A stretch of DNA of 59,399 nt from an uncultured Candidatus Pelagibacter sp. (lineage in GTDB: Bacteria > Pseudomonadota > Alphaproteobacteria > Pelagibacterales > Pelagibacteraceae). Positions 1-59,399 of the stretch are shown in pieces. The translations under genes were made by a program, and so were the position numbers. The number at the start of each line of letters is the position of its first letter. Positions within the stretch are counted from its first letter, which is position 1. The stretch is from positions 1 to 59,399 of the forward strand of contig CAJQRZ010000046.1 of assembly GCA_905612435.1 (NCBI GenBank). The letters are read 5' to 3'. The notes under the pieces are model-generated. The model was not told the DNA's origin. It saw only the letters and a program-made list of their open reading frames with translations, and ran no database searches.

Positions 1-1
1 A

Positions 2-334
2 CCAACAATTAAAAAAAATTTTGATATGCATTTTTATAAGTGGTCGTTTAATAAACCGTTAAAAATAAATAGATATGGAATCCCTGAGCCAAGTTCTAAT
101 ATTTTAATGTATCCTGATGTTTTATTAGTACCACTTGTTGCATTTGATGAAAAATTAAACAGACTTGGATATGGTGGAGGATATTATGATCGTTTAATAG
201 AAAAATTAAGTAAAAAGAAAAAAATTCTCAAGATAGGTCTAGCTCTATCTGATCAAAAAATTAATAAAGTTCCAATTAATAAATATGATCAAAAGTTAGA
301 TTATATTGTAACAAATAAAAATATTATAAAATGA
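2..334 (+). CDS. 5-formyltetrahydrofolate cyclo-ligase, C-terminal part (cut by window start)
   Basis: The reading frame is open to the first bases of the window, so the N-terminus is missing; an internal ATG at 26 is not the real start. The visible 110 residues carry NRLGYGGGYYDR, the glycine-rich nucleotide-binding signature of the 5-FTHF cyclo-ligase (MTHFS/YgfA) family, preceded by the usual PDVLLVPLVAFD segment. The family converts 5-formyl-THF to 5,10-methenyl-THF with ATP in the cytoplasm. Its stop overlaps the next ATG (ATGA at 331-334), so it is translationally coupled to ymdB. A typical full protein is about 180-200 residues, so nearly half lies outside. Confidence 0.9.
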   Translation, partial: PTIKKNFDMHFYKWSFNKPLKINRYGIPEPSSNILMYPDVLLVPLVAFDEKLNRLGYGGGYYDRLIEKLSKKKKILKIGLALSDQKINKVPINKYDQKLDYIVTNKNIIK

Positions 335-1137
335 AATTTTTTTTTTTAGGTGATGTAGTTGGGGTTTCTGGACGCTCAATGATTTTTAATAATTTACTTT
401 CAGAGATTAAAAATAAAAAAATTGATTTTGTTGTTGTAAACGGTGAAAATGCAGCTGACGCAGGTGTGGGAATAACAGAAGAAATATGTAAAGATTTTTT
501 TAATTGTGGTGTGGATGTAATTACAACAGGAAATCATGTTTGGGATCAAAAAGAAACGATGTTTCATATAGAAAAAGAGAATAGGCTTTTAAGACCCCAA
601 AATTTATTTGAACCTTCTCCAGGAAAAGGTTTTGGAATATTTACTGCAAAAAATGGAATGAAAGTAGGAGTTCTTAATTTGATGGGAAATGTCTTTATGA
701 AAAAAAGTGAAGATGTATTCGAAACTGCTGAAAAATTTATGAAAAGATACAAACTAAAGGAACACTATGATTTTCTAATAGTTGATTTTCATGGAGAAAC
801 TACAAGTGAGAAGGCAGCTATGGGTCATTTTTTTGATGGTAATGCAACATTAGTTGTGGGGACTCACACACATATTCCAACCAATGACGCAAGAGTGTTA
901 AAAGGTGGAACTGCTTATCAAACTGATGCAGGAATGTGTGGAGATTATGATTCTGTAATTGGAATGAATAAAGATAATTCAATTAACAGATTTTTAAAAA
1001 AAAAAGCTATAAAACATTTTCCATCTAAAGGTGATGCTAGTTTGTGTGGCGTCATTGTTGATTGTGATATAGAAACAGGATTGGCAATGAATATAGAAAG
1101 TTTTATATATGGAGGGAAATTAAAAAATTCTTATTAA
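331..1137 (+). CDS. ymdB: YmdB-family metallophosphoesterase (TIGR00282 type)
   Basis: 268 residues, full length for the family. Metal-binding motifs appear in order: FLGDVVG (D8), VVNGENAADAG (E39, N40), TTGNHVWD (N68, H69), then DFHGETTSEK and GTHTHIPT near the middle and TDAGMCG. Family members are calcineurin-like phosphoesterases; the Bacillus protein hydrolyses 2',3'-cyclic nucleotides, but the role in alphaproteobacteria is not settled. No signal peptide is seen, so it is cytoplasmic. It starts on the ATGA overlap with the folate gene and is followed 5 bases later by yebC. Lying between a folate cyclo-ligase gene and yebC is a common alphaproteobacterial arrangement. Confidence 0.9.
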   Translation: MKFFFLGDVVGVSGRSMIFNNLLSEIKNKKIDFVVVNGENAADAGVGITEEICKDFFNCGVDVITTGNHVWDQKETMFHIEKENRLLRPQNLFEPSPGKGFGIFTAKNGMKVGVLNLMGNVFMKKSEDVFETAEKFMKRYKLKEHYDFLIVDFHGETTSEKAAMGHFFDGNATLVVGTHTHIPTNDARVLKGGTAYQTDAGMCGDYDSVIGMNKDNSINRFLKKKAIKHFPSKGDASLCGVIVDCDIETGLAMNIESFIYGGKLKNSY

Positions 1138-1142
1138 TTATT

Positions 1143-1868
1143 ATGTCAGGTCATTCAAAGTGGGCAAGTATAAAACATTCTAAAGGCAAAGCAGATAAAC
1201 AAAGATCTAAAATATTTTCTAAACTATCAAAAGAAATTAGTGTAGCTGCAAAACTGGGTGATAAGGATCCCGATATGAATCCCAGACTTAGATCTGCAAT
1301 TCAAGCTGCAAGATCATCCAATATGCCAAAAGATAATATTGAAAGAGCTATTGATAAATCATCTATTAATGCTGAAACAAATTTTGAAAATTTAAGATAT
1401 GAAGGATTTGGACCATATAAAATAGCTGTTATTGTTGAAGCCTTGACAGATAATAAAAATAGAACTGCATCTAATATTAGAACTATATTTCAAAAAAGTG
1501 GTGGTAACTTAGGAACACAAGGATCAGCATCACATAACTTTAATCAATTAGGTATTATTAAAATTGATAAAAAATATATATCTGATGAAAAAATTTTTGA
1601 ACTAGCAATTGATTCAGGTGCTGATGAATGCATTTCAAATGATAATTATCATGAAATTCAGTGTGTTAAGAGCGAAATATATAATGTAAAAAAAAAATTA
1701 GAAGAAACAATTAAAGATTTTATTTCAACCGAAATTGAATGGATAGCACTAAATAGTGTTGAGGTTGCTAAAGATAGATCAGAGTCAGCAATAGAATTTC
1801 TTGAAACCCTAGAAGATGATGATGATGTTCAGAATGTTTATTCAAATATAAATTTTGAGAATAATTGA
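1143..1868 (+). CDS. yebC: YebC/PmpR-family DNA-binding regulatory / translation protein
   Basis: 241 residues beginning MSGHSKWASIKHSKGKAD, the almost invariant YebC N-terminus, followed by the RLRSAIQAARSSNMPKDNIERAID helix and the GGNLGTQGS segment. The family was long annotated as transcriptional regulators; some members have since been linked to ribosome function at proline-rich stretches. Its stop (1866-1868) overlaps the ATG of ruvC by one base, giving TGATG coupling. The yebC-ruvC pairing is conserved widely. Confidence 0.93.
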   Translation: MSGHSKWASIKHSKGKADKQRSKIFSKLSKEISVAAKLGDKDPDMNPRLRSAIQAARSSNMPKDNIERAIDKSSINAETNFENLRYEGFGPYKIAVIVEALTDNKNRTASNIRTIFQKSGGNLGTQGSASHNFNQLGIIKIDKKYISDEKIFELAIDSGADECISNDNYHEIQCVKSEIYNVKKKLEETIKDFISTEIEWIALNSVEVAKDRSESAIEFLETLEDDDDVQNVYSNINFENN

Positions 1869-2362
1869 TGCTTATAATTGGCATTGACCCAGGTATAACA
1901 GGATCTATATGTTTTTTTGAAGACGGAAAGATTAATGATGTTGTGGAAATGCCAAGTATGCCAGAGGGGAAAAAACACAAAAGACAAGTAAATGGAGCTC
2001 AGATTTATCATGAAATTTTTATGAGGATTCAAAATTTAGATAAAAGAGATATAAAAGTAGTTATTGAACAAGTCTCAGCTATGCCAGGTCAAGGAGTAAC
2101 CAGTATGTTTAATTTTGGTCAATCTTTTGGAATTTTAAAAGGAATATGTTCTGCTATGCAATTACCAATGTATTTTGTCAGGCCTGCAAAATGGAAAAAA
2201 TATTTTAATCTTATTAATTCAGAAAAAGACGCAAGTAGAACTAAAGCAATAGAGGTATTTCCTTATTTTTCTTCTCAATTATCTAGAAAAAAGGATTCTA
2301 ATAAAGCAGACGCAATCTTAATTGCCAGTTTTTATTACGAGACCTACAAATTAGAGGAATAA
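1868..2362 (+). CDS. ruvC: RuvC-type Holliday junction resolvase
   Basis: 164 residues starting at the ATG in the TGATG overlap; a TTG one codon earlier is less likely. It begins LIIGIDPG with D7 of the RNase H-like fold, has E67 in VVIEQVSAMPGQG and D148 in NKADAILIA, three of the acidic catalytic residues expected for RuvC. The central segment TSMFNFGQSFGILKG resembles the divergent, phage-like RuvC branch more than the E. coli protein. RuvC cuts four-way junctions during recombination. The usual partners ruvA and ruvB do not follow: the next gene is tolQ. It could instead be a related RNase H-fold nuclease; context with yebC favours ruvC. Confidence 0.8.
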   Translation: MLIIGIDPGITGSICFFEDGKINDVVEMPSMPEGKKHKRQVNGAQIYHEIFMRIQNLDKRDIKVVIEQVSAMPGQGVTSMFNFGQSFGILKGICSAMQLPMYFVRPAKWKKYFNLINSEKDASRTKAIEVFPYFSSQLSRKKDSNKADAILIASFYYETYKLEE

Positions 2363-2415
2363 ATTAAGTTATATTAAGACAAATTGATGACACATTTTAG
2401 TGTGAAATCTTAATT

Positions 2416-3090
2416 ATGGAAGCTGATATTACATCTCAAGCAGTAGGACTTGCATCAAATACTGATTTTTCATTATGGAGTTTATTTATACGAGCTGACT
2501 TTGTAGTTAAATCAGTAATACTTATATTAATTGGCTGTTCAGTTTATTCATGGGCAATCATTATTGAAAAATTTAAATTATTTAAAAAAATTAATATAGA
2601 ATCTGAAGAGTTTGAGGAAAAATTTTGGAAATCAAAATCTGCAGAAACATTTTACAACAGTTTACCAGCAAACTTGGAAAATCCTATGGTCTTACTGTTT
2701 AAAGAATCTATGCAAACTTTATTGAAAGCTAAATCCAAATCAAATCTAAATGAAAGAATGAGCAGTATGTTGGAAGTTAATATTGAAAAGCAAATGTTGA
2801 AATTTGATAAAGGATTTACTTTTTTGGCAACCGTTGGCTCTACGGCTCCCTTTATTGGATTGTTCGGAACCGTTTGGGGAATAATGAATTCATTTCAATC
2901 AATTGCAATTTCTAGAAATACAAGTTTAGCAATTGTTGCGCCGGGTATCGCTGAAGCATTATTTGCAACAGCACTTGGCTTGTTAGCTGCCATCCCAGCA
3001 GTTGTTGCTTATAATAAATTTAATAACGACTCTAAGAAGTACTTACAAAAATTAGAAAATTTTTCTAAAAGATTTTTATCAATAATTTAA
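2416..3090 (+). CDS. tolQ: TolQ, proton-channel subunit of the Tol-Pal envelope machine
   Basis: 224 residues with three hydrophobic segments (about 28-48, 138-160 and 175-200), the layout of MotA/TolQ/ExbB proteins. The last two contain the conserved ATVGSTAPFIGLFGTVWGIM and APGIAEALFATALGLLAAIPA segments. With TolR it forms the inner-membrane motor that energises TolA at the expense of the proton gradient. It opens tolQ-tolR-tolA-tolB-pal and is separated from ruvC by 53 bases; ybgC, often found just upstream, is absent. Confidence 0.95.
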   Translation: MEADITSQAVGLASNTDFSLWSLFIRADFVVKSVILILIGCSVYSWAIIIEKFKLFKKINIESEEFEEKFWKSKSAETFYNSLPANLENPMVLLFKESMQTLLKAKSKSNLNERMSSMLEVNIEKQMLKFDKGFTFLATVGSTAPFIGLFGTVWGIMNSFQSIAISRNTSLAIVAPGIAEALFATALGLLAAIPAVVAYNKFNNDSKKYLQKLENFSKRFLSII

Positions 3091-3091
3091 A

Positions 3092-3508
3092 ATGGCTTTT
3101 AAACTTAATCGTTCATCAAAAGAACCAATAAGTGAAATTAATGTTACTCCTTTTGTAGATGTAATGTTAGTTTTATTAATTATCTTTATGGTAACAGCAC
3201 CATTATTGACTGTCGGAGTTCAAGTTGATTTACCAGAAAGTTCAGCCGATTCATTACCAGAAGAGCTAGAACCATTAACACTTTCTATCAACTCCAAAGG
3301 AGAAATTTTTATTCAAGAATCTAAAGTAGAGTATGAAAAAATTATTGCAAAAATATTAGCAGTATCAAAGAATAGAACAGACACTAGAATTTATGTTAGA
3401 GGAGATAAATCAATAAACTATGGTCGAGTTTTAGAAATAATGGGCATGTTATCTGGTTCTGGATTTACAAAAGTAGCATTAATTTCTGAGCCTTATAAGG
3501 AAAGGTAG
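3092..3508 (+). CDS. tolR: TolR, ExbD/TolR-family motor subunit
   Basis: 138 residues: a short cytoplasmic start, then SEINVTPFVDVMLVLLIIFMV, whose single membrane helix carries the aspartate (in FVDVMLVLL) needed for proton coupling in this family, followed by a periplasmic domain ending in the FTKVALISEP strand. It begins 2 bases after tolQ and 5 bases before tolA, so it is cotranscribed. It couples proton flow through TolQ to TolA. Confidence 0.95.
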   Translation: MAFKLNRSSKEPISEINVTPFVDVMLVLLIIFMVTAPLLTVGVQVDLPESSADSLPEELEPLTLSINSKGEIFIQESKVEYEKIIAKILAVSKNRTDTRIYVRGDKSINYGRVLEIMGMLSGSGFTKVALISEPYKER

Positions 3509-3513
3509 TGTAG

Positions 3514-4326
3514 ATGAATAGAAGCATTGTTATTTCTTCTGGTTTTCATATTTTATTGGTTATAATTACAGCTATGAGTTTACCATTTTTGTCAAAAGAA
3601 CTAATTGATCTTCCACCAATAGTTTCTGTTGAACTTATTCAAATTACAGATAAAACAAATGTTCCTTTTGCACCAAAAGCAAAAAAAATAATTGAAAAAG
3701 TAAAAAAAAAAGAAAAAGAGAAGTTAGTTTCTGAACAAGCTCCACCTAAAAAGGTCAAAAAAGAAAAACCTGATGCAGTTCCATTACCAGACAAAAAAAT
3801 TGAAAAAGTTGAAAAAATAGAGAATAAAAAACAAAATCCAGAAAAAATAGACAATAAAGTTAAACAAGTCTCTGAGTTTGAAGAAAAAGAGCTGTTTGAT
3901 CCAAATAATATTGCTGCACTTATTGACAAATCTAAAGAAGAAACTGCAGAAAGCACCAATAAACTAGATAAAGTTACTCAGGATCAAGACAAAAATTTAG
4001 ATGTAGTTGGCTTATCTTTGAGTGAAGAAGATGCCCTAAAAGCCCAAATATTTGGATGTTGGAGTATACCCTTAGGTTTACCATATAGTGAAAATTTACT
4101 AGTTAGAATTAAACTTCAGTTAAAACCTGATGGATCTGTTATAAAATCTGAAATATTAGATCATGCAAGAATGAATAAACCAGGACAAAAATTTTATAAA
4201 GTTTTAGCAGAGAGTGCTTTAAGAGCGATCAAACTATGTTCACCACTTAGAGTTCCAACTACTGGATATGAAAGATGGAAAGATTTACAATTAAATTTTG
4301 ATGCAAGAGAAATGTTGGAAGGATAA
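3514..4326 (+). CDS. tolA: TolA-like protein linking inner and outer membrane
   Basis: 270 residues: an N-terminal membrane anchor (about 5-27), a long Lys/Glu/Pro-rich linker (about 50-140) and a C-terminal globular domain (about 165-270) of the TolA/TonB C-terminal type with two cysteines (in FGCWSIP and [10 protein letters not shown]). The linker is lower in alanine and richer in lysine than the E. coli one, as expected in an AT-rich genome. Position between tolR and tolB decides the identity; sequence alone would also fit a TonB-like protein. Confidence 0.85.
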
Positions 4327-4327
4327 A

Positions 4328-5668
4328 ATGAAAAATATACATATATTAATATTATTAATTTTAATACCCATCAAAGCTTTTGCTTTAATAGAGGTCGATA
4401 TAACAAGGGGTAACTTAAGTCCATTGCCAGTTGCTGTATCTTCTTTATCTATAGATAAGATATCTAAAAAAAATTTCGAAAAATTACTAAAAAAAAAAAA
4501 TATTGGTTCTGAAATATCTATAATAGTTGAAAATAATTTAAAACAAACTGGATTATTTAATCCCTTAAATAAAGATGCTTTTTTACAAAAACCCAATATC
4601 GCACATTTAAAACCAAGGTTTGAAGACTGGGCATTAATAAAAGCTCAAGCGTTAATAACTGGGAAAGTATCACTTGTTAATGAAAAACTAAGAGTTGAAT
4701 TTAGACTATGGGATATCCTAGCGGGTAAAGAAATAATGGCTTTAGCTTTTACAACTGTCCCTACTAACTGGAGAAGAGTTGGTCATATCATTACTGATAA
4801 AGTTTATGAGAGATTAACAGGAGAAAAAGGGTATTTTGATACTAGGATTATTTATGTGGCTGAAGAAGGTCCAAAAACTAATAGAGTTAAAAAGTTAGCA
4901 ATTATGGACCAAGATGGTTTTAATACTAAGTACTTAACACTGGGAAATGAATTAGTCTTAACTCCAAGATTTAATCCAACAAACCAAATGGTTACATACC
5001 TTTCTTACTTTAGAAATTTACCTAGGGTATATCTATTAGATATTGAAACGGGAATCCAAGAAGTAGTAGGTGATTTTCCAGGAATGACATTCGCTCCAAG
5101 ATTTTCACCTGATGGAAAAAAAATCATAATGAGTTTTGCAATGGATGGAAACTCTGAAATATATACTATGGATCTTGAGAATAGAGTTGTAGAAAAAATA
5201 ACAAATCATCCATCTATTGATACTTCGCCATCTTATTCACCTGATGGTAAATATATCTGTTTCAACTCCGATAGAAGTGGCTATCAACAAATTTACGTAA
5301 TGAAAAGCAATGGCACAAATGTGAAAAGAATTTCTTTTGGTAAAGGATTATATGGGACACCAGTCTGGTCGCCAAGAGGAGATTTGATTGCTTTTACAAA
5401 ATTACATAAAGGAAAATTTTATATAGGAGTCATGAGAACTGATGGAACAGGAGAAAGGTTATTAACTGAGAATTTTTATCAAGAAGCTCCATCTTGGTCA
5501 CCTAATGGAAGAGTTTTAGTATTTTATAGAGAAACAAAAACTAATTCAAATGGCGAAGGATTTTCAGCAAAATTATGGTCTATTGATTTAACAGGCTATA
5601 ATGAGAGACAAGTAAAGACAGAAACTGATGCTTCTGACCCATCATGGTCATCATTATTAAGTAATTAA
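4328..5668 (+). CDS. tolB: TolB, periplasmic beta-propeller of the Tol-Pal system
   Basis: 446 residues from the ATG at 4328, chosen because it lies one base after the tolA stop and is followed directly by a signal peptide (hydrophobic residues about 5-18, cleavage near AFA). An upstream TTG at 4298 would put charged residues ahead of that signal. The N-terminal domain is followed by WD40-like/TolB repeats, seen as recurring [22 protein letters not shown] and SWSPNGR motifs. TolB binds Pal and TolA in the periplasm. Confidence 0.95.
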
Positions 5669-5737
5669 TAGTTAAATATGTTGCTTTTAACTTGAAACAT
5701 CTATTTAGTTATGAAAAAGTTACTTTATTCAATTTAA

Positions 5738-5750
5738 GGAGCAAGGAGCA
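5738..5750 (+). promoter_or_regulatory. Strong doubled ribosome binding site of pal
   Basis: AAGGAGCAAGGAG stands just before the pal ATG at 5753. It offers two overlapping anti-Shine-Dalgarno matches, while most genes here have weak or no visible site. It supports high translation of an abundant lipoprotein. Confidence 0.7.
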
Positions 5751-5752
5751 AT

Positions 5753-6235
5753 ATGAACGTAAGCAAAATTTTTAAAAATGCATTTCTAATAATTCTAGCT
5801 AGCCTAGTTTTGTCAGCATGCGCAACACAAGTTAAAAAATCGTCAGGCCAAATGCAAGGCGATGTTTACACTGGAACTGATACTGTAAAAGAGTTAGCTA
5901 AAGGAGTTTCTGATAGAGTTTTCTTTGCAACTAATGAAACTGTTTTAACAACAGCATCAAGGGACACACTTAGAAAGCAAGCTGCTTGGTTAAGAAAAAA
6001 TTCTAGCATAAATGTAGTATTAGAAGGTCACGCTGATGAAAGAGGTACAAGAGAGTACAACTTAGCATTAGGTGAAAGAAGAGCTAATTCTGCAAAAGAC
6101 TATCTAATGACTTATGGAATTTCTTCAGATAGAATTTCTGTAATTAGTTATGGAAAAGAAAGACCTATAGATTCAGGTTCAAATCCATTAGCTTGGTCAA
6201 AAAATAGAAGATCTGTTACAGTTAAAGCTAACTAA
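5753..6235 (+). CDS. pal: Pal, peptidoglycan-associated outer-membrane lipoprotein
   Basis: 160 residues. The signal peptide ends in a lipobox, LVLSAC (cysteine about residue 23), for lipid attachment. The C-terminal OmpA-like domain carries LEGHADERGTREYNLALGERRA and the downstream SYGKERP motif, which bind peptidoglycan. A strong doubled Shine-Dalgarno (AAGGAGCAAGGAG, 5738-5750) precedes the ATG, unusual in this gene-dense window and consistent with high expression. An 84-base leader separates it from tolB and a terminator follows. Confidence 0.96.
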   Translation: MNVSKIFKNAFLIILASLVLSACATQVKKSSGQMQGDVYTGTDTVKELAKGVSDRVFFATNETVLTTASRDTLRKQAAWLRKNSSINVVLEGHADERGTREYNLALGERRANSAKDYLMTYGISSDRISVISYGKERPIDSGSNPLAWSKNRRSVTVKAN

Positions 6236-6247
6236 TACAAAAAATTT

Positions 6248-6288
6248 AAAAAAGACCCTAACGTGAAAGTGTTAAGGGTCTTTTTTTT
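6248..6288 (+). terminator. Rho-independent terminator after pal
   Basis: GACCCTAAC (6254-6262) pairs with GTTAAGGGTC (6271-6280) with one bulged base, around an 8-base loop, followed by eight T (6281-6288) and preceded by an A run. It is the clearest intrinsic terminator in the window. It separates tolQRAB-pal from cpoB-tilS, which start only 28 bases later. Confidence 0.9.
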
Positions 6289-6316
6289 GCCATTATTTTA
6301 ATTACAATTTAAAAGA

Positions 6317-7294
6317 ATGTTCAAATTTAAAAATTTTATATTAATATATTTATTTTTAATTTTTGTTTCATTTCTTAGCAACTCTTTTGCTGATAATCAC
6401 AATGTATTTGAAATATTAGAAAAAATACAAAAAGATCTTAAAACCCTAGAAAGAGCAGTTTACTCAAACTCTTCTACTAGTGCTGAAGATAATACGTCAA
6501 GTATTTTAAATAGAAATTCAGAAGATGTTTTAACAAGACACTTGTTAAAACTATCAGAAATAGAAAATCAATTTCAAGAATTAACCAATAAATTTGAAGA
6601 AATAAATTTTAAATTAGACAAATTATCAAATAGACTTTCAAAGGTACAAGCAGATAATCAAATAAGATTCCAAGATTTGGAAGGTGGAAATATAAGTTTA
6701 AATAATGAAACAATTTCAAAATCTAAAAAAGAAATAGTTAAAAAATTACCTGGATCATCAAAACCACAAGATCTAGGCTCTATCTCGTATAAGGACTCAG
6801 AACCAACTACTGAAGAACAAGAAATTCAATCAGTAGAAACGGTGGGAACAGTTGTAACAGAAACTTTTGAATCAGTAGAAAAATTATTGCCTGATGTAAT
6901 CCCCGAAAAACAATATGAATTTGCAAGTAGTTTTTTACAAATAGGAGATTATAGCACTGCAGAAAGAGCATTTAGAGAATTTGTAGAAACAAATCCCAAA
7001 CATAAGTTGGCTGGCAGTGCACAATACTGGTACGCTGAAACATTTAGAATAAGACAATTATATACTGATGCAGCATCTGCTTTTTTAGAAGGATACCAAA
7101 AATATCCTAAAAGTGAGAAGGCTCCTATAAATTTATTAAGACTCGGTGTATCAATGGTTCAAATTGGGGAAAAAAAACAAGGTTGCAAAATGATAACAGC
7201 AGTAAAAGAAACATATCCAAAAGCAGAACTATCTGTTTTGCAAAAAGCAAAATTTGAGGCAAAAAAGTTTGATTGCGAAAAACAAAAATCTTAG
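6317..7294 (+). CDS. cpoB: CpoB/YbgF, Tol-Pal associated periplasmic TPR protein
   Basis: 325 residues: a signal peptide (hydrophobic about 7-23, cleavage near SFA), an N-terminal coiled-coil region (about 28-120), a Ser/Glu-rich linker and a C-terminal TPR domain (about 195-320) with the YEFASSFLQIGDYSTAERAF repeat start. In E. coli CpoB links Tol-Pal to peptidoglycan synthesis at the septum. It follows pal, as in most proteobacteria, but after a terminator. Its 3' end runs into tilS. Confidence 0.9.
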   Translation: MFKFKNFILIYLFLIFVSFLSNSFADNHNVFEILEKIQKDLKTLERAVYSNSSTSAEDNTSSILNRNSEDVLTRHLLKLSEIENQFQELTNKFEEINFKLDKLSNRLSKVQADNQIRFQDLEGGNISLNNETISKSKKEIVKKLPGSSKPQDLGSISYKDSEPTTEEQEIQSVETVGTVVTETFESVEKLLPDVIPEKQYEFASSFLQIGDYSTAERAFREFVETNPKHKLAGSAQYWYAETFRIRQLYTDAASAFLEGYQKYPKSEKAPINLLRLGVSMVQIGEKKQGCKMITAVKETYPKAELSVLQKAKFEAKKFDCEKQKS

Positions 7295-8291
7295 AATTAT
7301 TTTAAAACATTTAAATAATAATAAAATACGCAAAAGTTTTATAGAATTTAAGAAAAATTTAAGCAAAAATGAAAATTTTGCTGTAGCAGTATCGGGGGGT
7401 CCTGATAGCTTATCTTTATCTTTTTTATCAAAGTGTTTTTCAATAGAAAATAAATCACAAATAAAATTTTATATAGTTGATCATAAATTAAGAAAAAATT
7501 CATCTGTGGAAGCAAAATTGGTATGCTCCATACTAGAAAAAATTGGAATTAACTGTAAAGTGCTAACATGGAGAGGTAAAAAGCCAAAAAGTAATATTCA
7601 AGCTGTAGCTAGAAAAAAAAGATATTCTCTTTTAACAAATCAATGCAAAAAAGATAATATAAATAATCTTCTTTTAGGTCATCATATAGATGATTTGTAT
7701 GAAAATTTTTTAATTAGATTGCTTAGAGGAAGTGGATTAAAAGGCTTAACATCTTTTGGTAACAAATCAGAATATCAAGTTAATAATATTAATATTTTAA
7801 GACCATTAATGAATTTAGAAAAAAATGATTTGATTTATATTTCTAAAAAAGTGTTTGGCTATTATATAAAAGACCCTTCTAATTTAGATGAAAATTTTAA
7901 AAGAATTAAAATCAGAAACTTAATAAATAATTTAAAACAAGAAGGTTTAGATAAGAAAAAACTTAAACTTACAATCAATAACTTAAAAGATTCAGACAAT
8001 TCAATTAATTTCTATGTTAAAAAAAATATTGATAACAATACAACTTTCTTTAAAAATAAAAATACTTTCTTCGTCAATAATATTTTTTTTGAACAACCTG
8101 ATGAAATAGTTTTTAGATCTTTATCATTTTTAATTAAAATAAGCGGAGGTAAATATTACAATGTGAGAGGTAAAAATATTCAAAATTTAATTAAAAAAAT
8201 CAAAAAAGATGAAGTTGGAAAGAAAACTACACTTGGGAGATGTTTCATTGAAAAATTTCAGAAAACTATAATAATTTCAAGGGAAAATTGA
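7254..8291 (+). CDS. tilS: tRNA(Ile)-lysidine synthase TilS (start uncertain)
   Basis: The N-type ATP pyrophosphatase P-loop AVAVSGGPDSLSLSF lies near the N-terminus, followed by VDHKLRKNSS and the LLGHHIDDLYENFLIRLLRGSGLKGL segment typical of TilS. The enzyme makes lysidine at the wobble base of tRNA-Ile(CAT), changing it to read AUA, and is essential in AT-rich genomes that use AUA heavily. There is no in-frame ATG near the expected start: candidates are TTG at 7254 or 7269, inside cpoB, or ATT at 7296 just after the cpoB stop. Coordinates give the longest option. The C-terminal domain is shorter than in E. coli. Confidence 0.9.
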   Translation: MRQKSLIAKNKNLRIILKHLNNNKIRKSFIEFKKNLSKNENFAVAVSGGPDSLSLSFLSKCFSIENKSQIKFYIVDHKLRKNSSVEAKLVCSILEKIGINCKVLTWRGKKPKSNIQAVARKKRYSLLTNQCKKDNINNLLLGHHIDDLYENFLIRLLRGSGLKGLTSFGNKSEYQVNNINILRPLMNLEKNDLIYISKKVFGYYIKDPSNLDENFKRIKIRNLINNLKQEGLDKKKLKLTINNLKDSDNSINFYVKKNIDNNTTFFKNKNTFFVNNIFFEQPDEIVFRSLSFLIKISGGKYYNVRGKNIQNLIKKIKKDEVGKKTTLGRCFIEKFQKTIIISREN

Positions 8292-8322
8292 TTTATTAGT
8301 TAACTTCTGTAACAATTTGACA

Positions 8323-8350
8323 CTTGTTTAATCTATGATAATTCTTATCT
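8323..8350 (+). promoter_or_regulatory. Candidate heat-shock (RpoH) promoter of ftsH
   Basis: CTTG (8323-8326) is followed after exactly 17 bases by CTTATCT (8344-8350). This matches the alphaproteobacterial sigma-32 pattern CTTG-N17/18-CYTATNT as I recall it. The ATG of ftsH is only 7 bases beyond. A similar arrangement precedes hflK. Short AT-rich motifs can occur by chance here, so this is a prediction. Confidence 0.5.
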
Positions 8351-8357
8351 TAACTGT

Positions 8358-10250
8358 ATGAACATAAAGAATTTAGCAATGTGGGCTATAATAGTTTTTT
8401 TAACTATTGGTCTTTATAATATGTTTAAGAATCCGCAAGGATCTGTAAACACAAAAAATACTATTATATTTTCAGAATTTTTATCAGAAGTTGAAAATGG
8501 AACTGTAGTTAAAGTAGAAATTAAAGGAAAAAATATTAAAGGTCTTTTATCTAATGGAAATACGTTCTCAACTTATTCTCCAAATGATCCAAACCTTATA
8601 GAAAAACTTTCTAATAAAGGAGTAAGTATTTCAGCAGCACCAATTGAGGATGAAATGCCATCACTTTTAGGTATTCTTCTTTCCTGGTTTCCAATGCTGT
8701 TGTTAATTGCTGTATGGATTTTTTTTATGAGACAAATGCAAGGTGGCAAAGGTGGAGCCATGGGTTTTGGAAAATCAAAAGCGAAATTGATGAATCAATT
8801 AAAAGGTAAAGTTACCTTTAATGATGTAGCAGGCATTGAGGAAGCTAAAGAAGAAGTAGAAGAAGTTGTTCAATTTTTAAAAGATCCAAAAAAATTTAGT
8901 AGACTAGGTGGAAAAATACCAAGAGGCTGCTTATTAGTTGGTCAACCAGGAACAGGTAAAACTTTACTTGCAAGAGCTATAGCAGGAGAGGCGGCTGTTC
9001 CGTTCTTTACTATATCTGGTTCAGATTTTGTTGAAATGTTTGTTGGTGTTGGAGCCTCAAGAGTTAGAGATATGTTTGAACAGGGTAAAAAAAATTCACC
9101 CTGCATTATTTTTATTGATGAAATAGATGCAGTTGGAAGAAGCAGAGGTGCTGGTCTTGGTGGTGGAAATGATGAAAGAGAACAAACTTTAAATCAATTA
9201 CTAGTTGAGATGGATGGTTTTGAAACCAATGAAGGAGTAATAATTATTGCAGCTACAAATAGGCCCGATGTATTAGATCCCGCTTTATTGAGACCAGGAA
9301 GATTTGATAGACAAGTAGTTGTTGGACTTCCCGATATTATTGGAAGAGAAAAAATATTAAAGGTACATATTAAAAAAATTAAAATGGCACCAGATGTAAA
9401 TTTAAGAACAATCGCAAGAGGAACCCCAGGTTTTTCAGGAGCAGATTTAGCTAATATAGTTAATGAAGCAGCATTACTTGCAGCTAGAAAAAATAAAAGA
9501 ATAGTTACATTAGATGAATTTGAAGAAGCTAGAGATAAAGTAATGATGGGTGCTGAAAGAAGGTCTATGGTGATGACTGAGGAGGAAAAAACTTTAACTG
9601 CTTATCATGAAGCAGGACACGCAATTGTAACTGTTAATGAAGATGCAGCTCACCCTATTCATAAAGCAACCATCATTCCAAGAGGTAGAGCGCTAGGAAT
9701 GGTTATGCAATTACCAGAAAGAGATGAATTATCCCAAACAAGAGAGCAGCTCCATGCTCAATTAGCAATAGCAATGGGAGGAAGAGTAGCTGAGGAGATA
9801 ATTTTTGGAGATGATAAAGTAACAACCGGTGCCTCAAGTGATATTGAACAAGCAACAAAGAGAGCAAGGGCTATGGTAATGAAGGCTGGATTAAGCAAGG
9901 AATTAGGACCAGTATCATACGGTGAAAATGAAGAAGAAGTATTTTTAGGAAGATCAGTTGCAAGAACTCAAAATATGTCAGAGGAAACTTCTAGAAAAGT
10001 AGACATAGAAATAAGAAAAATAGTAGATAAAGGATATGAAAGAGCAAGAAAAATTTTAACGGAAAAAATTGATGATTTACATAAATTAGCGAAAGCACTA
10101 CTAACTTATGAAACTTTATCAGGTGAAGAAATTGAGAATTTGATAAATAAAAATATTTATCCAGAAAATAAAGAAGATTTAAAAGTTGAAGACGATGATA
10201 AAAGTTCAGCTTTAGGGTCAATGGGACTTAAGCCAAAAATAGTTCATTAA
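8358..10250 (+). CDS. ftsH: FtsH, membrane-bound ATP-dependent zinc metalloprotease
   Basis: 630 residues. Two membrane helices (about 5-20 and 103-123) bracket a periplasmic domain. The AAA domain has Walker A GQPGTGKT (195-202), Walker B IIFIDEID and the second region of homology ending RPGRFDR. The protease domain has HEAGH (H417, E418, H421). FtsH degrades misfolded membrane proteins and short-lived regulators such as sigma-32 and LpxC. Its partners HflK and HflC are encoded at 43.7-45.6 kb. No Shine-Dalgarno is visible upstream. Confidence 0.97.
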
Positions 10251-10256
10251 CATATA

Positions 10257-11309
10257 ATGAAAAAATATTACACAAGAGTGTGTAATTTTTATTACGGTAA
10301 TAAATCAATTGAATTAATTAATCAAAAAAAAACATTATCATTAAAAGGTAATAATCAAATTTCATTTGACCAAATTGAAATTATTTCTAGAAATTCAAAG
10401 AAATTAATTAATGTCAAAAATATTACAAAATTACCTATTTCTTTAAAAAAAAAAATTACTAAGGATCTTAAAATAATTACACAAAAAAGTAAAAATTTCT
10501 CAAATTTAGATTTCAAAAAAATTCCCAATATAATGGGAGTATTAAATCTAACACCAGACAGTTTTTCTGATGGTGGTAAATTTAACAAAAAAAAATTAGG
10601 GTTAAGACACGCCAAAAATTTATTTGAGTCTGGTGCAAATATAGTTGATGTGGGTGGAGAATCTACAAGACCAGGATCTAAGTCTATAAGTGAAAAAGAT
10701 GAATGGAGTAGAATTGAAAAAATTATAAGAGAGATTGGTAAAAAAATTCCACTATCACTTGATACAAGAAAAGCAGGCATTATGAATAAAGGAATTAAAA
10801 TAGGAATTAAACTAATTAATGATGTTTCAGGATTAAGATATGACTCTAAAACAATTGATGTGCTAAAAAAAAGTGGATCTCCGTTTGTAATTCAGCATTC
10901 ACAAGGAACTCCGGAGAATATGCAAAATAATCCAAAATATAAAAATGAATTGTTAGACATATATGATTTTTTCGAAGAAAAGATAAAATTTTTAAGATCT
11001 AAAGGCATAAAACATAACAATATTATTATTGATCCAGGTATTGGTTTTGGAAAAAATTTGAAACATAATATGAGTTTAATTAGGAGTGTTTCTATTTTTC
11101 ATACTCTTGGTTTTCCTATACTACTTGGTCTCTCTAGAAAAAAATTTATTAAAGATTTATCTGGGAAAAATGATACTGAGGAAAGGCTAGGAGGAACAAT
11201 TGCTTCTTCATTATATTCAATGATGCAAGGTGTTCAAATTTTAAGAACTCATGATGTGAATGAATTAACACAAAGTATAAAAGTATTTAAACAATTGATA
11301 AAAAATTAA
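10257..11309 (+). CDS. folP: Dihydropteroate synthase FolP with N-terminal extension
   Basis: 350 residues. The catalytic TIM barrel starts near residue 92 with IMGVLNLTPDSFSDGG, then DVGGESTRPGS, the PLSLDTRK segment and IIDPGIGFGK. It joins pterin pyrophosphate to p-aminobenzoate in folate synthesis. The first 90 residues lie outside the standard barrel; similar lysine-rich leaders are known in alphaproteobacterial FolP proteins and have no assigned function. It sits 6 bases after ftsH, and its TAA overlaps the glmM ATG. Confidence 0.94.
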   Translation: MKKYYTRVCNFYYGNKSIELINQKKTLSLKGNNQISFDQIEIISRNSKKLINVKNITKLPISLKKKITKDLKIITQKSKNFSNLDFKKIPNIMGVLNLTPDSFSDGGKFNKKKLGLRHAKNLFESGANIVDVGGESTRPGSKSISEKDEWSRIEKIIREIGKKIPLSLDTRKAGIMNKGIKIGIKLINDVSGLRYDSKTIDVLKKSGSPFVIQHSQGTPENMQNNPKYKNELLDIYDFFEEKIKFLRSKGIKHNNIIIDPGIGFGKNLKHNMSLIRSVSIFHTLGFPILLGLSRKKFIKDLSGKNDTEERLGGTIASSLYSMMQGVQILRTHDVNELTQSIKVFKQLIKN

Positions 11310-12640
11310 TGACAAAAAAATATTTTGGAACTGATGGAATAAGAGGTCTTGTAAATAGTAGAAACATTAATGGTGATATGTTTTTCAAATTTGGTCTAGC
11401 CTCTGGAACACACTTTAAAACTCAAAAAAAAAAGAAACAAATAGCAATAATTGCTAAAGATACCAGGCTATCTGGTTATACCCTAGAACCTGCTTTAGTA
11501 TCAGGACTTACGTCAGCTGGAATGCACGTTTACACAATGGGCCCTTTACCAACAAATGGTCTAGCGATGCTAACGAAAACCATGAAAGCAAATATGGGCA
11601 TTATGATTACCGCATCTCATAATGCATATTATGACAATGGATTAAAGTTATTTGGCCCTGATGGATTAAAACTATCTGATAAAATAGAAAAAAAGATAGA
11701 AAGTCTAATTGATAAAAAAATTGAAAATAACCTATCAATACCAAAAGAATTAGGTCGTGTAAAAAGATTAGAAAGTGGAAATAGAGATTATATAAAGATA
11801 TTAAAAAAAAATTTTCCAAAAGATTTTAACCTTCGGGGTTTAAGAATAGTTATTGATTGCGCAAATGGTGCTGGATACAAAGCGGGACCTGAATTACTTA
11901 AGTCTTTAGGTGCAAAGGTAATTGCCATTGGAGTAAAGCCCAATGGTCTAAATATTAATGAAAATTGTGGCTCTACTTTCCCAAAAAAAATCAAACTAGC
12001 AGTAAAAAAATTTAAAGCGCATATAGGAATTTCTCTTGATGGTGATGCTGACAGAATCATTATGTGTGATGAAAAAGGACACATAATAGATGGTGATCAA
12101 ATAATTGCAGCACTAGCAATTAGATGGAAAAAAAAAAAAATGTTAAGAGGCGGAGTTATTGGAACCTTGATGTCTAATTACGGACTAGAAAAATTTTTTA
12201 AATCACAAAAAATAAAATTTATAAGAGCAAATGTAGGTGACCGTTATGTAAAAGAAAAAATGCAAAAAAATAATTTTAACTTAGGTGGTGAGCAATCTGG
12301 ACATATTATTTTGGGAAAATTCGCAACTACTGGAGATGGCTTGTTAGTTGCGTTAGAAGTTTTGTTTTCTTTAAGAAAGGGAAAAAAAGCTAGTAATTTT
12401 TTCAATACTTTTAAAAAAACGCCACAAATATTAATAAATATTGATGTAAAAGATAAAAGTATAATTAATAATATTGACGTAAAAAACTCTATTAAATCTG
12501 CAGAAAAATTGATGAAGGGATATGGAAGAATATTGGTTAGAATGTCAGGAACAGAATCAAAAATTAGAGTAATGGGTGAAAGTGAAAACAGTAAACTACT
12601 TCAAAAGTGTTTAAAGATTATATCAAAAAAAATTAAATAA
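11309..12640 (+). CDS. glmM: Phosphoglucosamine mutase GlmM
   Basis: 443 residues, usual family length. It starts KKYFGTDGIRG. The phosphoserine loop is TASHNAYYDNG (S103), the metal site is SLDGDADRIIM and the sugar-binding loop is GGEQSGHI; the C-terminal phosphate loop is VRMSGTESKIRVM. It turns glucosamine-6-P into glucosamine-1-P for UDP-GlcNAc, and so peptidoglycan and LPS. The residue after SASHN is usually proline; here it is alanine. The folP-glmM order is common in proteobacteria, as is ftsH upstream. Confidence 0.95.
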   Translation: MTKKYFGTDGIRGLVNSRNINGDMFFKFGLASGTHFKTQKKKKQIAIIAKDTRLSGYTLEPALVSGLTSAGMHVYTMGPLPTNGLAMLTKTMKANMGIMITASHNAYYDNGLKLFGPDGLKLSDKIEKKIESLIDKKIENNLSIPKELGRVKRLESGNRDYIKILKKNFPKDFNLRGLRIVIDCANGAGYKAGPELLKSLGAKVIAIGVKPNGLNINENCGSTFPKKIKLAVKKFKAHIGISLDGDADRIIMCDEKGHIIDGDQIIAALAIRWKKKKMLRGGVIGTLMSNYGLEKFFKSQKIKFIRANVGDRYVKEKMQKNNFNLGGEQSGHIILGKFATTGDGLLVALEVLFSLRKGKKASNFFNTFKKTPQILINIDVKDKSIINNIDVKNSIKSAEKLMKGYGRILVRMSGTESKIRVMGESENSKLLQKCLKIISKKIK

Positions 12641-12641
12641 A

Positions 12642-13454
12642 TTGAAACCAAAATCTAAAATATTAATTATTGCGGGGTCAGACTCATCTGGTGGTGCAGG
12701 TATTCAAGCAGACATTAAAACTGTGACAGCTTTAGGTTCATATGCAATGACTGCAATAACTGCAGTAACTATTCAAAACACGACAGGAGTTAAATCGATT
12801 GTATCTATTAATCCAAAAGAAATTTCCAATCAAATAGAATTTACATCAAAGGATATTAAACCTGACGCTATAAAGATTGGGATGTTGCATTCTACAAAAG
12901 TGATACAGTCTGTCATTCATTCATTAGATATTATCAAAGTTAAGAAAATAATATTAGATCCTGTTATGACTGCTAAAGGTGGTGCTAAATTATTAGACGA
13001 TAAAGCAGTTAAATTATTAAAAAATGAATTACTAAATAAAGTTAGTTTAATAACTCCTAATATTCCAGAAGCTGAAATATTAACTAATACTAAAATAAAA
13101 ACTAAAGAAGATATGATTTTTGCCGCAAGTATATTGATTGGATTAGGGGCAAAAAATGTTTTTATAAAAGGTGGTCATCTAGAGTCTAAAGAGGTCCAAG
13201 ATATTTTTGTTAATAAAAAAGAGATTATGCTTATAAAAAATAGAAGAATTACAACCAGTAATACACATGGAACTGGATGTACGCTGTCATCTGCTATTAC
13301 TACATTTTTTGCATGTGGAAAAACATTAAAGAAATCTTGTGAGCTAGCGACTAAGTATGTAAATAATTCCATAAGATCTAACCTTAATTATGGTAAAGGC
13401 CATGGTCCTATAAATCATTTAAGTTCAATAATTATAAATAGAAAATTTAAATAA
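12642..13454 (+). CDS. thiD: Hydroxymethylpyrimidine/phosphomethylpyrimidine kinase ThiD
   Basis: 270 residues from a TTG start one base after the glmM stop; no ATG lies closer to the conserved start [19 protein letters not shown]. The C-terminal anion-hole motif is [13 protein letters not shown] with the catalytic cysteine. ThiD phosphorylates HMP-P to HMP-PP for thiamine. SAR11 strains are known to depend on exogenous HMP or related precursors, so this kinase would act on imported or salvaged pyrimidine; that link is inference. It overlaps the purA start. Confidence 0.93.
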
Positions 13455-14746
13455 TGAAAAATGTAGTCGTTGTTGGTTCACAGTGGGGAGACGAAGGTAA
13501 AGGAAAAATAGTTGATTGGTTGTCAGATCAAGCAGATGTTGTTATTCGTTTTCAAGGTGGTCACAATGCTGGACACACATTAGTAATTGATGGAGTTACT
13601 TATAAACTGAGATTACTTCCTTCTGGGATTGTTAGAAAAAATAAAATATCCATTATAGGTAATGGAGTTGTTGTCGACCCTTGGGCACTACTAGAAGAAA
13701 TTGAAGAAATTAGATCTAAAGGAGTTGAGGTAAACACTGAGAATTTTATAGTTTCAGAGTCTGCAAACCTTATTTTACCTTTTCACAGAGAAATGGATGA
13801 GATTAGAGAAGATGCTGCAGGTAAAGGAAAGATTGGTACTACAAGACGTGGAATCGGGCCTGCTTATGAAGATAAAGTAGGAAGACGATCTATACGTGTT
13901 ATGGATTTAAGATCTGAAACAAACCTTGATCACAGATTAGAAACTGTACTTCTTCACCACAATGCAATTAGAAAAGGATTAGGTAAAAAAATTTTTGAAA
14001 AAGATAAGCTAAAAGAAAACCTGTTAAAAATTGCCCCAGAAATATTAAAGTTTTCTCAGCCTGTATGGCTTAGAATTGATGAATTCAAAAAAAAAAATAA
14101 AAAAATACTATTTGAGGGTGCTCAAGGAATATTACTCGATGTTGATCATGGAACATATCCTTTTGTGACATCATCCAATACTGTTGCTTCTGCTGCTGCT
14201 ACAGGAACTGGATGTGGACCAAACTCTATTCACTATGTGCTTGGTATAACGAAAGCTTATACAACTAGAGTTGGAGAGGGTCCTTTTCCTACTGAATTAA
14301 CTGATGATATAGGAGAGTTACTTGGCTCAAGAGGAAAAGAATTTGGAACAGTAACAAGTAGAAAAAGAAGATGTGGATGGTTTGATGGAGTTTTAGTTAG
14401 ACAAACAATTAAAATTTCAGGTATAGATGGAATTGCACTCACCAAGTTAGATGTTTTAGATGAACTAGATAAAATTAAAATGTGTATTGAGTATGAATTA
14501 GATGGGAAAAAAATGGACTATCTTCCTGCTGCAGTTGAAGATCAAATAAAAATAAAACCAATGTATAAAACTTTTCCTGGCTGGAAAACACCTACTAATG
14601 GAATTAAAAATATTAATGATTTACCCGAAAATGCAAAAAAATATATTTATGCAGTAGAAGATTTTATTGGTGCTAAAATTTCAAGCATTTCGACGAGCCC
14701 TGAACGAGATGACACAATACTTTTAGAAAACCCTTTTGATTTATAA
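13454..14746 (+). CDS. purA: Adenylosuccinate synthetase PurA
   Basis: 430 residues starting [21 protein letters not shown], the GTP/IMP-binding loop, then [42 protein letters not shown] and [11 protein letters not shown]. It joins IMP and aspartate on the way to AMP. The start ATG overlaps the thiD stop. It ends 5 bases before the oppositely oriented rpoH stop, with no terminator visible between them. Confidence 0.97.
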
Positions 14747-14751
14747 TAAAT

Positions 14752-15633
14752 CTAATTAACCGGTAAAAGATTTTTTGATTTAGCAGAGTTAAGCATGTGT
14801 TTTTGAATTTTTTCAAAAGCTTTATTTTCAATTTGCCTAATTCTTTCTCTACTAATTTTATATTTCTTACTTAAATCTTCAAGAGTTATAGGGTCATCAT
14901 TTAATCTTCTTGAATATAGAATCTCTCTTTCTCTATCATTAAGAATTTTTATTGAATCTTTTAATAAATCTTTTCTTTGTGACATTTCTTCTTGATGAGC
15001 AAATTTAAGGTCATGGTCTAGTTCTTTATCTACTAACCAATCTTGCCATTCATCTCCATCTTCACCCACCTGCACATTCAATGAAAATTCTTTACCAGAC
15101 AGTCTTCTATTCATAGAAACAACCTCAGCTTTACTTACATCTAATTTGTCAGCTATTTCATTCACATGTTCATCTCGTAAATCTCCTTCTGATTGAGGCG
15201 CTATTTTATTTTTTATTTTTTTTAGATTAAAAAATAATTTTTTCTGTGCGGTAGTTGTTCCAATTTTTACCAAACTCCAAGATCTTAAGACATACTCCTG
15301 AATAGAAGCTCTAATCCACCACATTGCGTATGTTGCTAATCTAAAACCTTTTTCAGGTTCAAACTTCTTAACTGCTTGCATCAAGCCAACATTACCTTCT
15401 GAGATCATTTCGTTAATGGGTAAACCATAACCTTTGTAGCCCATTGCAATTTTAGCAACTAATCTTAGGTGACTTGTTACAAGTTTTTCAGCTGCTTTAA
15501 CATTGCCAGTAGTTTTCCAATTTTTTGCTAACATATATTCTTCTTCGGCATCTAGCATGGGAAATTTTTTAATTTGCGCAAGATAGGCAGATAGACCACC
15601 TTCATTTGAGAGCGCTGGAAGATTGTTATTCAT
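14752..15633 (-). CDS. rpoH: RpoH, heat-shock sigma factor (sigma-32 family)
   Basis: 293 residues. Region 1.2 (LSAYLAQIKKFPMLDAEEEYMLA), region 2 (GNVGLMQAVKKFEPEKGFRLATYAMWWIRASIQEY) and region 4 with the helix-turn-helix LEDLSKKYKISRERIRQIENKAFEKI are all present. The segment after region 2, QKKLFFNLKKIKNK, matches the RpoH box that sets this family apart from RpoD, and the length is that of sigma-32. It directs transcription of chaperone and protease genes; candidate targets in this window are ftsH and hflKC. rluD lies 53 bases upstream and is probably cotranscribed. Confidence 0.95.
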   Translation of the reverse strand: MNNNLPALSNEGGLSAYLAQIKKFPMLDAEEEYMLAKNWKTTGNVKAAEKLVTSHLRLVAKIAMGYKGYGLPINEMISEGNVGLMQAVKKFEPEKGFRLATYAMWWIRASIQEYVLRSWSLVKIGTTTAQKKLFFNLKKIKNKIAPQSEGDLRDEHVNEIADKLDVSKAEVVSMNRRLSGKEFSLNVQVGEDGDEWQDWLVDKELDHDLKFAHQEEMSQRKDLLKDSIKILNDREREILYSRRLNDDPITLEDLSKKYKISRERIRQIENKAFEKIQKHMLNSAKSKNLLPVN

Positions 15634-15686
15634 TGTGTACTCATAAGTTGTATTTATTTAATTAACAATAGTAAATTTTCAAGATC

Positions 15687-16667
15687 TTATTTGCCAGTAT
15701 TTCTAAGTAATAAAAGAATATTTTCAAGCTCATGTGGCAATTTTGAGGTAAAAATCATTTCTTCATTAGTTTTGGGGTGAATAAAACCTAATGTTTGAGC
15801 ATGTAGAAACTGTCTATCCAACTTATAAATTAGGTTTTCTAAATTCGTGTCAATATTTTTGAGTTTCTTATATTTTTTTTTGTACTTGCCATCACCCATA
15901 ATACTATTACCCATATGCGTCATGTGAACTCTTATCTGATGTGTTCTTCCTGTTTCCAGCCTACATTCAACCAAACTTAGTGTGGGTGTTTTATCATTTT
16001 CAAAAATCTCTATAGTTTTATAATTAGTTATTGCTCTTTTACCCTTGGAGCTACTAACCTCCATCATTTGCCTGTTCTTTGAACTCCTAGTTATAAAAGT
16101 ATCAATTTTTCCAGATGAAGGTCTAAGTTTGCCCCAAATTAAAAGTTGATAAATTCTTGTAATTGTATGTTCACTAAATTGATAAGATAGATTTTCATGT
16201 GTTACATTATTTTTTGCTATAACTATTAATCCAGAGGTATCTTTATCTATTCTGTGGACAATGCCTGGTCTTAGTTCGTCACCAATTGTAGATAATGAAT
16301 CTTTATCATAATGCATTAAAGCATTAACAATTGTTTCATCATAATTTCCAGCACCAGGATGCATAATTATACCAGCAGGTTTATTGATTATTAATAAGTC
16401 ATCATCTTCATAAATAATTTCTAATTTAAAATTATAAGGTTTTAATGAAGCTTTTTTGGGTTCTGGAATCTGAAGATCTATTTTATCACCTGTACAGACT
16501 TTTTTTGAAGGACTACTAACAATTACATTATTTAATTTTAATTTTTCTTTCAAAATTAAATTTTTAATTCTAGTTCTGCTAATTAATTTCTCTTTTTTGT
16601 TAATGAATACATCAAGTCTAAGGTTATTTTCATCAGCATTGACTATTAAATTAATGTTTTTTTCCAT
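15687..16667 (-). CDS. rluD: Ribosomal large subunit pseudouridine synthase, RluD family
   Basis: 326 residues from the ATG at 16667. A longer frame running upstream to 16778 crosses the tRNA-Arg gene and is an artefact. An S4-like domain (about 14-75) precedes the catalytic domain with PGIVHRIDKDTSGLIVIAKN, which contains the catalytic aspartate, and RLETGRTHQIRVHMTHMG. The family modifies 23S rRNA helix 69. The rluD-rpoH pairing is common in alphaproteobacteria and helps the name. Confidence 0.92.
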   Translation of the reverse strand: MEKNINLIVNADENNLRLDVFINKKEKLISRTRIKNLILKEKLKLNNVIVSSPSKKVCTGDKIDLQIPEPKKASLKPYNFKLEIIYEDDDLLIINKPAGIIMHPGAGNYDETIVNALMHYDKDSLSTIGDELRPGIVHRIDKDTSGLIVIAKNNVTHENLSYQFSEHTITRIYQLLIWGKLRPSSGKIDTFITRSSKNRQMMEVSSSKGKRAITNYKTIEIFENDKTPTLSLVECRLETGRTHQIRVHMTHMGNSIMGDGKYKKKYKKLKNIDTNLENLIYKLDRQFLHAQTLGFIHPKTNEEMIFTSKLPHELENILLLLRNTGK

Positions 16668-16690
16668 AAAATGTAATATTAATACTATAT

Positions 16691-16767
16691 GCGCTGCTAG
16701 CTCAACTGGATAGAGCACCAGATTTCGAATCTGGGGGTTATAGGTTCGACTCCTATGTGGCGCACCA
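16691..16767 (+). tRNA. tRNA-Arg (anticodon TCG)
   Basis: 77 nucleotides with CCA encoded. The acceptor stem pairs GCGCTGC with GTGGCGC (two G-U pairs). The anticodon stem CCAGA/TCTGG holds loop TTTCGAA, giving anticodon TCG. The T arm ATAGG-TTCGACT-CCTAT is perfect. It lies on the plus strand between two minus-strand genes, 23 bases from rluD and directly abutting the ABC permease stop. Confidence 0.95.
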
Positions 16768-17559
16768 TTATTCGCCAATATTTATCAAGGATCCTTTTTT
16801 TCTAGCTTGAGAAAAAGAATAATAAAATACTGAAATTGCCATAATTAAGTAAATTATATTTAAATAAAAAGCTTTAGCAATGTTTTCAAAATTAAAAGTT
16901 TGATCGATAAGTATACTTCTAGTTTCTTCAAATATATAGACCAAAGGAAGACAAAGAGCTATAGATTGAAAAATTTCAGGTAAAGTTTCTAAGGGATAAT
17001 AAACACATCCAAAGGGAGCTAATAAAAATAAAGTTGACCAGGAAATATTTTCAAAAGAAGGACCAAATCTTAACAATCCTGCGGACACTAATAAACCTAA
17101 AGTGATCCCAAAAATATACAAGCTAAAAAAAAGAAAGAGTAAAGGTATACCTAAATTTAATAGGGATATTCCAAAAAGAGGCGAAGTTAGAAGTATTGCT
17201 GGCACAAGACCGATCAACACTCTTATTAGAGCTGTCAAAACTAAAGACGTTATTATTTCACTTATTCTCATTGGAGCAATGAATAAATTAGTAAAATTTC
17301 TACTCCAAATTTCTTCTAAAAATAAAATATTAAAACCAATACTCGTTCTGAATAAAAAATCATAAAGAATAGCACAAGAAAGAATCACCCCAACTGCACC
17401 ATTATAGTACGTACTATGAGCTGCAAAAAAATTAGAAATAAAACCCCATAGGGTGATTTGGATTACAGGCCAATATATCAAATCCAAAACTCTTGGAAAA
17501 GACTGAGTGATTAAAAAAAAGTGTCTTAAAAAAAGACCATAAATTCTATTAAAACTCAT
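16768..17559 (-). CDS. ABC-2 type exporter permease
   Basis: About 263 residues with six predicted membrane segments and the ABC-2 family layout; the N-terminus FNRIYGLFLRHFFLITQSFP-RVLDLIYWP is typical of bacterial ABC-2 permeases of the NodJ/YadH group. I prefer the ATG at 17559 (MSFNR), which overlaps the ATPase gene by 11 bases; an ATG at 17610 would add 17 charged residues. It works with the ATP-binding protein encoded just upstream. The substrate cannot be read from the sequence. Its stop abuts the tRNA-Arg gene on the other strand. Confidence 0.85.
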   Translation of the reverse strand: MSFNRIYGLFLRHFFLITQSFPRVLDLIYWPVIQITLWGFISNFFAAHSTYYNGAVGVILSCAILYDFLFRTSIGFNILFLEEIWSRNFTNLFIAPMRISEIITSLVLTALIRVLIGLVPAILLTSPLFGISLLNLGIPLLFLFFSLYIFGITLGLLVSAGLLRFGPSFENISWSTLFLLAPFGCVYYPLETLPEIFQSIALCLPLVYIFEETRSILIDQTFNFENIAKAFYLNIIYLIMAISVFYYSFSQARKKGSLINIGE

Positions 17560-18283
17560 TGTTATTTCTGACGAGTTGTAAAAAAACTTCTTCCAAATTT
17601 TTTCTACCATGTTTTTTTATTAATTGATCTGGTGTTCCGCTATCAATTATAAGACCGTCTTTCATCATCAACACAGAATTACATAATCTTTTGACTTCAC
17701 TCATATTGTGTGAAGCAAGAAGAACTGATATTTTTTTTTCTTTTTTATAATTTTCCAAAAATGTTCTAACAAAATCACCTGTTTCAGGATCTAATGAAGC
17801 TGTAGGCTCGTCTAACAAAAGAACAGTAGGATCATTTATTAAAGCTTTTGCCAAACTAACTCTATTTTTTTGTCCAGATGAAAGTTCTCCTGTTACATTA
17901 TTTAAAAAGTTTTCTAATCTTAACTTATTTGCAAGAAAATTAATTCTCTCATTTAAATTTTTTACACTGTATAACTTTCCATAAACAGTTAAATTTTGTT
18001 TCACTGTTAGTTTTTTTGGTAGCTCAATGTAAGGTGAAATAAAATTCATTTTATGCAAAAGAGAAATTCTATGATTTTCAATATCCATACCATTAATAAG
18101 AACTTGACCGCTTGATGGCTTTAACAACCCAAGTATCATTGCTATTGTAGTTGTTTTTCCACATCCGTTAGGTCCAAGTAAACCAACAATTTCATTTTCA
18201 TTAATTTTAAAACTTATGTTCCTAACAGCTTTTTTTAATTTATATGATTTTGATAATTTTATAACTTCAATTGAATTTGGCAT
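17549..18283 (-). CDS. ABC transporter ATP-binding protein (exporter type)
   Basis: 244 residues with one complete nucleotide-binding domain: Walker A GLLGPNGCGKTT, Q-loop near the PYIELPKKLTV segment, signature LSSGQKNRVSLAKAL, Walker B VLLLDEPTASLDP and the switch histidine in LLASHNMSEV. It is of the CcmA/NodI/DRA class that pairs with ABC-2 permeases, and the permease gene overlaps its 3' end. Cytoplasmic, associated with the inner membrane. Sua5 starts a further 8 bases upstream in the same direction. Confidence 0.93.
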   Translation of the reverse strand: MPNSIEVIKLSKSYKLKKAVRNISFKINENEIVGLLGPNGCGKTTTIAMILGLLKPSSGQVLINGMDIENHRISLLHKMNFISPYIELPKKLTVKQNLTVYGKLYSVKNLNERINFLANKLRLENFLNNVTGELSSGQKNRVSLAKALINDPTVLLLDEPTASLDPETGDFVRTFLENYKKEKKISVLLASHNMSEVKRLCNSVLMMKDGLIIDSGTPDQLIKKHGRKNLEEVFLQLVRNNNEF

Positions 18284-18290
18284 ATGCCTT

Positions 18291-19223
18291 TTAGAATTTT
18301 GAAGCTCTTTTTAACCTATCATTAATTGATTGTCCAATTCCAATATTTTGAACTTTTTCTACTGCAATAGATTTGTACCCCTCGTTCTTAATTTTTCTTA
18401 AAAAAGAATATAAATTTTTTGCTGCTTCTTTTAAATTATTTTTTTTACTTAAATAGAAATAATTTGAAGGGCTAATTTTTTTTTTTTTCACTAAAATATA
18501 AGCTTCATTTTTTTTTGGTTTAATAACATTCATTCTTAGAGGAATGCCAGGTGAGTAATGCAGTTGTGACTGGCCAGGAGAAATTTTTTTTTTGGGATTT
18601 ATATTAATTTTTAATTTTTTACCTAAAATTTTTTCTATTTTTGAAACTTCTAAGCCACCCAGTCTTAGTATTCGTGGCTTGTTCGTTAGATCAATTATTG
18701 TTGATTCAAGACCAATGCTACATTTACCACCATCTAAAACATATTTAATACTATTACCAAATTCTTCGTTAACATCAGAGGCTTGTACTGAGCTTAATCT
18801 AGTAGAAATATTTGCACTAGGAGCAGCCAATGGATAGTCTAATTTATTTAATAGTTGTTTAAAAATTTTATGCTTTGGAAATCTTACAGCCAAACTGTTA
18901 TCTTTGTTGGTAACAACTTTTGAAATTTTGGAATTTTTTTTTAAATTTAACACATAAGTTAATGGTCCAGGAGAAAATTTTTTATAAAGTTTAAGGAAGT
19001 TATTATTTATTAAACAATCCTTTTTTAAATCATTAATATTAGAATAATGAACAATTAAAGGGTTGGATTTAGGTCTTTTTTTTAAGCGAAATATCTTTTT
19101 TACCGCATAATTAGAATAGGCATTAGCAGCCAAGCCATAAACTGTTTCAGTAGGTACACCTATACAATAATTTTTATTTAGGTATTTTTTAGCTTTTTTG
19201 ATATTTGATTGATTAAATTTCAT
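18291..19223 (-). CDS. L-threonylcarbamoyladenylate synthase, Sua5/TsaC long type
   Basis: 310 residues. The YrdC domain (about 1-200) shows the typical CIGVPTETVYGLAANA, KKRPKSNPLIVHY, GPLTYVL, LAVRFPKH and PLAAPSANIS motifs and ends near DGGKCSIGLESTIIDL; a Sua5 C-terminal domain follows (about 215-310, start ISPGQSQLHYSPGIP). The enzyme makes threonylcarbamoyl-AMP from threonine, bicarbonate and ATP for t6A in ANN-decoding tRNAs. It is divergent from xseB with only 20 bases between starts. Confidence 0.93.
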   Translation of the reverse strand: MKFNQSNIKKAKKYLNKNYCIGVPTETVYGLAANAYSNYAVKKIFRLKKRPKSNPLIVHYSNINDLKKDCLINNNFLKLYKKFSPGPLTYVLNLKKNSKISKVVTNKDNSLAVRFPKHKIFKQLLNKLDYPLAAPSANISTRLSSVQASDVNEEFGNSIKYVLDGGKCSIGLESTIIDLTNKPRILRLGGLEVSKIEKILGKKLKININPKKKISPGQSQLHYSPGIPLRMNVIKPKKNEAYILVKKKKISPSNYFYLSKKNNLKEAAKNLYSFLRKIKNEGYKSIAVEKVQNIGIGQSINDRLKRASKF

Positions 19224-19243
19224 GTATTAATAATTACTATTAT

Positions 19244-19489
19244 ATGAAAGATAAAAATTTACCAGACGATAATAATTCTCAATCACTTGATGAATTAACT
19301 AATGATGCAAATAACATTATTGAATCGTTAGAGAATGAAAAAGATCTCCAAAATTCTATTGAAAACTATCAAAAATTAATAAAATTAAATAATAATATTG
19401 AAAAAAAATTCCGAAAGAACTCAAAAGAAATAAATGAACAAACGCAAAAAAAAATAAAAGAAATAACTAATAAAAAAAATGCAAAATAA
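19244..19489 (+). CDS. xseB: Exodeoxyribonuclease VII small subunit XseB
   Basis: 81 residues, the right size, with the family's pattern SLDELTNDANNIIESLEN followed by a coiled-coil rich in Lys, Asn and Glu. It overlaps ispA by 11 bases. The order xseB-ispA-dxs is the same as in E. coli and carries much of the identification, because the protein is short and low in complexity. XseB with XseA degrades single-stranded DNA; xseA is not in this window. Confidence 0.85.
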   Translation: MKDKNLPDDNNSQSLDELTNDANNIIESLENEKDLQNSIENYQKLIKLNNNIEKKFRKNSKEINEQTQKKIKEITNKKNAK

Positions 19490-20351
19490 ACTTATTAAAG
19501 TTGCTAAAGACACCAATTTATTTTTAAAAAATTTTATAAGAAAACAAAAAAAAACAGAATTATCCCGAGCAATGAATTATGGGTTATTTTCTGGTGGAAA
19601 AAAAATTAGATCAAAAATTTTATTAGATATAGGTTTTTTGTTTAAAGTTAATTATAAAACTTTAATTGCCGTCGGAGCGTCTGTAGAGTGCATACATGCA
19701 TACTCTTTAATTCATGATGATTTACCATGTATGGATAATGATAGTTTGAGAAGAGGGAAATTATCCACTCATGCTAAATTTGGTGAATCTACAGCAGTAT
19801 TAGCGGGCAACTCACTTTTAACAATGGCATTTGAAATTTTAACAAATTCCAATTTAAAAATAAATGAAAAAATAAAAGTTAATTTAATTAAAAAACTATC
19901 TGAATGTTCTGGTCACTTGGGAATAGCTGGGGGTCAATTTTTAGATTTAAGATTTGAAAAAAAAAAAATTTCTAAAAATAAAATTATAGATATGGAAATT
20001 AAAAAAACTGGAAAACTTTTTAGTTTTTGTTGCATGGCTCCGGCAATTATAAAATACAAAAATTTAAAAGAAATAAAATTTTTAGAAAAAACTGGATCTA
20101 ATATTGGTTTATTGTTTCAAATAGTTGATGATTTAATTGATTTTAAAGGATCTTCTAAAATAGCAGGAAAAAAAACAAGAAAAGATATTAAAAAAGGAAA
20201 AGCTACTCTTATAAGTTTACTCGGCTATAAAAATGCTATTAAATATAGAGATAAAATAAAATCTAAAATTATTAATGATTTAAAAAAATATGGCTCAAGA
20301 GCAAATAATATTAGTGAAACTTTAAATTATATTTTGAAAAGAAATAAATGA
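19479..20351 (+). CDS. ispA: Farnesyl/geranyl diphosphate synthase IspA
   Basis: 290 residues of the trans-prenyltransferase fold. The first aspartate-rich motif is [18 protein letters not shown] (DDxxxxD form of bacterial FPP synthases) and the second is [23 protein letters not shown] is the substrate-binding lysine/arginine region. It condenses IPP and DMAPP to farnesyl-PP for quinone and undecaprenyl carriers. It overlaps xseB upstream and dxs downstream (ATGA). Confidence 0.93.
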
Positions 20352-22264
20352 TGCAAGATTATAAATTTTTAAAAGACATAAATTTTCCACATGATGTAAA
20401 AAAACTTTCTGAAAGTGACCTACAAGAACTTTCTGATGAAGTGAGAACGGAAATGATAACAGCAGTTTCTGAAACTGGTGGCCATTTAGGAGCTGGATTG
20501 GGAGTAGTAGAACTAACGGTTGCTTTGCACCATGTATTTAACACTCCAAACGACAAATTAATCTGGGATGTAGGTCATCAAACTTACCCACATAAAATTT
20601 TAACAGGAAGAAAAAATAAAATTAGAACCTTAAGACAAGGGAATGGGTTATCTGGATTTACTAAGAGATCTGAAAGTGAATACGATCCTTTTGGAGCCGC
20701 CCATAGTTCAACATCAATTTCTTCAGCATTAGGAATTGCTGAGGCCAATAAATTATCCAACAAATCAAATAATGTTATTGCTGTTATTGGTGATGGTGCG
20801 ATTAGTGCTGGCATGGCCTACGAAGCAATGAATAACGCTGGTGCTTCTAAAACTAAAATGATTGTTATTTTAAATGATAATGACATGTCTATTGCAAAAC
20901 CTGTTGGTGCAATGAGAACATATTTGGCAAGATTGCTTTCAGGGAAAATTTATTTTAGTTTAAGAGAAACTTTTAAATTAATTGTTTCAGCTTTTTCAAA
21001 AAGATTTAGTGTAAAAGCAGGAAAGGCAGAAGACTTTTTACGTTCAGCAGTAACAGGAGGAACACTTTTTAATTCTTTAGGATTTTATTATATAGGACCC
21101 ATTGATGGTCATGATTTAGATGTTCTTTTACCTATTTTAAAAAATGCAAGAGATTCAAAGTATGAGGGGCCAATTATGATTCATATAAAAACACAAAAAG
21201 GTAAAGGCTATTCTTATGCAGAAAAAGCAAATGATCATTATCATGGAGTTTCAAAATTCAATGTTGCAACGGGAGAACAAGTTAAGACTGAAACAAATCT
21301 GCCGGCATATACAAAAGTTTTTGCAAATACATTAGTTAAACACGCCCAAAGAGATAGTAAAATTGTTGGAATCACAGCAGCAATGCCAGGTGGAACAGGA
21401 ATGGATATTTTTGCAAAAGAGTTCCCAAAAAGAATGTTTGATGTTGGAATAGCAGAACAACATGCTGTTACTTTTGCTGCTGGATTAGCTACAGAAGGTT
21501 ATAAACCGTATGCTGCAATTTATTCGACTTTTTTACAAAGAGCTTATGACCAGATAGTTCACGACGTCGCCATACAAAGTTTACCAGTTAGATTTGCGAT
21601 TGATAGAGCAGGTTTAGTTGGTGCAGACGGATCAACGCATGCTGGTTCATTTGATGTTACATATTTATCAACTTTACCTAATTTTATAGTTATGGCTGCG
21701 AGTGATGAATCTGAGTTAGTAAAAATGATTAATACATCTGTTGATATTAACGACCAACCTAGTGCGATTAGATATCCAAGAGGTACAGGAATTGGATTAG
21801 AATTACCATCTATTGATGAAAAAATAGAGATTGGTAAAGGAAGAATAATTCAAGAAGGAAAAAAAGTTTGTATTTTAAGTCTGGGAACACGATTAGAACA
21901 ATGTAAAATTGCTGCTGAGGAATTAAAAAACAAAGGAATTACTGTAACAATTATTGACGCAAGATTCGCCAAACCATTAGATGAAGAACTTATTTTGAGA
22001 TGTGCAAGGGAGCATGAGTTAATGATTACTATTGAAGAAGGATCAATTGGCGGTTTTGGTTCGCATGTTGAAAACTTACTAGCCGAAAAAGGTATTTTTG
22101 ACAAAGGTTTGAAGTTTAGATCAATGACCTTACCAGATATTTTTATCGAACAAGATAACCCAAAAAAAATGTATGATGTTGCAGGTTTAAATTCAACTCA
22201 GATTTCAAAAAAGATTTTAGATACCTTATTTACAAAAGATTCCATCAAAGTAGTTAAAAATTAA
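20348..22264 (+). CDS. dxs: 1-deoxy-D-xylulose-5-phosphate synthase Dxs
   Basis: 638 residues, full length. The thiamine-diphosphate site [18 protein letters not shown], the [15 protein letters not shown] and [14 protein letters not shown] motifs, the [19 protein letters not shown]-type glutamate motif of the transketolase pyrimidine domain and a C-terminal transketolase domain are all present. It condenses pyruvate and glyceraldehyde-3-P, the first step of the MEP isoprenoid route, so it feeds IspA encoded next door and IspB at 24 kb. Two tandem ATG codons overlap the ispA stop. Confidence 0.97.
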
Positions 22265-22284
22265 AATAAATATAAAAAAAATTA

Positions 22285-23367
22285 TTAGCTACATTGAGCT
22301 TTATTCATTAAGTAGTGATCTAATAGCACACAATTTAACATTGCTTCACCAACTGGAACGGCACGTATCCCTACACAAGGGTCATGTCTACCTTTAACCG
22401 AGATAGTTGTATTTTTTCCAAATCTATCAACTGTTTTTCTGCTTTTTAAGATAGAAGAAGTTGGTTTAACAGCAAAAGAAACAATTATTTCCTGGCCACT
22501 TGAAATACCACCAAGAATTCCTCCAGCATTATTTGATTCAAATTTTATTTTTTTACCTTTTTGAGAAATTTCATCTGAATTTTGTTCGCCAGTTAATTGT
22601 GCTGAATTCATTCCAGATCCAATATTAACTCCTTTAACTGCATTTATACTCATCATAGCAGAAGCAATGTCCATATCTAATTTTGAATAAATGGGAGCTC
22701 CTAAACCAACTGGAATTCCTCTAGCTCTTATTTCAATAATTGCCCCACAAGAGGATCCAGATTTTCTTATACTAAGTAAATATTTTTCCCACAATTTTAC
22801 AATCGATTTATCAGGACAAAAAAATGAGTTTTTTTTAATTGTTTGATCACTCCATTTATTTACATCGCATCCAAGAATTCCTAATTGGGTTACTGCACCA
22901 ATTACTTTAAATTTTTTTCCAATTTTGATTTCTAAAACCTTTTTTGCTATTGCACCAGCAGCAACTCTTGCAGCTGTTTCTCTAGCAGATGATCTTCCAC
23001 CACCTCTGTAATCCCGAATTCCATATTTTTTAAAGTATGTAAAATCTGCGTGGCCTGGCCTAAACTTATTTTTAATAGTTTCGTAGTCTCTAGACCTCAT
23101 ATCTTGATTATAAATAATTAGAGAAATAGGTGTACCCGTTGTTTTTCCATCAAATACTCCTGATAGAATTTGAACTTTATCATCTTCTTTTCTTTGAGTT
23201 GTAAACTTTGATTGCCCAGGCTTCCTTTTATTAAGTTCTATTTGGATGTCCTGTTCTTTTATATTAATATTTGGTGGACACCCATCAATTATACAGCCTA
23301 TAGCTGGCCCATGGGATTCACCCCATGTAGTGAAACGAAATAGCTTTCCAAAAGTATTAAATGACAT
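22285..23367 (-). CDS. aroC: Chorismate synthase AroC
   Basis: 360 residues, usual length. It begins [23 protein letters not shown], the first chorismate synthase signature, and includes the [39 protein letters not shown] region and a C-terminal [19 protein letters not shown] signature. It uses reduced FMN to make chorismate from EPSP. Convergent with dxs and divergent from pdxH, whose product also handles FMN. Confidence 0.97.
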
Positions 23368-23400
23368 TATTCATATTATATAGATTATTTTGTTAAAATT

Positions 23401-24027
23401 ATGAATCAAAAAAACCTTTTAGGATTGAATAGTTGCTTTTTGGATCTAAATGACCCAATTGAGCTGTTTAAAATATGGATGGAAGAAGCTAAAGCTAGTG
23501 AACCTAATGATTCAAATGCATTGGCTCTAGCTACAGCTGATAAAAATGGAATACCATCAATCAGAATGGTTTTATTAAAAGATTTTAGTAAGAGAGGATT
23601 TGTATTTTATACTAATTTAGAAAGTCAAAAAGGTAATGAATTAAAAGAAAATCCTAACGCTTCTATGTGCTTTCATTGGAAAAGTTTATTAAGACAGATA
23701 AGAGTTAATGGAAAGTTGTTAAAAGTATCTGAAGATGTGGCTGATGAATATTATAATTCCAGAACATATGATAGTAGGATTGGTGCATGGGCATCTAAAC
23801 AAAGCACAGTTCTCAAAAGTAGAAATAGTCTAATTTCATTAATAGACGAATATAAAAAAAAATATAACAATAAAGATAGCGTCCCTAGACCCAAACATTG
23901 GTCAGGATGGAATTTATTGCCATCAAGTATTGAGTTTTGGTTAGATGGAGACAATAGAATTCATGAAAGACTTAAATATATTAAAGACAAAAATGGGAAC
24001 TGGAATAAATTTTTATTGAATCCCTAA
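23401..24027 (+). CDS. pdxH: Pyridoxamine/pyridoxine 5'-phosphate oxidase PdxH
   Basis: 208 residues. The FMN-binding split-barrel motifs IPSIRMVLLKDFSKRGFVFYTN and CFHWKSLLRQIRVNG, the SRIGAWAS loop and the C-terminal FWLDGDNRIHERLKYI dimer region are all present. It makes pyridoxal-5'-phosphate with oxygen. It is divergent from aroC across 33 bases. Its TAA (24025-24027) overlaps the stop codon of ispB on the other strand. Confidence 0.95.
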   Translation: MNQKNLLGLNSCFLDLNDPIELFKIWMEEAKASEPNDSNALALATADKNGIPSIRMVLLKDFSKRGFVFYTNLESQKGNELKENPNASMCFHWKSLLRQIRVNGKLLKVSEDVADEYYNSRTYDSRIGAWASKQSTVLKSRNSLISLIDEYKKKYNNKDSVPRPKHWSGWNLLPSSIEFWLDGDNRIHERLKYIKDKNGNWNKFLLNP

Positions 24028-25037
24028 AATTTTCTTTCCAAACTAAAAGAAGTTAGGTTTTCTAAAATTGTTTTTTCTTCAGATTCTTTAAATATACTTA
24101 AAGAATTTGAAGCAAGGTTGATAAAGTAGTCAGCTTTTTTATAGCATTCATTAATTATATTATATTTTTTTATTAAGCTTAAAGTAAAAGAAAGATCAGA
24201 GTCTGACCGAACATCTTGTTTAAAAAAGCTTTTTATTTTTTGTTTTTCTAAAATATTTATTTTTTGAAACAGTAAGATAATTGGCAAAGTAATTTTCCCT
24301 TCGAAAAAATCTTTACCCACTTTCTTTCCAAAAAATTTTAATTTTGAATTATAATCTAAAGCATCATCAGCTATTTGAAAAGTTAAACCAATATTTTTTC
24401 CATAAAAATCTAAAGCATTTTTTTTTCTACTTTCAATGTTTGATAGAATTGCACCAACTTTTGTAGAAGCCGAAAATAAAGCTGCAGTTTTAGATGAAAT
24501 TATTTTTAAGTAGGTTTCTTCAAGCATATCAATTTCACCTTTGTGTTGTAATTGTAAAACTTCACCCTGAGCGATTTGTGCTGAAGTGGATGATAAAAGT
24601 TTTAAAATTTCTAAATTTCCATCTTCAACCATTATTTCAAAACAACGACTTAGTAGATAATCTCCAATTAAAATTGAAGATTGATTTCCCCAAATAGAAT
24701 TTAGCGTTTTTTTTCCTCTTCTTAAGTCTGCGACATCTATTACATCATCGTGCATGAGAGTCGCGCTATGGATTAACTCTACACAAGCAGCTAAATTAAT
24801 ATCTCGACCACCCTTTGTATATCCACATAATTTTGCTGAGCCTAAAGTTAAAAGCGCTCTTAATCTTTTTCCACCAGTTAGAATATGATAGTCCGTCATT
24901 TTTTGAACTAACTCAACATCACTAGTAAGATTTGATTTTATTTTTTCTTCTACAAGAAACAGTTTTTCATCAACTGATTCTTTTAACCGAAAATAAGAAT
25001 TATTTATTTGATTTTTAAGTTGTACAACTGATCCCAT
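24024..25037 (-). CDS. ispB: Octaprenyl-type polyprenyl diphosphate synthase IspB
   Basis: 337 residues. The first motif LMHDDVIDVADLRRG has the DDxxD form of long-chain synthases, and the second is FQIADDALDY. GGKRLRALLTL is the IPP-binding region. It extends farnesyl-PP to the ubiquinone side chain at the membrane face. The product length cannot be set by eye. A paralogue, IspA, is encoded 4 kb away and has the short-chain motif. Divergent from sohB. Confidence 0.92.
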   Translation of the reverse strand: MGSVVQLKNQINNSYFRLKESVDEKLFLVEEKIKSNLTSDVELVQKMTDYHILTGGKRLRALLTLGSAKLCGYTKGGRDINLAACVELIHSATLMHDDVIDVADLRRGKKTLNSIWGNQSSILIGDYLLSRCFEIMVEDGNLEILKLLSSTSAQIAQGEVLQLQHKGEIDMLEETYLKIISSKTAALFSASTKVGAILSNIESRKKNALDFYGKNIGLTFQIADDALDYNSKLKFFGKKVGKDFFEGKITLPIILLFQKINILEKQKIKSFFKQDVRSDSDLSFTLSLIKKYNIINECYKKADYFINLASNSLSIFKESEEKTILENLTSFSLERKF

Positions 25038-25082
25038 ATAAAATTAAGTTAGTATAATTATGTTTTATTTATTACTTATCAA

Positions 25083-25110
25083 TTGACGCACCTTTATCTT
25101 CAACTATAAG
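25083..25110 (+). promoter_or_regulatory. Candidate sigma-70 promoter for sohB-glyQS-ppdK
   Basis: TTGACG (25083-25088) and TATAAG (25105-25110) are spaced by 16 bases, about 39 bases before the sohB ATG, in the 111-base gap between divergent ispB and sohB. It would serve the tightly packed run through ppdK. Confidence 0.5.
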
Positions 25111-25148
25111 TAGCTTTATATTAAATCAAAATTTTGTAAGGATATAAA

Positions 25149-25955
25149 ATGTTCTCTTTTTTAAAAAAAAAAAATATAGTTGCTCATATCAAGCTAAATG
25201 GCATAATTGGAAATGCTGGTAAATTTAAACAAGGTATAGATTTTGCAGGTCAGGAAGAAATCATAGAAAAAGCTTTTTCTTTAAAAAAGGCTAAAGTTGT
25301 TGCAATCACTATTAATTCACCTGGTGGATCACCAGTACAATCTCATTTAATTTATAAGTTTATTAGAGCCCAAGCCAAAAAAAATAAAAAGAAAGTTATT
25401 GTATTTGCAGAAGATGTTGCGGCATCTGGAGGTTATCTCATTGCATGTGCGGGAGATGAAATATACGCAAACTCTAGTTCAATTATTGGATCAATCGGTG
25501 TAATATATTCTTCTTTTGGATTTACGGAACTGATAAAAAAAATTGGGGTTGAACGAAGAGTTCACACAGCTGGAAAAAATAAAAGTACTTTAGACCCATT
25601 TCTTTATGAAAAATCAGAAGATATTGAAAGACTTAAAATTATACAATTAGAACTTCACAAAGATTTTATTAAAGTAGTAGAAGAAAGTAGAGGCTCTAAA
25701 CTTAATAAATCTGAAATGGAATTATTTTCTGGAGAGTTTTGGTCTGGAAGTAAGGCAAAAGAATTGGGTTTAATTGATAGTGTAGGTAATGCCAATGAAG
25801 TTTTAAAAGAAAAATTTGGTGAAGATGTTGTTATTAAAAAATTTGAAAAATCTAAAGGTTGGTTAAGTAAAAAACTTTCTTCATCTAGCAATCAAGTAGA
25901 CCAGCTTGCAAATATTTTAGAAGAAAGGTCTATCTGGCAAAGATATGGCTGCTAA
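25149..25955 (+). CDS. S49-family serine peptidase (SohB/SppA-like)
   Basis: 268 residues. The SppA fold is seen from [20 protein letters not shown] through [23 protein letters not shown] (nucleophile serine in AASGGY) to [16 protein letters not shown], with the general-base lysine expected in GKNKSTLDP. It lacks a clear N-terminal membrane helix or signal peptide, so it may act on the cytoplasmic face or be peripheral; that differs from E. coli SppA. The 3' end overlaps glyQ by 11 bases. Single-domain length is typical for alphaproteobacteria. Confidence 0.88.
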
Positions 25956-26829
25956 AAAAAAAAATATAAAACCTACATTTAAATCTTTTCAAGATACCAT
26001 ATTTAATCTTCAAAAATACTGGGGCAAACAAGGTTGTGTTGTTTTACAACCTTATGACATGGAAGTTGGAGCAGGAACTTTTCATCCGGCAACAACACTA
26101 AGATCGTTAGGACCCAAACCTTGGATGACTGCTTATGTTCAACCATCAAGAAGACCAACAGATGGAAGGTATGGAGATAACCCTAATCGATTACAGCATT
26201 ATTATCAGTTCCAAGTTTTAATTAAACCTTCTCCAAATAATATTAAAAAACTTTATCTAAATAGTTTAACGACTATAGGCATTAATCATAAAGAGCATGA
26301 TATTAGATTCGTAGAAGATGATTGGGAGAGTCCAACTTTGGGTGCTTCAGGACTTGGTTGGGAAGTTTGGTGTGATGGAATGGAAATTACACAATTTACT
26401 TACTTCCAACAAATGGCAGGCATTGAATGTAAACCAGTTTCAGTTGAAATCACCTATGGTCTTGAAAGAATTTGTATGTTCACCCAGCAAAAAAAAAATG
26501 TTTATGACCTCTTGTGGAATGATGAGGGAATAAAATATGGTGAGATATTTCATCAAGCTGAAAAAGAATTTTCAGCTTATAATTTTGAACATGCTAACAC
26601 GGAAAACTTATTTAAAATGTTTGATATGCTAGAACTAGAAGCAAAAGCATTAGTGGAAAAAAAATTATCATTACCTGCATATGATCAGTGTCTAAAAGCA
26701 AACCACTTGTTTAATATTCTTGATGCAAGAGGAGTTATTAGTGTAGCCCAAAGAGCTGGCTATATTGGGAAAATTAGAAATATTACAAAGGGTGTTGCGG
26801 AAATCTGGTTAAGCAGCCAAATAAAATAA
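25945..26829 (+). CDS. glyQ: Glycyl-tRNA synthetase alpha subunit GlyQ
   Basis: 294 residues. It has the [19 protein letters not shown] start, [20 protein letters not shown], the [18 protein letters not shown] motif and YGLERICMF, all class II GlyQ marks. With GlyS it charges tRNA-Gly as an alpha2-beta2 enzyme. It overlaps sohB upstream and shares one base with the glyS start. Confidence 0.97.
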
Positions 26830-28895
26830 TGTCAGAGTTTTTTTTAGAACTTTTCAGTGAAGAAATTCCTGCAAACTTGCAGAAAAACTCTCGTACAGTT
26901 TTATTAGATAGCTTCAAAAATTTATTTGAGGCCAAACAGATAAAATTTAAAAAAAGCGCAGTATACACGACACCAAATAGGCTAATAGTTTCATTTGAAA
27001 GTCTAACTAAAGGAATAACTCAAAAAGCTGAAGAAATAAGAGGACCAAATGTTAATGCCCCGGAAAAAGCAGTAGATGGGTTTTTAAGGTCTAATCAAAT
27101 AGATAGAGAAGACTTGTTTAAAAAAGTAATCAAAAAAGGAGAATTTTATTTTTTTAAGAGATTGTCAAAAAAAATAAATACTATTGACTTGCTGCAAGAT
27201 GAAATCCCATTGATTCTTGACAAAATGCAGTGGAAAAAATCAATGAGATGGGGAGACTTTAGTCTTAATTGGGCAAGACCATTAAAGTCAATATTAGCAG
27301 TTTTTGATAGAAATAGTTTAAATTTTAAATTTCATCACTTAACTTGTTCAAACACAACTTTTATTGATAAAGACTTTGAAGATAAAAAAAAAATATTTAA
27401 AGATTTTAAAAGCTATAAATTTTTTTTTCATAAGTCAGGAATAATTATAGATCATAACTTGAGAAAAAAGTTTATAGAAAAAGAATTTGTAAAAATTTCT
27501 AAAAGAAAAAAATTTATAATAGACTCTAACAATAAACTCTTAGATGAAGTTACAGGTTTGGTAACACAACCTAATATTTTAATTTGTAAATTTGATGAAA
27601 AATTTTTAAATATTCCAAAAGAAATCTTAATTATTACGATGCAATATCATCAAAGATATTTTCCTACATTTAATCAAAAAGGAAATATTACAAATGAATT
27701 TTTGGTAGTTGCTAACAATAAGGATGTAAAAGGATTTATTAAATCAGGTAATGAGCGAGTAGTAGAAGCAAGATTAAGCGATGCTCAATTCTTTTGGGAA
27801 AAAAATAAATCACAAAATTTAGTCAAACAAGTTACGAAATTAAAATCAATGAATTATTTTAAAGGTCTTGGTTCTTACTTTGATAAAATACAAAGAATGA
27901 GAAAATTGGGTGGTATGATCTCTGATGTGCTACTTATAAGTAAAGATAAGGTTGAGTTATCATGCTCAATTAGTAAGGTAGATTTAATTTCGGATCTAGT
28001 GGGTGAGTTTCCAGAGCTACAGGGAATTATGGGAGGTTATTTTGCAGAGTCTCAAGGTTTTGAAAAAGATATTTCTTTAGCTTTAAGTGAGCAGTATTTA
28101 CCTCTGGGTCTTGATAGCAAAGTGCCTCAAAAAAAATATAGTATTGCATTGTCATTGACAGATAAATTAGACACTTTAGTTGGGTTTTTTGGTATTAATC
28201 AAAAACCAACAAGCTCAAAAGATCCATACGCATTAAGAAGATCGGCTTTAGGGATTATTAGATTATTAATAGAGAATAACAATGAATTTAAGTTAAGAGG
28301 TTTAATAAATTATTCACAGCTTCTTCATGAAGAACAAGGATTTAAGTTTGATAATTATTCAGTTCAAAAAGAAATAACTGACTTTTTATTAGATAGAATG
28401 AGATATTATATGAAAGAAAAAAATATTAGAGTCGATATTATTGAAGCTAGTATAAGCTCTGGTGGATTAGATCGTCTTACAACAATTTATAAAAAAGCTT
28501 TATTTTTAAATAAAATAATAAATCAACAAATTGGAATTGATATAGTTTCAAGCTATAAGCGAGCTTCAAGTATTTTAGATAATGAGCTTAAAGATAAAAC
28601 ATTAGAGATCTCGAATACAACAGATCCTGGAATTTTTAAAAATGACTATGAAAAAAATTTATATAAAAAGATTAAACAATTAATGAAGTATTTTGGAAAT
28701 ATTAATAAAGATGAAAATTACAATGAAACACTTGAAAATCTAGCAAGTGTAAAAACTGTAGTTTTTGAATTTTTTGATAATGTTATTGTTAATGATGATG
28801 AAATGATTATTAAAAAAAACAGATTGGAACTTTTACAAATGTTATGTAAAACCTTTAATAATTATATAAATTTTTCTAACATTGAGAACATTTAG
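26829..28895 (+). CDS. glyS: Glycyl-tRNA synthetase beta subunit GlyS
   Basis: 688 residues. It begins SEFFLELFSEEIPA, typical of GlyS, followed by EIRGPN, QMKWKKSMRWG-like and RYFPTF segments, the VVEARLSDAQFFW motif, the HD-like DLVGEFPELQGIMGGYFA region and a C-terminal anticodon-binding domain. The subunit binds tRNA. It is coupled to glyQ and followed directly by ppdK. Confidence 0.96.
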   Translation: MSEFFLELFSEEIPANLQKNSRTVLLDSFKNLFEAKQIKFKKSAVYTTPNRLIVSFESLTKGITQKAEEIRGPNVNAPEKAVDGFLRSNQIDREDLFKKVIKKGEFYFFKRLSKKINTIDLLQDEIPLILDKMQWKKSMRWGDFSLNWARPLKSILAVFDRNSLNFKFHHLTCSNTTFIDKDFEDKKKIFKDFKSYKFFFHKSGIIIDHNLRKKFIEKEFVKISKRKKFIIDSNNKLLDEVTGLVTQPNILICKFDEKFLNIPKEILIITMQYHQRYFPTFNQKGNITNEFLVVANNKDVKGFIKSGNERVVEARLSDAQFFWEKNKSQNLVKQVTKLKSMNYFKGLGSYFDKIQRMRKLGGMISDVLLISKDKVELSCSISKVDLISDLVGEFPELQGIMGGYFAESQGFEKDISLALSEQYLPLGLDSKVPQKKYSIALSLTDKLDTLVGFFGINQKPTSSKDPYALRRSALGIIRLLIENNNEFKLRGLINYSQLLHEEQGFKFDNYSVQKEITDFLLDRMRYYMKEKNIRVDIIEASISSGGLDRLTTIYKKALFLNKIINQQIGIDIVSSYKRASSILDNELKDKTLEISNTTDPGIFKNDYEKNLYKKIKQLMKYFGNINKDENYNETLENLASVKTVVFEFFDNVIVNDDEMIIKKNRLELLQMLCKTFNNYINFSNIENI

Positions 28896-31558
28896 TGAAA
28901 AAACTTATTTTAAATTTTAAATCAAAGGAATCGAAAAAGTTAAAAAACCCAAAAGATTTTCTTGGAGGAAAAGGTACAAACCTTTCGCAAATGGGAAGAA
29001 TGGGTTTGCCAGTTCCTCCTGGATTCACTATTTCAACTAATGTTTGCAAATTGTTTTATCAGAATAAAAAAAAAATAAATTTTAAGATATTAAATTCTAT
29101 TAAGAAAGAATTAAAAGCTATTGAAAAAGAATCTAATAAAAAATTTGGAGATTTAAAAAACCCTCTATTAGTATCTGTAAGATCGGGAGCAAGAGTATCA
29201 ATGCCAGGTATGATGGATACAATTTTAAACCTAGGTTTAAATGATAAAACTGTTTTAGCATTAGCTAAAAAAACTTCAAATATGAGATTTGCTAAGGATA
29301 GTTACAGAAGGTTTATTCAAATGTATAGCAATGTTGTTATGGGTGTAGAAAACTATAATTTTGAGGAATTAATTGAAAATTATAAATTAACAAAAGGTGT
29401 TTTGTTAGATACCGACCTAAATGAAAATGATTGGGATGGGTTAATTAATGACTTTAAAAAAATTGTAAAAGAAAAAACAAAAAAAATTTTTCCACAAAAT
29501 GTTTTTGATCAATTAAATGGGGCTATTAGTGCTGTATTTTTATCTTGGGAGAGTAATAGAGCAAAAGTTTACAGGAAATTAAATCAAATTCCTTCAGATT
29601 GGGGCACTGCAGTTAATGTTCAAACAATGGTTTTTGGTAATATGGGAAATGATTGTGCGACTGGTGTCGTGTTTACAAGAAATCCTTCAGATGGAACAAA
29701 TGAAATTTATGGAGAATATTTAATTAATGCTCAAGGTGAAGACGTTGTAGCTGGAACACGAACGCCTCAATATATAACTAAAAAAGCTAGAAGAGATGCA
29801 AAAGCAAAAGAACTTTCAATGGAAGAAACAATGCCAAAAGTATTTAAACAATTAGATAAAATTTTAATGATTTTAGAAAAATATTATAAAGATATGCAAG
29901 ATGTAGAGTTTACAGTTGAGAACAAAAAATTATGGATGCTGCAAACTAGAGTCGGAAAGAGAACTTCAAAGTCTGCAGTTAAGATTGCAGTTGATATGGT
30001 TAAAGAAAAACTTATATCAAAAAAAGAAGCTGTATTAAGAATAGATCCAAATTCTTTAGATACATTGTTACACCCAACATTAGACGAGAGAAGTACAATA
30101 AATGTTATAGCAAGTGGACTACCAGCCTCACCAGGGGCAGCGTGTGGTAAGGTTGTTTTTTCTTCAGATGAGGCCGAAAGGTTAAATAGCATGATGCAAG
30201 ATACAATTTTAGTTAGAGTGGAAACTTCACCTGAGGATATCCATGGAATGCATGCAGCCAAAGGAATTTTAACTGCAAGAGGTGGAATGACAAGTCATGC
30301 AGCTGTTGTTGCAAGGGGAATGGGGAGACCTTGTGTTTCAGGATCGAGCGAAATAGATATTAATTATGAAGTCAAAACTTTTAAAACCTCATCTATAGAA
30401 GTTAAAGAAGGAGATATAATTACAATAGATGGCTCATCAGGTAGAATTATTTTAGGGGAAGTGCCAACAGTTAAACCTGAAATTTCTGGAGATTTTTCAA
30501 AATTAATGAGTTGGGCTGATGGATTTAGAAAATTAAAAGTAAGAACAAATTCTGAAACACCACTTGATGCAAAAACAGCAAGAGATTTCGGTGCTGAAGG
30601 CATAGGTCTTTGTAGAACAGAACATATGTTTTTTGATGAAGAAAGAATTTTATCAGTTAGAGAAATGATTTTATCAAAAACAAAAGAAGATAGAAATAAA
30701 GCATTAGAAAAACTTTTACCTCATCAAAGAAAAGATTTTTTAGAGATATTTAAAATCATGAACGGTTTACCAGTAACGGTAAGATTATTAGATCCACCAT
30801 TGCATGAGTTTCTTCCTAAAACAGAAAAAGAAATAAATGATGTAGCAGAAGTTGTGGGTTTACCTATAAAAGAAATTAATTCAAGAATTAATGAATTACA
30901 TGAGCAAAACCCTATGTTAGGGCACAGAGGATGTAGATTAGGAATTTCATTTCCAGAAATTTATGAAATGCAATGCAGGGCTATTTTTGAAGCCTTATCA
31001 GAACTTAAAAAAAACAAAATAAAATCAGCATTTCCAGAAATTATGATTCCATTAGTGTCTACAGAAGCCGAAATAAGAATAATGAAAGATTTAGTAGTAA
31101 GAGTTGCCAACCAAGTTCAAAAAGATAAAAAAATTGAAATTGATTATATAGTTGGAACTATGATTGAGCTGCCAAGAGCAGCTTTAAAAGCAAGAGATAT
31201 AGCAAAACATGCAGAATTTTTTAGCTTTGGAACTAACGATTTAACGCAAACAACTTTTGGAATAAGTCGAGATGATAGTGGCAAGTTTTTAAATGATTAT
31301 ATAGAAAATAAAATATTTTCGGTTGATCCATTTATTTCAATTGATGATGGTGTATGTGATTTAATTGAAATTGCAGTAAAAAAAAGCAGAAAGCAAAATA
31401 AAAAAATTAAGCTTGGAATTTGTGGAGAACATGGTGGTGATCCAAAGAGTATCAAATTTTTTTCAGATGCAGGTTTGGATTACGTTTCATGTTCACCTTA
31501 TAGAGTTCCAGTTGCAAGATTAGCTGCTGCACAATCAGAATTATCTAAAAAAAATTAA
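28895..31558 (+). CDS. ppdK: Pyruvate, phosphate dikinase PpdK
   Basis: 887 residues from a GTG start that shares one base with the glyS stop. The N-terminal ATP-grasp domain starts GGKGTNLSQMGRMGLPVPPGF and has VSVRSGARVSMPGMMDTILN. The swivelling phosphohistidine domain has GGMTSHAAVVARGMGRPC (H468). The C-terminal PEP/pyruvate barrel has EGIGLCRTEHMFF and LGICGEHGGDP. It interconverts pyruvate, ATP and phosphate with PEP, AMP and pyrophosphate. The last 4 bases overlap nadC on the opposite strand. Confidence 0.97.
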   Translation: MKKLILNFKSKESKKLKNPKDFLGGKGTNLSQMGRMGLPVPPGFTISTNVCKLFYQNKKKINFKILNSIKKELKAIEKESNKKFGDLKNPLLVSVRSGARVSMPGMMDTILNLGLNDKTVLALAKKTSNMRFAKDSYRRFIQMYSNVVMGVENYNFEELIENYKLTKGVLLDTDLNENDWDGLINDFKKIVKEKTKKIFPQNVFDQLNGAISAVFLSWESNRAKVYRKLNQIPSDWGTAVNVQTMVFGNMGNDCATGVVFTRNPSDGTNEIYGEYLINAQGEDVVAGTRTPQYITKKARRDAKAKELSMEETMPKVFKQLDKILMILEKYYKDMQDVEFTVENKKLWMLQTRVGKRTSKSAVKIAVDMVKEKLISKKEAVLRIDPNSLDTLLHPTLDERSTINVIASGLPASPGAACGKVVFSSDEAERLNSMMQDTILVRVETSPEDIHGMHAAKGILTARGGMTSHAAVVARGMGRPCVSGSSEIDINYEVKTFKTSSIEVKEGDIITIDGSSGRIILGEVPTVKPEISGDFSKLMSWADGFRKLKVRTNSETPLDAKTARDFGAEGIGLCRTEHMFFDEERILSVREMILSKTKEDRNKALEKLLPHQRKDFLEIFKIMNGLPVTVRLLDPPLHEFLPKTEKEINDVAEVVGLPIKEINSRINELHEQNPMLGHRGCRLGISFPEIYEMQCRAIFEALSELKKNKIKSAFPEIMIPLVSTEAEIRIMKDLVVRVANQVQKDKKIEIDYIVGTMIELPRAALKARDIAKHAEFFSFGTNDLTQTTFGISRDDSGKFLNDYIENKIFSVDPFISIDDGVCDLIEIAVKKSRKQNKKIKLGICGEHGGDPKSIKFFSDAGLDYVSCSPYRVPVARLAAAQSELSKKN

Positions 31559-32388
31559 ATTTCTAATTTTAAATCTATAGCTGGAGCACTATGAGTAATG
31601 CTACCAATTGAAATTCTATTTACGCCAGTTTCAGCAATTTTTTTAACTGATCTTAAATTAACATTACCAGATGCTTCTGTTTCGTAATATTTTTTTGCTA
31701 TTTTAACTCCAGCCATAAGAATTTTAATATTCATATTATCAAACAAGACTGTATTAAATTTTAGACCGACTATTTTTTTTAGTTGATTTAAATTATCTAC
31801 TTCAACAGTAATTTTTCTTTTTTTTTTATTTTTTATAGCTAGAGAAATTAAAGTTGTGATGTCAGAACTAGCTATATGATTATCTTTAATTAAAAATTCA
31901 TCACTTAAGTTAAACCTATGATTAAATCCACCACCTAATTTTACAGCGTATTTTTGTATTACTCTTAAAGTTGGAATTGTTTTTCTAGTACAGCAAATTT
32001 TACAATTTTTATTAACTAATTTAACAAATTTGTTAGTTTTAGTGGCAATACCAGAAATGTGGCTTATAAAATTAAGAGCAACTCTCTCACCAATTAATAT
32101 ATTTTCGGCTTTGCCTTTAATTGTTGCTATTAAATCATTTTTTTTTACGGAAGAACCTTCTTTTTTTTTAACTATAAATTTTATTTTTTTATCTATTAAT
32201 TTAAATGTCTGTTTTGCAAATTCTAAACCACCAATTACAGCTTTTTGATTTGTAATTAATTTAATTTTAATAATTTTTTTATTTTTAACCAAGTTTGAAG
32301 TAATATCACCAGAAGGATAAAGATCTTCGTTTAAGGCAAGCTTTACAATATTGTTAATATAATAATTGCTTAATTTTATTTGAGACAC
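31555..32388 (-). CDS. nadC: Nicotinate-nucleotide pyrophosphorylase (quinolinate phosphoribosyltransferase) NadC
   Basis: 277 residues. It has the LNEDLYPSGDITS start, ERVALNFISHISGIATKTNKFV, CCTRKTIPTLRVIQKYAVKLGGGFNHRFNLSD and a C-terminal EASGNVNL loop, all standard for QPRTase. It turns quinolinate and PRPP into NaMN. It starts 5 bases after nadA, so the pair is one transcript. Convergent with ppdK by a 4-base stop overlap. Confidence 0.95.
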   Translation of the reverse strand: MSQIKLSNYYINNIVKLALNEDLYPSGDITSNLVKNKKIIKIKLITNQKAVIGGLEFAKQTFKLIDKKIKFIVKKKEGSSVKKNDLIATIKGKAENILIGERVALNFISHISGIATKTNKFVKLVNKNCKICCTRKTIPTLRVIQKYAVKLGGGFNHRFNLSDEFLIKDNHIASSDITTLISLAIKNKKKRKITVEVDNLNQLKKIVGLKFNTVLFDNMNIKILMAGVKIAKKYYETEASGNVNLRSVKKIAETGVNRISIGSITHSAPAIDLKLEI

Positions 32389-32393
32389 TTTTA

Positions 32394-33383
32394 TTATCTG
32401 CCAATTGCAGTCATTCTTTCAACAGATATTCTTGCCTTGTTTATAGTTTCTGTATCCATAATTATTTCACCAGTTTCATTTTCTAAACAGTCTAAGATTT
32501 TAGGAAGTGTAATTCGTTTCATGTGCGGACAAAGATTACATGGTCTGATAAATTCTACATTTGGGTTTTCTACTTGAATATTGTCGCTCATTGAACACTC
32601 GGTAACCATCATCACTTTTTTAGGTTGGTTGTCTTCAACATATTTAATCATTCCAGAAGTTGATCCTGCAAAATCACTAGCTTTAATTACATCTGGTGGG
32701 CATTCTGGGTGTGCAATTATTTTTATACCAGGGTTATTTTTTCTAATATCATGAATTTCTTTTTCATTAAATTGATCATGAACTATACAAATTCCTTTCC
32801 AAGCAATAATTTCAATATCTGTTTGAGAAGCAACATATTTAGCTAAATAATCATCTGGTAAGAATATGACTTTTTTTACACCTAATGATTTTACAATTTT
32901 TACAGCATTTGCTGAAGTACAGCATATATCAGTTTCAGCTTTAACTTCAGCTGATGTGTTAACATATGACACGACAGGAACCCCTGGATATTTTTCTTTT
33001 AACAATCTCACATCTTTACCTGTAATAGAAGAAGATAAAGAGCATCCAGCCTGCATATCTGGTAATAAAACTTTTTTTTGAGGACTCATTAGTTTTGCAG
33101 TCTCTGCCATAAAGTGTACTCCAGCCATAACAATAATATCAGCTGAAGTTTTAGAAGCCTCAACTGCTAATGCTAAAGAGTCAGAAGAAAAATCTGCAAC
33201 TCCATGATAAATTTCAGGTGTTTGATAATTATGTGCGAGTATAACTGCATTTTTTTTTTTTTTTAATTGGTTAATTTTATGAATGTAAGGAGCGTGAACT
33301 GCCCATTCAATTTCAGGCAATACTTTTGAAATTTTTTTATATATATGGTCGGTTGTTTTTTTTATTTCTTGGTTAAATTCCAT
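32394..33383 (-). CDS. nadA: Quinolinate synthase NadA
   Basis: 329 residues from the ATG at 33383 (a TTG five codons earlier is less likely). It includes ILAHNYQTPEIYHGVADF-type substrate residues, VMAGVHFMAETAKLMSP, PDMQAGCSLSSS, YVNTSAEVKAETDICCTSANAV, HPECPPDV and the C-terminal RPCNLCPHMKRI; cysteines in these motifs bind the 4Fe-4S cluster. It condenses iminoaspartate with DHAP. nadB, the usual middle gene, is not between nadA and nadC. Upstream lies the oldest tmRNA-like repeat. Confidence 0.95.
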   Translation of the reverse strand: MEFNQEIKKTTDHIYKKISKVLPEIEWAVHAPYIHKINQLKKKKNAVILAHNYQTPEIYHGVADFSSDSLALAVEASKTSADIIVMAGVHFMAETAKLMSPQKKVLLPDMQAGCSLSSSITGKDVRLLKEKYPGVPVVSYVNTSAEVKAETDICCTSANAVKIVKSLGVKKVIFLPDDYLAKYVASQTDIEIIAWKGICIVHDQFNEKEIHDIRKNNPGIKIIAHPECPPDVIKASDFAGSTSGMIKYVEDNQPKKVMMVTECSMSDNIQVENPNVEFIRPCNLCPHMKRITLPKILDCLENETGEIIMDTETINKARISVERMTAIGR

Positions 33384-33478
33384 ATCAAAACCTATCAACT
33401 ACATAGTATTTTGTCATTTTATTATTCGACGCATAAGTATTTTTTTACTATCATTTTTCAAAAATTTTACGATTTAAT

Positions 33479-33511
33479 GGGGCGTTCTGTTATTTGATGT
33501 CTAGACTGTAT
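33479..33511 (+). repeat. Degenerate tmRNA 3'-end repeat, copy D
   Basis: It begins GGGGCGTTCTGTTA, 14 bases identical to the 3' end of the ssrA coding piece (complement strand), then diverges but keeps TG, C and AGAC-GT positions. It lies in the 229-base gap between nadA and the radical SAM gene, in the same orientation as the other three copies. It is the outermost boundary of the repeat chain that starts at ssrA. Confidence 0.65.
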
Positions 33512-33611
33512 AGATTTTATAGAATGAATGGATAAATGTGCTATATTTAAGAGATCTTCTTATAAGTTTAATGACACTTCCGTATGATAATTTTTAGTAT
33601 ATAGTAATTTT

Positions 33612-35252
33612 ATGAAAGATATAAATGTCGTAATTATAGGTCTTTATACATATTTTAATGTTCCAGTCAGAATATTGCATCCTGTAGCAGATAGAATTGA
33701 AGGAGTAAAAGCACACACATTATTTTATAAAAATTACGATTCAAATCTTTTTAGCCTTCCAACGGAAATAGAAGAAAATTTTTTAATAGACACTATTGAA
33801 AAATTAAAACCTAGTGTTGTGGCCATTAGCTTGCTATCTCCTTATGTATTAATTGCAAAAAGAATAACCGAGTTAGTTAAAAAACACACAGGTGCTGTTG
33901 TTGTTTGGGGAGGTGTTGGACCAACGATTACTCCAGAAGAGCATATTAAACTAACGGATGTAATATGCCTAGGAGAAGGAGAGAGAGCCTTTGAAGAATT
34001 AATTGTAGCCGTAAGAGATGGAAAAGATTATTCAAATATAAAAAATTTATGGGTTAATAAAGGGTCAGAAATTATAAAAAACCCTCAAGGACCATTAGTA
34101 CAAGAATTGGATCTTTTACCTTTTGCAGAATATGGCAATGAAAATATGTATTTTATAGAGTTAAATAAAATGACAAGAGAAGATCCTGAGCTTGACCATA
34201 ATGTTCTATATTTACAATCTACACGTGGATGTCCTTATAGTTGCTCTTTTTGTGTTGAAACTATGTATCATGATATTTATAAAGGCTTAGGAAAATTTGT
34301 AAGAAGAAGGTCAGTAGACAGTATAGTAAAAGAAGTTAATTTACATTTAAATAGACCTGGTAATAAAAAAAAACGAATTTATTTTATTGATGAAGTCTTT
34401 GGATCTGCACCAGGGTTTATTGAGGAGTTTTCAAATAGATGGCCAAAAGAAGTTGGTTTAGGGTTTGATGTTTTGTATCACCCAAAATCTTTAAAAGTAA
34501 AAACAATAGAAAAACTTGCTTCAGCAGGTGTACTTGAAATAAATTTTGGAGTTCAAACTGGATCAGACAAAATTAGAAATGATGTATTCACAAGACCTGG
34601 TACAAATGAAGAGATTATTGAGCTTACAAATGAAATAAGTAAATTCAATATAAAGATAAGATATGATTTAATTTTAGACAACGATTTTGAAACAAAAGAA
34701 ACTTTAAAAGAATGTTTAAGCTTAATAATGAGATTACCAAAACCAGTTATTTTTAACACCTTTTCACTTCAACATTTCCCAGATTACCCAATGACTAAAT
34801 TAGCCATTGAAGCAGGCCATATTACTGAAGACGAACTGGATGATTGGCCCACAATGATGAAAAGAACTACAGAAAACTGGAAATTTATACCAAGGTGGAA
34901 AAAAAGAGAAAAAACAAAAACAAAACAAATTCAAAGACTTAACAACCTTATATGGATGATGTGTTGGAATCATGCAACGGATAAACAAATAAAATATGCT
35001 GTATTTAGCAAATCTATTTTTTCAAAAATATTATTTCATTATTTAAATATTAAATCAGTACTTCTTTGGTCAATTTGGGGTGAGGGTGGTTTTTTACATA
35101 TGGCAAGTTTTAGATTAAGATTTTTAACTTACCCATTAGCTGCAATAAAATTAATTTTAAAGGGAGATTGGAATCAATTATCAGAAAAATTGATAAGTAA
35201 AGGAATGAAGCCTTTTACAAGATATTTAAATTCAAGGAATGTTGGAAGTTGA
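33612..35252 (+). CDS. B12-binding-domain radical SAM protein, function unknown
   Basis: 546 residues. An N-terminal cobalamin-binding-like Rossmann domain (about 1-140; VVVWGGVGPTITPEEH, VICLGEGERAFEEL) precedes a radical SAM barrel with C207, C211 and C214 in RGCPYSCSFC, followed by the FIDEVFG and GVQTGSDKIRND motifs. The layout is that of BchE/MiaB-like methyltransferases or cyclases. The histidine that binds cobalt in true B12 enzymes (DxHxxG) is not evident, so the N-terminal domain may not bind cobalamin. The C-terminal 150 residues are basic and not recognised. It lies alone on the plus strand inside the tmRNA repeat chain. Confidence 0.85.
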   Translation: MKDINVVIIGLYTYFNVPVRILHPVADRIEGVKAHTLFYKNYDSNLFSLPTEIEENFLIDTIEKLKPSVVAISLLSPYVLIAKRITELVKKHTGAVVVWGGVGPTITPEEHIKLTDVICLGEGERAFEELIVAVRDGKDYSNIKNLWVNKGSEIIKNPQGPLVQELDLLPFAEYGNENMYFIELNKMTREDPELDHNVLYLQSTRGCPYSCSFCVETMYHDIYKGLGKFVRRRSVDSIVKEVNLHLNRPGNKKKRIYFIDEVFGSAPGFIEEFSNRWPKEVGLGFDVLYHPKSLKVKTIEKLASAGVLEINFGVQTGSDKIRNDVFTRPGTNEEIIELTNEISKFNIKIRYDLILDNDFETKETLKECLSLIMRLPKPVIFNTFSLQHFPDYPMTKLAIEAGHITEDELDDWPTMMKRTTENWKFIPRWKKREKTKTKQIQRLNNLIWMMCWNHATDKQIKYAVFSKSIFSKILFHYLNIKSVLLWSIWGEGGFLHMASFRLRFLTYPLAAIKLILKGDWNQLSEKLISKGMKPFTRYLNSRNVGS

Positions 35253-35260
35253 AAATTATT

Positions 35261-36442
35261 TTAAGCGTATTGTCCAGCTACAAAACCAGATGACCATGCC
35301 CATTGAAAGTTATAGCCACCTAAGTGACCAGTAACATCCACTACCTCTCCAATAAAAAATAAACCAGGATTTTTTATTGACATCATTGTTTTAGAAGAAA
35401 TCTCATTAGTATCTATACCACCTAAGGTAACTTCAGCTGTTCTATACCCCTCAGATCCAGTTGGACTGATGATCCAAGTATTTATAGAATTGCTTAATTG
35501 TTTTAATAGTTTATTTGATAATTCAGATATATTACCTCTAACATCATTATCTTTGCAGATCATATAAGCCAGTCTTTTTGGAAGAATTTCTGAAATTATA
35601 ATATTTATATCTTGTTTAGGATTTGAGTTTTTTTTACTTCCTAAAAGTTTAAAAATATCTTGTTTTGGTGAAAGGTTAATTTTAATACTATCTCCTGATT
35701 TCCAGTAGGATGAAATTTGCAATATAGAAGGTCCACTTAAACCTCTATGAGTAAATAACATTCCCTCTTCAAAAAAAATCTTATTAAAAGAAACAACTGT
35801 TTCTAAAGATAATCCACTAAGGTTCTGACACATAGCGAGTATTTTCTCATCAAAAGTCAAGGGTACTAAAGCTGGCAATGTTTCAATAATATTTAAATTG
35901 AATTTTTTAGCTATTTCGTACCCAAATTTACTTGCTCCAATTTTAGGAACAGATAGACCTCCTGTTGCGATAATTAATGAATCACAAAAGTATTTATCAG
36001 AGCTAACAGTAATAAAGTATTGATTATCTTGCTTATCAATATCTGTAATAATTATTTCTTTTTTTAAAGTGACGTTTGCTATTTGACATTCTAAAAGTAG
36101 CATATCTACAATTTGTTGTGCACTTTCATCACAAAAAAGTTGTCCTAACTTTTTTTCATGAAATTTAATATTATGTTTTTTTATTAAATTTATAAAATCA
36201 TTTTGAGTGTATTGATTTAAGGCAGATATTATAAACTTTGGATTTCTTGAAATAAATTTACTTGGATGTGTATTGATGTTGGTAAAATTACATCTACCAC
36301 CTCCTGATATGCGAATTTTTTCACCTATTTTTTTTGAATGATCAACTAAAAGTACTTTTCTTCCTCTTTTACCAGCTTCAATGGCACTCATTAGGCCAGC
36401 TGCACCAGCACCAATTATAATAACGTCATATTTTTCTGTCAT
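35261..36442 (-). CDS. HI0933/YhiN-family FAD-dependent oxidoreductase
   Basis: 393 residues. An FAD dinucleotide-binding loop DVIIIGAGAAGLMSAIEAGKRG at the N-terminus is followed by the family mark GEKIRISGGGRCNFTN and a C-terminal GLFFIGEVVDVTGHLGGYNFQWAWSSG. Members are often annotated as aminoacetone oxidases, but the substrate is not known for most. It is followed on the same strand, upstream, by slyX 16 bases away. Convergent with the radical SAM gene across 8 bases. Confidence 0.92.
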   Translation of the reverse strand: MTEKYDVIIIGAGAAGLMSAIEAGKRGRKVLLVDHSKKIGEKIRISGGGRCNFTNINTHPSKFISRNPKFIISALNQYTQNDFINLIKKHNIKFHEKKLGQLFCDESAQQIVDMLLLECQIANVTLKKEIIITDIDKQDNQYFITVSSDKYFCDSLIIATGGLSVPKIGASKFGYEIAKKFNLNIIETLPALVPLTFDEKILAMCQNLSGLSLETVVSFNKIFFEEGMLFTHRGLSGPSILQISSYWKSGDSIKINLSPKQDIFKLLGSKKNSNPKQDINIIISEILPKRLAYMICKDNDVRGNISELSNKLLKQLSNSINTWIISPTGSEGYRTAEVTLGGIDTNEISSKTMMSIKNPGLFFIGEVVDVTGHLGGYNFQWAWSSGFVAGQYA

Positions 36443-36458
36443 GAATTAATTATAAGAA

Positions 36459-36665
36459 TTAGTAATGTGGTGGTTTTTTATCTTCTTTGACAATATTTGA
36501 TTCAATTCCACTATCTAGCTCTTCAATTCTTTTATTAAAATTTGAAATTTTTTTTTTTAAATGAATGATTTCTTTTTGTTGGGAATAAAGCTCATCACTT
36601 ATTTGAGATATTTCATGTTGAAGAAAAGTAATCTGTTCTTCTAGTTTTTTAATCAAATTTTCCAT
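36459..36665 (-). CDS. slyX: SlyX-family small coiled-coil protein
   Basis: 68 residues from the ATG at 36665. The protein is a heptad-like coiled coil (LIKKLEEQITFLQHEISQIS) and ends in PPHY, the C-terminal signature of SlyX. Function is unknown in all bacteria. A frame extending to 36695 would add ten residues encoded by the tmRNA-like repeat copy C, so the shorter start is preferred. Probably cotranscribed with the HI0933-type gene. Confidence 0.85.
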   Translation of the reverse strand: MENLIKKLEEQITFLQHEISQISDELYSQQKEIIHLKKKISNFNKRIEELDSGIESNIVKEDKKPPHY

Positions 36666-36672
36666 ATTAAAA

Positions 36673-36703
36673 GGTGTTCTGTTATTCAGTGCCAAAGCTT
36701 TGT
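36673..36703 (+). repeat. Degenerate tmRNA 3'-end repeat, copy C
   Basis: GGTGTTCTGTTATTCAGTGCC matches the ssrA 3' end at most positions (GG-GTTCTGTTA---C-GTGCC), then AAAG. Same orientation as copies A, B and D. It lies directly upstream of the slyX start and marks the boundary between the slyX compartment and the single methyltransferase gene. Confidence 0.6.
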
Positions 36704-36757
36704 AGCATTATTCATGAATAAATTAAATTAAAATCAGCAAGAAATGTTAGAAGAAGA

Positions 36758-37447
36758 TTATTTTTTAATTACTAATATTAAATTAGAAGTAAAAAAAAGA
36801 AACTTAAATGATATTATTTTATAATTTATAATTTTTAAAATTATCATTATTTTATGAAGTTCTTTTTTGTTTAGTAAATTTAAGTTTTCTTCTAATGAAT
36901 AAAAATCTAATCCCAAAAATTTTAATATTTTTCTGTGTATTTTTTTAGGCAACCAATGAAAAAAAGGTAATTTTGTATGAAAATCAATCGGGTAATGTTT
37001 ATTTGGAGTAGTTATAAAAACATAGTTTTTACTTACTCTATATAGTTCTTCAATTAATTTGATTTGATTTTTAAAACAACCTACATGTTCAATTGTTGCC
37101 GAACAGTACACTGTATCATATAAGTTATTTTTTAAATCAATATTTGTACCACTACCATGGATAAATTTTCTTACATGAGAATGTTTTTCACTAATCAATT
37201 TTGTTAAATCTTGATCTGACAGACAGTCAATATTTTTATTATTTTTGGTTTTTTGCAATAGTATATTATGATTATCATCAAATGTGTTTGACATGCCAAC
37301 ATCTAAAATAGGAGTATCGCTATTATAAATTGTACTTGTTAAAAATATTTGATGAATTTTTTCTCTATTATATTTTAATAATTTTTTTAAAAATTTATCA
37401 ATTAAAAATATTTCTTTCCAATATGTTTTTTTTTCTGAATACATCAT
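36758..37447 (-). CDS. SAM-dependent methyltransferase (class I), substrate unknown
   Basis: 229 residues. Motif I is degenerate (ILDVGMSNTFDDN), with the acidic residue of the adenine-binding strand probably in NNKNIDCLSDQDL and the post-motif YDTVYCSATIEHVGCFKNQIKLI typical of Methyltransf_11 proteins. ELYRVSKNYVFITTPNKHYPIDFHT fits the methyltransferases seen in glycan or lipid clusters. It is the only gene between repeat copies C and B. No methylation target can be read from the sequence. Very AT-rich (long A/T runs). Confidence 0.75.
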   Translation of the reverse strand: MMYSEKKTYWKEIFLIDKFLKKLLKYNREKIHQIFLTSTIYNSDTPILDVGMSNTFDDNHNILLQKTKNNKNIDCLSDQDLTKLISEKHSHVRKFIHGSGTNIDLKNNLYDTVYCSATIEHVGCFKNQIKLIEELYRVSKNYVFITTPNKHYPIDFHTKLPFFHWLPKKIHRKILKFLGLDFYSLEENLNLLNKKELHKIMIILKIINYKIISFKFLFFTSNLILVIKK

Positions 37448-37465
37448 AATTATTTTTTCTTTATA

Positions 37466-37508
37466 GGGGCGTTCTGTTACCCGGTGCCCCAGACCGTGCT
37501 TCTATAAT
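37466..37508 (+). repeat. tmRNA 3'-end repeat, copy B (near-perfect)
   Basis: Forty-two of 43 bases are identical to 39326-39368, the 3' end of the ssrA coding piece; the only difference is C at 37502 against A at 39362. It begins GGGGCGTTCTGTTACCCGG. It lies 1,860 bases from the functional copy with one gene between. This is the arrangement left by site-specific integration at a tmRNA gene. Confidence 0.9.
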
Positions 37509-37560
37509 CCTTATTTATCAACAAAGTTGAAATACTAGAGGGTATAAAATTACCTAAAAT

Positions 37561-37580
37561 CCCGACACTAGCCCGACAAA
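37561..37580 (+). repeat. Inner repeat of the ssrA-proximal element, left copy
   Basis: Seventeen of 20 positions match 39251-39270, ending in a shared 11-base AGCCCGACAAA (37570-37580). It lies about 53 bases inside repeat B; the partner lies about 55 bases inside repeat A. Symmetric placement suggests recombinase arm-type binding sites; that is inference. Confidence 0.55.
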
Positions 37581-37588
37581 TCAATCTT

Positions 37589-39193
37589 TCAATTTATCTC
37601 GAACAAATTCTGTTGGAGTTCACTTATAGACGTGTCAGCAGTTTCAAAAGCTAGAGTGATAGGAATTTTTGGCATTACACCATTTAGAAGCTCTTCAATT
37701 GAGATACATTGTACTTTCTGATAGTTTTTCCCTAAAGCTTTTAATAAACCCATTTTTGTTGCAGCTTGTATCATGGTTGATTTAGGTTTTTCTAATGTAA
37801 CTAAGATTCCACTATTAGCATTATTTTTTTTTATAGCTCCATATAGCTCATCTACCATAGTTACTGAAATATTTTTACCAGATTTAATTGAAACAATTCC
37901 CTTTTTATAAATATAGCCTTTGCTATCTTTTCCTTCTATGATCCAGTAAGTTCCGTCAACTCCATTATCGCTCCCTTTAACTGGGTTATTTCTCACTCCA
38001 GGTATTAAACTATTTGCCCAGTATTGAAACTCATAATAAAGTTTTGGATTTTTTTCACTGAAATCTCTTAATTTAATTGCAGAACTTAAATTTGTTGGAA
38101 TTCCATTGCTTTTAAATTTTACTTTAGGAAAGCTATTAAGTAACCTTTTCTTGACTAGACCGGTAGCCAAATGCGTTATATCGATTCCTATCCATTTTCT
38201 TTTCAGTTTCTCTGCGGCATGTATTGTTGTACCACACCCACAGAATGGATCTAAAACAACATCATTTTCTTTTGAGGACGCATTAATAATTCTCTCTAAA
38301 AGTTTTATAGGTTTTTGTGTTGGATATCCTAAATCTTCTGATCCTTGAACAAAATGGATATCTTTCCAAAGACTTTGAAGGGGTATTCCTTCTCTTTCAT
38401 CAAGAAAAAGCTTTCTATTAGCCAAACCTTTCGAAGTATAATGTAGTTTATTTTCTTTATGTAATTTTTCCATTACTTTTTTTGGAACTCTCCAAAGATG
38501 ATATCTATTATTCCATTCATATTCATAACCACCCCCACTTAAACTTTTTGCATCAAGTGGTCCCAATCTATATTTACGTCCATCATCTACATGTGTATAA
38601 TGACTTTTTATATAATCATCACTCAATGGAGTAAATTGCTTATTCCATGTTGATTTGTTTGATTTGGTATAAAAGAGTATTCTATCAGTATTATTTCCAT
38701 ACCTCTTTGCATCGTTATGAGGATGTGATCTTTCCCATATAATCTCGTTTCTAAAATTTTTATTACCAATTACTGTATCCATAATCATTTTTAGATAATG
38801 GCTTGCAGTAGGATCACAATGTAAGTAAATTGAACCATCTTTTTTTAATTTTTTGTTTAAAAAATAAATTCTTATCGACATATTTGTTAAATATGCCATC
38901 ATGTCACTTTCACCCATTATATCTCTAAAAGATCTTAAACAAGTGTACAAATTCTTATCTTCAAGATTCCCAAGTTCTTCAAAAACTTTTTCGTCATCAT
39001 CTCCCCATGACCAGGTATCTAAAAAAGCTTCGACTTGAGAATTTTCTTTATCTTTATCAGGAGTTTTATAAAGGATGTTATAAACTTTTTTACTATTAAA
39101 AGGAGGATCTAAATATATTAGATCAACAGATTCATCATTAATTATTTTTGACTTAAGGATATTTAAATTATCACCAAAAATTAATTGATTCAC
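37589..39193 (-). CDS. Site-specific DNA methyltransferase (N4/N6) with C-terminal nuclease-like domain
   Basis: 534 residues from a GTG start (39193). The catalytic motif IV is DLIYLDPPFNS (DPPF 29-32), followed by TPTQKPIKLLERII-type motif X and the SAM-binding motif I DPFCGCGTT (317-323); this order is the beta class. The C-terminal part (about 400-500) has GVDG (D413) and VSIKSGK (K437), resembling the PD-(D/E)xK-like domain fused to many methylases, though the middle acidic residue is serine here. It may modify DNA as an orphan or act as a fused restriction-modification protein. It is the only gene between repeats A and B, so it is likely mobile cargo. Confidence 0.88.
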   Translation of the reverse strand: MNQLIFGDNLNILKSKIINDESVDLIYLDPPFNSKKVYNILYKTPDKDKENSQVEAFLDTWSWGDDDEKVFEELGNLEDKNLYTCLRSFRDIMGESDMMAYLTNMSIRIYFLNKKLKKDGSIYLHCDPTASHYLKMIMDTVIGNKNFRNEIIWERSHPHNDAKRYGNNTDRILFYTKSNKSTWNKQFTPLSDDYIKSHYTHVDDGRKYRLGPLDAKSLSGGGYEYEWNNRYHLWRVPKKVMEKLHKENKLHYTSKGLANRKLFLDEREGIPLQSLWKDIHFVQGSEDLGYPTQKPIKLLERIINASSKENDVVLDPFCGCGTTIHAAEKLKRKWIGIDITHLATGLVKKRLLNSFPKVKFKSNGIPTNLSSAIKLRDFSEKNPKLYYEFQYWANSLIPGVRNNPVKGSDNGVDGTYWIIEGKDSKGYIYKKGIVSIKSGKNISVTMVDELYGAIKKNNANSGILVTLEKPKSTMIQAATKMGLLKALGKNYQKVQCISIEELLNGVMPKIPITLAFETADTSISELQQNLFEIN

Positions 39194-39250
39194 AATTTTT
39201 AAACTTTATATATTTTATGTCTTTTGGCTACAAAACTCTTACTCTCTAAT

Positions 39251-39270
39251 TCCGCCACCAGCCCGACAAA
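39251..39270 (+). repeat. Inner repeat of the ssrA-proximal element, right copy
   Basis: Partner of 37561-37580, same orientation, 17 of 20 positions identical, with AGCCCGACAAA at 39260-39270. It lies upstream of the methyltransferase start and about 55 bases from repeat A. Reverse-strand reading resembles the 5' end of a tRNA-Leu gene for about 12 bases, but no tRNA can be folded. Confidence 0.55.
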
Positions 39271-39325
39271 AAGTAATCTAAACGTTAATCAGCATTATAA
39301 ATAAAGAGAAGTAGGAGAGTGGTAA

Positions 39326-39368
39326 GGGGCGTTCTGTTACCCGGTGCCCCAGACCGTGCTTATATAAT
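39326..39368 (+). repeat. tmRNA 3'-end repeat, copy A (inside ssrA)
   Basis: This is the functional 3' end of the tmRNA coding piece and the reference copy for repeats B (42 of 43 identical), C and D (degenerate). On the minus strand GGGGC and GCCCC within it can pair, forming the terminal stem of the RNA. It is the presumed attachment site of the element chain. Confidence 0.85.
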
Positions 39369-39584
39369 TAACCTAAGTTAATTATGCAGCAATTGCGTAA
39401 CTTTCGTTAGCATTTAAAGTTTAGCCCGTTACGGTGGAACAATCCCGAACGAAAGAATAGCCTTTAGTCACCCGTCGATCCTATTTCACCCCCATAAGTA
39501 ATGATGGTGGAGGTGGTGGGTACTGCCCCCACGTCCGTAATGGTTATTACGAAATTCGTTTATCGTCGTAGTTGGAAAACCAAC
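39326..39584 (-). ncRNA. ssrA: tmRNA (ssrA), permuted two-piece form
   Basis: Read on the minus strand. The acceptor piece comes first: a T-arm GTGGG-GGCAGTA-CCCAC, then CACCTCC and ACCA with the CCA end at 39505-39507. After an 11-base spacer (39494-39504) the coding piece begins at 39493 with GGGGGTG, which pairs with CACCTCC (one G-U), followed by the conserved ATAGGATCGACGGGTGACTA-type start. The tag is encoded at 39411-39382 as ANESYAIAA followed by TAA. A perfect 9-base-pair hairpin (39364-39385) follows the stop. The end of the coding piece is near 39326. It rescues stalled ribosomes and tags the unfinished protein for proteolysis. Confidence 0.93.
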
Positions 39585-39590
39585 ATTTAT

Positions 39591-39619
39591 AGTATAATTA
39601 ATTAAATTTTAGTAAGCAA
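39591..39619 (-). promoter_or_regulatory. Promoter of ssrA
   Basis: On the minus strand, TTGCTT (39619-39614) and TATACT (39596-39591) are spaced by 17 bases, which would start transcription just before the acceptor piece. A perfect hairpin GTTGG-TTTT-CCAAC (39584-39571) lies at the start of the transcript. The -35 element ends only 14 bases from the plus-strand gene start at 39634. Confidence 0.7.
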
Positions 39620-39633
39620 TTAAATAAAGAGAT

Positions 39634-41028
39634 ATGTCTAAACTTTTAAAGTTAGAAAATAAAAAATTAGTATACTTAGTATTCTTATTAGGAATAATAA
39701 TTTCAATTAATTATGCATTTTTTAATCTAAATAAATTTGATAAAAATGAAGACGTAAACAAGCACCTTATGATCAGGGGTGATTTAAGCCTTATATGGAA
39801 TGAGGCCGAATCTTTTAAAAAAGATTTGCTTAAAAATAAAACTATTTTTGGCAATGGTGATGAATACACAAGAACATTTTTACCATCTAAAATAGTAGCT
39901 TTTTATTCCATACTAACAAATCAAGATTTATATGATGATTATGAAAATAGGGTAATAAAAATAAAGGGTAAGAGGCTGTATCTTTTATTTCAAATTTTTT
40001 TTTATTATTTAAGTTTATTATTTTTATATAAAAAACTTAAATCTTTTTATGAAAACAAAAATTTAAGCTTTTATATTGTTTCTTATCTTGCGCTTGATCC
40101 AAATATCATCCAGTGGCATGGAACATTTTGGACTGAGTCTATTTTTTTTTCTTTGCAACTATTACTTATTGGTTTGATAATTAAAAGCAACAAATCAAAC
40201 TTATTTTGTTTATATTTAGGGTCGTTTTTAGGTTTAATTTTTTTGCAAAAAACAGTAGGGGTATTATTTATATTTTTCTTAGTTATTTATATTTTTTGCA
40301 CTGAAGAAAAAAATAATAAATTAAAAAGTTTTAATATAATTCTTGGGTTTTCAATAATTTTATTAATACTGGGTTATGACAACTATAAAAAGACAGGAAT
40401 ATTTTATGTCATAGGAATTTCAAATAAAGATGCTCACTATTCATATTTAGTGCCTCAAATTTTTGAAAAAAATGATCAGATAAAATCTATGATTGATTTA
40501 AAAAATTCTGAAAAAAAATGGAAAATAAAAAATAATTATTCAAAAGATAATTTTTATACACGATATAAATTAAAAGAATATCAGCAGAAAAAAGCCATAG
40601 AGATTATGTTAAATAATAAAATTACAACAACTCAAATATATTTGAAAAAAACTATTATTCACTCAGTATTAAACCCTTTACAAACCTTTTATTGGCACAA
40701 ATATAATCAAATAAAATACAGTAAAAAAGAATTTCATTTTAGTGATGAGTCAAAAAAGTATTTTATTTATAAAATATTTTATAGTACTTTGTTTTATATG
40801 GTTATATTTATGGGTATTTTAGAAATTATAAAGAATAAAGAGAAATTCAAATTTCATTTATTAATATCTTTTTTAATTATCTATTTAATGTTCATGTTGG
40901 GCTGGATGGGAAACTCAAGATACTTTATGCCTTCAGTAATTTTTTTATCAATTTTTTTTGGAAATGGACTTAATTATTTTATGAATTTAAAATCAAAAAA
41001 AAATTCAACTAATTATTTAGAAAATTAA
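39634..41028 (+). CDS. Multi-pass membrane protein, possible GT-C glycosyltransferase
   Basis: 464 residues with an N-terminal helix (about 12-31), then an extracytoplasmic loop with acidic residues (DEYTRTFLPS), and about eight further hydrophobic segments between 110 and 455. The layout and the DPNIIQWHGTFWTESIFFSLQLLL segment recall PMT/ArnT-like GT-C transferases, which use polyprenyl-phosphate sugars, but no signature is decisive. The opposing neighbour is a GT2 enzyme of the kind that makes such donors. Strongly AT-rich. Its start lies almost on the ssrA promoter, so its own promoter must overlap it. Confidence 0.6.
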   Translation: MSKLLKLENKKLVYLVFLLGIIISINYAFFNLNKFDKNEDVNKHLMIRGDLSLIWNEAESFKKDLLKNKTIFGNGDEYTRTFLPSKIVAFYSILTNQDLYDDYENRVIKIKGKRLYLLFQIFFYYLSLLFLYKKLKSFYENKNLSFYIVSYLALDPNIIQWHGTFWTESIFFSLQLLLIGLIIKSNKSNLFCLYLGSFLGLIFLQKTVGVLFIFFLVIYIFCTEEKNNKLKSFNIILGFSIILLILGYDNYKKTGIFYVIGISNKDAHYSYLVPQIFEKNDQIKSMIDLKNSEKKWKIKNNYSKDNFYTRYKLKEYQQKKAIEIMLNNKITTTQIYLKKTIIHSVLNPLQTFYWHKYNQIKYSKKEFHFSDESKKYFIYKIFYSTLFYMVIFMGILEIIKNKEKFKFHLLISFLIIYLMFMLGWMGNSRYFMPSVIFLSIFFGNGLNYFMNLKSKKNSTNYLEN

Positions 41029-41035
41029 ATTACAC

Positions 41036-41728
41036 TTATCTACTAAATAAGTTATAATAGATAATGCAATAAATTGCTGCAAAACCATCTTTCCATGTAA
41101 TTTTTTTACCGTCAGAGTATTTTCTTCCAAAATATTTAATTCCTACTTCATATATCCTGATATTTTTTTTTGACAATTTGGCTGTGACCTCAGGCTCAAA
41201 ACCAAATCTATTTTCCTTTAAATCAATTTCCTTAATAATTTCTGTTTTAAAGGCTTTATAGCAACACTCCATATCTGTAAGATTAATATTCGTAAACATA
41301 TTAGATAAAGTAGTTAAAAATTTATTTCCAAGAGTATGCCAATAATATAAAACTCTTTTCTCTTCAGAGCCAATAAATCTTGAGCCATAAACAACATCTG
41401 CATTATTTTTCTTTATTGGTTCAATCATTTTTGTATAATCTGAGGGATCATACTCAAGGTCTGCATCTTGAATTATTAAGATGTCTCCAGTGGTTTCTTC
41501 GATTCCTTTTTTTATGCAATAACCTTTACCGTAATTTTTTTCGTTTAATATTAATTTTGATATTTTTGCTTTTTCAATTTGTGATAGTATTTCTCTAGAT
41601 CCGTCTGTTGAAAAATCATCAATAATAATAATTTCATTTTCATATGGGCTTACTTCAACAATTTTATCAATGATTTGTTTAATTGTATTAACTTCATTAA
41701 AACAAGGAATTATTATAGTTAATTTCAT
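41036..41728 (-). CDS. Family 2 glycosyltransferase, polyprenyl-phosphate sugar synthase type
   Basis: 230 residues, one GT-A domain: LTIIIPCFNEVNTI at the start, IIDDFSTDGS, the catalytic region IIQDADLEYDP (DxD-like), VVYGSRF and LTDMECCYKAF with RFGFEPEVTAKLSK. This set is typical of dolichyl/undecaprenyl-phosphate glucose or mannose synthases lacking membrane helices. It probably loads a sugar on a lipid carrier for surface glycans. Convergent with the GT-C-like gene across 7 bases. Confidence 0.88.
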   Translation of the reverse strand: MKLTIIIPCFNEVNTIKQIIDKIVEVSPYENEIIIIDDFSTDGSREILSQIEKAKISKLILNEKNYGKGYCIKKGIEETTGDILIIQDADLEYDPSDYTKMIEPIKKNNADVVYGSRFIGSEEKRVLYYWHTLGNKFLTTLSNMFTNINLTDMECCYKAFKTEIIKEIDLKENRFGFEPEVTAKLSKKNIRIYEVGIKYFGRKYSDGKKITWKDGFAAIYCIIYYNLFSR

Positions 41729-41860
41729 AATTATATTAATAGTTTTTATATTATTTTGTTATGTATAAAATTAAAATTTTTGTCATAGTTTTAGTTTTTC
41801 TATTTACTTTACCAAATATATTATTTAACTAATAAATTAAACAAATCATATAAATTAGTC

Positions 41861-42808
41861 ATGAAACTAACCAAAGAACAGTCTCAAGAGATAAAAGATC
41901 AGCAATCTCAAGAATATAAAACAAAAAGAGTAACAGCACCTAAGCTTGAGGAGATTCTTTATAAGGCAATTCCAGCTTTAGATCATGGCTTTGTGAGAGT
42001 GATTGATTATATGGGCGATGATACTTCAATTGTTCAATCGGCTAGAGTTTCTTATGGAAAAGGAACTAAACAGGTTTCAACAGATAGTGGTTTAATTAAA
42101 TATTTAATGAGACATTGGCACAGCACACCATTTGAAATGTGTGAAATTAAATATCATATTAAACTTCCAATTTTTATTGCACGTCAATGGATTAGACATA
42201 GAACTGCAAATGTTAATGAATATTCTGCGAGATATTCTATTTTAGATAAAGAATTTTATTTACCATCAGCTGAAAATTTAGCAGCGCAATCAGTAAGCAA
42301 TAGACAAGGTAGAGGAGATGTTATTGAAGGAGAACAAGCAAAAGAAGTTTTAGAACTTTTAAAGAATGATGCGGAAAGAACATATGATAATTATGAGATG
42401 ATGCTTAACGAAAGATTTGATGGATCAACTATTGATAAAAATAAAAAAGGTTTAGCAAGAGAACTTGCAAGAATGAATTTAACTTTAAACACTTATACTC
42501 AATGGTATTGGAAAACAGACTTGTTAAATTTGATGAATTTTTTAAGACTTAGAGCTGATAGTCATGCTCAATATGAAATAAGAGTATTTGCAGATATAAT
42601 GTTAGAAACTGTTAAAAAATGGGTTCCAATAACTTATGATGCCTTTATGGATTACAGGGTTGGTGGTACAGAAGTTTCTGCAAAAGGAAAAATTATTATT
42701 CAAAAACTTATCAAAGGTGAAGATGCTAACATTGATAATTCTGGTTTATCTAAAAGAGAGTGGAATGAGCTAATGATTGCTTTTGATCTTAAAGATAAGT
42801 TGATTTAA
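41861..42808 (+). CDS. thyX: Flavin-dependent thymidylate synthase ThyX
   Basis: 315 residues. The ThyX motif is [19 protein letters not shown] (RHRxxxxNExSxR), and [14 protein letters not shown]-like substrate residues follow with [13 protein letters not shown]. It methylates dUMP with methylene-THF using FAD and NADPH, yielding THF rather than DHF, so it does not require dihydrofolate reductase for recycling. Its last 20 bases overlap the mrp gene on the opposite strand. Confidence 0.96.
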
Positions 42809-43613
42809 TTTTTTTAGCAAATTCTAAATATATTTTAGAAATTTCATGGTTAGGGTTACTTTCTACAATTGGTTTTCCTTCATCCCCACACTTCCCAACC
42901 TCAGGATTAATTGGAATTTCACCTAGAAATTCTTTGTTGAATTCCTCTGCAGTTTTTTTAACACCACCTTTACCAAATATATTATATTTTTTCCCATCAT
43001 CGCCCATGAAGTAGCTCATATTATCTACTAAACCTAAAATTTTAACACCAAGTTTATCAAACATTTTAATACCTCTTTTTACGTCTAAAAGGGCAACCTC
43101 TTGAGGTGTCGATATTATTATTGCACCATCCATTTTAATTTCTGTTGCAAATGTTAATTGTGTATCACCTGTTCCTGGAGGCATATCAACAATTATAAAA
43201 TCTAAATCTTTCCAAGAAACTTTTTGAGTAAAAGTTTTAATTGCACTTGTTACCATAGGGCCTCGCCAAATCATTGGAGTTTGTTGGTCAGCAAGAAACC
43301 CAATTGACATACATTGAATATTGTATTTAACAATTGGAGCTAAAGTTTGACCATCACTTTTTGGTTTTTCATTAATATCAAACATTTTTGGAATAGAGGG
43401 TCCATAAATATCCGCATCAAGTAAACCAACCTTACAACCAATACTTTTTAGAGCTAAGGCCAGGTTTGTTGCAAATGTAGACTTACCTACACCACCTTTT
43501 GCGCTGGAAATGGCAATAGTAAACCTTGTTCCGTTAATAGGCTTTTTTTCCAGTGGTTTTCCAGTCATTTTTTTTTTCATTGCGTCATTTAATTCTGGTT
43601 TTTCCTTTGGCAT
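42789..43613 (-). CDS. mrp: Mrp/ApbC-type P-loop ATPase, iron-sulfur carrier
   Basis: 274 residues. The deviant Walker A is [19 protein letters not shown], followed by [15 protein letters not shown] and [17 protein letters not shown]. The N-terminal DUF59/MIP18 domain found in many Mrp proteins is absent. The segment after DNMSYF, where many members have a CxxC cluster ligand pair, reads [12 protein letters not shown] with no cysteine. A carrier role in Fe-S assembly is inferred from the family. Divergent from hflK by 51 bases. Confidence 0.92.
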
Positions 43614-43626
43614 TTGTTCATCTTAA

Positions 43627-43654
43627 CTTGTTTTTCTCTATAAAGACATTATAT
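43627..43654 (+). promoter_or_regulatory. Candidate heat-shock (RpoH) promoter of hflK
   Basis: CTTG (43627-43630) is followed after 17 bases by ATTATAT (43648-43654), six of seven positions of CYTATNT. The ATG of hflK is 10 bases further. The flanks resemble the ftsH upstream region (ACTTGTTT, then TCTAT). Prediction only. Confidence 0.4.
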
Positions 43655-43664
43655 ACATTGTCAT

Positions 43665-44768
43665 ATGTCAGATGATTTTAAAGGCAAAGGAGGAAGCCCA
43701 TGGGGAACACCACCAGGAGGCGGAGGTAATGGCTCAGGTAGAGGACCTACACCACCAGATATTGACGCGATCATCAGAGAAATTCAAAAAATAATAAATA
43801 GATTTTTACCTGGTGGAAGTTCATCAGGGGGAAAACCAATTGGTTTAATTTTAATTATTTTAACATTTGTTTGGTTAGCAAGTGGATTGTACAGAGTGTT
43901 ACCTGATGAGCAGGGTGTAGTTTTAAGATTTGGAAAATTTATAAAAACAACGCAACCAGGCTTGAATTATCACATACCTTTCCCAGTTGAATCTGTTCAA
44001 ACTCCAAAAGTAACTAAAGTTAATAGAATGGACATTGGCTTTAGATCTGAGAGAGACAGTGGTTTTTCTACAGGTGGTGGAGTTGCAGACGTTCCTCAAG
44101 AGAGCTTAATGTTAACTGGAGATGAAAATATTGTTAATATAGATTTTTCAGTATTTTGGGTAATTAAAGACGCTGGCAAATTTTTATTTCAAATACAAGA
44201 TCCAGAAGGAACAGTAAAAGCTGCTGCTGAAACAGCCATGAGAGAAGTTGTTGCAAAAAGCAGAATACAACAAATTTTGACTGAAGGAAGAGCAAAAATT
44301 GAGAACGAAACTCAAGAAATTATTCAATCAATTTTAGATGAATACAATAGTGGAATTCAAGTTACACAAGTTCAAACTCAAAAAGCTGATCCACCAGATC
44401 AAGTAATTGATGCATTTAGAGATGTACAAGCCGCAAGAGCAGACATGGAAAGATCCAAAAATGAAGCAGAAGCTTACGCCAATGATGTTATCCCAAGAGC
44501 AAGAGGGGAAGCTGCAAAAATTTTACAAGCAGCAGAAGCATATAAACAAAAAGTTGTCGCAGCGTCAGAGGGTGAAGCTAGCAGATTTATTTCCATCTAT
44601 AATGAATACTCAAAAGCGAAAGAAGTTACTCAAGAGAGAATGTATTTAGAGACTATGGAGAAAGTTTTAGCCGACATAGATAAAGTGATTATTGAAAAAA
44701 ATGCAGGTTCAGGTGTAGTACCTTACTTGCCATTACCTGAATTAGGTAAAAAGAAAGTGAAGAATTAA
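43665..44768 (+). CDS. hflK: HflK, membrane regulator of FtsH
   Basis: 367 residues: a Gly/Pro-rich N-terminus (1-35, e.g. PWGTPPGGGGNGSGRGP), one membrane helix (about 62-80) and a stomatin/SPFH domain with YRVLPDEQGVVLRFGKF and a long coiled-coil helix. HflK and HflC form a cage around FtsH and restrain it. The last base is shared with the hflC start. Expected to face the periplasm. Confidence 0.95.
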   Translation: MSDDFKGKGGSPWGTPPGGGGNGSGRGPTPPDIDAIIREIQKIINRFLPGGSSSGGKPIGLILIILTFVWLASGLYRVLPDEQGVVLRFGKFIKTTQPGLNYHIPFPVESVQTPKVTKVNRMDIGFRSERDSGFSTGGGVADVPQESLMLTGDENIVNIDFSVFWVIKDAGKFLFQIQDPEGTVKAAAETAMREVVAKSRIQQILTEGRAKIENETQEIIQSILDEYNSGIQVTQVQTQKADPPDQVIDAFRDVQAARADMERSKNEAEAYANDVIPRARGEAAKILQAAEAYKQKVVAASEGEASRFISIYNEYSKAKEVTQERMYLETMEKVLADIDKVIIEKNAGSGVVPYLPLPELGKKKVKN

Positions 44769-45634
44769 TGAAAGTACAAAAATTTTTAATACCAATAATT
44801 GGTGTTTTGGGAGCACTTGCTTTCTTCTCCATATTTGTAGTTAATGAAATTAACCAGGCAATTGTATTGCAATTTGGTGATCCAAAAAAAATTATATTAA
44901 AACCTGGTTTAAATTTTAAAATACCTTTTATACAAAACGTTGTTTATTTAGATAAAAGAATTTTAAATCTTGATACGCCACCAGAAGAAGTGATTGCATC
45001 AGACCAAAAAAGATTAATTGTTGATGCATTTGCAAGATTTCAAATTGTGGACCCTTTAAAATTTTATATTTCAGTTGGAAATGAAAGAGTCGCAAGGTCT
45101 AGATTGGCCACAATTATTAACTCAAGGCTTAGAAATGTATTGGGGCAACAAGAATTACAGACGTTGCTTTCAAAAGATAGAACTAAACAAATGTCTTTAA
45201 TCCAAGAAGGTGTGAATGCCGAAGCAGAAGGTTTTGGTATAAAGATAGTAGATGTTAGAATTAAAAGAGCAGATCTTCCTCAAGCAAATAGTGAAGCTAT
45301 TTACAGAAGAATGCAAACTGAAAGAGAAAGAGAAGCGAAAGAATTTAGAGCAAGAGGTGCTGAGATGGCAGTAACTATAACATCAACTGCAGATAAAGAT
45401 GTTTCGGTAATTTTAGCAAATGCAAATAAAGAATCTGAGATTATGAAGGGTCAAGGAGACGGAGAAAGAAATAAAATTTTTGCTGATGCATTTGGCAGAG
45501 ACCCAGAATTTTTTTCTTTCTACAGATCGATGCAAGCTTACGAAACTGCTTTAATGGGTGGAGACACATCATTAATTTTATCACCTGATAGTGAATTTTT
45601 TAAATTTTTTGGAAATACAAAACTTAAAGATTAA
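44768..45634 (+). CDS. hflC: HflC, membrane regulator of FtsH
   Basis: 288 residues: N-terminal membrane helix (about 7-28), SPFH domain from NEINQAIVLQFGDPKK onward, and a helical region (RMQTEREREAKEFRARGAEMA). Partner of HflK. It is followed by a DUF2065 gene and degP, a cluster order found in many proteobacteria, so the locus handles envelope protein quality control. Confidence 0.95.
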   Translation: MKVQKFLIPIIGVLGALAFFSIFVVNEINQAIVLQFGDPKKIILKPGLNFKIPFIQNVVYLDKRILNLDTPPEEVIASDQKRLIVDAFARFQIVDPLKFYISVGNERVARSRLATIINSRLRNVLGQQELQTLLSKDRTKQMSLIQEGVNAEAEGFGIKIVDVRIKRADLPQANSEAIYRRMQTEREREAKEFRARGAEMAVTITSTADKDVSVILANANKESEIMKGQGDGERNKIFADAFGRDPEFFSFYRSMQAYETALMGGDTSLILSPDSEFFKFFGNTKLKD

Positions 45635-45642
45635 TTCTATAT

Positions 45643-45828
45643 ATGAAAGAGCTAATAATAGCTTTTGGTCTTTTTCTTTTTATTGAGGGAATTTTATATG
45701 CCTTATTTCCTTCAAAAATGAAAAATATGATACTTAAGTTAAGTGAGATAAACAATAGTCAGCTAAGAACAGGTGGACTGATATTTACAATTATAGGATT
45801 TATTATCATTTGGTATGCTAAAAGTTAG
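45643..45828 (+). CDS. DUF2065-family small membrane protein
   Basis: 61 residues with two hydrophobic helices (about 3-20 and 42-58). The pattern FGLFLFIEGILYALFPSKMKNM followed by LRTGGL is that of DUF2065 proteins, always found between hflC and downstream genes in proteobacteria. Function unknown. It overlaps the degP start by 14 bases. Confidence 0.88.
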   Translation: MKELIIAFGLFLFIEGILYALFPSKMKNMILKLSEINNSQLRTGGLIFTIIGFIIIWYAKS

Positions 45829-47245
45829 AATAAATAAAATTAAAAGAGTATTAATAATATTATTTGTAATTAGTTTTACATCTCAAGTTTTTGCAAAAGA
45901 TGTTCCAGCATCATTTGCAGACTTAGCTGAAAGATTAATACCATCAGTTGTAAATATCTCAACAACAACAACTGTTGTTACAAATACAAATCCATTTCCA
46001 GGATTTCAATTCCCTCCAGGATCTCCTTTTGAAGATATGTTTAAGGAATTTGGAACACCACAAAAAAGAAAATCAATGGCTTTGGGATCAGGGTTTATAA
46101 TTGATGAAAGTGGAATTGTAATTACTAATAACCATGTTATTCAAGATTCAGAAGATATTATAGTAAGAGACAGTGAAGGTAAGGAGTATAAAGCTAAAAT
46201 AATAGGAGCCGATCCATTATCTGATATTGCAGTTCTTCAAATAGATTCAAAAGAAAAATTTAATCCAGTTAAGTTTGGAGATTCGGATAAAGCAAGAATT
46301 GGTGATTGGGTAATAGCAATTGGTAATCCATTTGGTTTAGGTGGAACGGTAACCTCAGGTATTATTTCAGCTAGGAACAGATCAATTGGACTTTCAAGAT
46401 ATGAAGATTACATTCAAACTGATGCTTCAATCAATTCAGGAAACTCTGGTGGACCTTTATTTGATATGAAAGGGGATGTAATAGGTATTAATACAGCAAT
46501 TTTAGGCAAAGGTGGATCAATTGGCATAGGTTTTTCAATCCCATCAAATAGTGCAAAAAAAGTTGTTGATCAACTTATAGAATTTGGTGAAACAAAAAGA
46601 GGATGGCTAGGAGTTAGAATTCAAGTTGTTTCAGAAGAAATTGCTGAAGTAGAAAAATTAGGTGAACCAAGAGGTGCACTTGTTGCAAGTGTTGCAGAAA
46701 AAAGCCCTTCAGAAAAAGCAGGAATAAAAGCAGGAGACATAATACTAGAATTTAATAATACCAAAATTAAAGAAATGAAAGAATTACCAAAAATTGTTGC
46801 ACAAACAGAAGTTGGTAAAACAGTTAATGTTAAAATTTGGAGAAATAGAAAAGAGATTATTAAAAAAATTAAACTAGGAAGATTAGAAACATCAGAAGAT
46901 TTTAAAGATGATGGTAAAAAAACTGAAAAAATAAAAGAACCGGAAATCACAGAAATTAAATCTTTAAAAATTAAAGTAAAAATATTAACTAAAAAAGATA
47001 TTACAGACAGAAAAATTCCAAATCAAACAACAGGGTTAGTAATAACGAGCATTGATACTGATAGTCCAATAAATTATTTAAAAGTTAACGACATAATTAT
47101 TGAGGCTCAAAAGAAAAAGCTTAGATCGGCAAAAGATTTAGAAGCTATTGTTGAGTCAGTTCTAAATTCTTCTGAGAAAACAATTCTTATTGTTATTTAC
47201 AATAATCAAAATCAAAGAAGATATATTGGTGTTAAACTAGATTAA
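45815..47245 (+). CDS. degP: Do/DegP-family periplasmic serine protease
   Basis: 476 residues with a signal peptide (hydrophobic about 10-26, cleavage near VFA). The trypsin-like domain has the triad H107 (TNNHVI), D137 (LSDIAVL) and S211 (NSGNSGGPL). Two PDZ domains follow (about 265-355 and 385-475), of which the second is divergent. It degrades or holds misfolded periplasmic proteins. It is the fourth gene of the hflKC operon and its ATG lies inside the DUF2065 gene. Could equally be named degQ. Confidence 0.93.
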   Translation: MLKVRINKIKRVLIILFVISFTSQVFAKDVPASFADLAERLIPSVVNISTTTTVVTNTNPFPGFQFPPGSPFEDMFKEFGTPQKRKSMALGSGFIIDESGIVITNNHVIQDSEDIIVRDSEGKEYKAKIIGADPLSDIAVLQIDSKEKFNPVKFGDSDKARIGDWVIAIGNPFGLGGTVTSGIISARNRSIGLSRYEDYIQTDASINSGNSGGPLFDMKGDVIGINTAILGKGGSIGIGFSIPSNSAKKVVDQLIEFGETKRGWLGVRIQVVSEEIAEVEKLGEPRGALVASVAEKSPSEKAGIKAGDIILEFNNTKIKEMKELPKIVAQTEVGKTVNVKIWRNRKEIIKKIKLGRLETSEDFKDDGKKTEKIKEPEITEIKSLKIKVKILTKKDITDRKIPNQTTGLVITSIDTDSPINYLKVNDIIIEAQKKKLRSAKDLEAIVESVLNSSEKTILIVIYNNQNQRRYIGVKLD

Positions 47246-47247
47246 AA

Positions 47248-48162
47248 ATGGGCATTCAGTCCAAGATCATTTTAATTTTTGGCCCTACAGCATCTGGAAA
47301 ATCAGATTTTGCAGTTAAAATTGCTAAAAAAATTAATGGAGAAGTTATTAATGCAGACAGTATGCAGGTATATAAAGAATTAGAAATTCTAACTGCCAGA
47401 CCTAACAACAAGGAACAAAAAAATATAAAACATCATTTATATGGAATGGTTGATGTAAACAAAAATTTTTCGACTGGTCAATGGCTGAAACTTGTTATTA
47501 AAAAAATAAAAGAAGTAAGACAAAGAAAAAAAACGCCTATTTTAGTTGGTGGTACAGGACTGTATTTTCAATCTCTAATTAATGGATTAGTCAAAATTCC
47601 AAATATTCCGCTTAAGATAAGAAAAAAAGTAAGATTAATGCAAAAAAAAGAAGGGCAAAATAATTTTTATAAAAAACTTTTAAAAATAGATAAAAAAATC
47701 AAAAATAAGTTTGACCCAAACGATACACAACGATCAATTAGAGCCTTTGAAATTAAGTTACACACAAAAATTTCAATGTATGATTGGTTAAATAAAACTA
47801 AACCCAAATTTAAAGAGAATGAATTTTTAAAATTATATGTTAATTTTAATAGAGAAGAATTAATTGAAAGAATATCTCTAAGAACAAGCAAAATGCTTGA
47901 GAGAGGAGCTATTCAAGAAATTAAAGGATTTATTAAGATAAAGATAAAAAAAGACAGTAGCGTCAATAAGGTAATAGGCATAAATGAATTAAAACAATAC
48001 ATAAAAAATGAAATGACTTTAGAGCAAGCCAAGGAGTTGATAGTCATTAGAACAAGACAATACGCCAAAAGACAAGCTACCTGGGCAAGAAGTAGGATGA
48101 TAAATTGGAATAAAGTTATGCCAAATGAAATTACCAGCCTGATAAAAAAAATAAATAAATAG
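47248..48162 (+). CDS. miaA: tRNA dimethylallyltransferase MiaA
   Basis: 304 residues. P-loop IFGPTASGKSDFAVKIAKK, then VINADSMQVYKELEILTARP, VGGTGLYFQSLINGL and RTRQYAKRQATWARSR, all MiaA marks. It adds a dimethylallyl group to A37 of tRNAs reading UNN codons, with DMAPP from the MEP route. It begins two bases after the degP stop, so probably cotranscribed with the hflKC-degP operon. Confidence 0.95.
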   Translation: MGIQSKIILIFGPTASGKSDFAVKIAKKINGEVINADSMQVYKELEILTARPNNKEQKNIKHHLYGMVDVNKNFSTGQWLKLVIKKIKEVRQRKKTPILVGGTGLYFQSLINGLVKIPNIPLKIRKKVRLMQKKEGQNNFYKKLLKIDKKIKNKFDPNDTQRSIRAFEIKLHTKISMYDWLNKTKPKFKENEFLKLYVNFNREELIERISLRTSKMLERGAIQEIKGFIKIKIKKDSSVNKVIGINELKQYIKNEMTLEQAKELIVIRTRQYAKRQATWARSRMINWNKVMPNEITSLIKKINK

Positions 48163-48208
48163 CCTCTTAAACTTGACCAATTAATATAAAGTCGAATAGA
48201 TTACCAAA

Positions 48209-49975
48209 ATGGGTAATTTATATTCAGGTGCAGAAATTGTGTTTAAGTCTCTAGAAGATCAAAAGGTAGAATATATTTTTGGTTATCCGGGTGGGGCTGT
48301 ACTCCCAATTTATGATGAATTAAAAAATCACCCAACTATAAAACATATTTTAGTACGACACGAGCAAGGTGCTGGACATGCTGCTGAAGGTTATGCAAGA
48401 TCATCTGGAAAGCCAGGTGTTGTATTGGTTACATCGGGACCAGGTGCAACAAATGTTGTCACAGCATTAACAGATGCTTATATGGATTCAGTGCCTTTAG
48501 TTTGTATTTCAGGACAAGTGCCAACCCACCTAATTGGAACAGATGCTTTTCAAGAATGTGATACAACTGGGATCACCAGACCATGCACAAAACATAATTG
48601 GCTGGTAAAAGACATAAATGACCTTCCAAGAATAATGCATGAAGCTTTTGAAGTTGCAACAACAGGAAGACCAGGGCCAGTATTAGTTGACATACCAAAA
48701 GATATTCAATTTGCAAAAGCAAAATATTCTAAACCTAATAAAAAAAATAAAATAAATAGAAAAGTACAAAATAAATTTAATCAAAAAGATTTAGATCAAT
48801 TAATTGATTTAATGAGCAAATCTTCTAAACCAGTTTTTTATACTGGTGGGGGTGTAATTAATTCAGGCCCTAAAGCCAGTGAGTTATTAAGAGAATTAGT
48901 TTTTTTAACTGGTTTTCCAATTACATCAACTTTACAGGGACTAGGAGCTTACCCTGGAGATGATAATCAATTTTTAGGAATGTTAGGAATGCACGGAACG
49001 TATGAAGCTAATAATGCAATGCATGATTGTGATTTACTAATAAATATTGGCGCAAGATTTGATGATCGTATCACAGGAAAAATTGACGAGTTTTCACCAA
49101 AATCAAAAAAAGTTCATATTGATATTGATCCTTCATCTATTAATAAAATTATAAAAGTTGATTTGCCTATAGTAGGCGATGTTGCCGAAGTAATTAGATC
49201 TACTATCAAAACTTTAAAAAAGAAAAATCTAAATTTGGATAAATCAAATAAAAAAAAAATTTCAAAATGGTGGCAACTAATTCAAAAATGGAGAGAAAAA
49301 AAATCTTTAAATTTTATTAATAGTGACACAATTATTAAACCACAGTATGCTGTACAAAGACTTTATGAGTTAACTAAAGATCAAGAAACTTATATAACAA
49401 CTGAAGTTGGACAACATCAAATGTGGGCTGCTCAGCATTATAAATTTAACAAACCCAATAGATGGATGACGTCTGGAGGACTCGGCACTATGGGTTATGG
49501 ATTGCCTGCAGCAGTAGGTGTTCAAGTTGCGCACCCAGGAAAATTAGTAATTGATATTGCTGGAGAAGCGTCAGTTTTAATGACCATGCAAGAGATTTCG
49601 ACTGCAATTCAATATAATTTACCAATTAAAATATTTATTTTGAACAATCAATATATGGGTATGGTTAGGCAATGGCAGGAGTTACTTCACCAAAAAAATT
49701 ATTCACAGAGTTATTCAGAGGCTTTGCCAGATTTTGTAAAATTAGCAGAAGCTTATGGTTGTGTCGGAATTAGAGCTAAATCACCAAATGAACTTGATGC
49801 AAAAATTGAAGAGATGATAAGTATAGATAAACCAGTAATTTTTGATTGTCTTGTTGATCAAGATGAAAATTGTTTTCCAATGATACCATCAGGAAAACCT
49901 CATAACCAAATGTTATTAGGGCCCAAAGATCAAGATGATAATAAGATTACAGGTAAAGGAAAGGCATTAGTTTAA
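48209..49975 (+). CDS. ilvB: Acetolactate synthase large subunit IlvB/IlvI
   Basis: 588 residues of the thiamine-diphosphate enzyme fold: YIFGYPGGAVLPIYDEL, the catalytic glutamate in VRHEQGAGHAAEGYA, TSGPGATNVVT, the FAD-binding middle domain (INIGARFDDRITGK) and the ThDP motif DIAGEASVLMTMQEISTAIQYNLPIKIFILNNQYMGM-type segment. It makes acetolactate or acetohydroxybutyrate for valine, leucine and isoleucine. The small subunit gene starts one base after its stop. Confidence 0.96.
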   Translation: MGNLYSGAEIVFKSLEDQKVEYIFGYPGGAVLPIYDELKNHPTIKHILVRHEQGAGHAAEGYARSSGKPGVVLVTSGPGATNVVTALTDAYMDSVPLVCISGQVPTHLIGTDAFQECDTTGITRPCTKHNWLVKDINDLPRIMHEAFEVATTGRPGPVLVDIPKDIQFAKAKYSKPNKKNKINRKVQNKFNQKDLDQLIDLMSKSSKPVFYTGGGVINSGPKASELLRELVFLTGFPITSTLQGLGAYPGDDNQFLGMLGMHGTYEANNAMHDCDLLINIGARFDDRITGKIDEFSPKSKKVHIDIDPSSINKIIKVDLPIVGDVAEVIRSTIKTLKKKNLNLDKSNKKKISKWWQLIQKWREKKSLNFINSDTIIKPQYAVQRLYELTKDQETYITTEVGQHQMWAAQHYKFNKPNRWMTSGGLGTMGYGLPAAVGVQVAHPGKLVIDIAGEASVLMTMQEISTAIQYNLPIKIFILNNQYMGMVRQWQELLHQKNYSQSYSEALPDFVKLAEAYGCVGIRAKSPNELDAKIEEMISIDKPVIFDCLVDQDENCFPMIPSGKPHNQMLLGPKDQDDNKITGKGKALV

Positions 49976-49976
49976 A

Positions 49977-50525
49977 ATGGTAAAACCTAAATCAGCATAT
50001 AGTACACCAAGCAAACTTGGAAAATTGGATACGCATATTTTTGTTATTTGGGTTGATAATGAAGCAGGCGTACTTGCTAGAATTGTTGGTCTTTTTTCGG
50101 GAAGAGGTTATAATATTGAGTCTTTAGCAGTAGCTGAAGTTGATCATAAAAAAAATCTTTCAAGGGTAACGATTGTAACTACAGGAACACCTCAGGTAAT
50201 AGAACAAATTACACTACAATTAAAAAAATTAGTCCCTGTTCACAAAGTAGCAAACTTAAAAAGAGAAGATAAAAAAGTAATATTTAAAGAAATGGCTTTG
50301 TTAAAAATTGTTGGAAATTTAGTGAAAATTAAGAAAGCTTTAAATGTCTGTAAAAAATATAATCCAGTTATATTAGATCAGACAAAAAAATCTGTTGTAA
50401 TTCAAATAACAGCTTTAAAAGGAGACATAGACAAAACTACAAAAAATTTAAAACCATTTGGTCTTGTAAGCGCCGCAAGAACAGGAGCGGTTGCAATGAC
50501 AAAAGGTGCAGAAATATTTAACTAA
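49977..50525 (+). CDS. ilvH: Acetolactate synthase small (regulatory) subunit IlvH/IlvN
   Basis: 182 residues. An ACT domain starts near residue 20 (HIFVIWVDNEAGVLARIVGLFSGRGYNIESLAV), and a C-terminal ALS_ss domain follows. It binds valine and sets feedback on IlvB. It follows ilvB by one base, and ilvC by 19. Confidence 0.94.
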   Translation: MVKPKSAYSTPSKLGKLDTHIFVIWVDNEAGVLARIVGLFSGRGYNIESLAVAEVDHKKNLSRVTIVTTGTPQVIEQITLQLKKLVPVHKVANLKREDKKVIFKEMALLKIVGNLVKIKKALNVCKKYNPVILDQTKKSVVIQITALKGDIDKTTKNLKPFGLVSAARTGAVAMTKGAEIFN

Positions 50526-50532
50526 TTATTAA

Positions 50533-51564
<1,032 letters not shown>

Positions 51565-51618
51565 TTTTTATTAAAAACCCAAAACCATTGAAATCATAGC
51601 CAAAATATAACAATTATT

Positions 51619-51646
51619 TTGCAATCTCTATTATAGATTGTATTAT
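51619..51646 (+). promoter_or_regulatory. Candidate promoter of leuA
   Basis: TTGCAA (51619-51624) and TATTAT (51641-51646) are spaced by 16 bases, 22 bases before the leuA ATG. The -10 lies in a tandem repeat: TATTATAGATT occurs at 51629-51639 and again at 51641-51651. The repeat may form an alternative -10 or an operator. Confidence 0.45.
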
Positions 51647-51667
51647 AGATTTTTAAAATTATTGGTT

Positions 51668-53236
51668 ATGGATGATAAAAATAGAGTTTTAATATTCGAT
51701 ACTACGATGCGGGATGGTGAACAGTCACCAGGTGCATCAATGAGTCTTGAAGAAAAAATTCAAATATCAAGAGTGTTTGATGAAATGGGAATCGATGTTA
51801 TTGAAGCTGGATTTCCAATAGCATCCCCAGGAGATTTTGAAGCTGTGACAGCAATAAGTAAAATTTTAAAAAATTCAATTCCATGTGGATTATCAAGAGC
51901 TAATAAAAAAGATATTGATGCATGTCACGAAGCATTAAAGACTGCCGCAAGATTTAGAATTCATACTTTTATTTCAACTAGCCCGCTTCATATGAAGTCC
52001 AAGTTAAACAAATCTCCAGAACAAGTTTTAGATGCAATCAAAGAAAGTGTAACTTATGCAAGAAATCTTACAGACGATGTTGAATGGTCTTGTGAAGATG
52101 GAACAAGAACTGATATGGATTTTATGTGTAAAATAGTTGAACTTGCAATTAGTAGTGGTGCAAAAACAATAAATATTCCTGATACAGTTGGTTATACAAT
52201 TCCATCAGAATTTACTAAAATTATTACAACACTAAAAAATAAAGTTCCAAATATTGATAAAGCTATTTTATCAGTACATTGCCATAATGATTTAGGATTA
52301 GCGGTTGCAAATTCTTTAGCAGGTGTTTCAGCGGGAGCAAGACAAGTTGAATGTACAATAAATGGAATTGGTGAAAGAGCAGGAAATGCTGCTCTTGAAG
52401 AAATTGTTATGGCAATTAAAACTAGAAATGATTTGATGCCTTACTCAACTGAAATTAAAACAGAATTATTAAGTAAAGCATCAAAAGTTGTTTCAAGTGC
52501 AACTTTTCCAGTTCAATTTAATAAAGCTATTGTTGGAAAGAATGCATTTGCTCACGAAGCAGGAATTCATCAAGATGGAATGCTTAAAAATAGAAACACA
52601 TATGAAATTATGACACCAGAAAGTGTAGGTGTTAAACAAACTTCTTTAGTGATGGGAAAACATTCTGGAAGACATGCATTTAAAGAAAAATTAAATGATC
52701 TTGGATACGTAGATGTTACAGATGATATTATTCAAACTGCCTTTGGTAAATTTAAAATTTTAGCTGACAAGAAAAAACATGTTTATGATGATGATATTTT
52801 AGCCTTAGTTGATGATAGTTTAATTACAGATAATCAGATAAATGCTATAAATTTAAAATCTTTAAAAGTTTTTGCGGGCACAGGTGAGCCGCAGAGAGCT
52901 GATATGACTTTAGATGTTTATGGTGAAGTTAAACAAACTACAGAAACAGGAGACGGACCTGTAGATGCTATTTTTAAATGTATAAAAGTTTTATATCCAC
53001 ATGATGTTAAACTTCAATTATATCAAGTGCATGCCGTAACAGAAGGAACAGATGCACAAGCAACCGTAAGTGTCCGAATTGAGGAAAATGGTAAAACTAC
53101 AGTAGGACAAGCAGCGGATACTGATACATTGGTGGCTTCAGCAAATGCTTATTTAAGTGCTTTAAACAAAATGATTATTAAAAGAGAAAAAACAGCGCCA
53201 ATGGAGAGTAAAACACAAAAAGTGAAAGGAATATAA
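51668..53236 (+). CDS. leuA: 2-isopropylmalate synthase LeuA
   Basis: 522 residues from the ATG at 51668 (a TTG at 51638 would add ten poor-fitting residues). The catalytic barrel begins LIFDTTMRDGEQSPGASM; metal ligands are in SVHCHNDLGLAVANS and the active-site region GIGERAGNAALEE. The C-terminal regulatory domain (about 395-515) includes LYQVHAVTEGTDAQA and ends typical of long LeuA. It condenses ketoisovalerate with acetyl-CoA. Single base before mreB; runs into an unrelated pathway. Confidence 0.96.
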   Translation: MDDKNRVLIFDTTMRDGEQSPGASMSLEEKIQISRVFDEMGIDVIEAGFPIASPGDFEAVTAISKILKNSIPCGLSRANKKDIDACHEALKTAARFRIHTFISTSPLHMKSKLNKSPEQVLDAIKESVTYARNLTDDVEWSCEDGTRTDMDFMCKIVELAISSGAKTINIPDTVGYTIPSEFTKIITTLKNKVPNIDKAILSVHCHNDLGLAVANSLAGVSAGARQVECTINGIGERAGNAALEEIVMAIKTRNDLMPYSTEIKTELLSKASKVVSSATFPVQFNKAIVGKNAFAHEAGIHQDGMLKNRNTYEIMTPESVGVKQTSLVMGKHSGRHAFKEKLNDLGYVDVTDDIIQTAFGKFKILADKKKHVYDDDILALVDDSLITDNQINAINLKSLKVFAGTGEPQRADMTLDVYGEVKQTTETGDGPVDAIFKCIKVLYPHDVKLQLYQVHAVTEGTDAQATVSVRIEENGKTTVGQAADTDTLVASANAYLSALNKMIIKREKTAPMESKTQKVKGI

Positions 53237-54271
<1,035 letters not shown>

Positions 54272-54276
54272 AAATA

Positions 54277-55146
54277 ATGGAAACAAGCAGAGACGATTTT
54301 GTAATTGCTGTTCGTTCAGTATTTTTAAAAAGAAATAACAAACAGCGCTTTTCTTTAATAGGGTTGATTTTTTTTTCAATTTTATTGTTAATTTTAGGAA
54401 GCTTTAATTATCCAATAATAAATTATACAAAAATTGTAATTAAAGAAATAGTTTATAGGGCGTCATTTATTGTTTCTGGACCAGAAAATTTTGTAAAAAA
54501 TAGCTATTCTAATATAGAGAGTCACTTTAAATTATATGACGAGAGTACTAATAATAAGAAAAAACTCCAAGAGCTTAAATCACAAAAATTAAAAAATGAC
54601 TTTATTTTATATGAAAATATAAGGTTAAAAAAAATAATAGATGTATATTTAATTGGATCTAAAGAAATAGTAGCAAAGGTTTTAATTGATAAACAAAGTC
54701 CATTTTTAAAGTCAGTTGTTTTAAGCAAAGGAAGTAAAAATAAAATTAAGTTAGGCATGGCAGTTTTAGATAATAATTATCTAGTTGGTAAGATAGTGGA
54801 AGTAAATTATCTAACATCAAGAGCTTTATTATTGTCAGATTTGAATAGCAAAATTCCTGTAAATATTGAACCAGGAGGTATTCAGTCAATATTATCTGGA
54901 ACAGGTTCAAACAATGGGATTATTCAATATTTTAAGGAAGATGAAGATATAGAAGATGGAAAAGTAATTTACACATCTGGTTCTGGTGGAATATTTAAAG
55001 AAGGAATCCCTATTGGAAAAATTTATAGCGAAGAGATTGAAATAACCAATGGTAAAAAAAATAATAATCAAAAAGTTGCTTTTTTTTCTAATTTTTCTCA
55101 GTTGAGATTTGTTAAAATCGTGTCGTTTTCAAAGGATATTAATTAA
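54277..55146 (+). CDS. mreC: MreC, rod-shape periplasmic scaffold
   Basis: 289 residues: short cytoplasmic part, one membrane helix (about 24-44), a coiled-coil (about 70-115, LQELKSQKLKNDFILYENIRLKK-like) and a beta domain with VLSKGSKNKIKLGMAVLDNNYLVGKI and SDLNSKIPV. It links MreB to PBP2. Five bases after mreB and immediately followed by mreD. Confidence 0.93.
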   Translation: METSRDDFVIAVRSVFLKRNNKQRFSLIGLIFFSILLLILGSFNYPIINYTKIVIKEIVYRASFIVSGPENFVKNSYSNIESHFKLYDESTNNKKKLQELKSQKLKNDFILYENIRLKKIIDVYLIGSKEIVAKVLIDKQSPFLKSVVLSKGSKNKIKLGMAVLDNNYLVGKIVEVNYLTSRALLLSDLNSKIPVNIEPGGIQSILSGTGSNNGIIQYFKEDEDIEDGKVIYTSGSGGIFKEGIPIGKIYSEEIEITNGKKNNNQKVAFFSNFSQLRFVKIVSFSKDIN

Positions 55147-55665
55147 ATGTTTGAATGGGAAAAAAAAACTATTTTAAAAAAAATAGTTATAAATATACCA
55201 ATTTTATTACTTTTGATTTCTGTTTTAAATGAATTTGATTTTAATTATCTTGAATTAAAAATTTTCTCTTTTAATTTTCCTTTCATTCTAATTTTTTATT
55301 GGAGTTTGAAAAAAAGTGAAGTTTTAGGTTATGGATATGTCTTTATTGCAGGTTTGATTAACGATGTTGTAGTAGGGTTTCCATTAGGTATAAGCAGTTT
55401 TTGCTACTTACTTATATGCGGTTTTGCATCATACTTAAGACATATAACTTTAAGACCAAATTTATTAAAAGATTGGATATTTTTCTTATTTACAATCTCA
55501 GTAATAAATTCACTAATGTATTCTTTGTTAGTTTTATTTTTTTCATTTGAATTAGATTACTATAAACTTTTATTGAATTTATTTTTCACCTTTTTACTAT
55601 ATGTTTTATTTGGATATTTTTTTGGTATATATCATAGGTTAGTTTTTGGTAGAATGAATGTTTAG
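55147..55665 (+). CDS. mreD: MreD, rod-shape membrane protein
   Basis: 172 residues, five to six hydrophobic helices, typical of MreD; FIAGLINDVVVGFPLGISSF is its most conserved part. Identified by that segment and position between mreC and mrdA. Overlaps mrdA by 8 bases. Confidence 0.9.
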   Translation: MFEWEKKTILKKIVINIPILLLLISVLNEFDFNYLELKIFSFNFPFILIFYWSLKKSEVLGYGYVFIAGLINDVVVGFPLGISSFCYLLICGFASYLRHITLRPNLLKDWIFFLFTISVINSLMYSLLVLFFSFELDYYKLLLNLFFTFLLYVLFGYFFGIYHRLVFGRMNV

Positions 55666-57628
55666 TAGCAATGACTCAGGTATAAAAAAATTAAATACAA
55701 TAAATAGAAGAATGTTTATTATTTCTGCAGCTAAAGTTACAGTTTTTACGGGGATTGTTGCAAGACTTTTTTCATTACAAATAAATGAAAATAAAAAATA
55801 TTTAACTCTATCAGATAAGAATCGTTTGAGAGAGTGGAGGTTAGCACCCGTAAGAGGTGAGTTTTTTGATTATTTTGACAATATAGTTGCAGGAAATTTA
55901 AAAGTGTACCAATTACATGTAGTTCCAGAACAGGTTGAAAATTTTAAAAATCTAATGACAAGACTTAAGAATATTTTGAATATAACTGACAAAGAGTTTT
56001 CAAGAATAATTAAAAAAAAAAATAATCAAAGAAATTGGGAAACTTTAATTGTTTCTGAAAACCTAAGTTGGGATCAATTTTCTAAAGTTAATCATTATTT
56101 GCATGAATTAGTAGGTGCTAAACCTGTTTTATCAGTTGTTAGAAGTTATCCGTATAAGGACAACTATGCACATATATTAGGATATGTTTCACAGGCTAGT
56201 GAAAGTGACCTATTAAATAGTGAGATAATTAAAAAAAATTATGTTCCAGGATTAAGAGTTGGAAAAAATGGTTTAGAAAAAAAATATGAGAATCTTTTAC
56301 TAGGTACAAATGGAGTGCAAAGATATGAAGTAAATGCCTCTGGTAAAAGAATTAAACAATTAGATTATATTGAAGGAGCAAAAGGACAGAATATTAAACT
56401 TACAATAGATACTGAGATTCAAAAATTATGTAATCAGCTTATGACTGGTAAGTCTGGATCAATAAGTGTAATGGATATTTATAATGGAGATATAGTTGCA
56501 ATGCATTCTTCCCCATCATTTGATCCAAATTTATTTTTATACGGAATAAGTCATGAAAAATGGAAATCAATTAGAAATAATCCACTTAAACCCTTACTTA
56601 ATAAAACAATTTCTGGTTTATATTCACCTGGCTCAACAATAAAACCAATCGTTGCTTTATCTGCTCTAGAAAATGATATTATCACCCCAAACTTTAAAGT
56701 TAGATGTACTGGTAAAATGGAAATGTATGGACAAACTTACCATTGCTGGAAGGAAAAAGGACATGGTGTATTAAACCTAAAGGGTGCAATTAAACGATCT
56801 TGTGACATATATTTCTATGAAGTAGCTAGAAAATTAGGTGTTGATAGACTCAGTATTACAGCATTAAAATTTGGATTAGGAACCAAAGTTTTAAAAAAAA
56901 CATATAGAGATGAAAAAAAAGGATTAATTCCAAATACAAAATGGAAAAGAAATACACTTGGCGAGGGATGGGTCTTAGGAGAAACATTGATTACTGGAAT
57001 AGGGCAGGGTTATATACAAACCACACCATTACAATTATGTTTAATGACCGCACAACTTGCAAATGGTGGTTACAAAATTTATCCTAAAATAATTGTAAAT
57101 GAAAATGATGAATCAATAGAAAGCATTAAATCTATAATTGTAAAAAATTTTAAAAATCATAAAGAATCTAAAAATAACTTATCAGGATCAAGTGATAATC
57201 TGTTGTGGTTTTCAAACCCAAAAAAACATGAACCACTATATAAAAATTCTGAAAATGTAAAGTTTGTTTTGAATGCTATGTTTGCATCTACAAATGAAGT
57301 TGGTGGAACTTCTTTTAGGTCACGTATAGATAATTCTAAATATCAATTTGCCGGAAAAACAGGCACAGCCCAAGTTAAAAGAATAACAAAAAAACAAAGA
57401 GAACTAGATTATAGAACAGATCAAATACCTTATGAAGATAGAGATCATGCTCTTTATATTGCATTTGGACCATATAAAAATCCACGCTATGCTGTTAGTA
57501 TAATTGTAGAGCATGGTGGATCAGGTAGTGCAACAGCAGCACCTATGGCAAATAAATTATTTAAACTAATTATTGATAGACACGAATTAAGAGAAAAAAT
57601 TAGAAAAAAAAGTTTAATATCAACATAA
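55658..57628 (+). CDS. mrdA: Penicillin-binding protein 2 (MrdA), peptidoglycan transpeptidase
   Basis: 656 residues: an N-terminal membrane helix (about 20-40), a pedestal domain (RNRLREWRLAPVRGEFFD-type start) and a transpeptidase domain with the SxxK nucleophile motif in SPGSTIKPIVAL, the SxN-like SCD motif (KRSCDIYFYEVA) and the KTG motif in FAGKTGTAQVKR. It cross-links cell wall during elongation with RodA, encoded next. Overlaps mreD; its TAA adjoins the rodA ATG. Confidence 0.96.
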   Translation: MFSSNDSGIKKLNTINRRMFIISAAKVTVFTGIVARLFSLQINENKKYLTLSDKNRLREWRLAPVRGEFFDYFDNIVAGNLKVYQLHVVPEQVENFKNLMTRLKNILNITDKEFSRIIKKKNNQRNWETLIVSENLSWDQFSKVNHYLHELVGAKPVLSVVRSYPYKDNYAHILGYVSQASESDLLNSEIIKKNYVPGLRVGKNGLEKKYENLLLGTNGVQRYEVNASGKRIKQLDYIEGAKGQNIKLTIDTEIQKLCNQLMTGKSGSISVMDIYNGDIVAMHSSPSFDPNLFLYGISHEKWKSIRNNPLKPLLNKTISGLYSPGSTIKPIVALSALENDIITPNFKVRCTGKMEMYGQTYHCWKEKGHGVLNLKGAIKRSCDIYFYEVARKLGVDRLSITALKFGLGTKVLKKTYRDEKKGLIPNTKWKRNTLGEGWVLGETLITGIGQGYIQTTPLQLCLMTAQLANGGYKIYPKIIVNENDESIESIKSIIVKNFKNHKESKNNLSGSSDNLLWFSNPKKHEPLYKNSENVKFVLNAMFASTNEVGGTSFRSRIDNSKYQFAGKTGTAQVKRITKKQRELDYRTDQIPYEDRDHALYIAFGPYKNPRYAVSIIVEHGGSGSATAAPMANKLFKLIIDRHELREKIRKKSLIST

Positions 57629-58753
57629 ATGCTTAGTCAATTTTCATACAGCGATCAGTTGACCTTTTTTCAAAAAATTAGGTCTTTTGACTATTTACTA
57701 TTAAGTTGTATTTTGTTAATTGGAATAATTAGTAGTTTTGCAATGTATTCTACTGATGGAGGTGAATTATTATATCATAGCAAAAGTCATATACTCAGAT
57801 TTATAATATTTTTTTTAATGATGATTTTTTTATCTTTTTTAAATATAAAATTTTGGCATTCTATAGGTTATACATTTTATATTATTATTTTGGGACTTTT
57901 ATTATTAGCATCTATATATGGAGTAACTGCTTCTGGGTCACAGAGGTGGATAAGTTTATATTTTATTAACATCCAGCCTTCTGAGCTAATGAAAATAGCC
58001 ATAATAATTTGTCTTGCTAAATATTATCACCGAAGTCAAATAAATAATATTAATAACTTAATGGATTTATTAATTCCAATCACAATATTAATACTACCAA
58101 TTTTATTAGTAATTTCACAACCTGATTTAGGAACATCTATTTTAATTGCATTGACCGGATTTGTTGTATTGTGGTTAGCAGGTATAAATATAAAATATTT
58201 TATTTATTCTTCTTTAATTTTGGTTATTTCACTGCCTTTTGTAATTTCTTTTTTAAAACCTTATCAAAAATTAAGAATTTTGACTTTCTTTGATCCCGAT
58301 AAGGATCCTTTAGGAGCAGGATATCAAATAATTCAATCTAAAATAGCAGTTGGATCAGGTGGCCTATATGGTAAAGGATTTTTAAAAGGAACACAAAGCT
58401 ACCTAGAGTTCTTACCAGAAAAACACACTGATTTTATATTTACATTATATTCTGAGGAGTATGGGTTTTTAGGCTCTATTTTTCTTTTATTAATATATGC
58501 AATTATAATATTTAGAATTTTAAGAATAGGAATGATATCTAGAAGTTTTTTTGCTAAAATTTTTTGTTTCAGTTTTGCATCTGCGATATTTATTTATATA
58601 TCTGTTAATATGAGCATGGTTTTGGGTCTCGTACCAATAGTCGGATCTCCATTACCTATAATGTCATATGGTGGATCTTCAATGCTTGCTACAATGATAG
58701 GTTTTAGCGTTGTAATGAGCTGCAAGCTATACAATAAACAATTAATTTCATAG
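57629..58753 (+). CDS. rodA: RodA, SEDS-family peptidoglycan glycosyltransferase
   Basis: 374 residues with about ten membrane helices. SEDS signatures are QRWISLYFINIQPSELMKIA, SQPDLGTSILIAL, SKIAVGSGGLYGKGFLKGTQ (large extracytoplasmic loop), LPEKHTDFIFTLYSEEYGFLG and GSPLPIMSYGGSSMLATMIGF. It polymerises lipid II and works with MrdA. Last gene of the cluster; the following 71-base gap separates it from a DadA-like gene. Confidence 0.96.
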   Translation: MLSQFSYSDQLTFFQKIRSFDYLLLSCILLIGIISSFAMYSTDGGELLYHSKSHILRFIIFFLMMIFLSFLNIKFWHSIGYTFYIIILGLLLLASIYGVTASGSQRWISLYFINIQPSELMKIAIIICLAKYYHRSQINNINNLMDLLIPITILILPILLVISQPDLGTSILIALTGFVVLWLAGINIKYFIYSSLILVISLPFVISFLKPYQKLRILTFFDPDKDPLGAGYQIIQSKIAVGSGGLYGKGFLKGTQSYLEFLPEKHTDFIFTLYSEEYGFLGSIFLLLIYAIIIFRILRIGMISRSFFAKIFCFSFASAIFIYISVNMSMVLGLVPIVGSPLPIMSYGGSSMLATMIGFSVVMSCKLYNKQLIS

Positions 58754-58824
58754 ACTATTACATATTTTATCAGAATAATATGTCGCAATTATAATTTATA
58801 ATAAATATTTATAAGTTTTTAAAT

Positions 58825-59399
58825 ATGAATAAAAATTTAAAAATTGGAATTGTTGGCTCGGGAATCCAAGGAGTATGTAATGCGTTGTTTTTGCAAAAAA
58901 AAGGTTATCAAGTCACTATTTTTGATAGAGATAAACCAGGTAGTCCAACGGCATCATATGGTAATGCCGGTCACTTTTCTCCATATGCTTGTGTTCTAAT
59001 GAATAGACCTGATGTTTTAGCAGACGTTCCAGCTATGCTCTTAAGTTCATCTGGTCCTCTAGCCATTAAATGGAGTTATGTTCCAAAAATGATTCCATGG
59101 TTTTTACAATTTATAAGAAATTGCACCACAAAAAGAATGATGTATACCGCAAAAAATATGCATCAAATTTTAAATTTAGCGCTACCAGCCTATGATGAGT
59201 TATTTGACGAGATTGATCTCGGAGGATTGGTTGAAAAAAAAGGCATTCTGTATGTTTGGAATGATCAAAACTTAAAAAGTAGAGAACTTGAAATTAAAGT
59301 TAGAAATGAACTTGGTGTGGACCAACAATTAGTGACCCCCAAAGAAATTCACGACCTTGAACCAAATATAAAACCTTTTTATCATGGAGGCGTCTATTA
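58825..59399 (+). CDS. DadA-like FAD-dependent amino-acid dehydrogenase, N-terminal part (cut by window end)
   Basis: The first 191 residues, open to the window end. The dinucleotide-binding loop KIGIVGSGIQGVCNALFLQKKGYQVTIFDRD is followed by PGSPTASYGNAGHFSPYACV, which matches the DadA/D-amino acid dehydrogenase group of the DAO superfamily. Family members oxidise D-amino acids or related amines and pass electrons to the respiratory chain. The substrate-binding half is missing, so a glycine/sarcosine oxidase-like role is possible. It is a new transcription unit after rodA. Confidence 0.8.
   Translation, partial: MNKNLKIGIVGSGIQGVCNALFLQKKGYQVTIFDRDKPGSPTASYGNAGHFSPYACVLMNRPDVLADVPAMLLSSSGPLAIKWSYVPKMIPWFLQFIRNCTTKRMMYTAKNMHQILNLALPAYDELFDEIDLGGLVEKKGILYVWNDQNLKSRELEIKVRNELGVDQQLVTPKEIHDLEPNIKPFYHGGVY

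Follow-up and report, generated by a model that had tools for sequence, protein, structure and literature searches.

Genomic islands specific to the tmRNA gene, ssrA, have been described in Dehalococcoides, in which 16 of 31 such islands carry an integration module and the vcr islands are about 12 kb long (PMC3146451). Small gene cassettes at a common recombination site are the hallmark of integrons, whose sites are attI and attC. SAR11 bacteria, which rank among the most numerous cells in the ocean and have small, streamlined genomes, were reported in a 2007 study to lack integron attC sites in their hypervariable regions (PMC2217521). Here, we compare these systems with the stretch between nadA and ssrA in the window, that is, the whole stretch of DNA analyzed (59,399 nucleotides, from an uncultured Candidatus Pelagibacter sp.). 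This stretch is most likely a short array of non-autonomous cassettes, integrated site-specifically, that would be recombined in trans by the integrases of satellite-like elements.

An earlier note, made from the sequence alone, had claimed four same-direction copies of the ssrA 3' end, separating compartments of one, one, and three genes without a recombinase. The ssrA gene (Table 1) was also called by ARAGORN, as tmRNA* at 39291-39600 with the tag ANESYAIAA, and all four repeats, A to D, have the same orientation. Repeats A and B are 98% identical over 44 nt, and both score 47.5 on a 27-nt core matrix built without the window contig, with 24.8 for D and 8.9 for the best match in the background of 20 shuffled windows. 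By gapped alignment (60 of the 204 core sequences, the L048 core not among them, and 3 shuffles), D reached only 18.5, which is not above the shuffles (≤ 19.5), and it was therefore judged by its exact core and by where it lies. The matrix gave repeat C 10.5, a score that the unrelated site at 29742 also reaches (10.6); by gapped alignment, C scored 22.5, versus ≤ 19.5 in the 3 shuffled windows. The claim of four copies thus held for A, B, and D, which are secure, and C is a probable copy. The direct repeat of the ssrA 3' end that flanks the insertion meets one criterion for an ssrA-specific genomic island, and two further exact cores were found in the window genome (C4:1307 and C53:225).

The claimed gene content held as well: by Pfam, A-B and B-C hold one gene each and C-D holds three (slyX, an HI0933-type oxidoreductase, and a B12/radical-SAM gene), and none of the five matches an integrase. 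The serine recombinase integration module, a criterion for the Dehalococcoides islands, is absent from these five genes. Relatives of the A-B cargo in PDB are EcoP15I Mod and MboIIA. For slyX, a longer TTG ORF, to 36695, was listed, and the 68-aa homologues in L342 and L343 begin at the inferred Met. The HI0933-type flavoprotein has a close homologue in 4 of the 14 genomes searched (its own included). The possibility that HI0933 and slyX are ancient neighbors of ssrA was not supported: in G062, G142, and G155, the close homologues have different neighbors. C-D is eroded and could possibly be an old island instead of a cassette.

Table 1. Coordinates of the features of the nadA-ssrA stretch in the window
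Feature	Position	Strand	Remarks
ssrA, permuted (two-piece) tmRNA gene	39323..39623	-	Rfam RF01849, 222 bits; 3' end is the target site
Repeat A	39325..39368	+	At ssrA 3' end; 13-nt core 39326-39338
Constant cassette end, arms to core	39269..39325	+	Matches ends of other cassettes
Arm-type pair, A end	39251..39268	+	TCCGCCA / CCCGACA, 11-bp period; second word is the B-end word
A-B cargo, N6/N4 DNA methyltransferase with C-terminal Mrr-like nuclease domain	37589..39193	-	PF01555 1e-45, PF04471 2.4e-5
Arm-type pair, B end	37561..37578	+	CCCGACA twice, 11-bp period
Repeat B	37465..37508	+	Outer end of A-B cassette
B-C cargo, methyltransferase-like protein	36758..37447	-	PF08241 1.2e-5
Repeat C	36668..36703	+	Probable degenerate core, just upstream of slyX
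slyX	36459..36665	-	PF04102 1.7e-15; ATG start at 36665 inferred
HI0933-type flavoprotein, accessory	35261..36442	-	Pfam
B12-binding radical-SAM protein	33612..35252	+	PF04055, PF02310
Repeat D	33479..33511	+	Exact 13-nt core; 81 nt past nadA end; outermost boundary of insertion
nadA, flank of empty site	32394..33398	-	PF02445 9e-115

Comparison across the genus shows that the core, GGGGCGTTCTGTT, is present in 331 of 399 genomes (a reversed-pattern control gave one match) and in all 57 of ≥ 90% completeness; the genomes are incomplete, and isolates with AG- or AH- names were taken to be single-cell genomes. At least two copies, in same-direction arrays, are likewise shown in about 149 of the 399 (a count read by hand from the table). 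From 62 loci, mostly picked for multiple cores, 116 core-to-core units were drawn, with intervals of ≥ 7.5 kb left out and near-duplicates kept in the counts (for example, L195 and L201, 100% identical over 617 nt). The units have a median length of 815 nt, and 115 of the 116 lack the relevant (A2-family) integrase, as tested with one HMM only. The same 400-nt stretch (95-96%) occurs at ssrA (L128, L217) and next to a SelR/msrB gene (L045). The cassette system is restricted neither to ssrA nor to the window genome, and a genus-wide system is the likely conclusion. Similarity had also been claimed to fall with distance from ssrA; this is true in the window but was rejected as a general rule because other arrays keep exact cores far from ssrA, and tail differences instead appear to track cassette type.

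The analysis of cassette ORFs covered 138 of the 155 that were ≥ 90 aa; these 138 cargo proteins were scanned with Pfam, and only 25 of the 83 resulting families were inspected. Names were confirmed by Pfam, for one member each, for the SNase, PPDK, SelR/MsrB, Thy1, and pilin-type N-methylation genes. A signal-peptide-like N-terminus, called by our own rule and not by SignalP, was found in 82 of 160 cassette ORFs compared with 135 of 531 flanking ORFs (p = 2e-9, with related ORFs left in the set), and many cassettes have a common leader and predicted signal peptide, placed about equally far from the core.

Empty sites are shown by comparison. In G028 (L036) and G001 (L041), 60 and 62 nt separate nadA from the ssrA core, and no further core is present; a clean ssrA in relatives lacking the insertion is another criterion for an ssrA-specific genomic island, and these two genomes meet it. 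At another locus, G028:C12, four units follow an SNase-family gene, and G074:C7 has the same flanks with a single core. With loci sampled twice counted once, the distance from the ppdK end to the core is 9 nt in an empty site (L098), and that from ppdK to the outermost core is 9-17 nt in 5 of 13 ppdK-anchored arrays. For nadA, the corresponding distance is 168-172 nt in 3 of 5 anchored arrays, and among the 16 nadA-anchored loci that show no additional core, 12 have 147-174 nt. Extra sequence lies past the outermost recognized core in 8 of the 13 ppdK-anchored and 2 of the 5 nadA-anchored arrays. The earlier note had proposed site-specific insertion at ssrA and had named, as checks, relatives with a clean ssrA end lacking the insert and other one-gene cargos between the same repeats; both were found, and the proposal is supported by the empty sites and by integrase-bearing elements at the same site.

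The repeat itself is only the core; the information lies in the paired arm-type repeats together with the constant unit ends. Repeat pairs spaced by 11 bp lie just inside the unit ends: one pair precedes the ssrA-side core by roughly 60-75 nt, and the other follows the start of the outer core by roughly 95-115 nt. Their words vary among units and often agree at both ends of one. These pairs resemble the arm-type sites of tyrosine integrases. A word match at both ends (≥ 9 nt with ≥ 4 G/C) was found in 32 of the 103 units of ≥ 400 nt (13 shorter ones were excluded), versus 2.3% of swapped pairs and one match in the reverse-complement control; the other 71 units lack a strict match, some having another arm family and some no visible arms. 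In the window, CCCGACA words at both ends of A-B meet the criterion for an attP-like arrangement (core plus arms on each side), and no clear arms were seen in B-C and C-D. Over its last 53-57 nt, the A-B unit matches cassette ends in G142 (L037) and G028 (L035) at 88-91% identity, with unmatched interiors, and this constant end is nearly identical at C4 of the window genome. Altogether, 47 unit pairs (29 units) are alike at both ends and unlike inside (40-nt end cut-off, pairs with a short unit dropped); the window A-B unit is outside this set, its B-end match of 36-38 nt being under the cut-off. Both arm matching and constant ends with swapped interiors are shown by these comparisons.

A CIME-like alternative holds that the compartments are the remains of integrase-bearing satellites that lost the integrase, with no movement in trans now. 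Accretion of decayed islands is a known route to tandem structures (PMC5704250), the cassettes meet the CIME criterion (att sites retained, integration genes missing), and in the window repeats C and D have eroded, B-C and C-D are the compartments without clear arms, and C-D could well fit. Against this reading stand the near-universal absence of the A2-family integrase from mostly small units, the 47 pairs that keep both ends yet differ inside, the 400-nt unit present at two loci, and the 32 units with arms kept at both ends. Because decay by itself would not preserve arms and ends around changing cargo, decay as the sole cause is disfavored, and we consider this alternative unlikely.

Comparison also shows integrase-bearing elements at the ssrA core, in L331, L332, L333, L335, and L337, with the same core and with arm pairs, some of which are identical to cassette arms. 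The L331 integrase is a tyrosine integrase of phage type (PF00589, PHROG integrase). The elements L331-L333 span 4.5-6.2 kb and combine an integrase with primase/AAA matches, meeting the small-element criterion for phage satellites; besides the integrase, seven of their proteins and one from L334 were scanned, not every ORF. The arm pair of L332, GACGAGTACAGGACGAGT, recurs in the cassette locus L143. In a test of 10-nt arm words (the 103 units minus L215), 15 of 102 cassettes had a word in common with one of the five ssrA integrases and 3 of 102 with one of seven tRNA-site integrases; the reverse-complement controls gave two matches each for L331 and L332. An integrase with the exact CCCGACA arms of the window was not found in searches that used only PF00589 and the alignments A1-A3, the nearest being L331, which shares AGCCCGAC. 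Other candidates were rejected: the A1-family integrase at C39 of the window genome, considered as a helper of A-B, has different arms (TGTACTCACGCTCGTACTCA) and adjoins a tRNA-like remnant, not ssrA, and prophage-type integrases at tRNA-Leu, tRNA-Thr, and tRNA-Asp/Val belong to other sites. In viral contigs, the ssrA integrases had just two passing relatives (23% identity). The core occurs in 16 viral contigs, of which 8 have an ARAGORN tmRNA there and 8 have a G+C content of 45-72% and, by their appearance, are probably chance matches. Phage contigs with ssrA were taken to be T4-like, and no cassette was seen next to a phage ssrA among the viral contigs with the core.

Two further rivals bear on these elements. 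The repeats could be a conserved hairpin or terminator, a dispersed repeat, or a product of homologous exchange or duplication at the ssrA end, without any site-specific recombinase; core and tail can indeed pair (GGGGC...GCCCC), and the genes on either side of them converge, in a genome rich in A+T. However, integrase-bearing elements are bounded by the identical core, empty sites are clean, and arms are matched within units, and this explanation is very unlikely. The other rival, an integron with an IntI-type integrase acting on attC hairpins, draws on the integron-like look of small same-direction cassette arrays. It is extremely unlikely, although no IntI or attC model was run: the units carry arm pairs and the exact 13-nt core that belongs to ssrA, the integrase that L331 carries there is a phage-type enzyme, and SAR11 hypervariable regions are reported to lack attC sites.

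In the cassette mechanism that we favor, a unit would consist of an ssrA core at each end, an 11-bp-spaced arm pair inside each end, and no integrase. A tyrosine integrase from a satellite-like element at the same site would read the arms and the ssrA core and act in trans, joining circular cassettes to the core, with excision aided by a directionality factor. Insertion would restore the ssrA 3' end, so that the tmRNA stays intact, and arrays would grow because every insertion leaves another core; as many cassettes share the leader and signal peptide at a similar core distance, new cargo would come ready for export. The earlier proposal of cassettes or satellites moved in trans is supported by comparison, but the trans action is still inferred, as are the circular form, the directionality factor, intercell transfer, and mobility as such; no excision, circle, or transfer was observed. 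A bolder reading, which taken jointly we do not quite favor, is that an integron-like economy of cassettes operates in SAR11 in the absence of integrons, in which cassettes are prefabricated vehicles for expression and secretion (the mature protein can be exchanged, whereas core, arms, leader, and signal peptide stay constant), arm specificities of satellite integrases form separate "channels," and marine phages carrying ssrA with the same core possibly ferry cassettes.

If the proposed mechanism is true, recombinase-less cassettes at the tmRNA gene would explain single-gene turnover (many apparently exported proteins, some restriction-modification); arm words would predict which helper moves which cassette, making trans-mobilization by satellites directly testable. 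In the literature searched, which excluded most subscription papers, we found no description of a SAR11 tmRNA cassette system and no relevant paper on integrase-less single-gene elements.

Among known systems, the Dehalococcoides ssrA-specific genomic islands are similar in their tandem placement downstream of ssrA, the repeat of its 3' end as boundary, and variable cargo (PMC3146451), but those islands use a serine recombinase (DsiB) in a six-gene module, whereas SAR11 has a tyrosine integrase with arm-type sites, a median unit of 0.8 kb, and that integrase in only 1 of the 116 units sampled. Integron gene cassettes likewise form small, mostly same-direction arrays with a common recombination site; unlike in integrons, the SAR11 site combines the tmRNA gene end with arm pairs, and the integrase was found on separate satellite-like elements. 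CIMEs and accretion islands are also tandem att-bearing elements without integration genes (PMC5704250), but in SAR11 cargo is swapped between constant ends, a pattern not expected from decay. Additive flexible genomic islands similarly gain gene cassettes, there at a tRNA gene, but reach > 110 kb, and no matched arms or trans helper appear in the relevant sections (PMC4119200, PMC10872708). Tycheposons are cargo-bearing tyrosine-recombinase elements of streamlined marine bacteria, at tRNA genes, and, unlike the cassettes, are described as large (4-200 kb) and as carrying the recombinase (PMC10872708). Tandem ssrA islands and integron-like cassettes are thus known, and the SAR11 system is a variation on them.

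In the window, ssrA lies on the minus strand and encodes tmRNA in permuted form; its 3' end carries a 13-nt core, GGGGCGTTCTGTT, followed by a G+C-rich tail; same-direction repeats of this end (A at ssrA itself, then B, C and D) bound three units. The source genome spans 1.1 Mb in 73 contigs, with a completeness of 71.5%. Copy B is 98% identical over 44 nt, D retains the exact 13-nt core, and C, immediately upstream of slyX, is a degenerate form. When scored by a matrix derived from 79 distinct cores, none from the window contig, A and B reached 47.5, D 24.8 and C 10.5, against a top score of 8.9 among 20 shuffled windows and 10.6 for one unrelated site of the window; in gapped alignments, C reached 22.5 and D 18.5, and three shuffled windows at most 19.5. 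Thus, A, B and D (the last by its exact core) are secure core copies, and C is probably one. In two relatives that share this core variant (genomes G028, locus L036, and G001, L041), 60 and 62 nt separate the end of nadA from the ssrA core, whereas in the window nadA ends 81 nt from D, with A another 5.8 kb beyond; the A-D stretch thus appears to have been inserted, and D to mark its outer boundary.

Positions of the features discussed (L, fetched loci; C, contigs of the window's genome)
Feature	Location	Position	Remark
Repeat A	window	39325-39368	at ssrA
Repeat B	window	37465-37508	
Repeat C	window	~36668-36703	
Repeat D	window	33479-33511	
Unrelated matrix match	window	29742	
Arm word CCCGACA	window	37561-37567	inside B
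Arm word CCCGACA	window	37572-37578	inside B
Arm word CCCGACA	window	39262-39268	inside A; TCCGCCA 11 nt before it
Cassette end	C4 (L004)	1307	
Cassette end	C53 (L358)	225	arm pair TGTCTGCT
Gene-less unit	L049	6312-6440	
Cassette protein	L038	10130-10570	
Tandem ORFs	L037	1458-8040	genome G142
Tandem pilin-like genes	L046	8770-10479	genome G143

The 13-mer was present in 331 of 399 genomes of the genus, including all 57 with a completeness of 90% or more, and the reversed pattern, used as a control, matched once. By hand count, about 149 genomes hold at least two copies, with a maximum of seven (G229); at the places listed, cores on one contig share one orientation and are often 0.1 to 6 kb apart. 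Filled and empty sites both occur: one contig of G028 has an SNase-family gene followed by five cores bounding four units, and a contig of G074 has a single core with flanking genes on both sides as in G028. At an empty ssrA site (L098), only 9 nt separate the end of ppdK from the core that follows; in 5 of 13 ppdK-anchored arrays (L048, L127, L128, L137, L198) the gap between this gene and the outermost core is 9 to 17 nt. For nadA, the distance is 168-172 nt in three of five anchored arrays and 147-174 nt in 12 of 16 loci without a further core. The remaining arrays (8/13 and 2/5, respectively) contain extra sequence beyond the outermost recognised core. Two more cassette ends, the second with a different arm pair, were observed elsewhere in the window's own genome.

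From 62 loci, mostly picked for multiple copies, 116 core-to-core intervals shorter than 7.5 kb were collected. A tyrosine integrase of the alignment A2 family was found in one (L215) and was absent from the other 115, which have a median length of 815 nt (quartiles 538 and 1612). A single ORF of 50 aa or more was present in 59 units, and ORFs ran with the core more often than against it (149 vs 55). None of the matches from a PF00589 search lay on a contig that gave a fetched multi-core array (contig numbers compared by hand). Pfam searches of 138 cargo proteins matched 83 families; the 25 of these that were inspected include restriction-modification genes, SHOCT (4), Adhesin_E (3), polysaccharide lyase (3) and trypsin-like (2) domains; PHROGs and PADLOC returned mainly unknown families, along with restriction-modification or mads matches. 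By our own rule, signal-peptide-like starts occur in 82 of 160 cassette ORFs vs 135 of 531 flanking ORFs (p = 2e-9, ignoring kinship among ORFs), with two recurring leader types, MKKLLGIIVLGLLLSGNAYA-like and MKKLSLYIFLVLMFCNVGFA-like, and a start codon 157-160 nt from the core in 18 of 49 scored. The A-B cargo of the window, a DNA methyltransferase with an Mrr-like domain transcribed away from ssrA, departs from this export-leader pattern.

Several loci hold further peculiarities. Gene-less units, in which two cores 126-128 nt apart enclose an arm pair (L049; L227, 126 nt), could conceivably represent the minimal element. The C-terminus of one cassette protein (L038) looks, by eye, like that of ThyX, whose gene is near ssrA, and might be a captured part of a chromosomal gene. 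Ten related tandem ORFs of about 110-210 aa adjoin cassettes in L037, and at another cassette locus, L046, three tandem pilin-like genes, one of which was checked (PF07963), lie between a core and msrB.

The main rival explanation is that the units are elements decayed in place, which fits C-D of the window. It does not fit constant ends with exchanged cargo: 47 unit pairs (29 units) are alike at both ends (on average 83% identity over 97 nt at one end and 87% over 75 nt at the other) with unmatched interiors, and in 150 additional pairs (37 units) the leader beside the outer core is the sole match. The two ends of the window A-B unit, but not its interior, match units of G142 (L037; 89% over 38 nt and 91% over 53 nt) and of G028 (L035); this unit is left out of the 47 pairs because its B-end match falls below the 40-nt cut-off. 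Units also recur in different places. In G037, a unit next to a SelR/msrB gene (L045) has an interior of which almost all, a 400-nt stretch, reappears at 95-96% identity within units of the G382 (L128) and G131 (L217) ssrA arrays; at the own ssrA of G037, nadA is 151 nt away. Another unit (85-93% identical) adjoins ssrA in G095 (L203) and G114 (L220) and lies one place outward in G295 (L127); ARAGORN calls no tmRNA in L220, yet 300 nt past its last core align to the window ssrA (score 210). Overall, we consider the cassette reading likely; confidence is slightly tempered by a two-locus identity that stays at 95-96% over 400 nt, rather than 95-97%, and by the failure of the window unit to reach the both-ends cut-off.

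Inside each end, many units carry a 6- to 10-nt word twice at 11-bp spacing, which varies among units and is frequently identical at both ends of one unit. Both ends share a word of 9 nt or more that includes four or more G/C in 32 of 103 units vs 2.3% of swapped pairs (reverse-complement control, 1). Arm-binding tyrosine integrases of the lambda and L5 types use pairs of direct repeats that flank the core on either side.

A related integrase family located beside tRNA genes or their remnants has a similar repeat pair just upstream of the start codon, and a search of the 399 genomes with this family gave 20 with a match, two of which (G161, G242) begin right at the ssrA core. In a scan of named genomes, such integrases were found at ssrA (L331, AH-324-A02; L332, AG-435-B08; L333, AG-333-N19; L335, AG-893-N07; and L337, truncated by the contig end); of three other hits, L334, L336 and L338, none is known to lie at this core. 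L331-L333 each span 4.5 to 6.2 kb from core to core and encode an integrase along with a primase- or AAA-type protein, by analogy resembling small phage satellites. The 18-nt arm pair of L332, GACGAGTACAGGACGAGT, recurs in the integrase-less cassette L143, and TGACGCCAC-type arms of L333 and L335 recur in cassettes L209, L222, L229 and L230. In 15 of 102 cassettes, a 10-nt arm word is shared with one of the five integrases at ssrA; in the reverse-complement controls, L331 and L332 each gave 2 matches and the others 0. Seven tRNA-site integrases matched 3 cassettes. Among the integrases examined, no helper with the exact arms of the window A-B unit was found. Separately, eight viral contigs (L316-L319, L322, L324, L327, L330), which we take to be T4-like, encode a permuted ssrA of their own that contains the 13-nt core. 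Phage tmRNA is already known (PMC9004378); such a gene could perhaps act as a cassette landing site, and no cassettes were seen in these eight contigs.

Comparison shows the site, arrays, empty sites, constant ends, matched arms, and elements that pair an integrase with this core and these arms. In the proposed mechanism, which is inferred, integrases of the satellite-like elements would act on cassettes in trans, the cassettes would form circles and borrow a directionality factor, and they would pass between cells by a route that is likewise only inferred.

No prior account of an ssrA cassette system in SAR11 was found in the literature searched; a 2007 study reported that attC sites are absent from SAR11 hypervariable regions (PMC2217521). 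Elements without an integrase are known to accrete (PMC5704250), and additive islands at tRNA genes of marine bacteria are known as well (PMC4119200, PMC10872708). The ssrA islands of Dehalococcoides are in tandem, as here, and 16 of 31 contain an integration module (PMC3146451), but they rely on a serine recombinase, in contrast to the tyrosine integrases described here.
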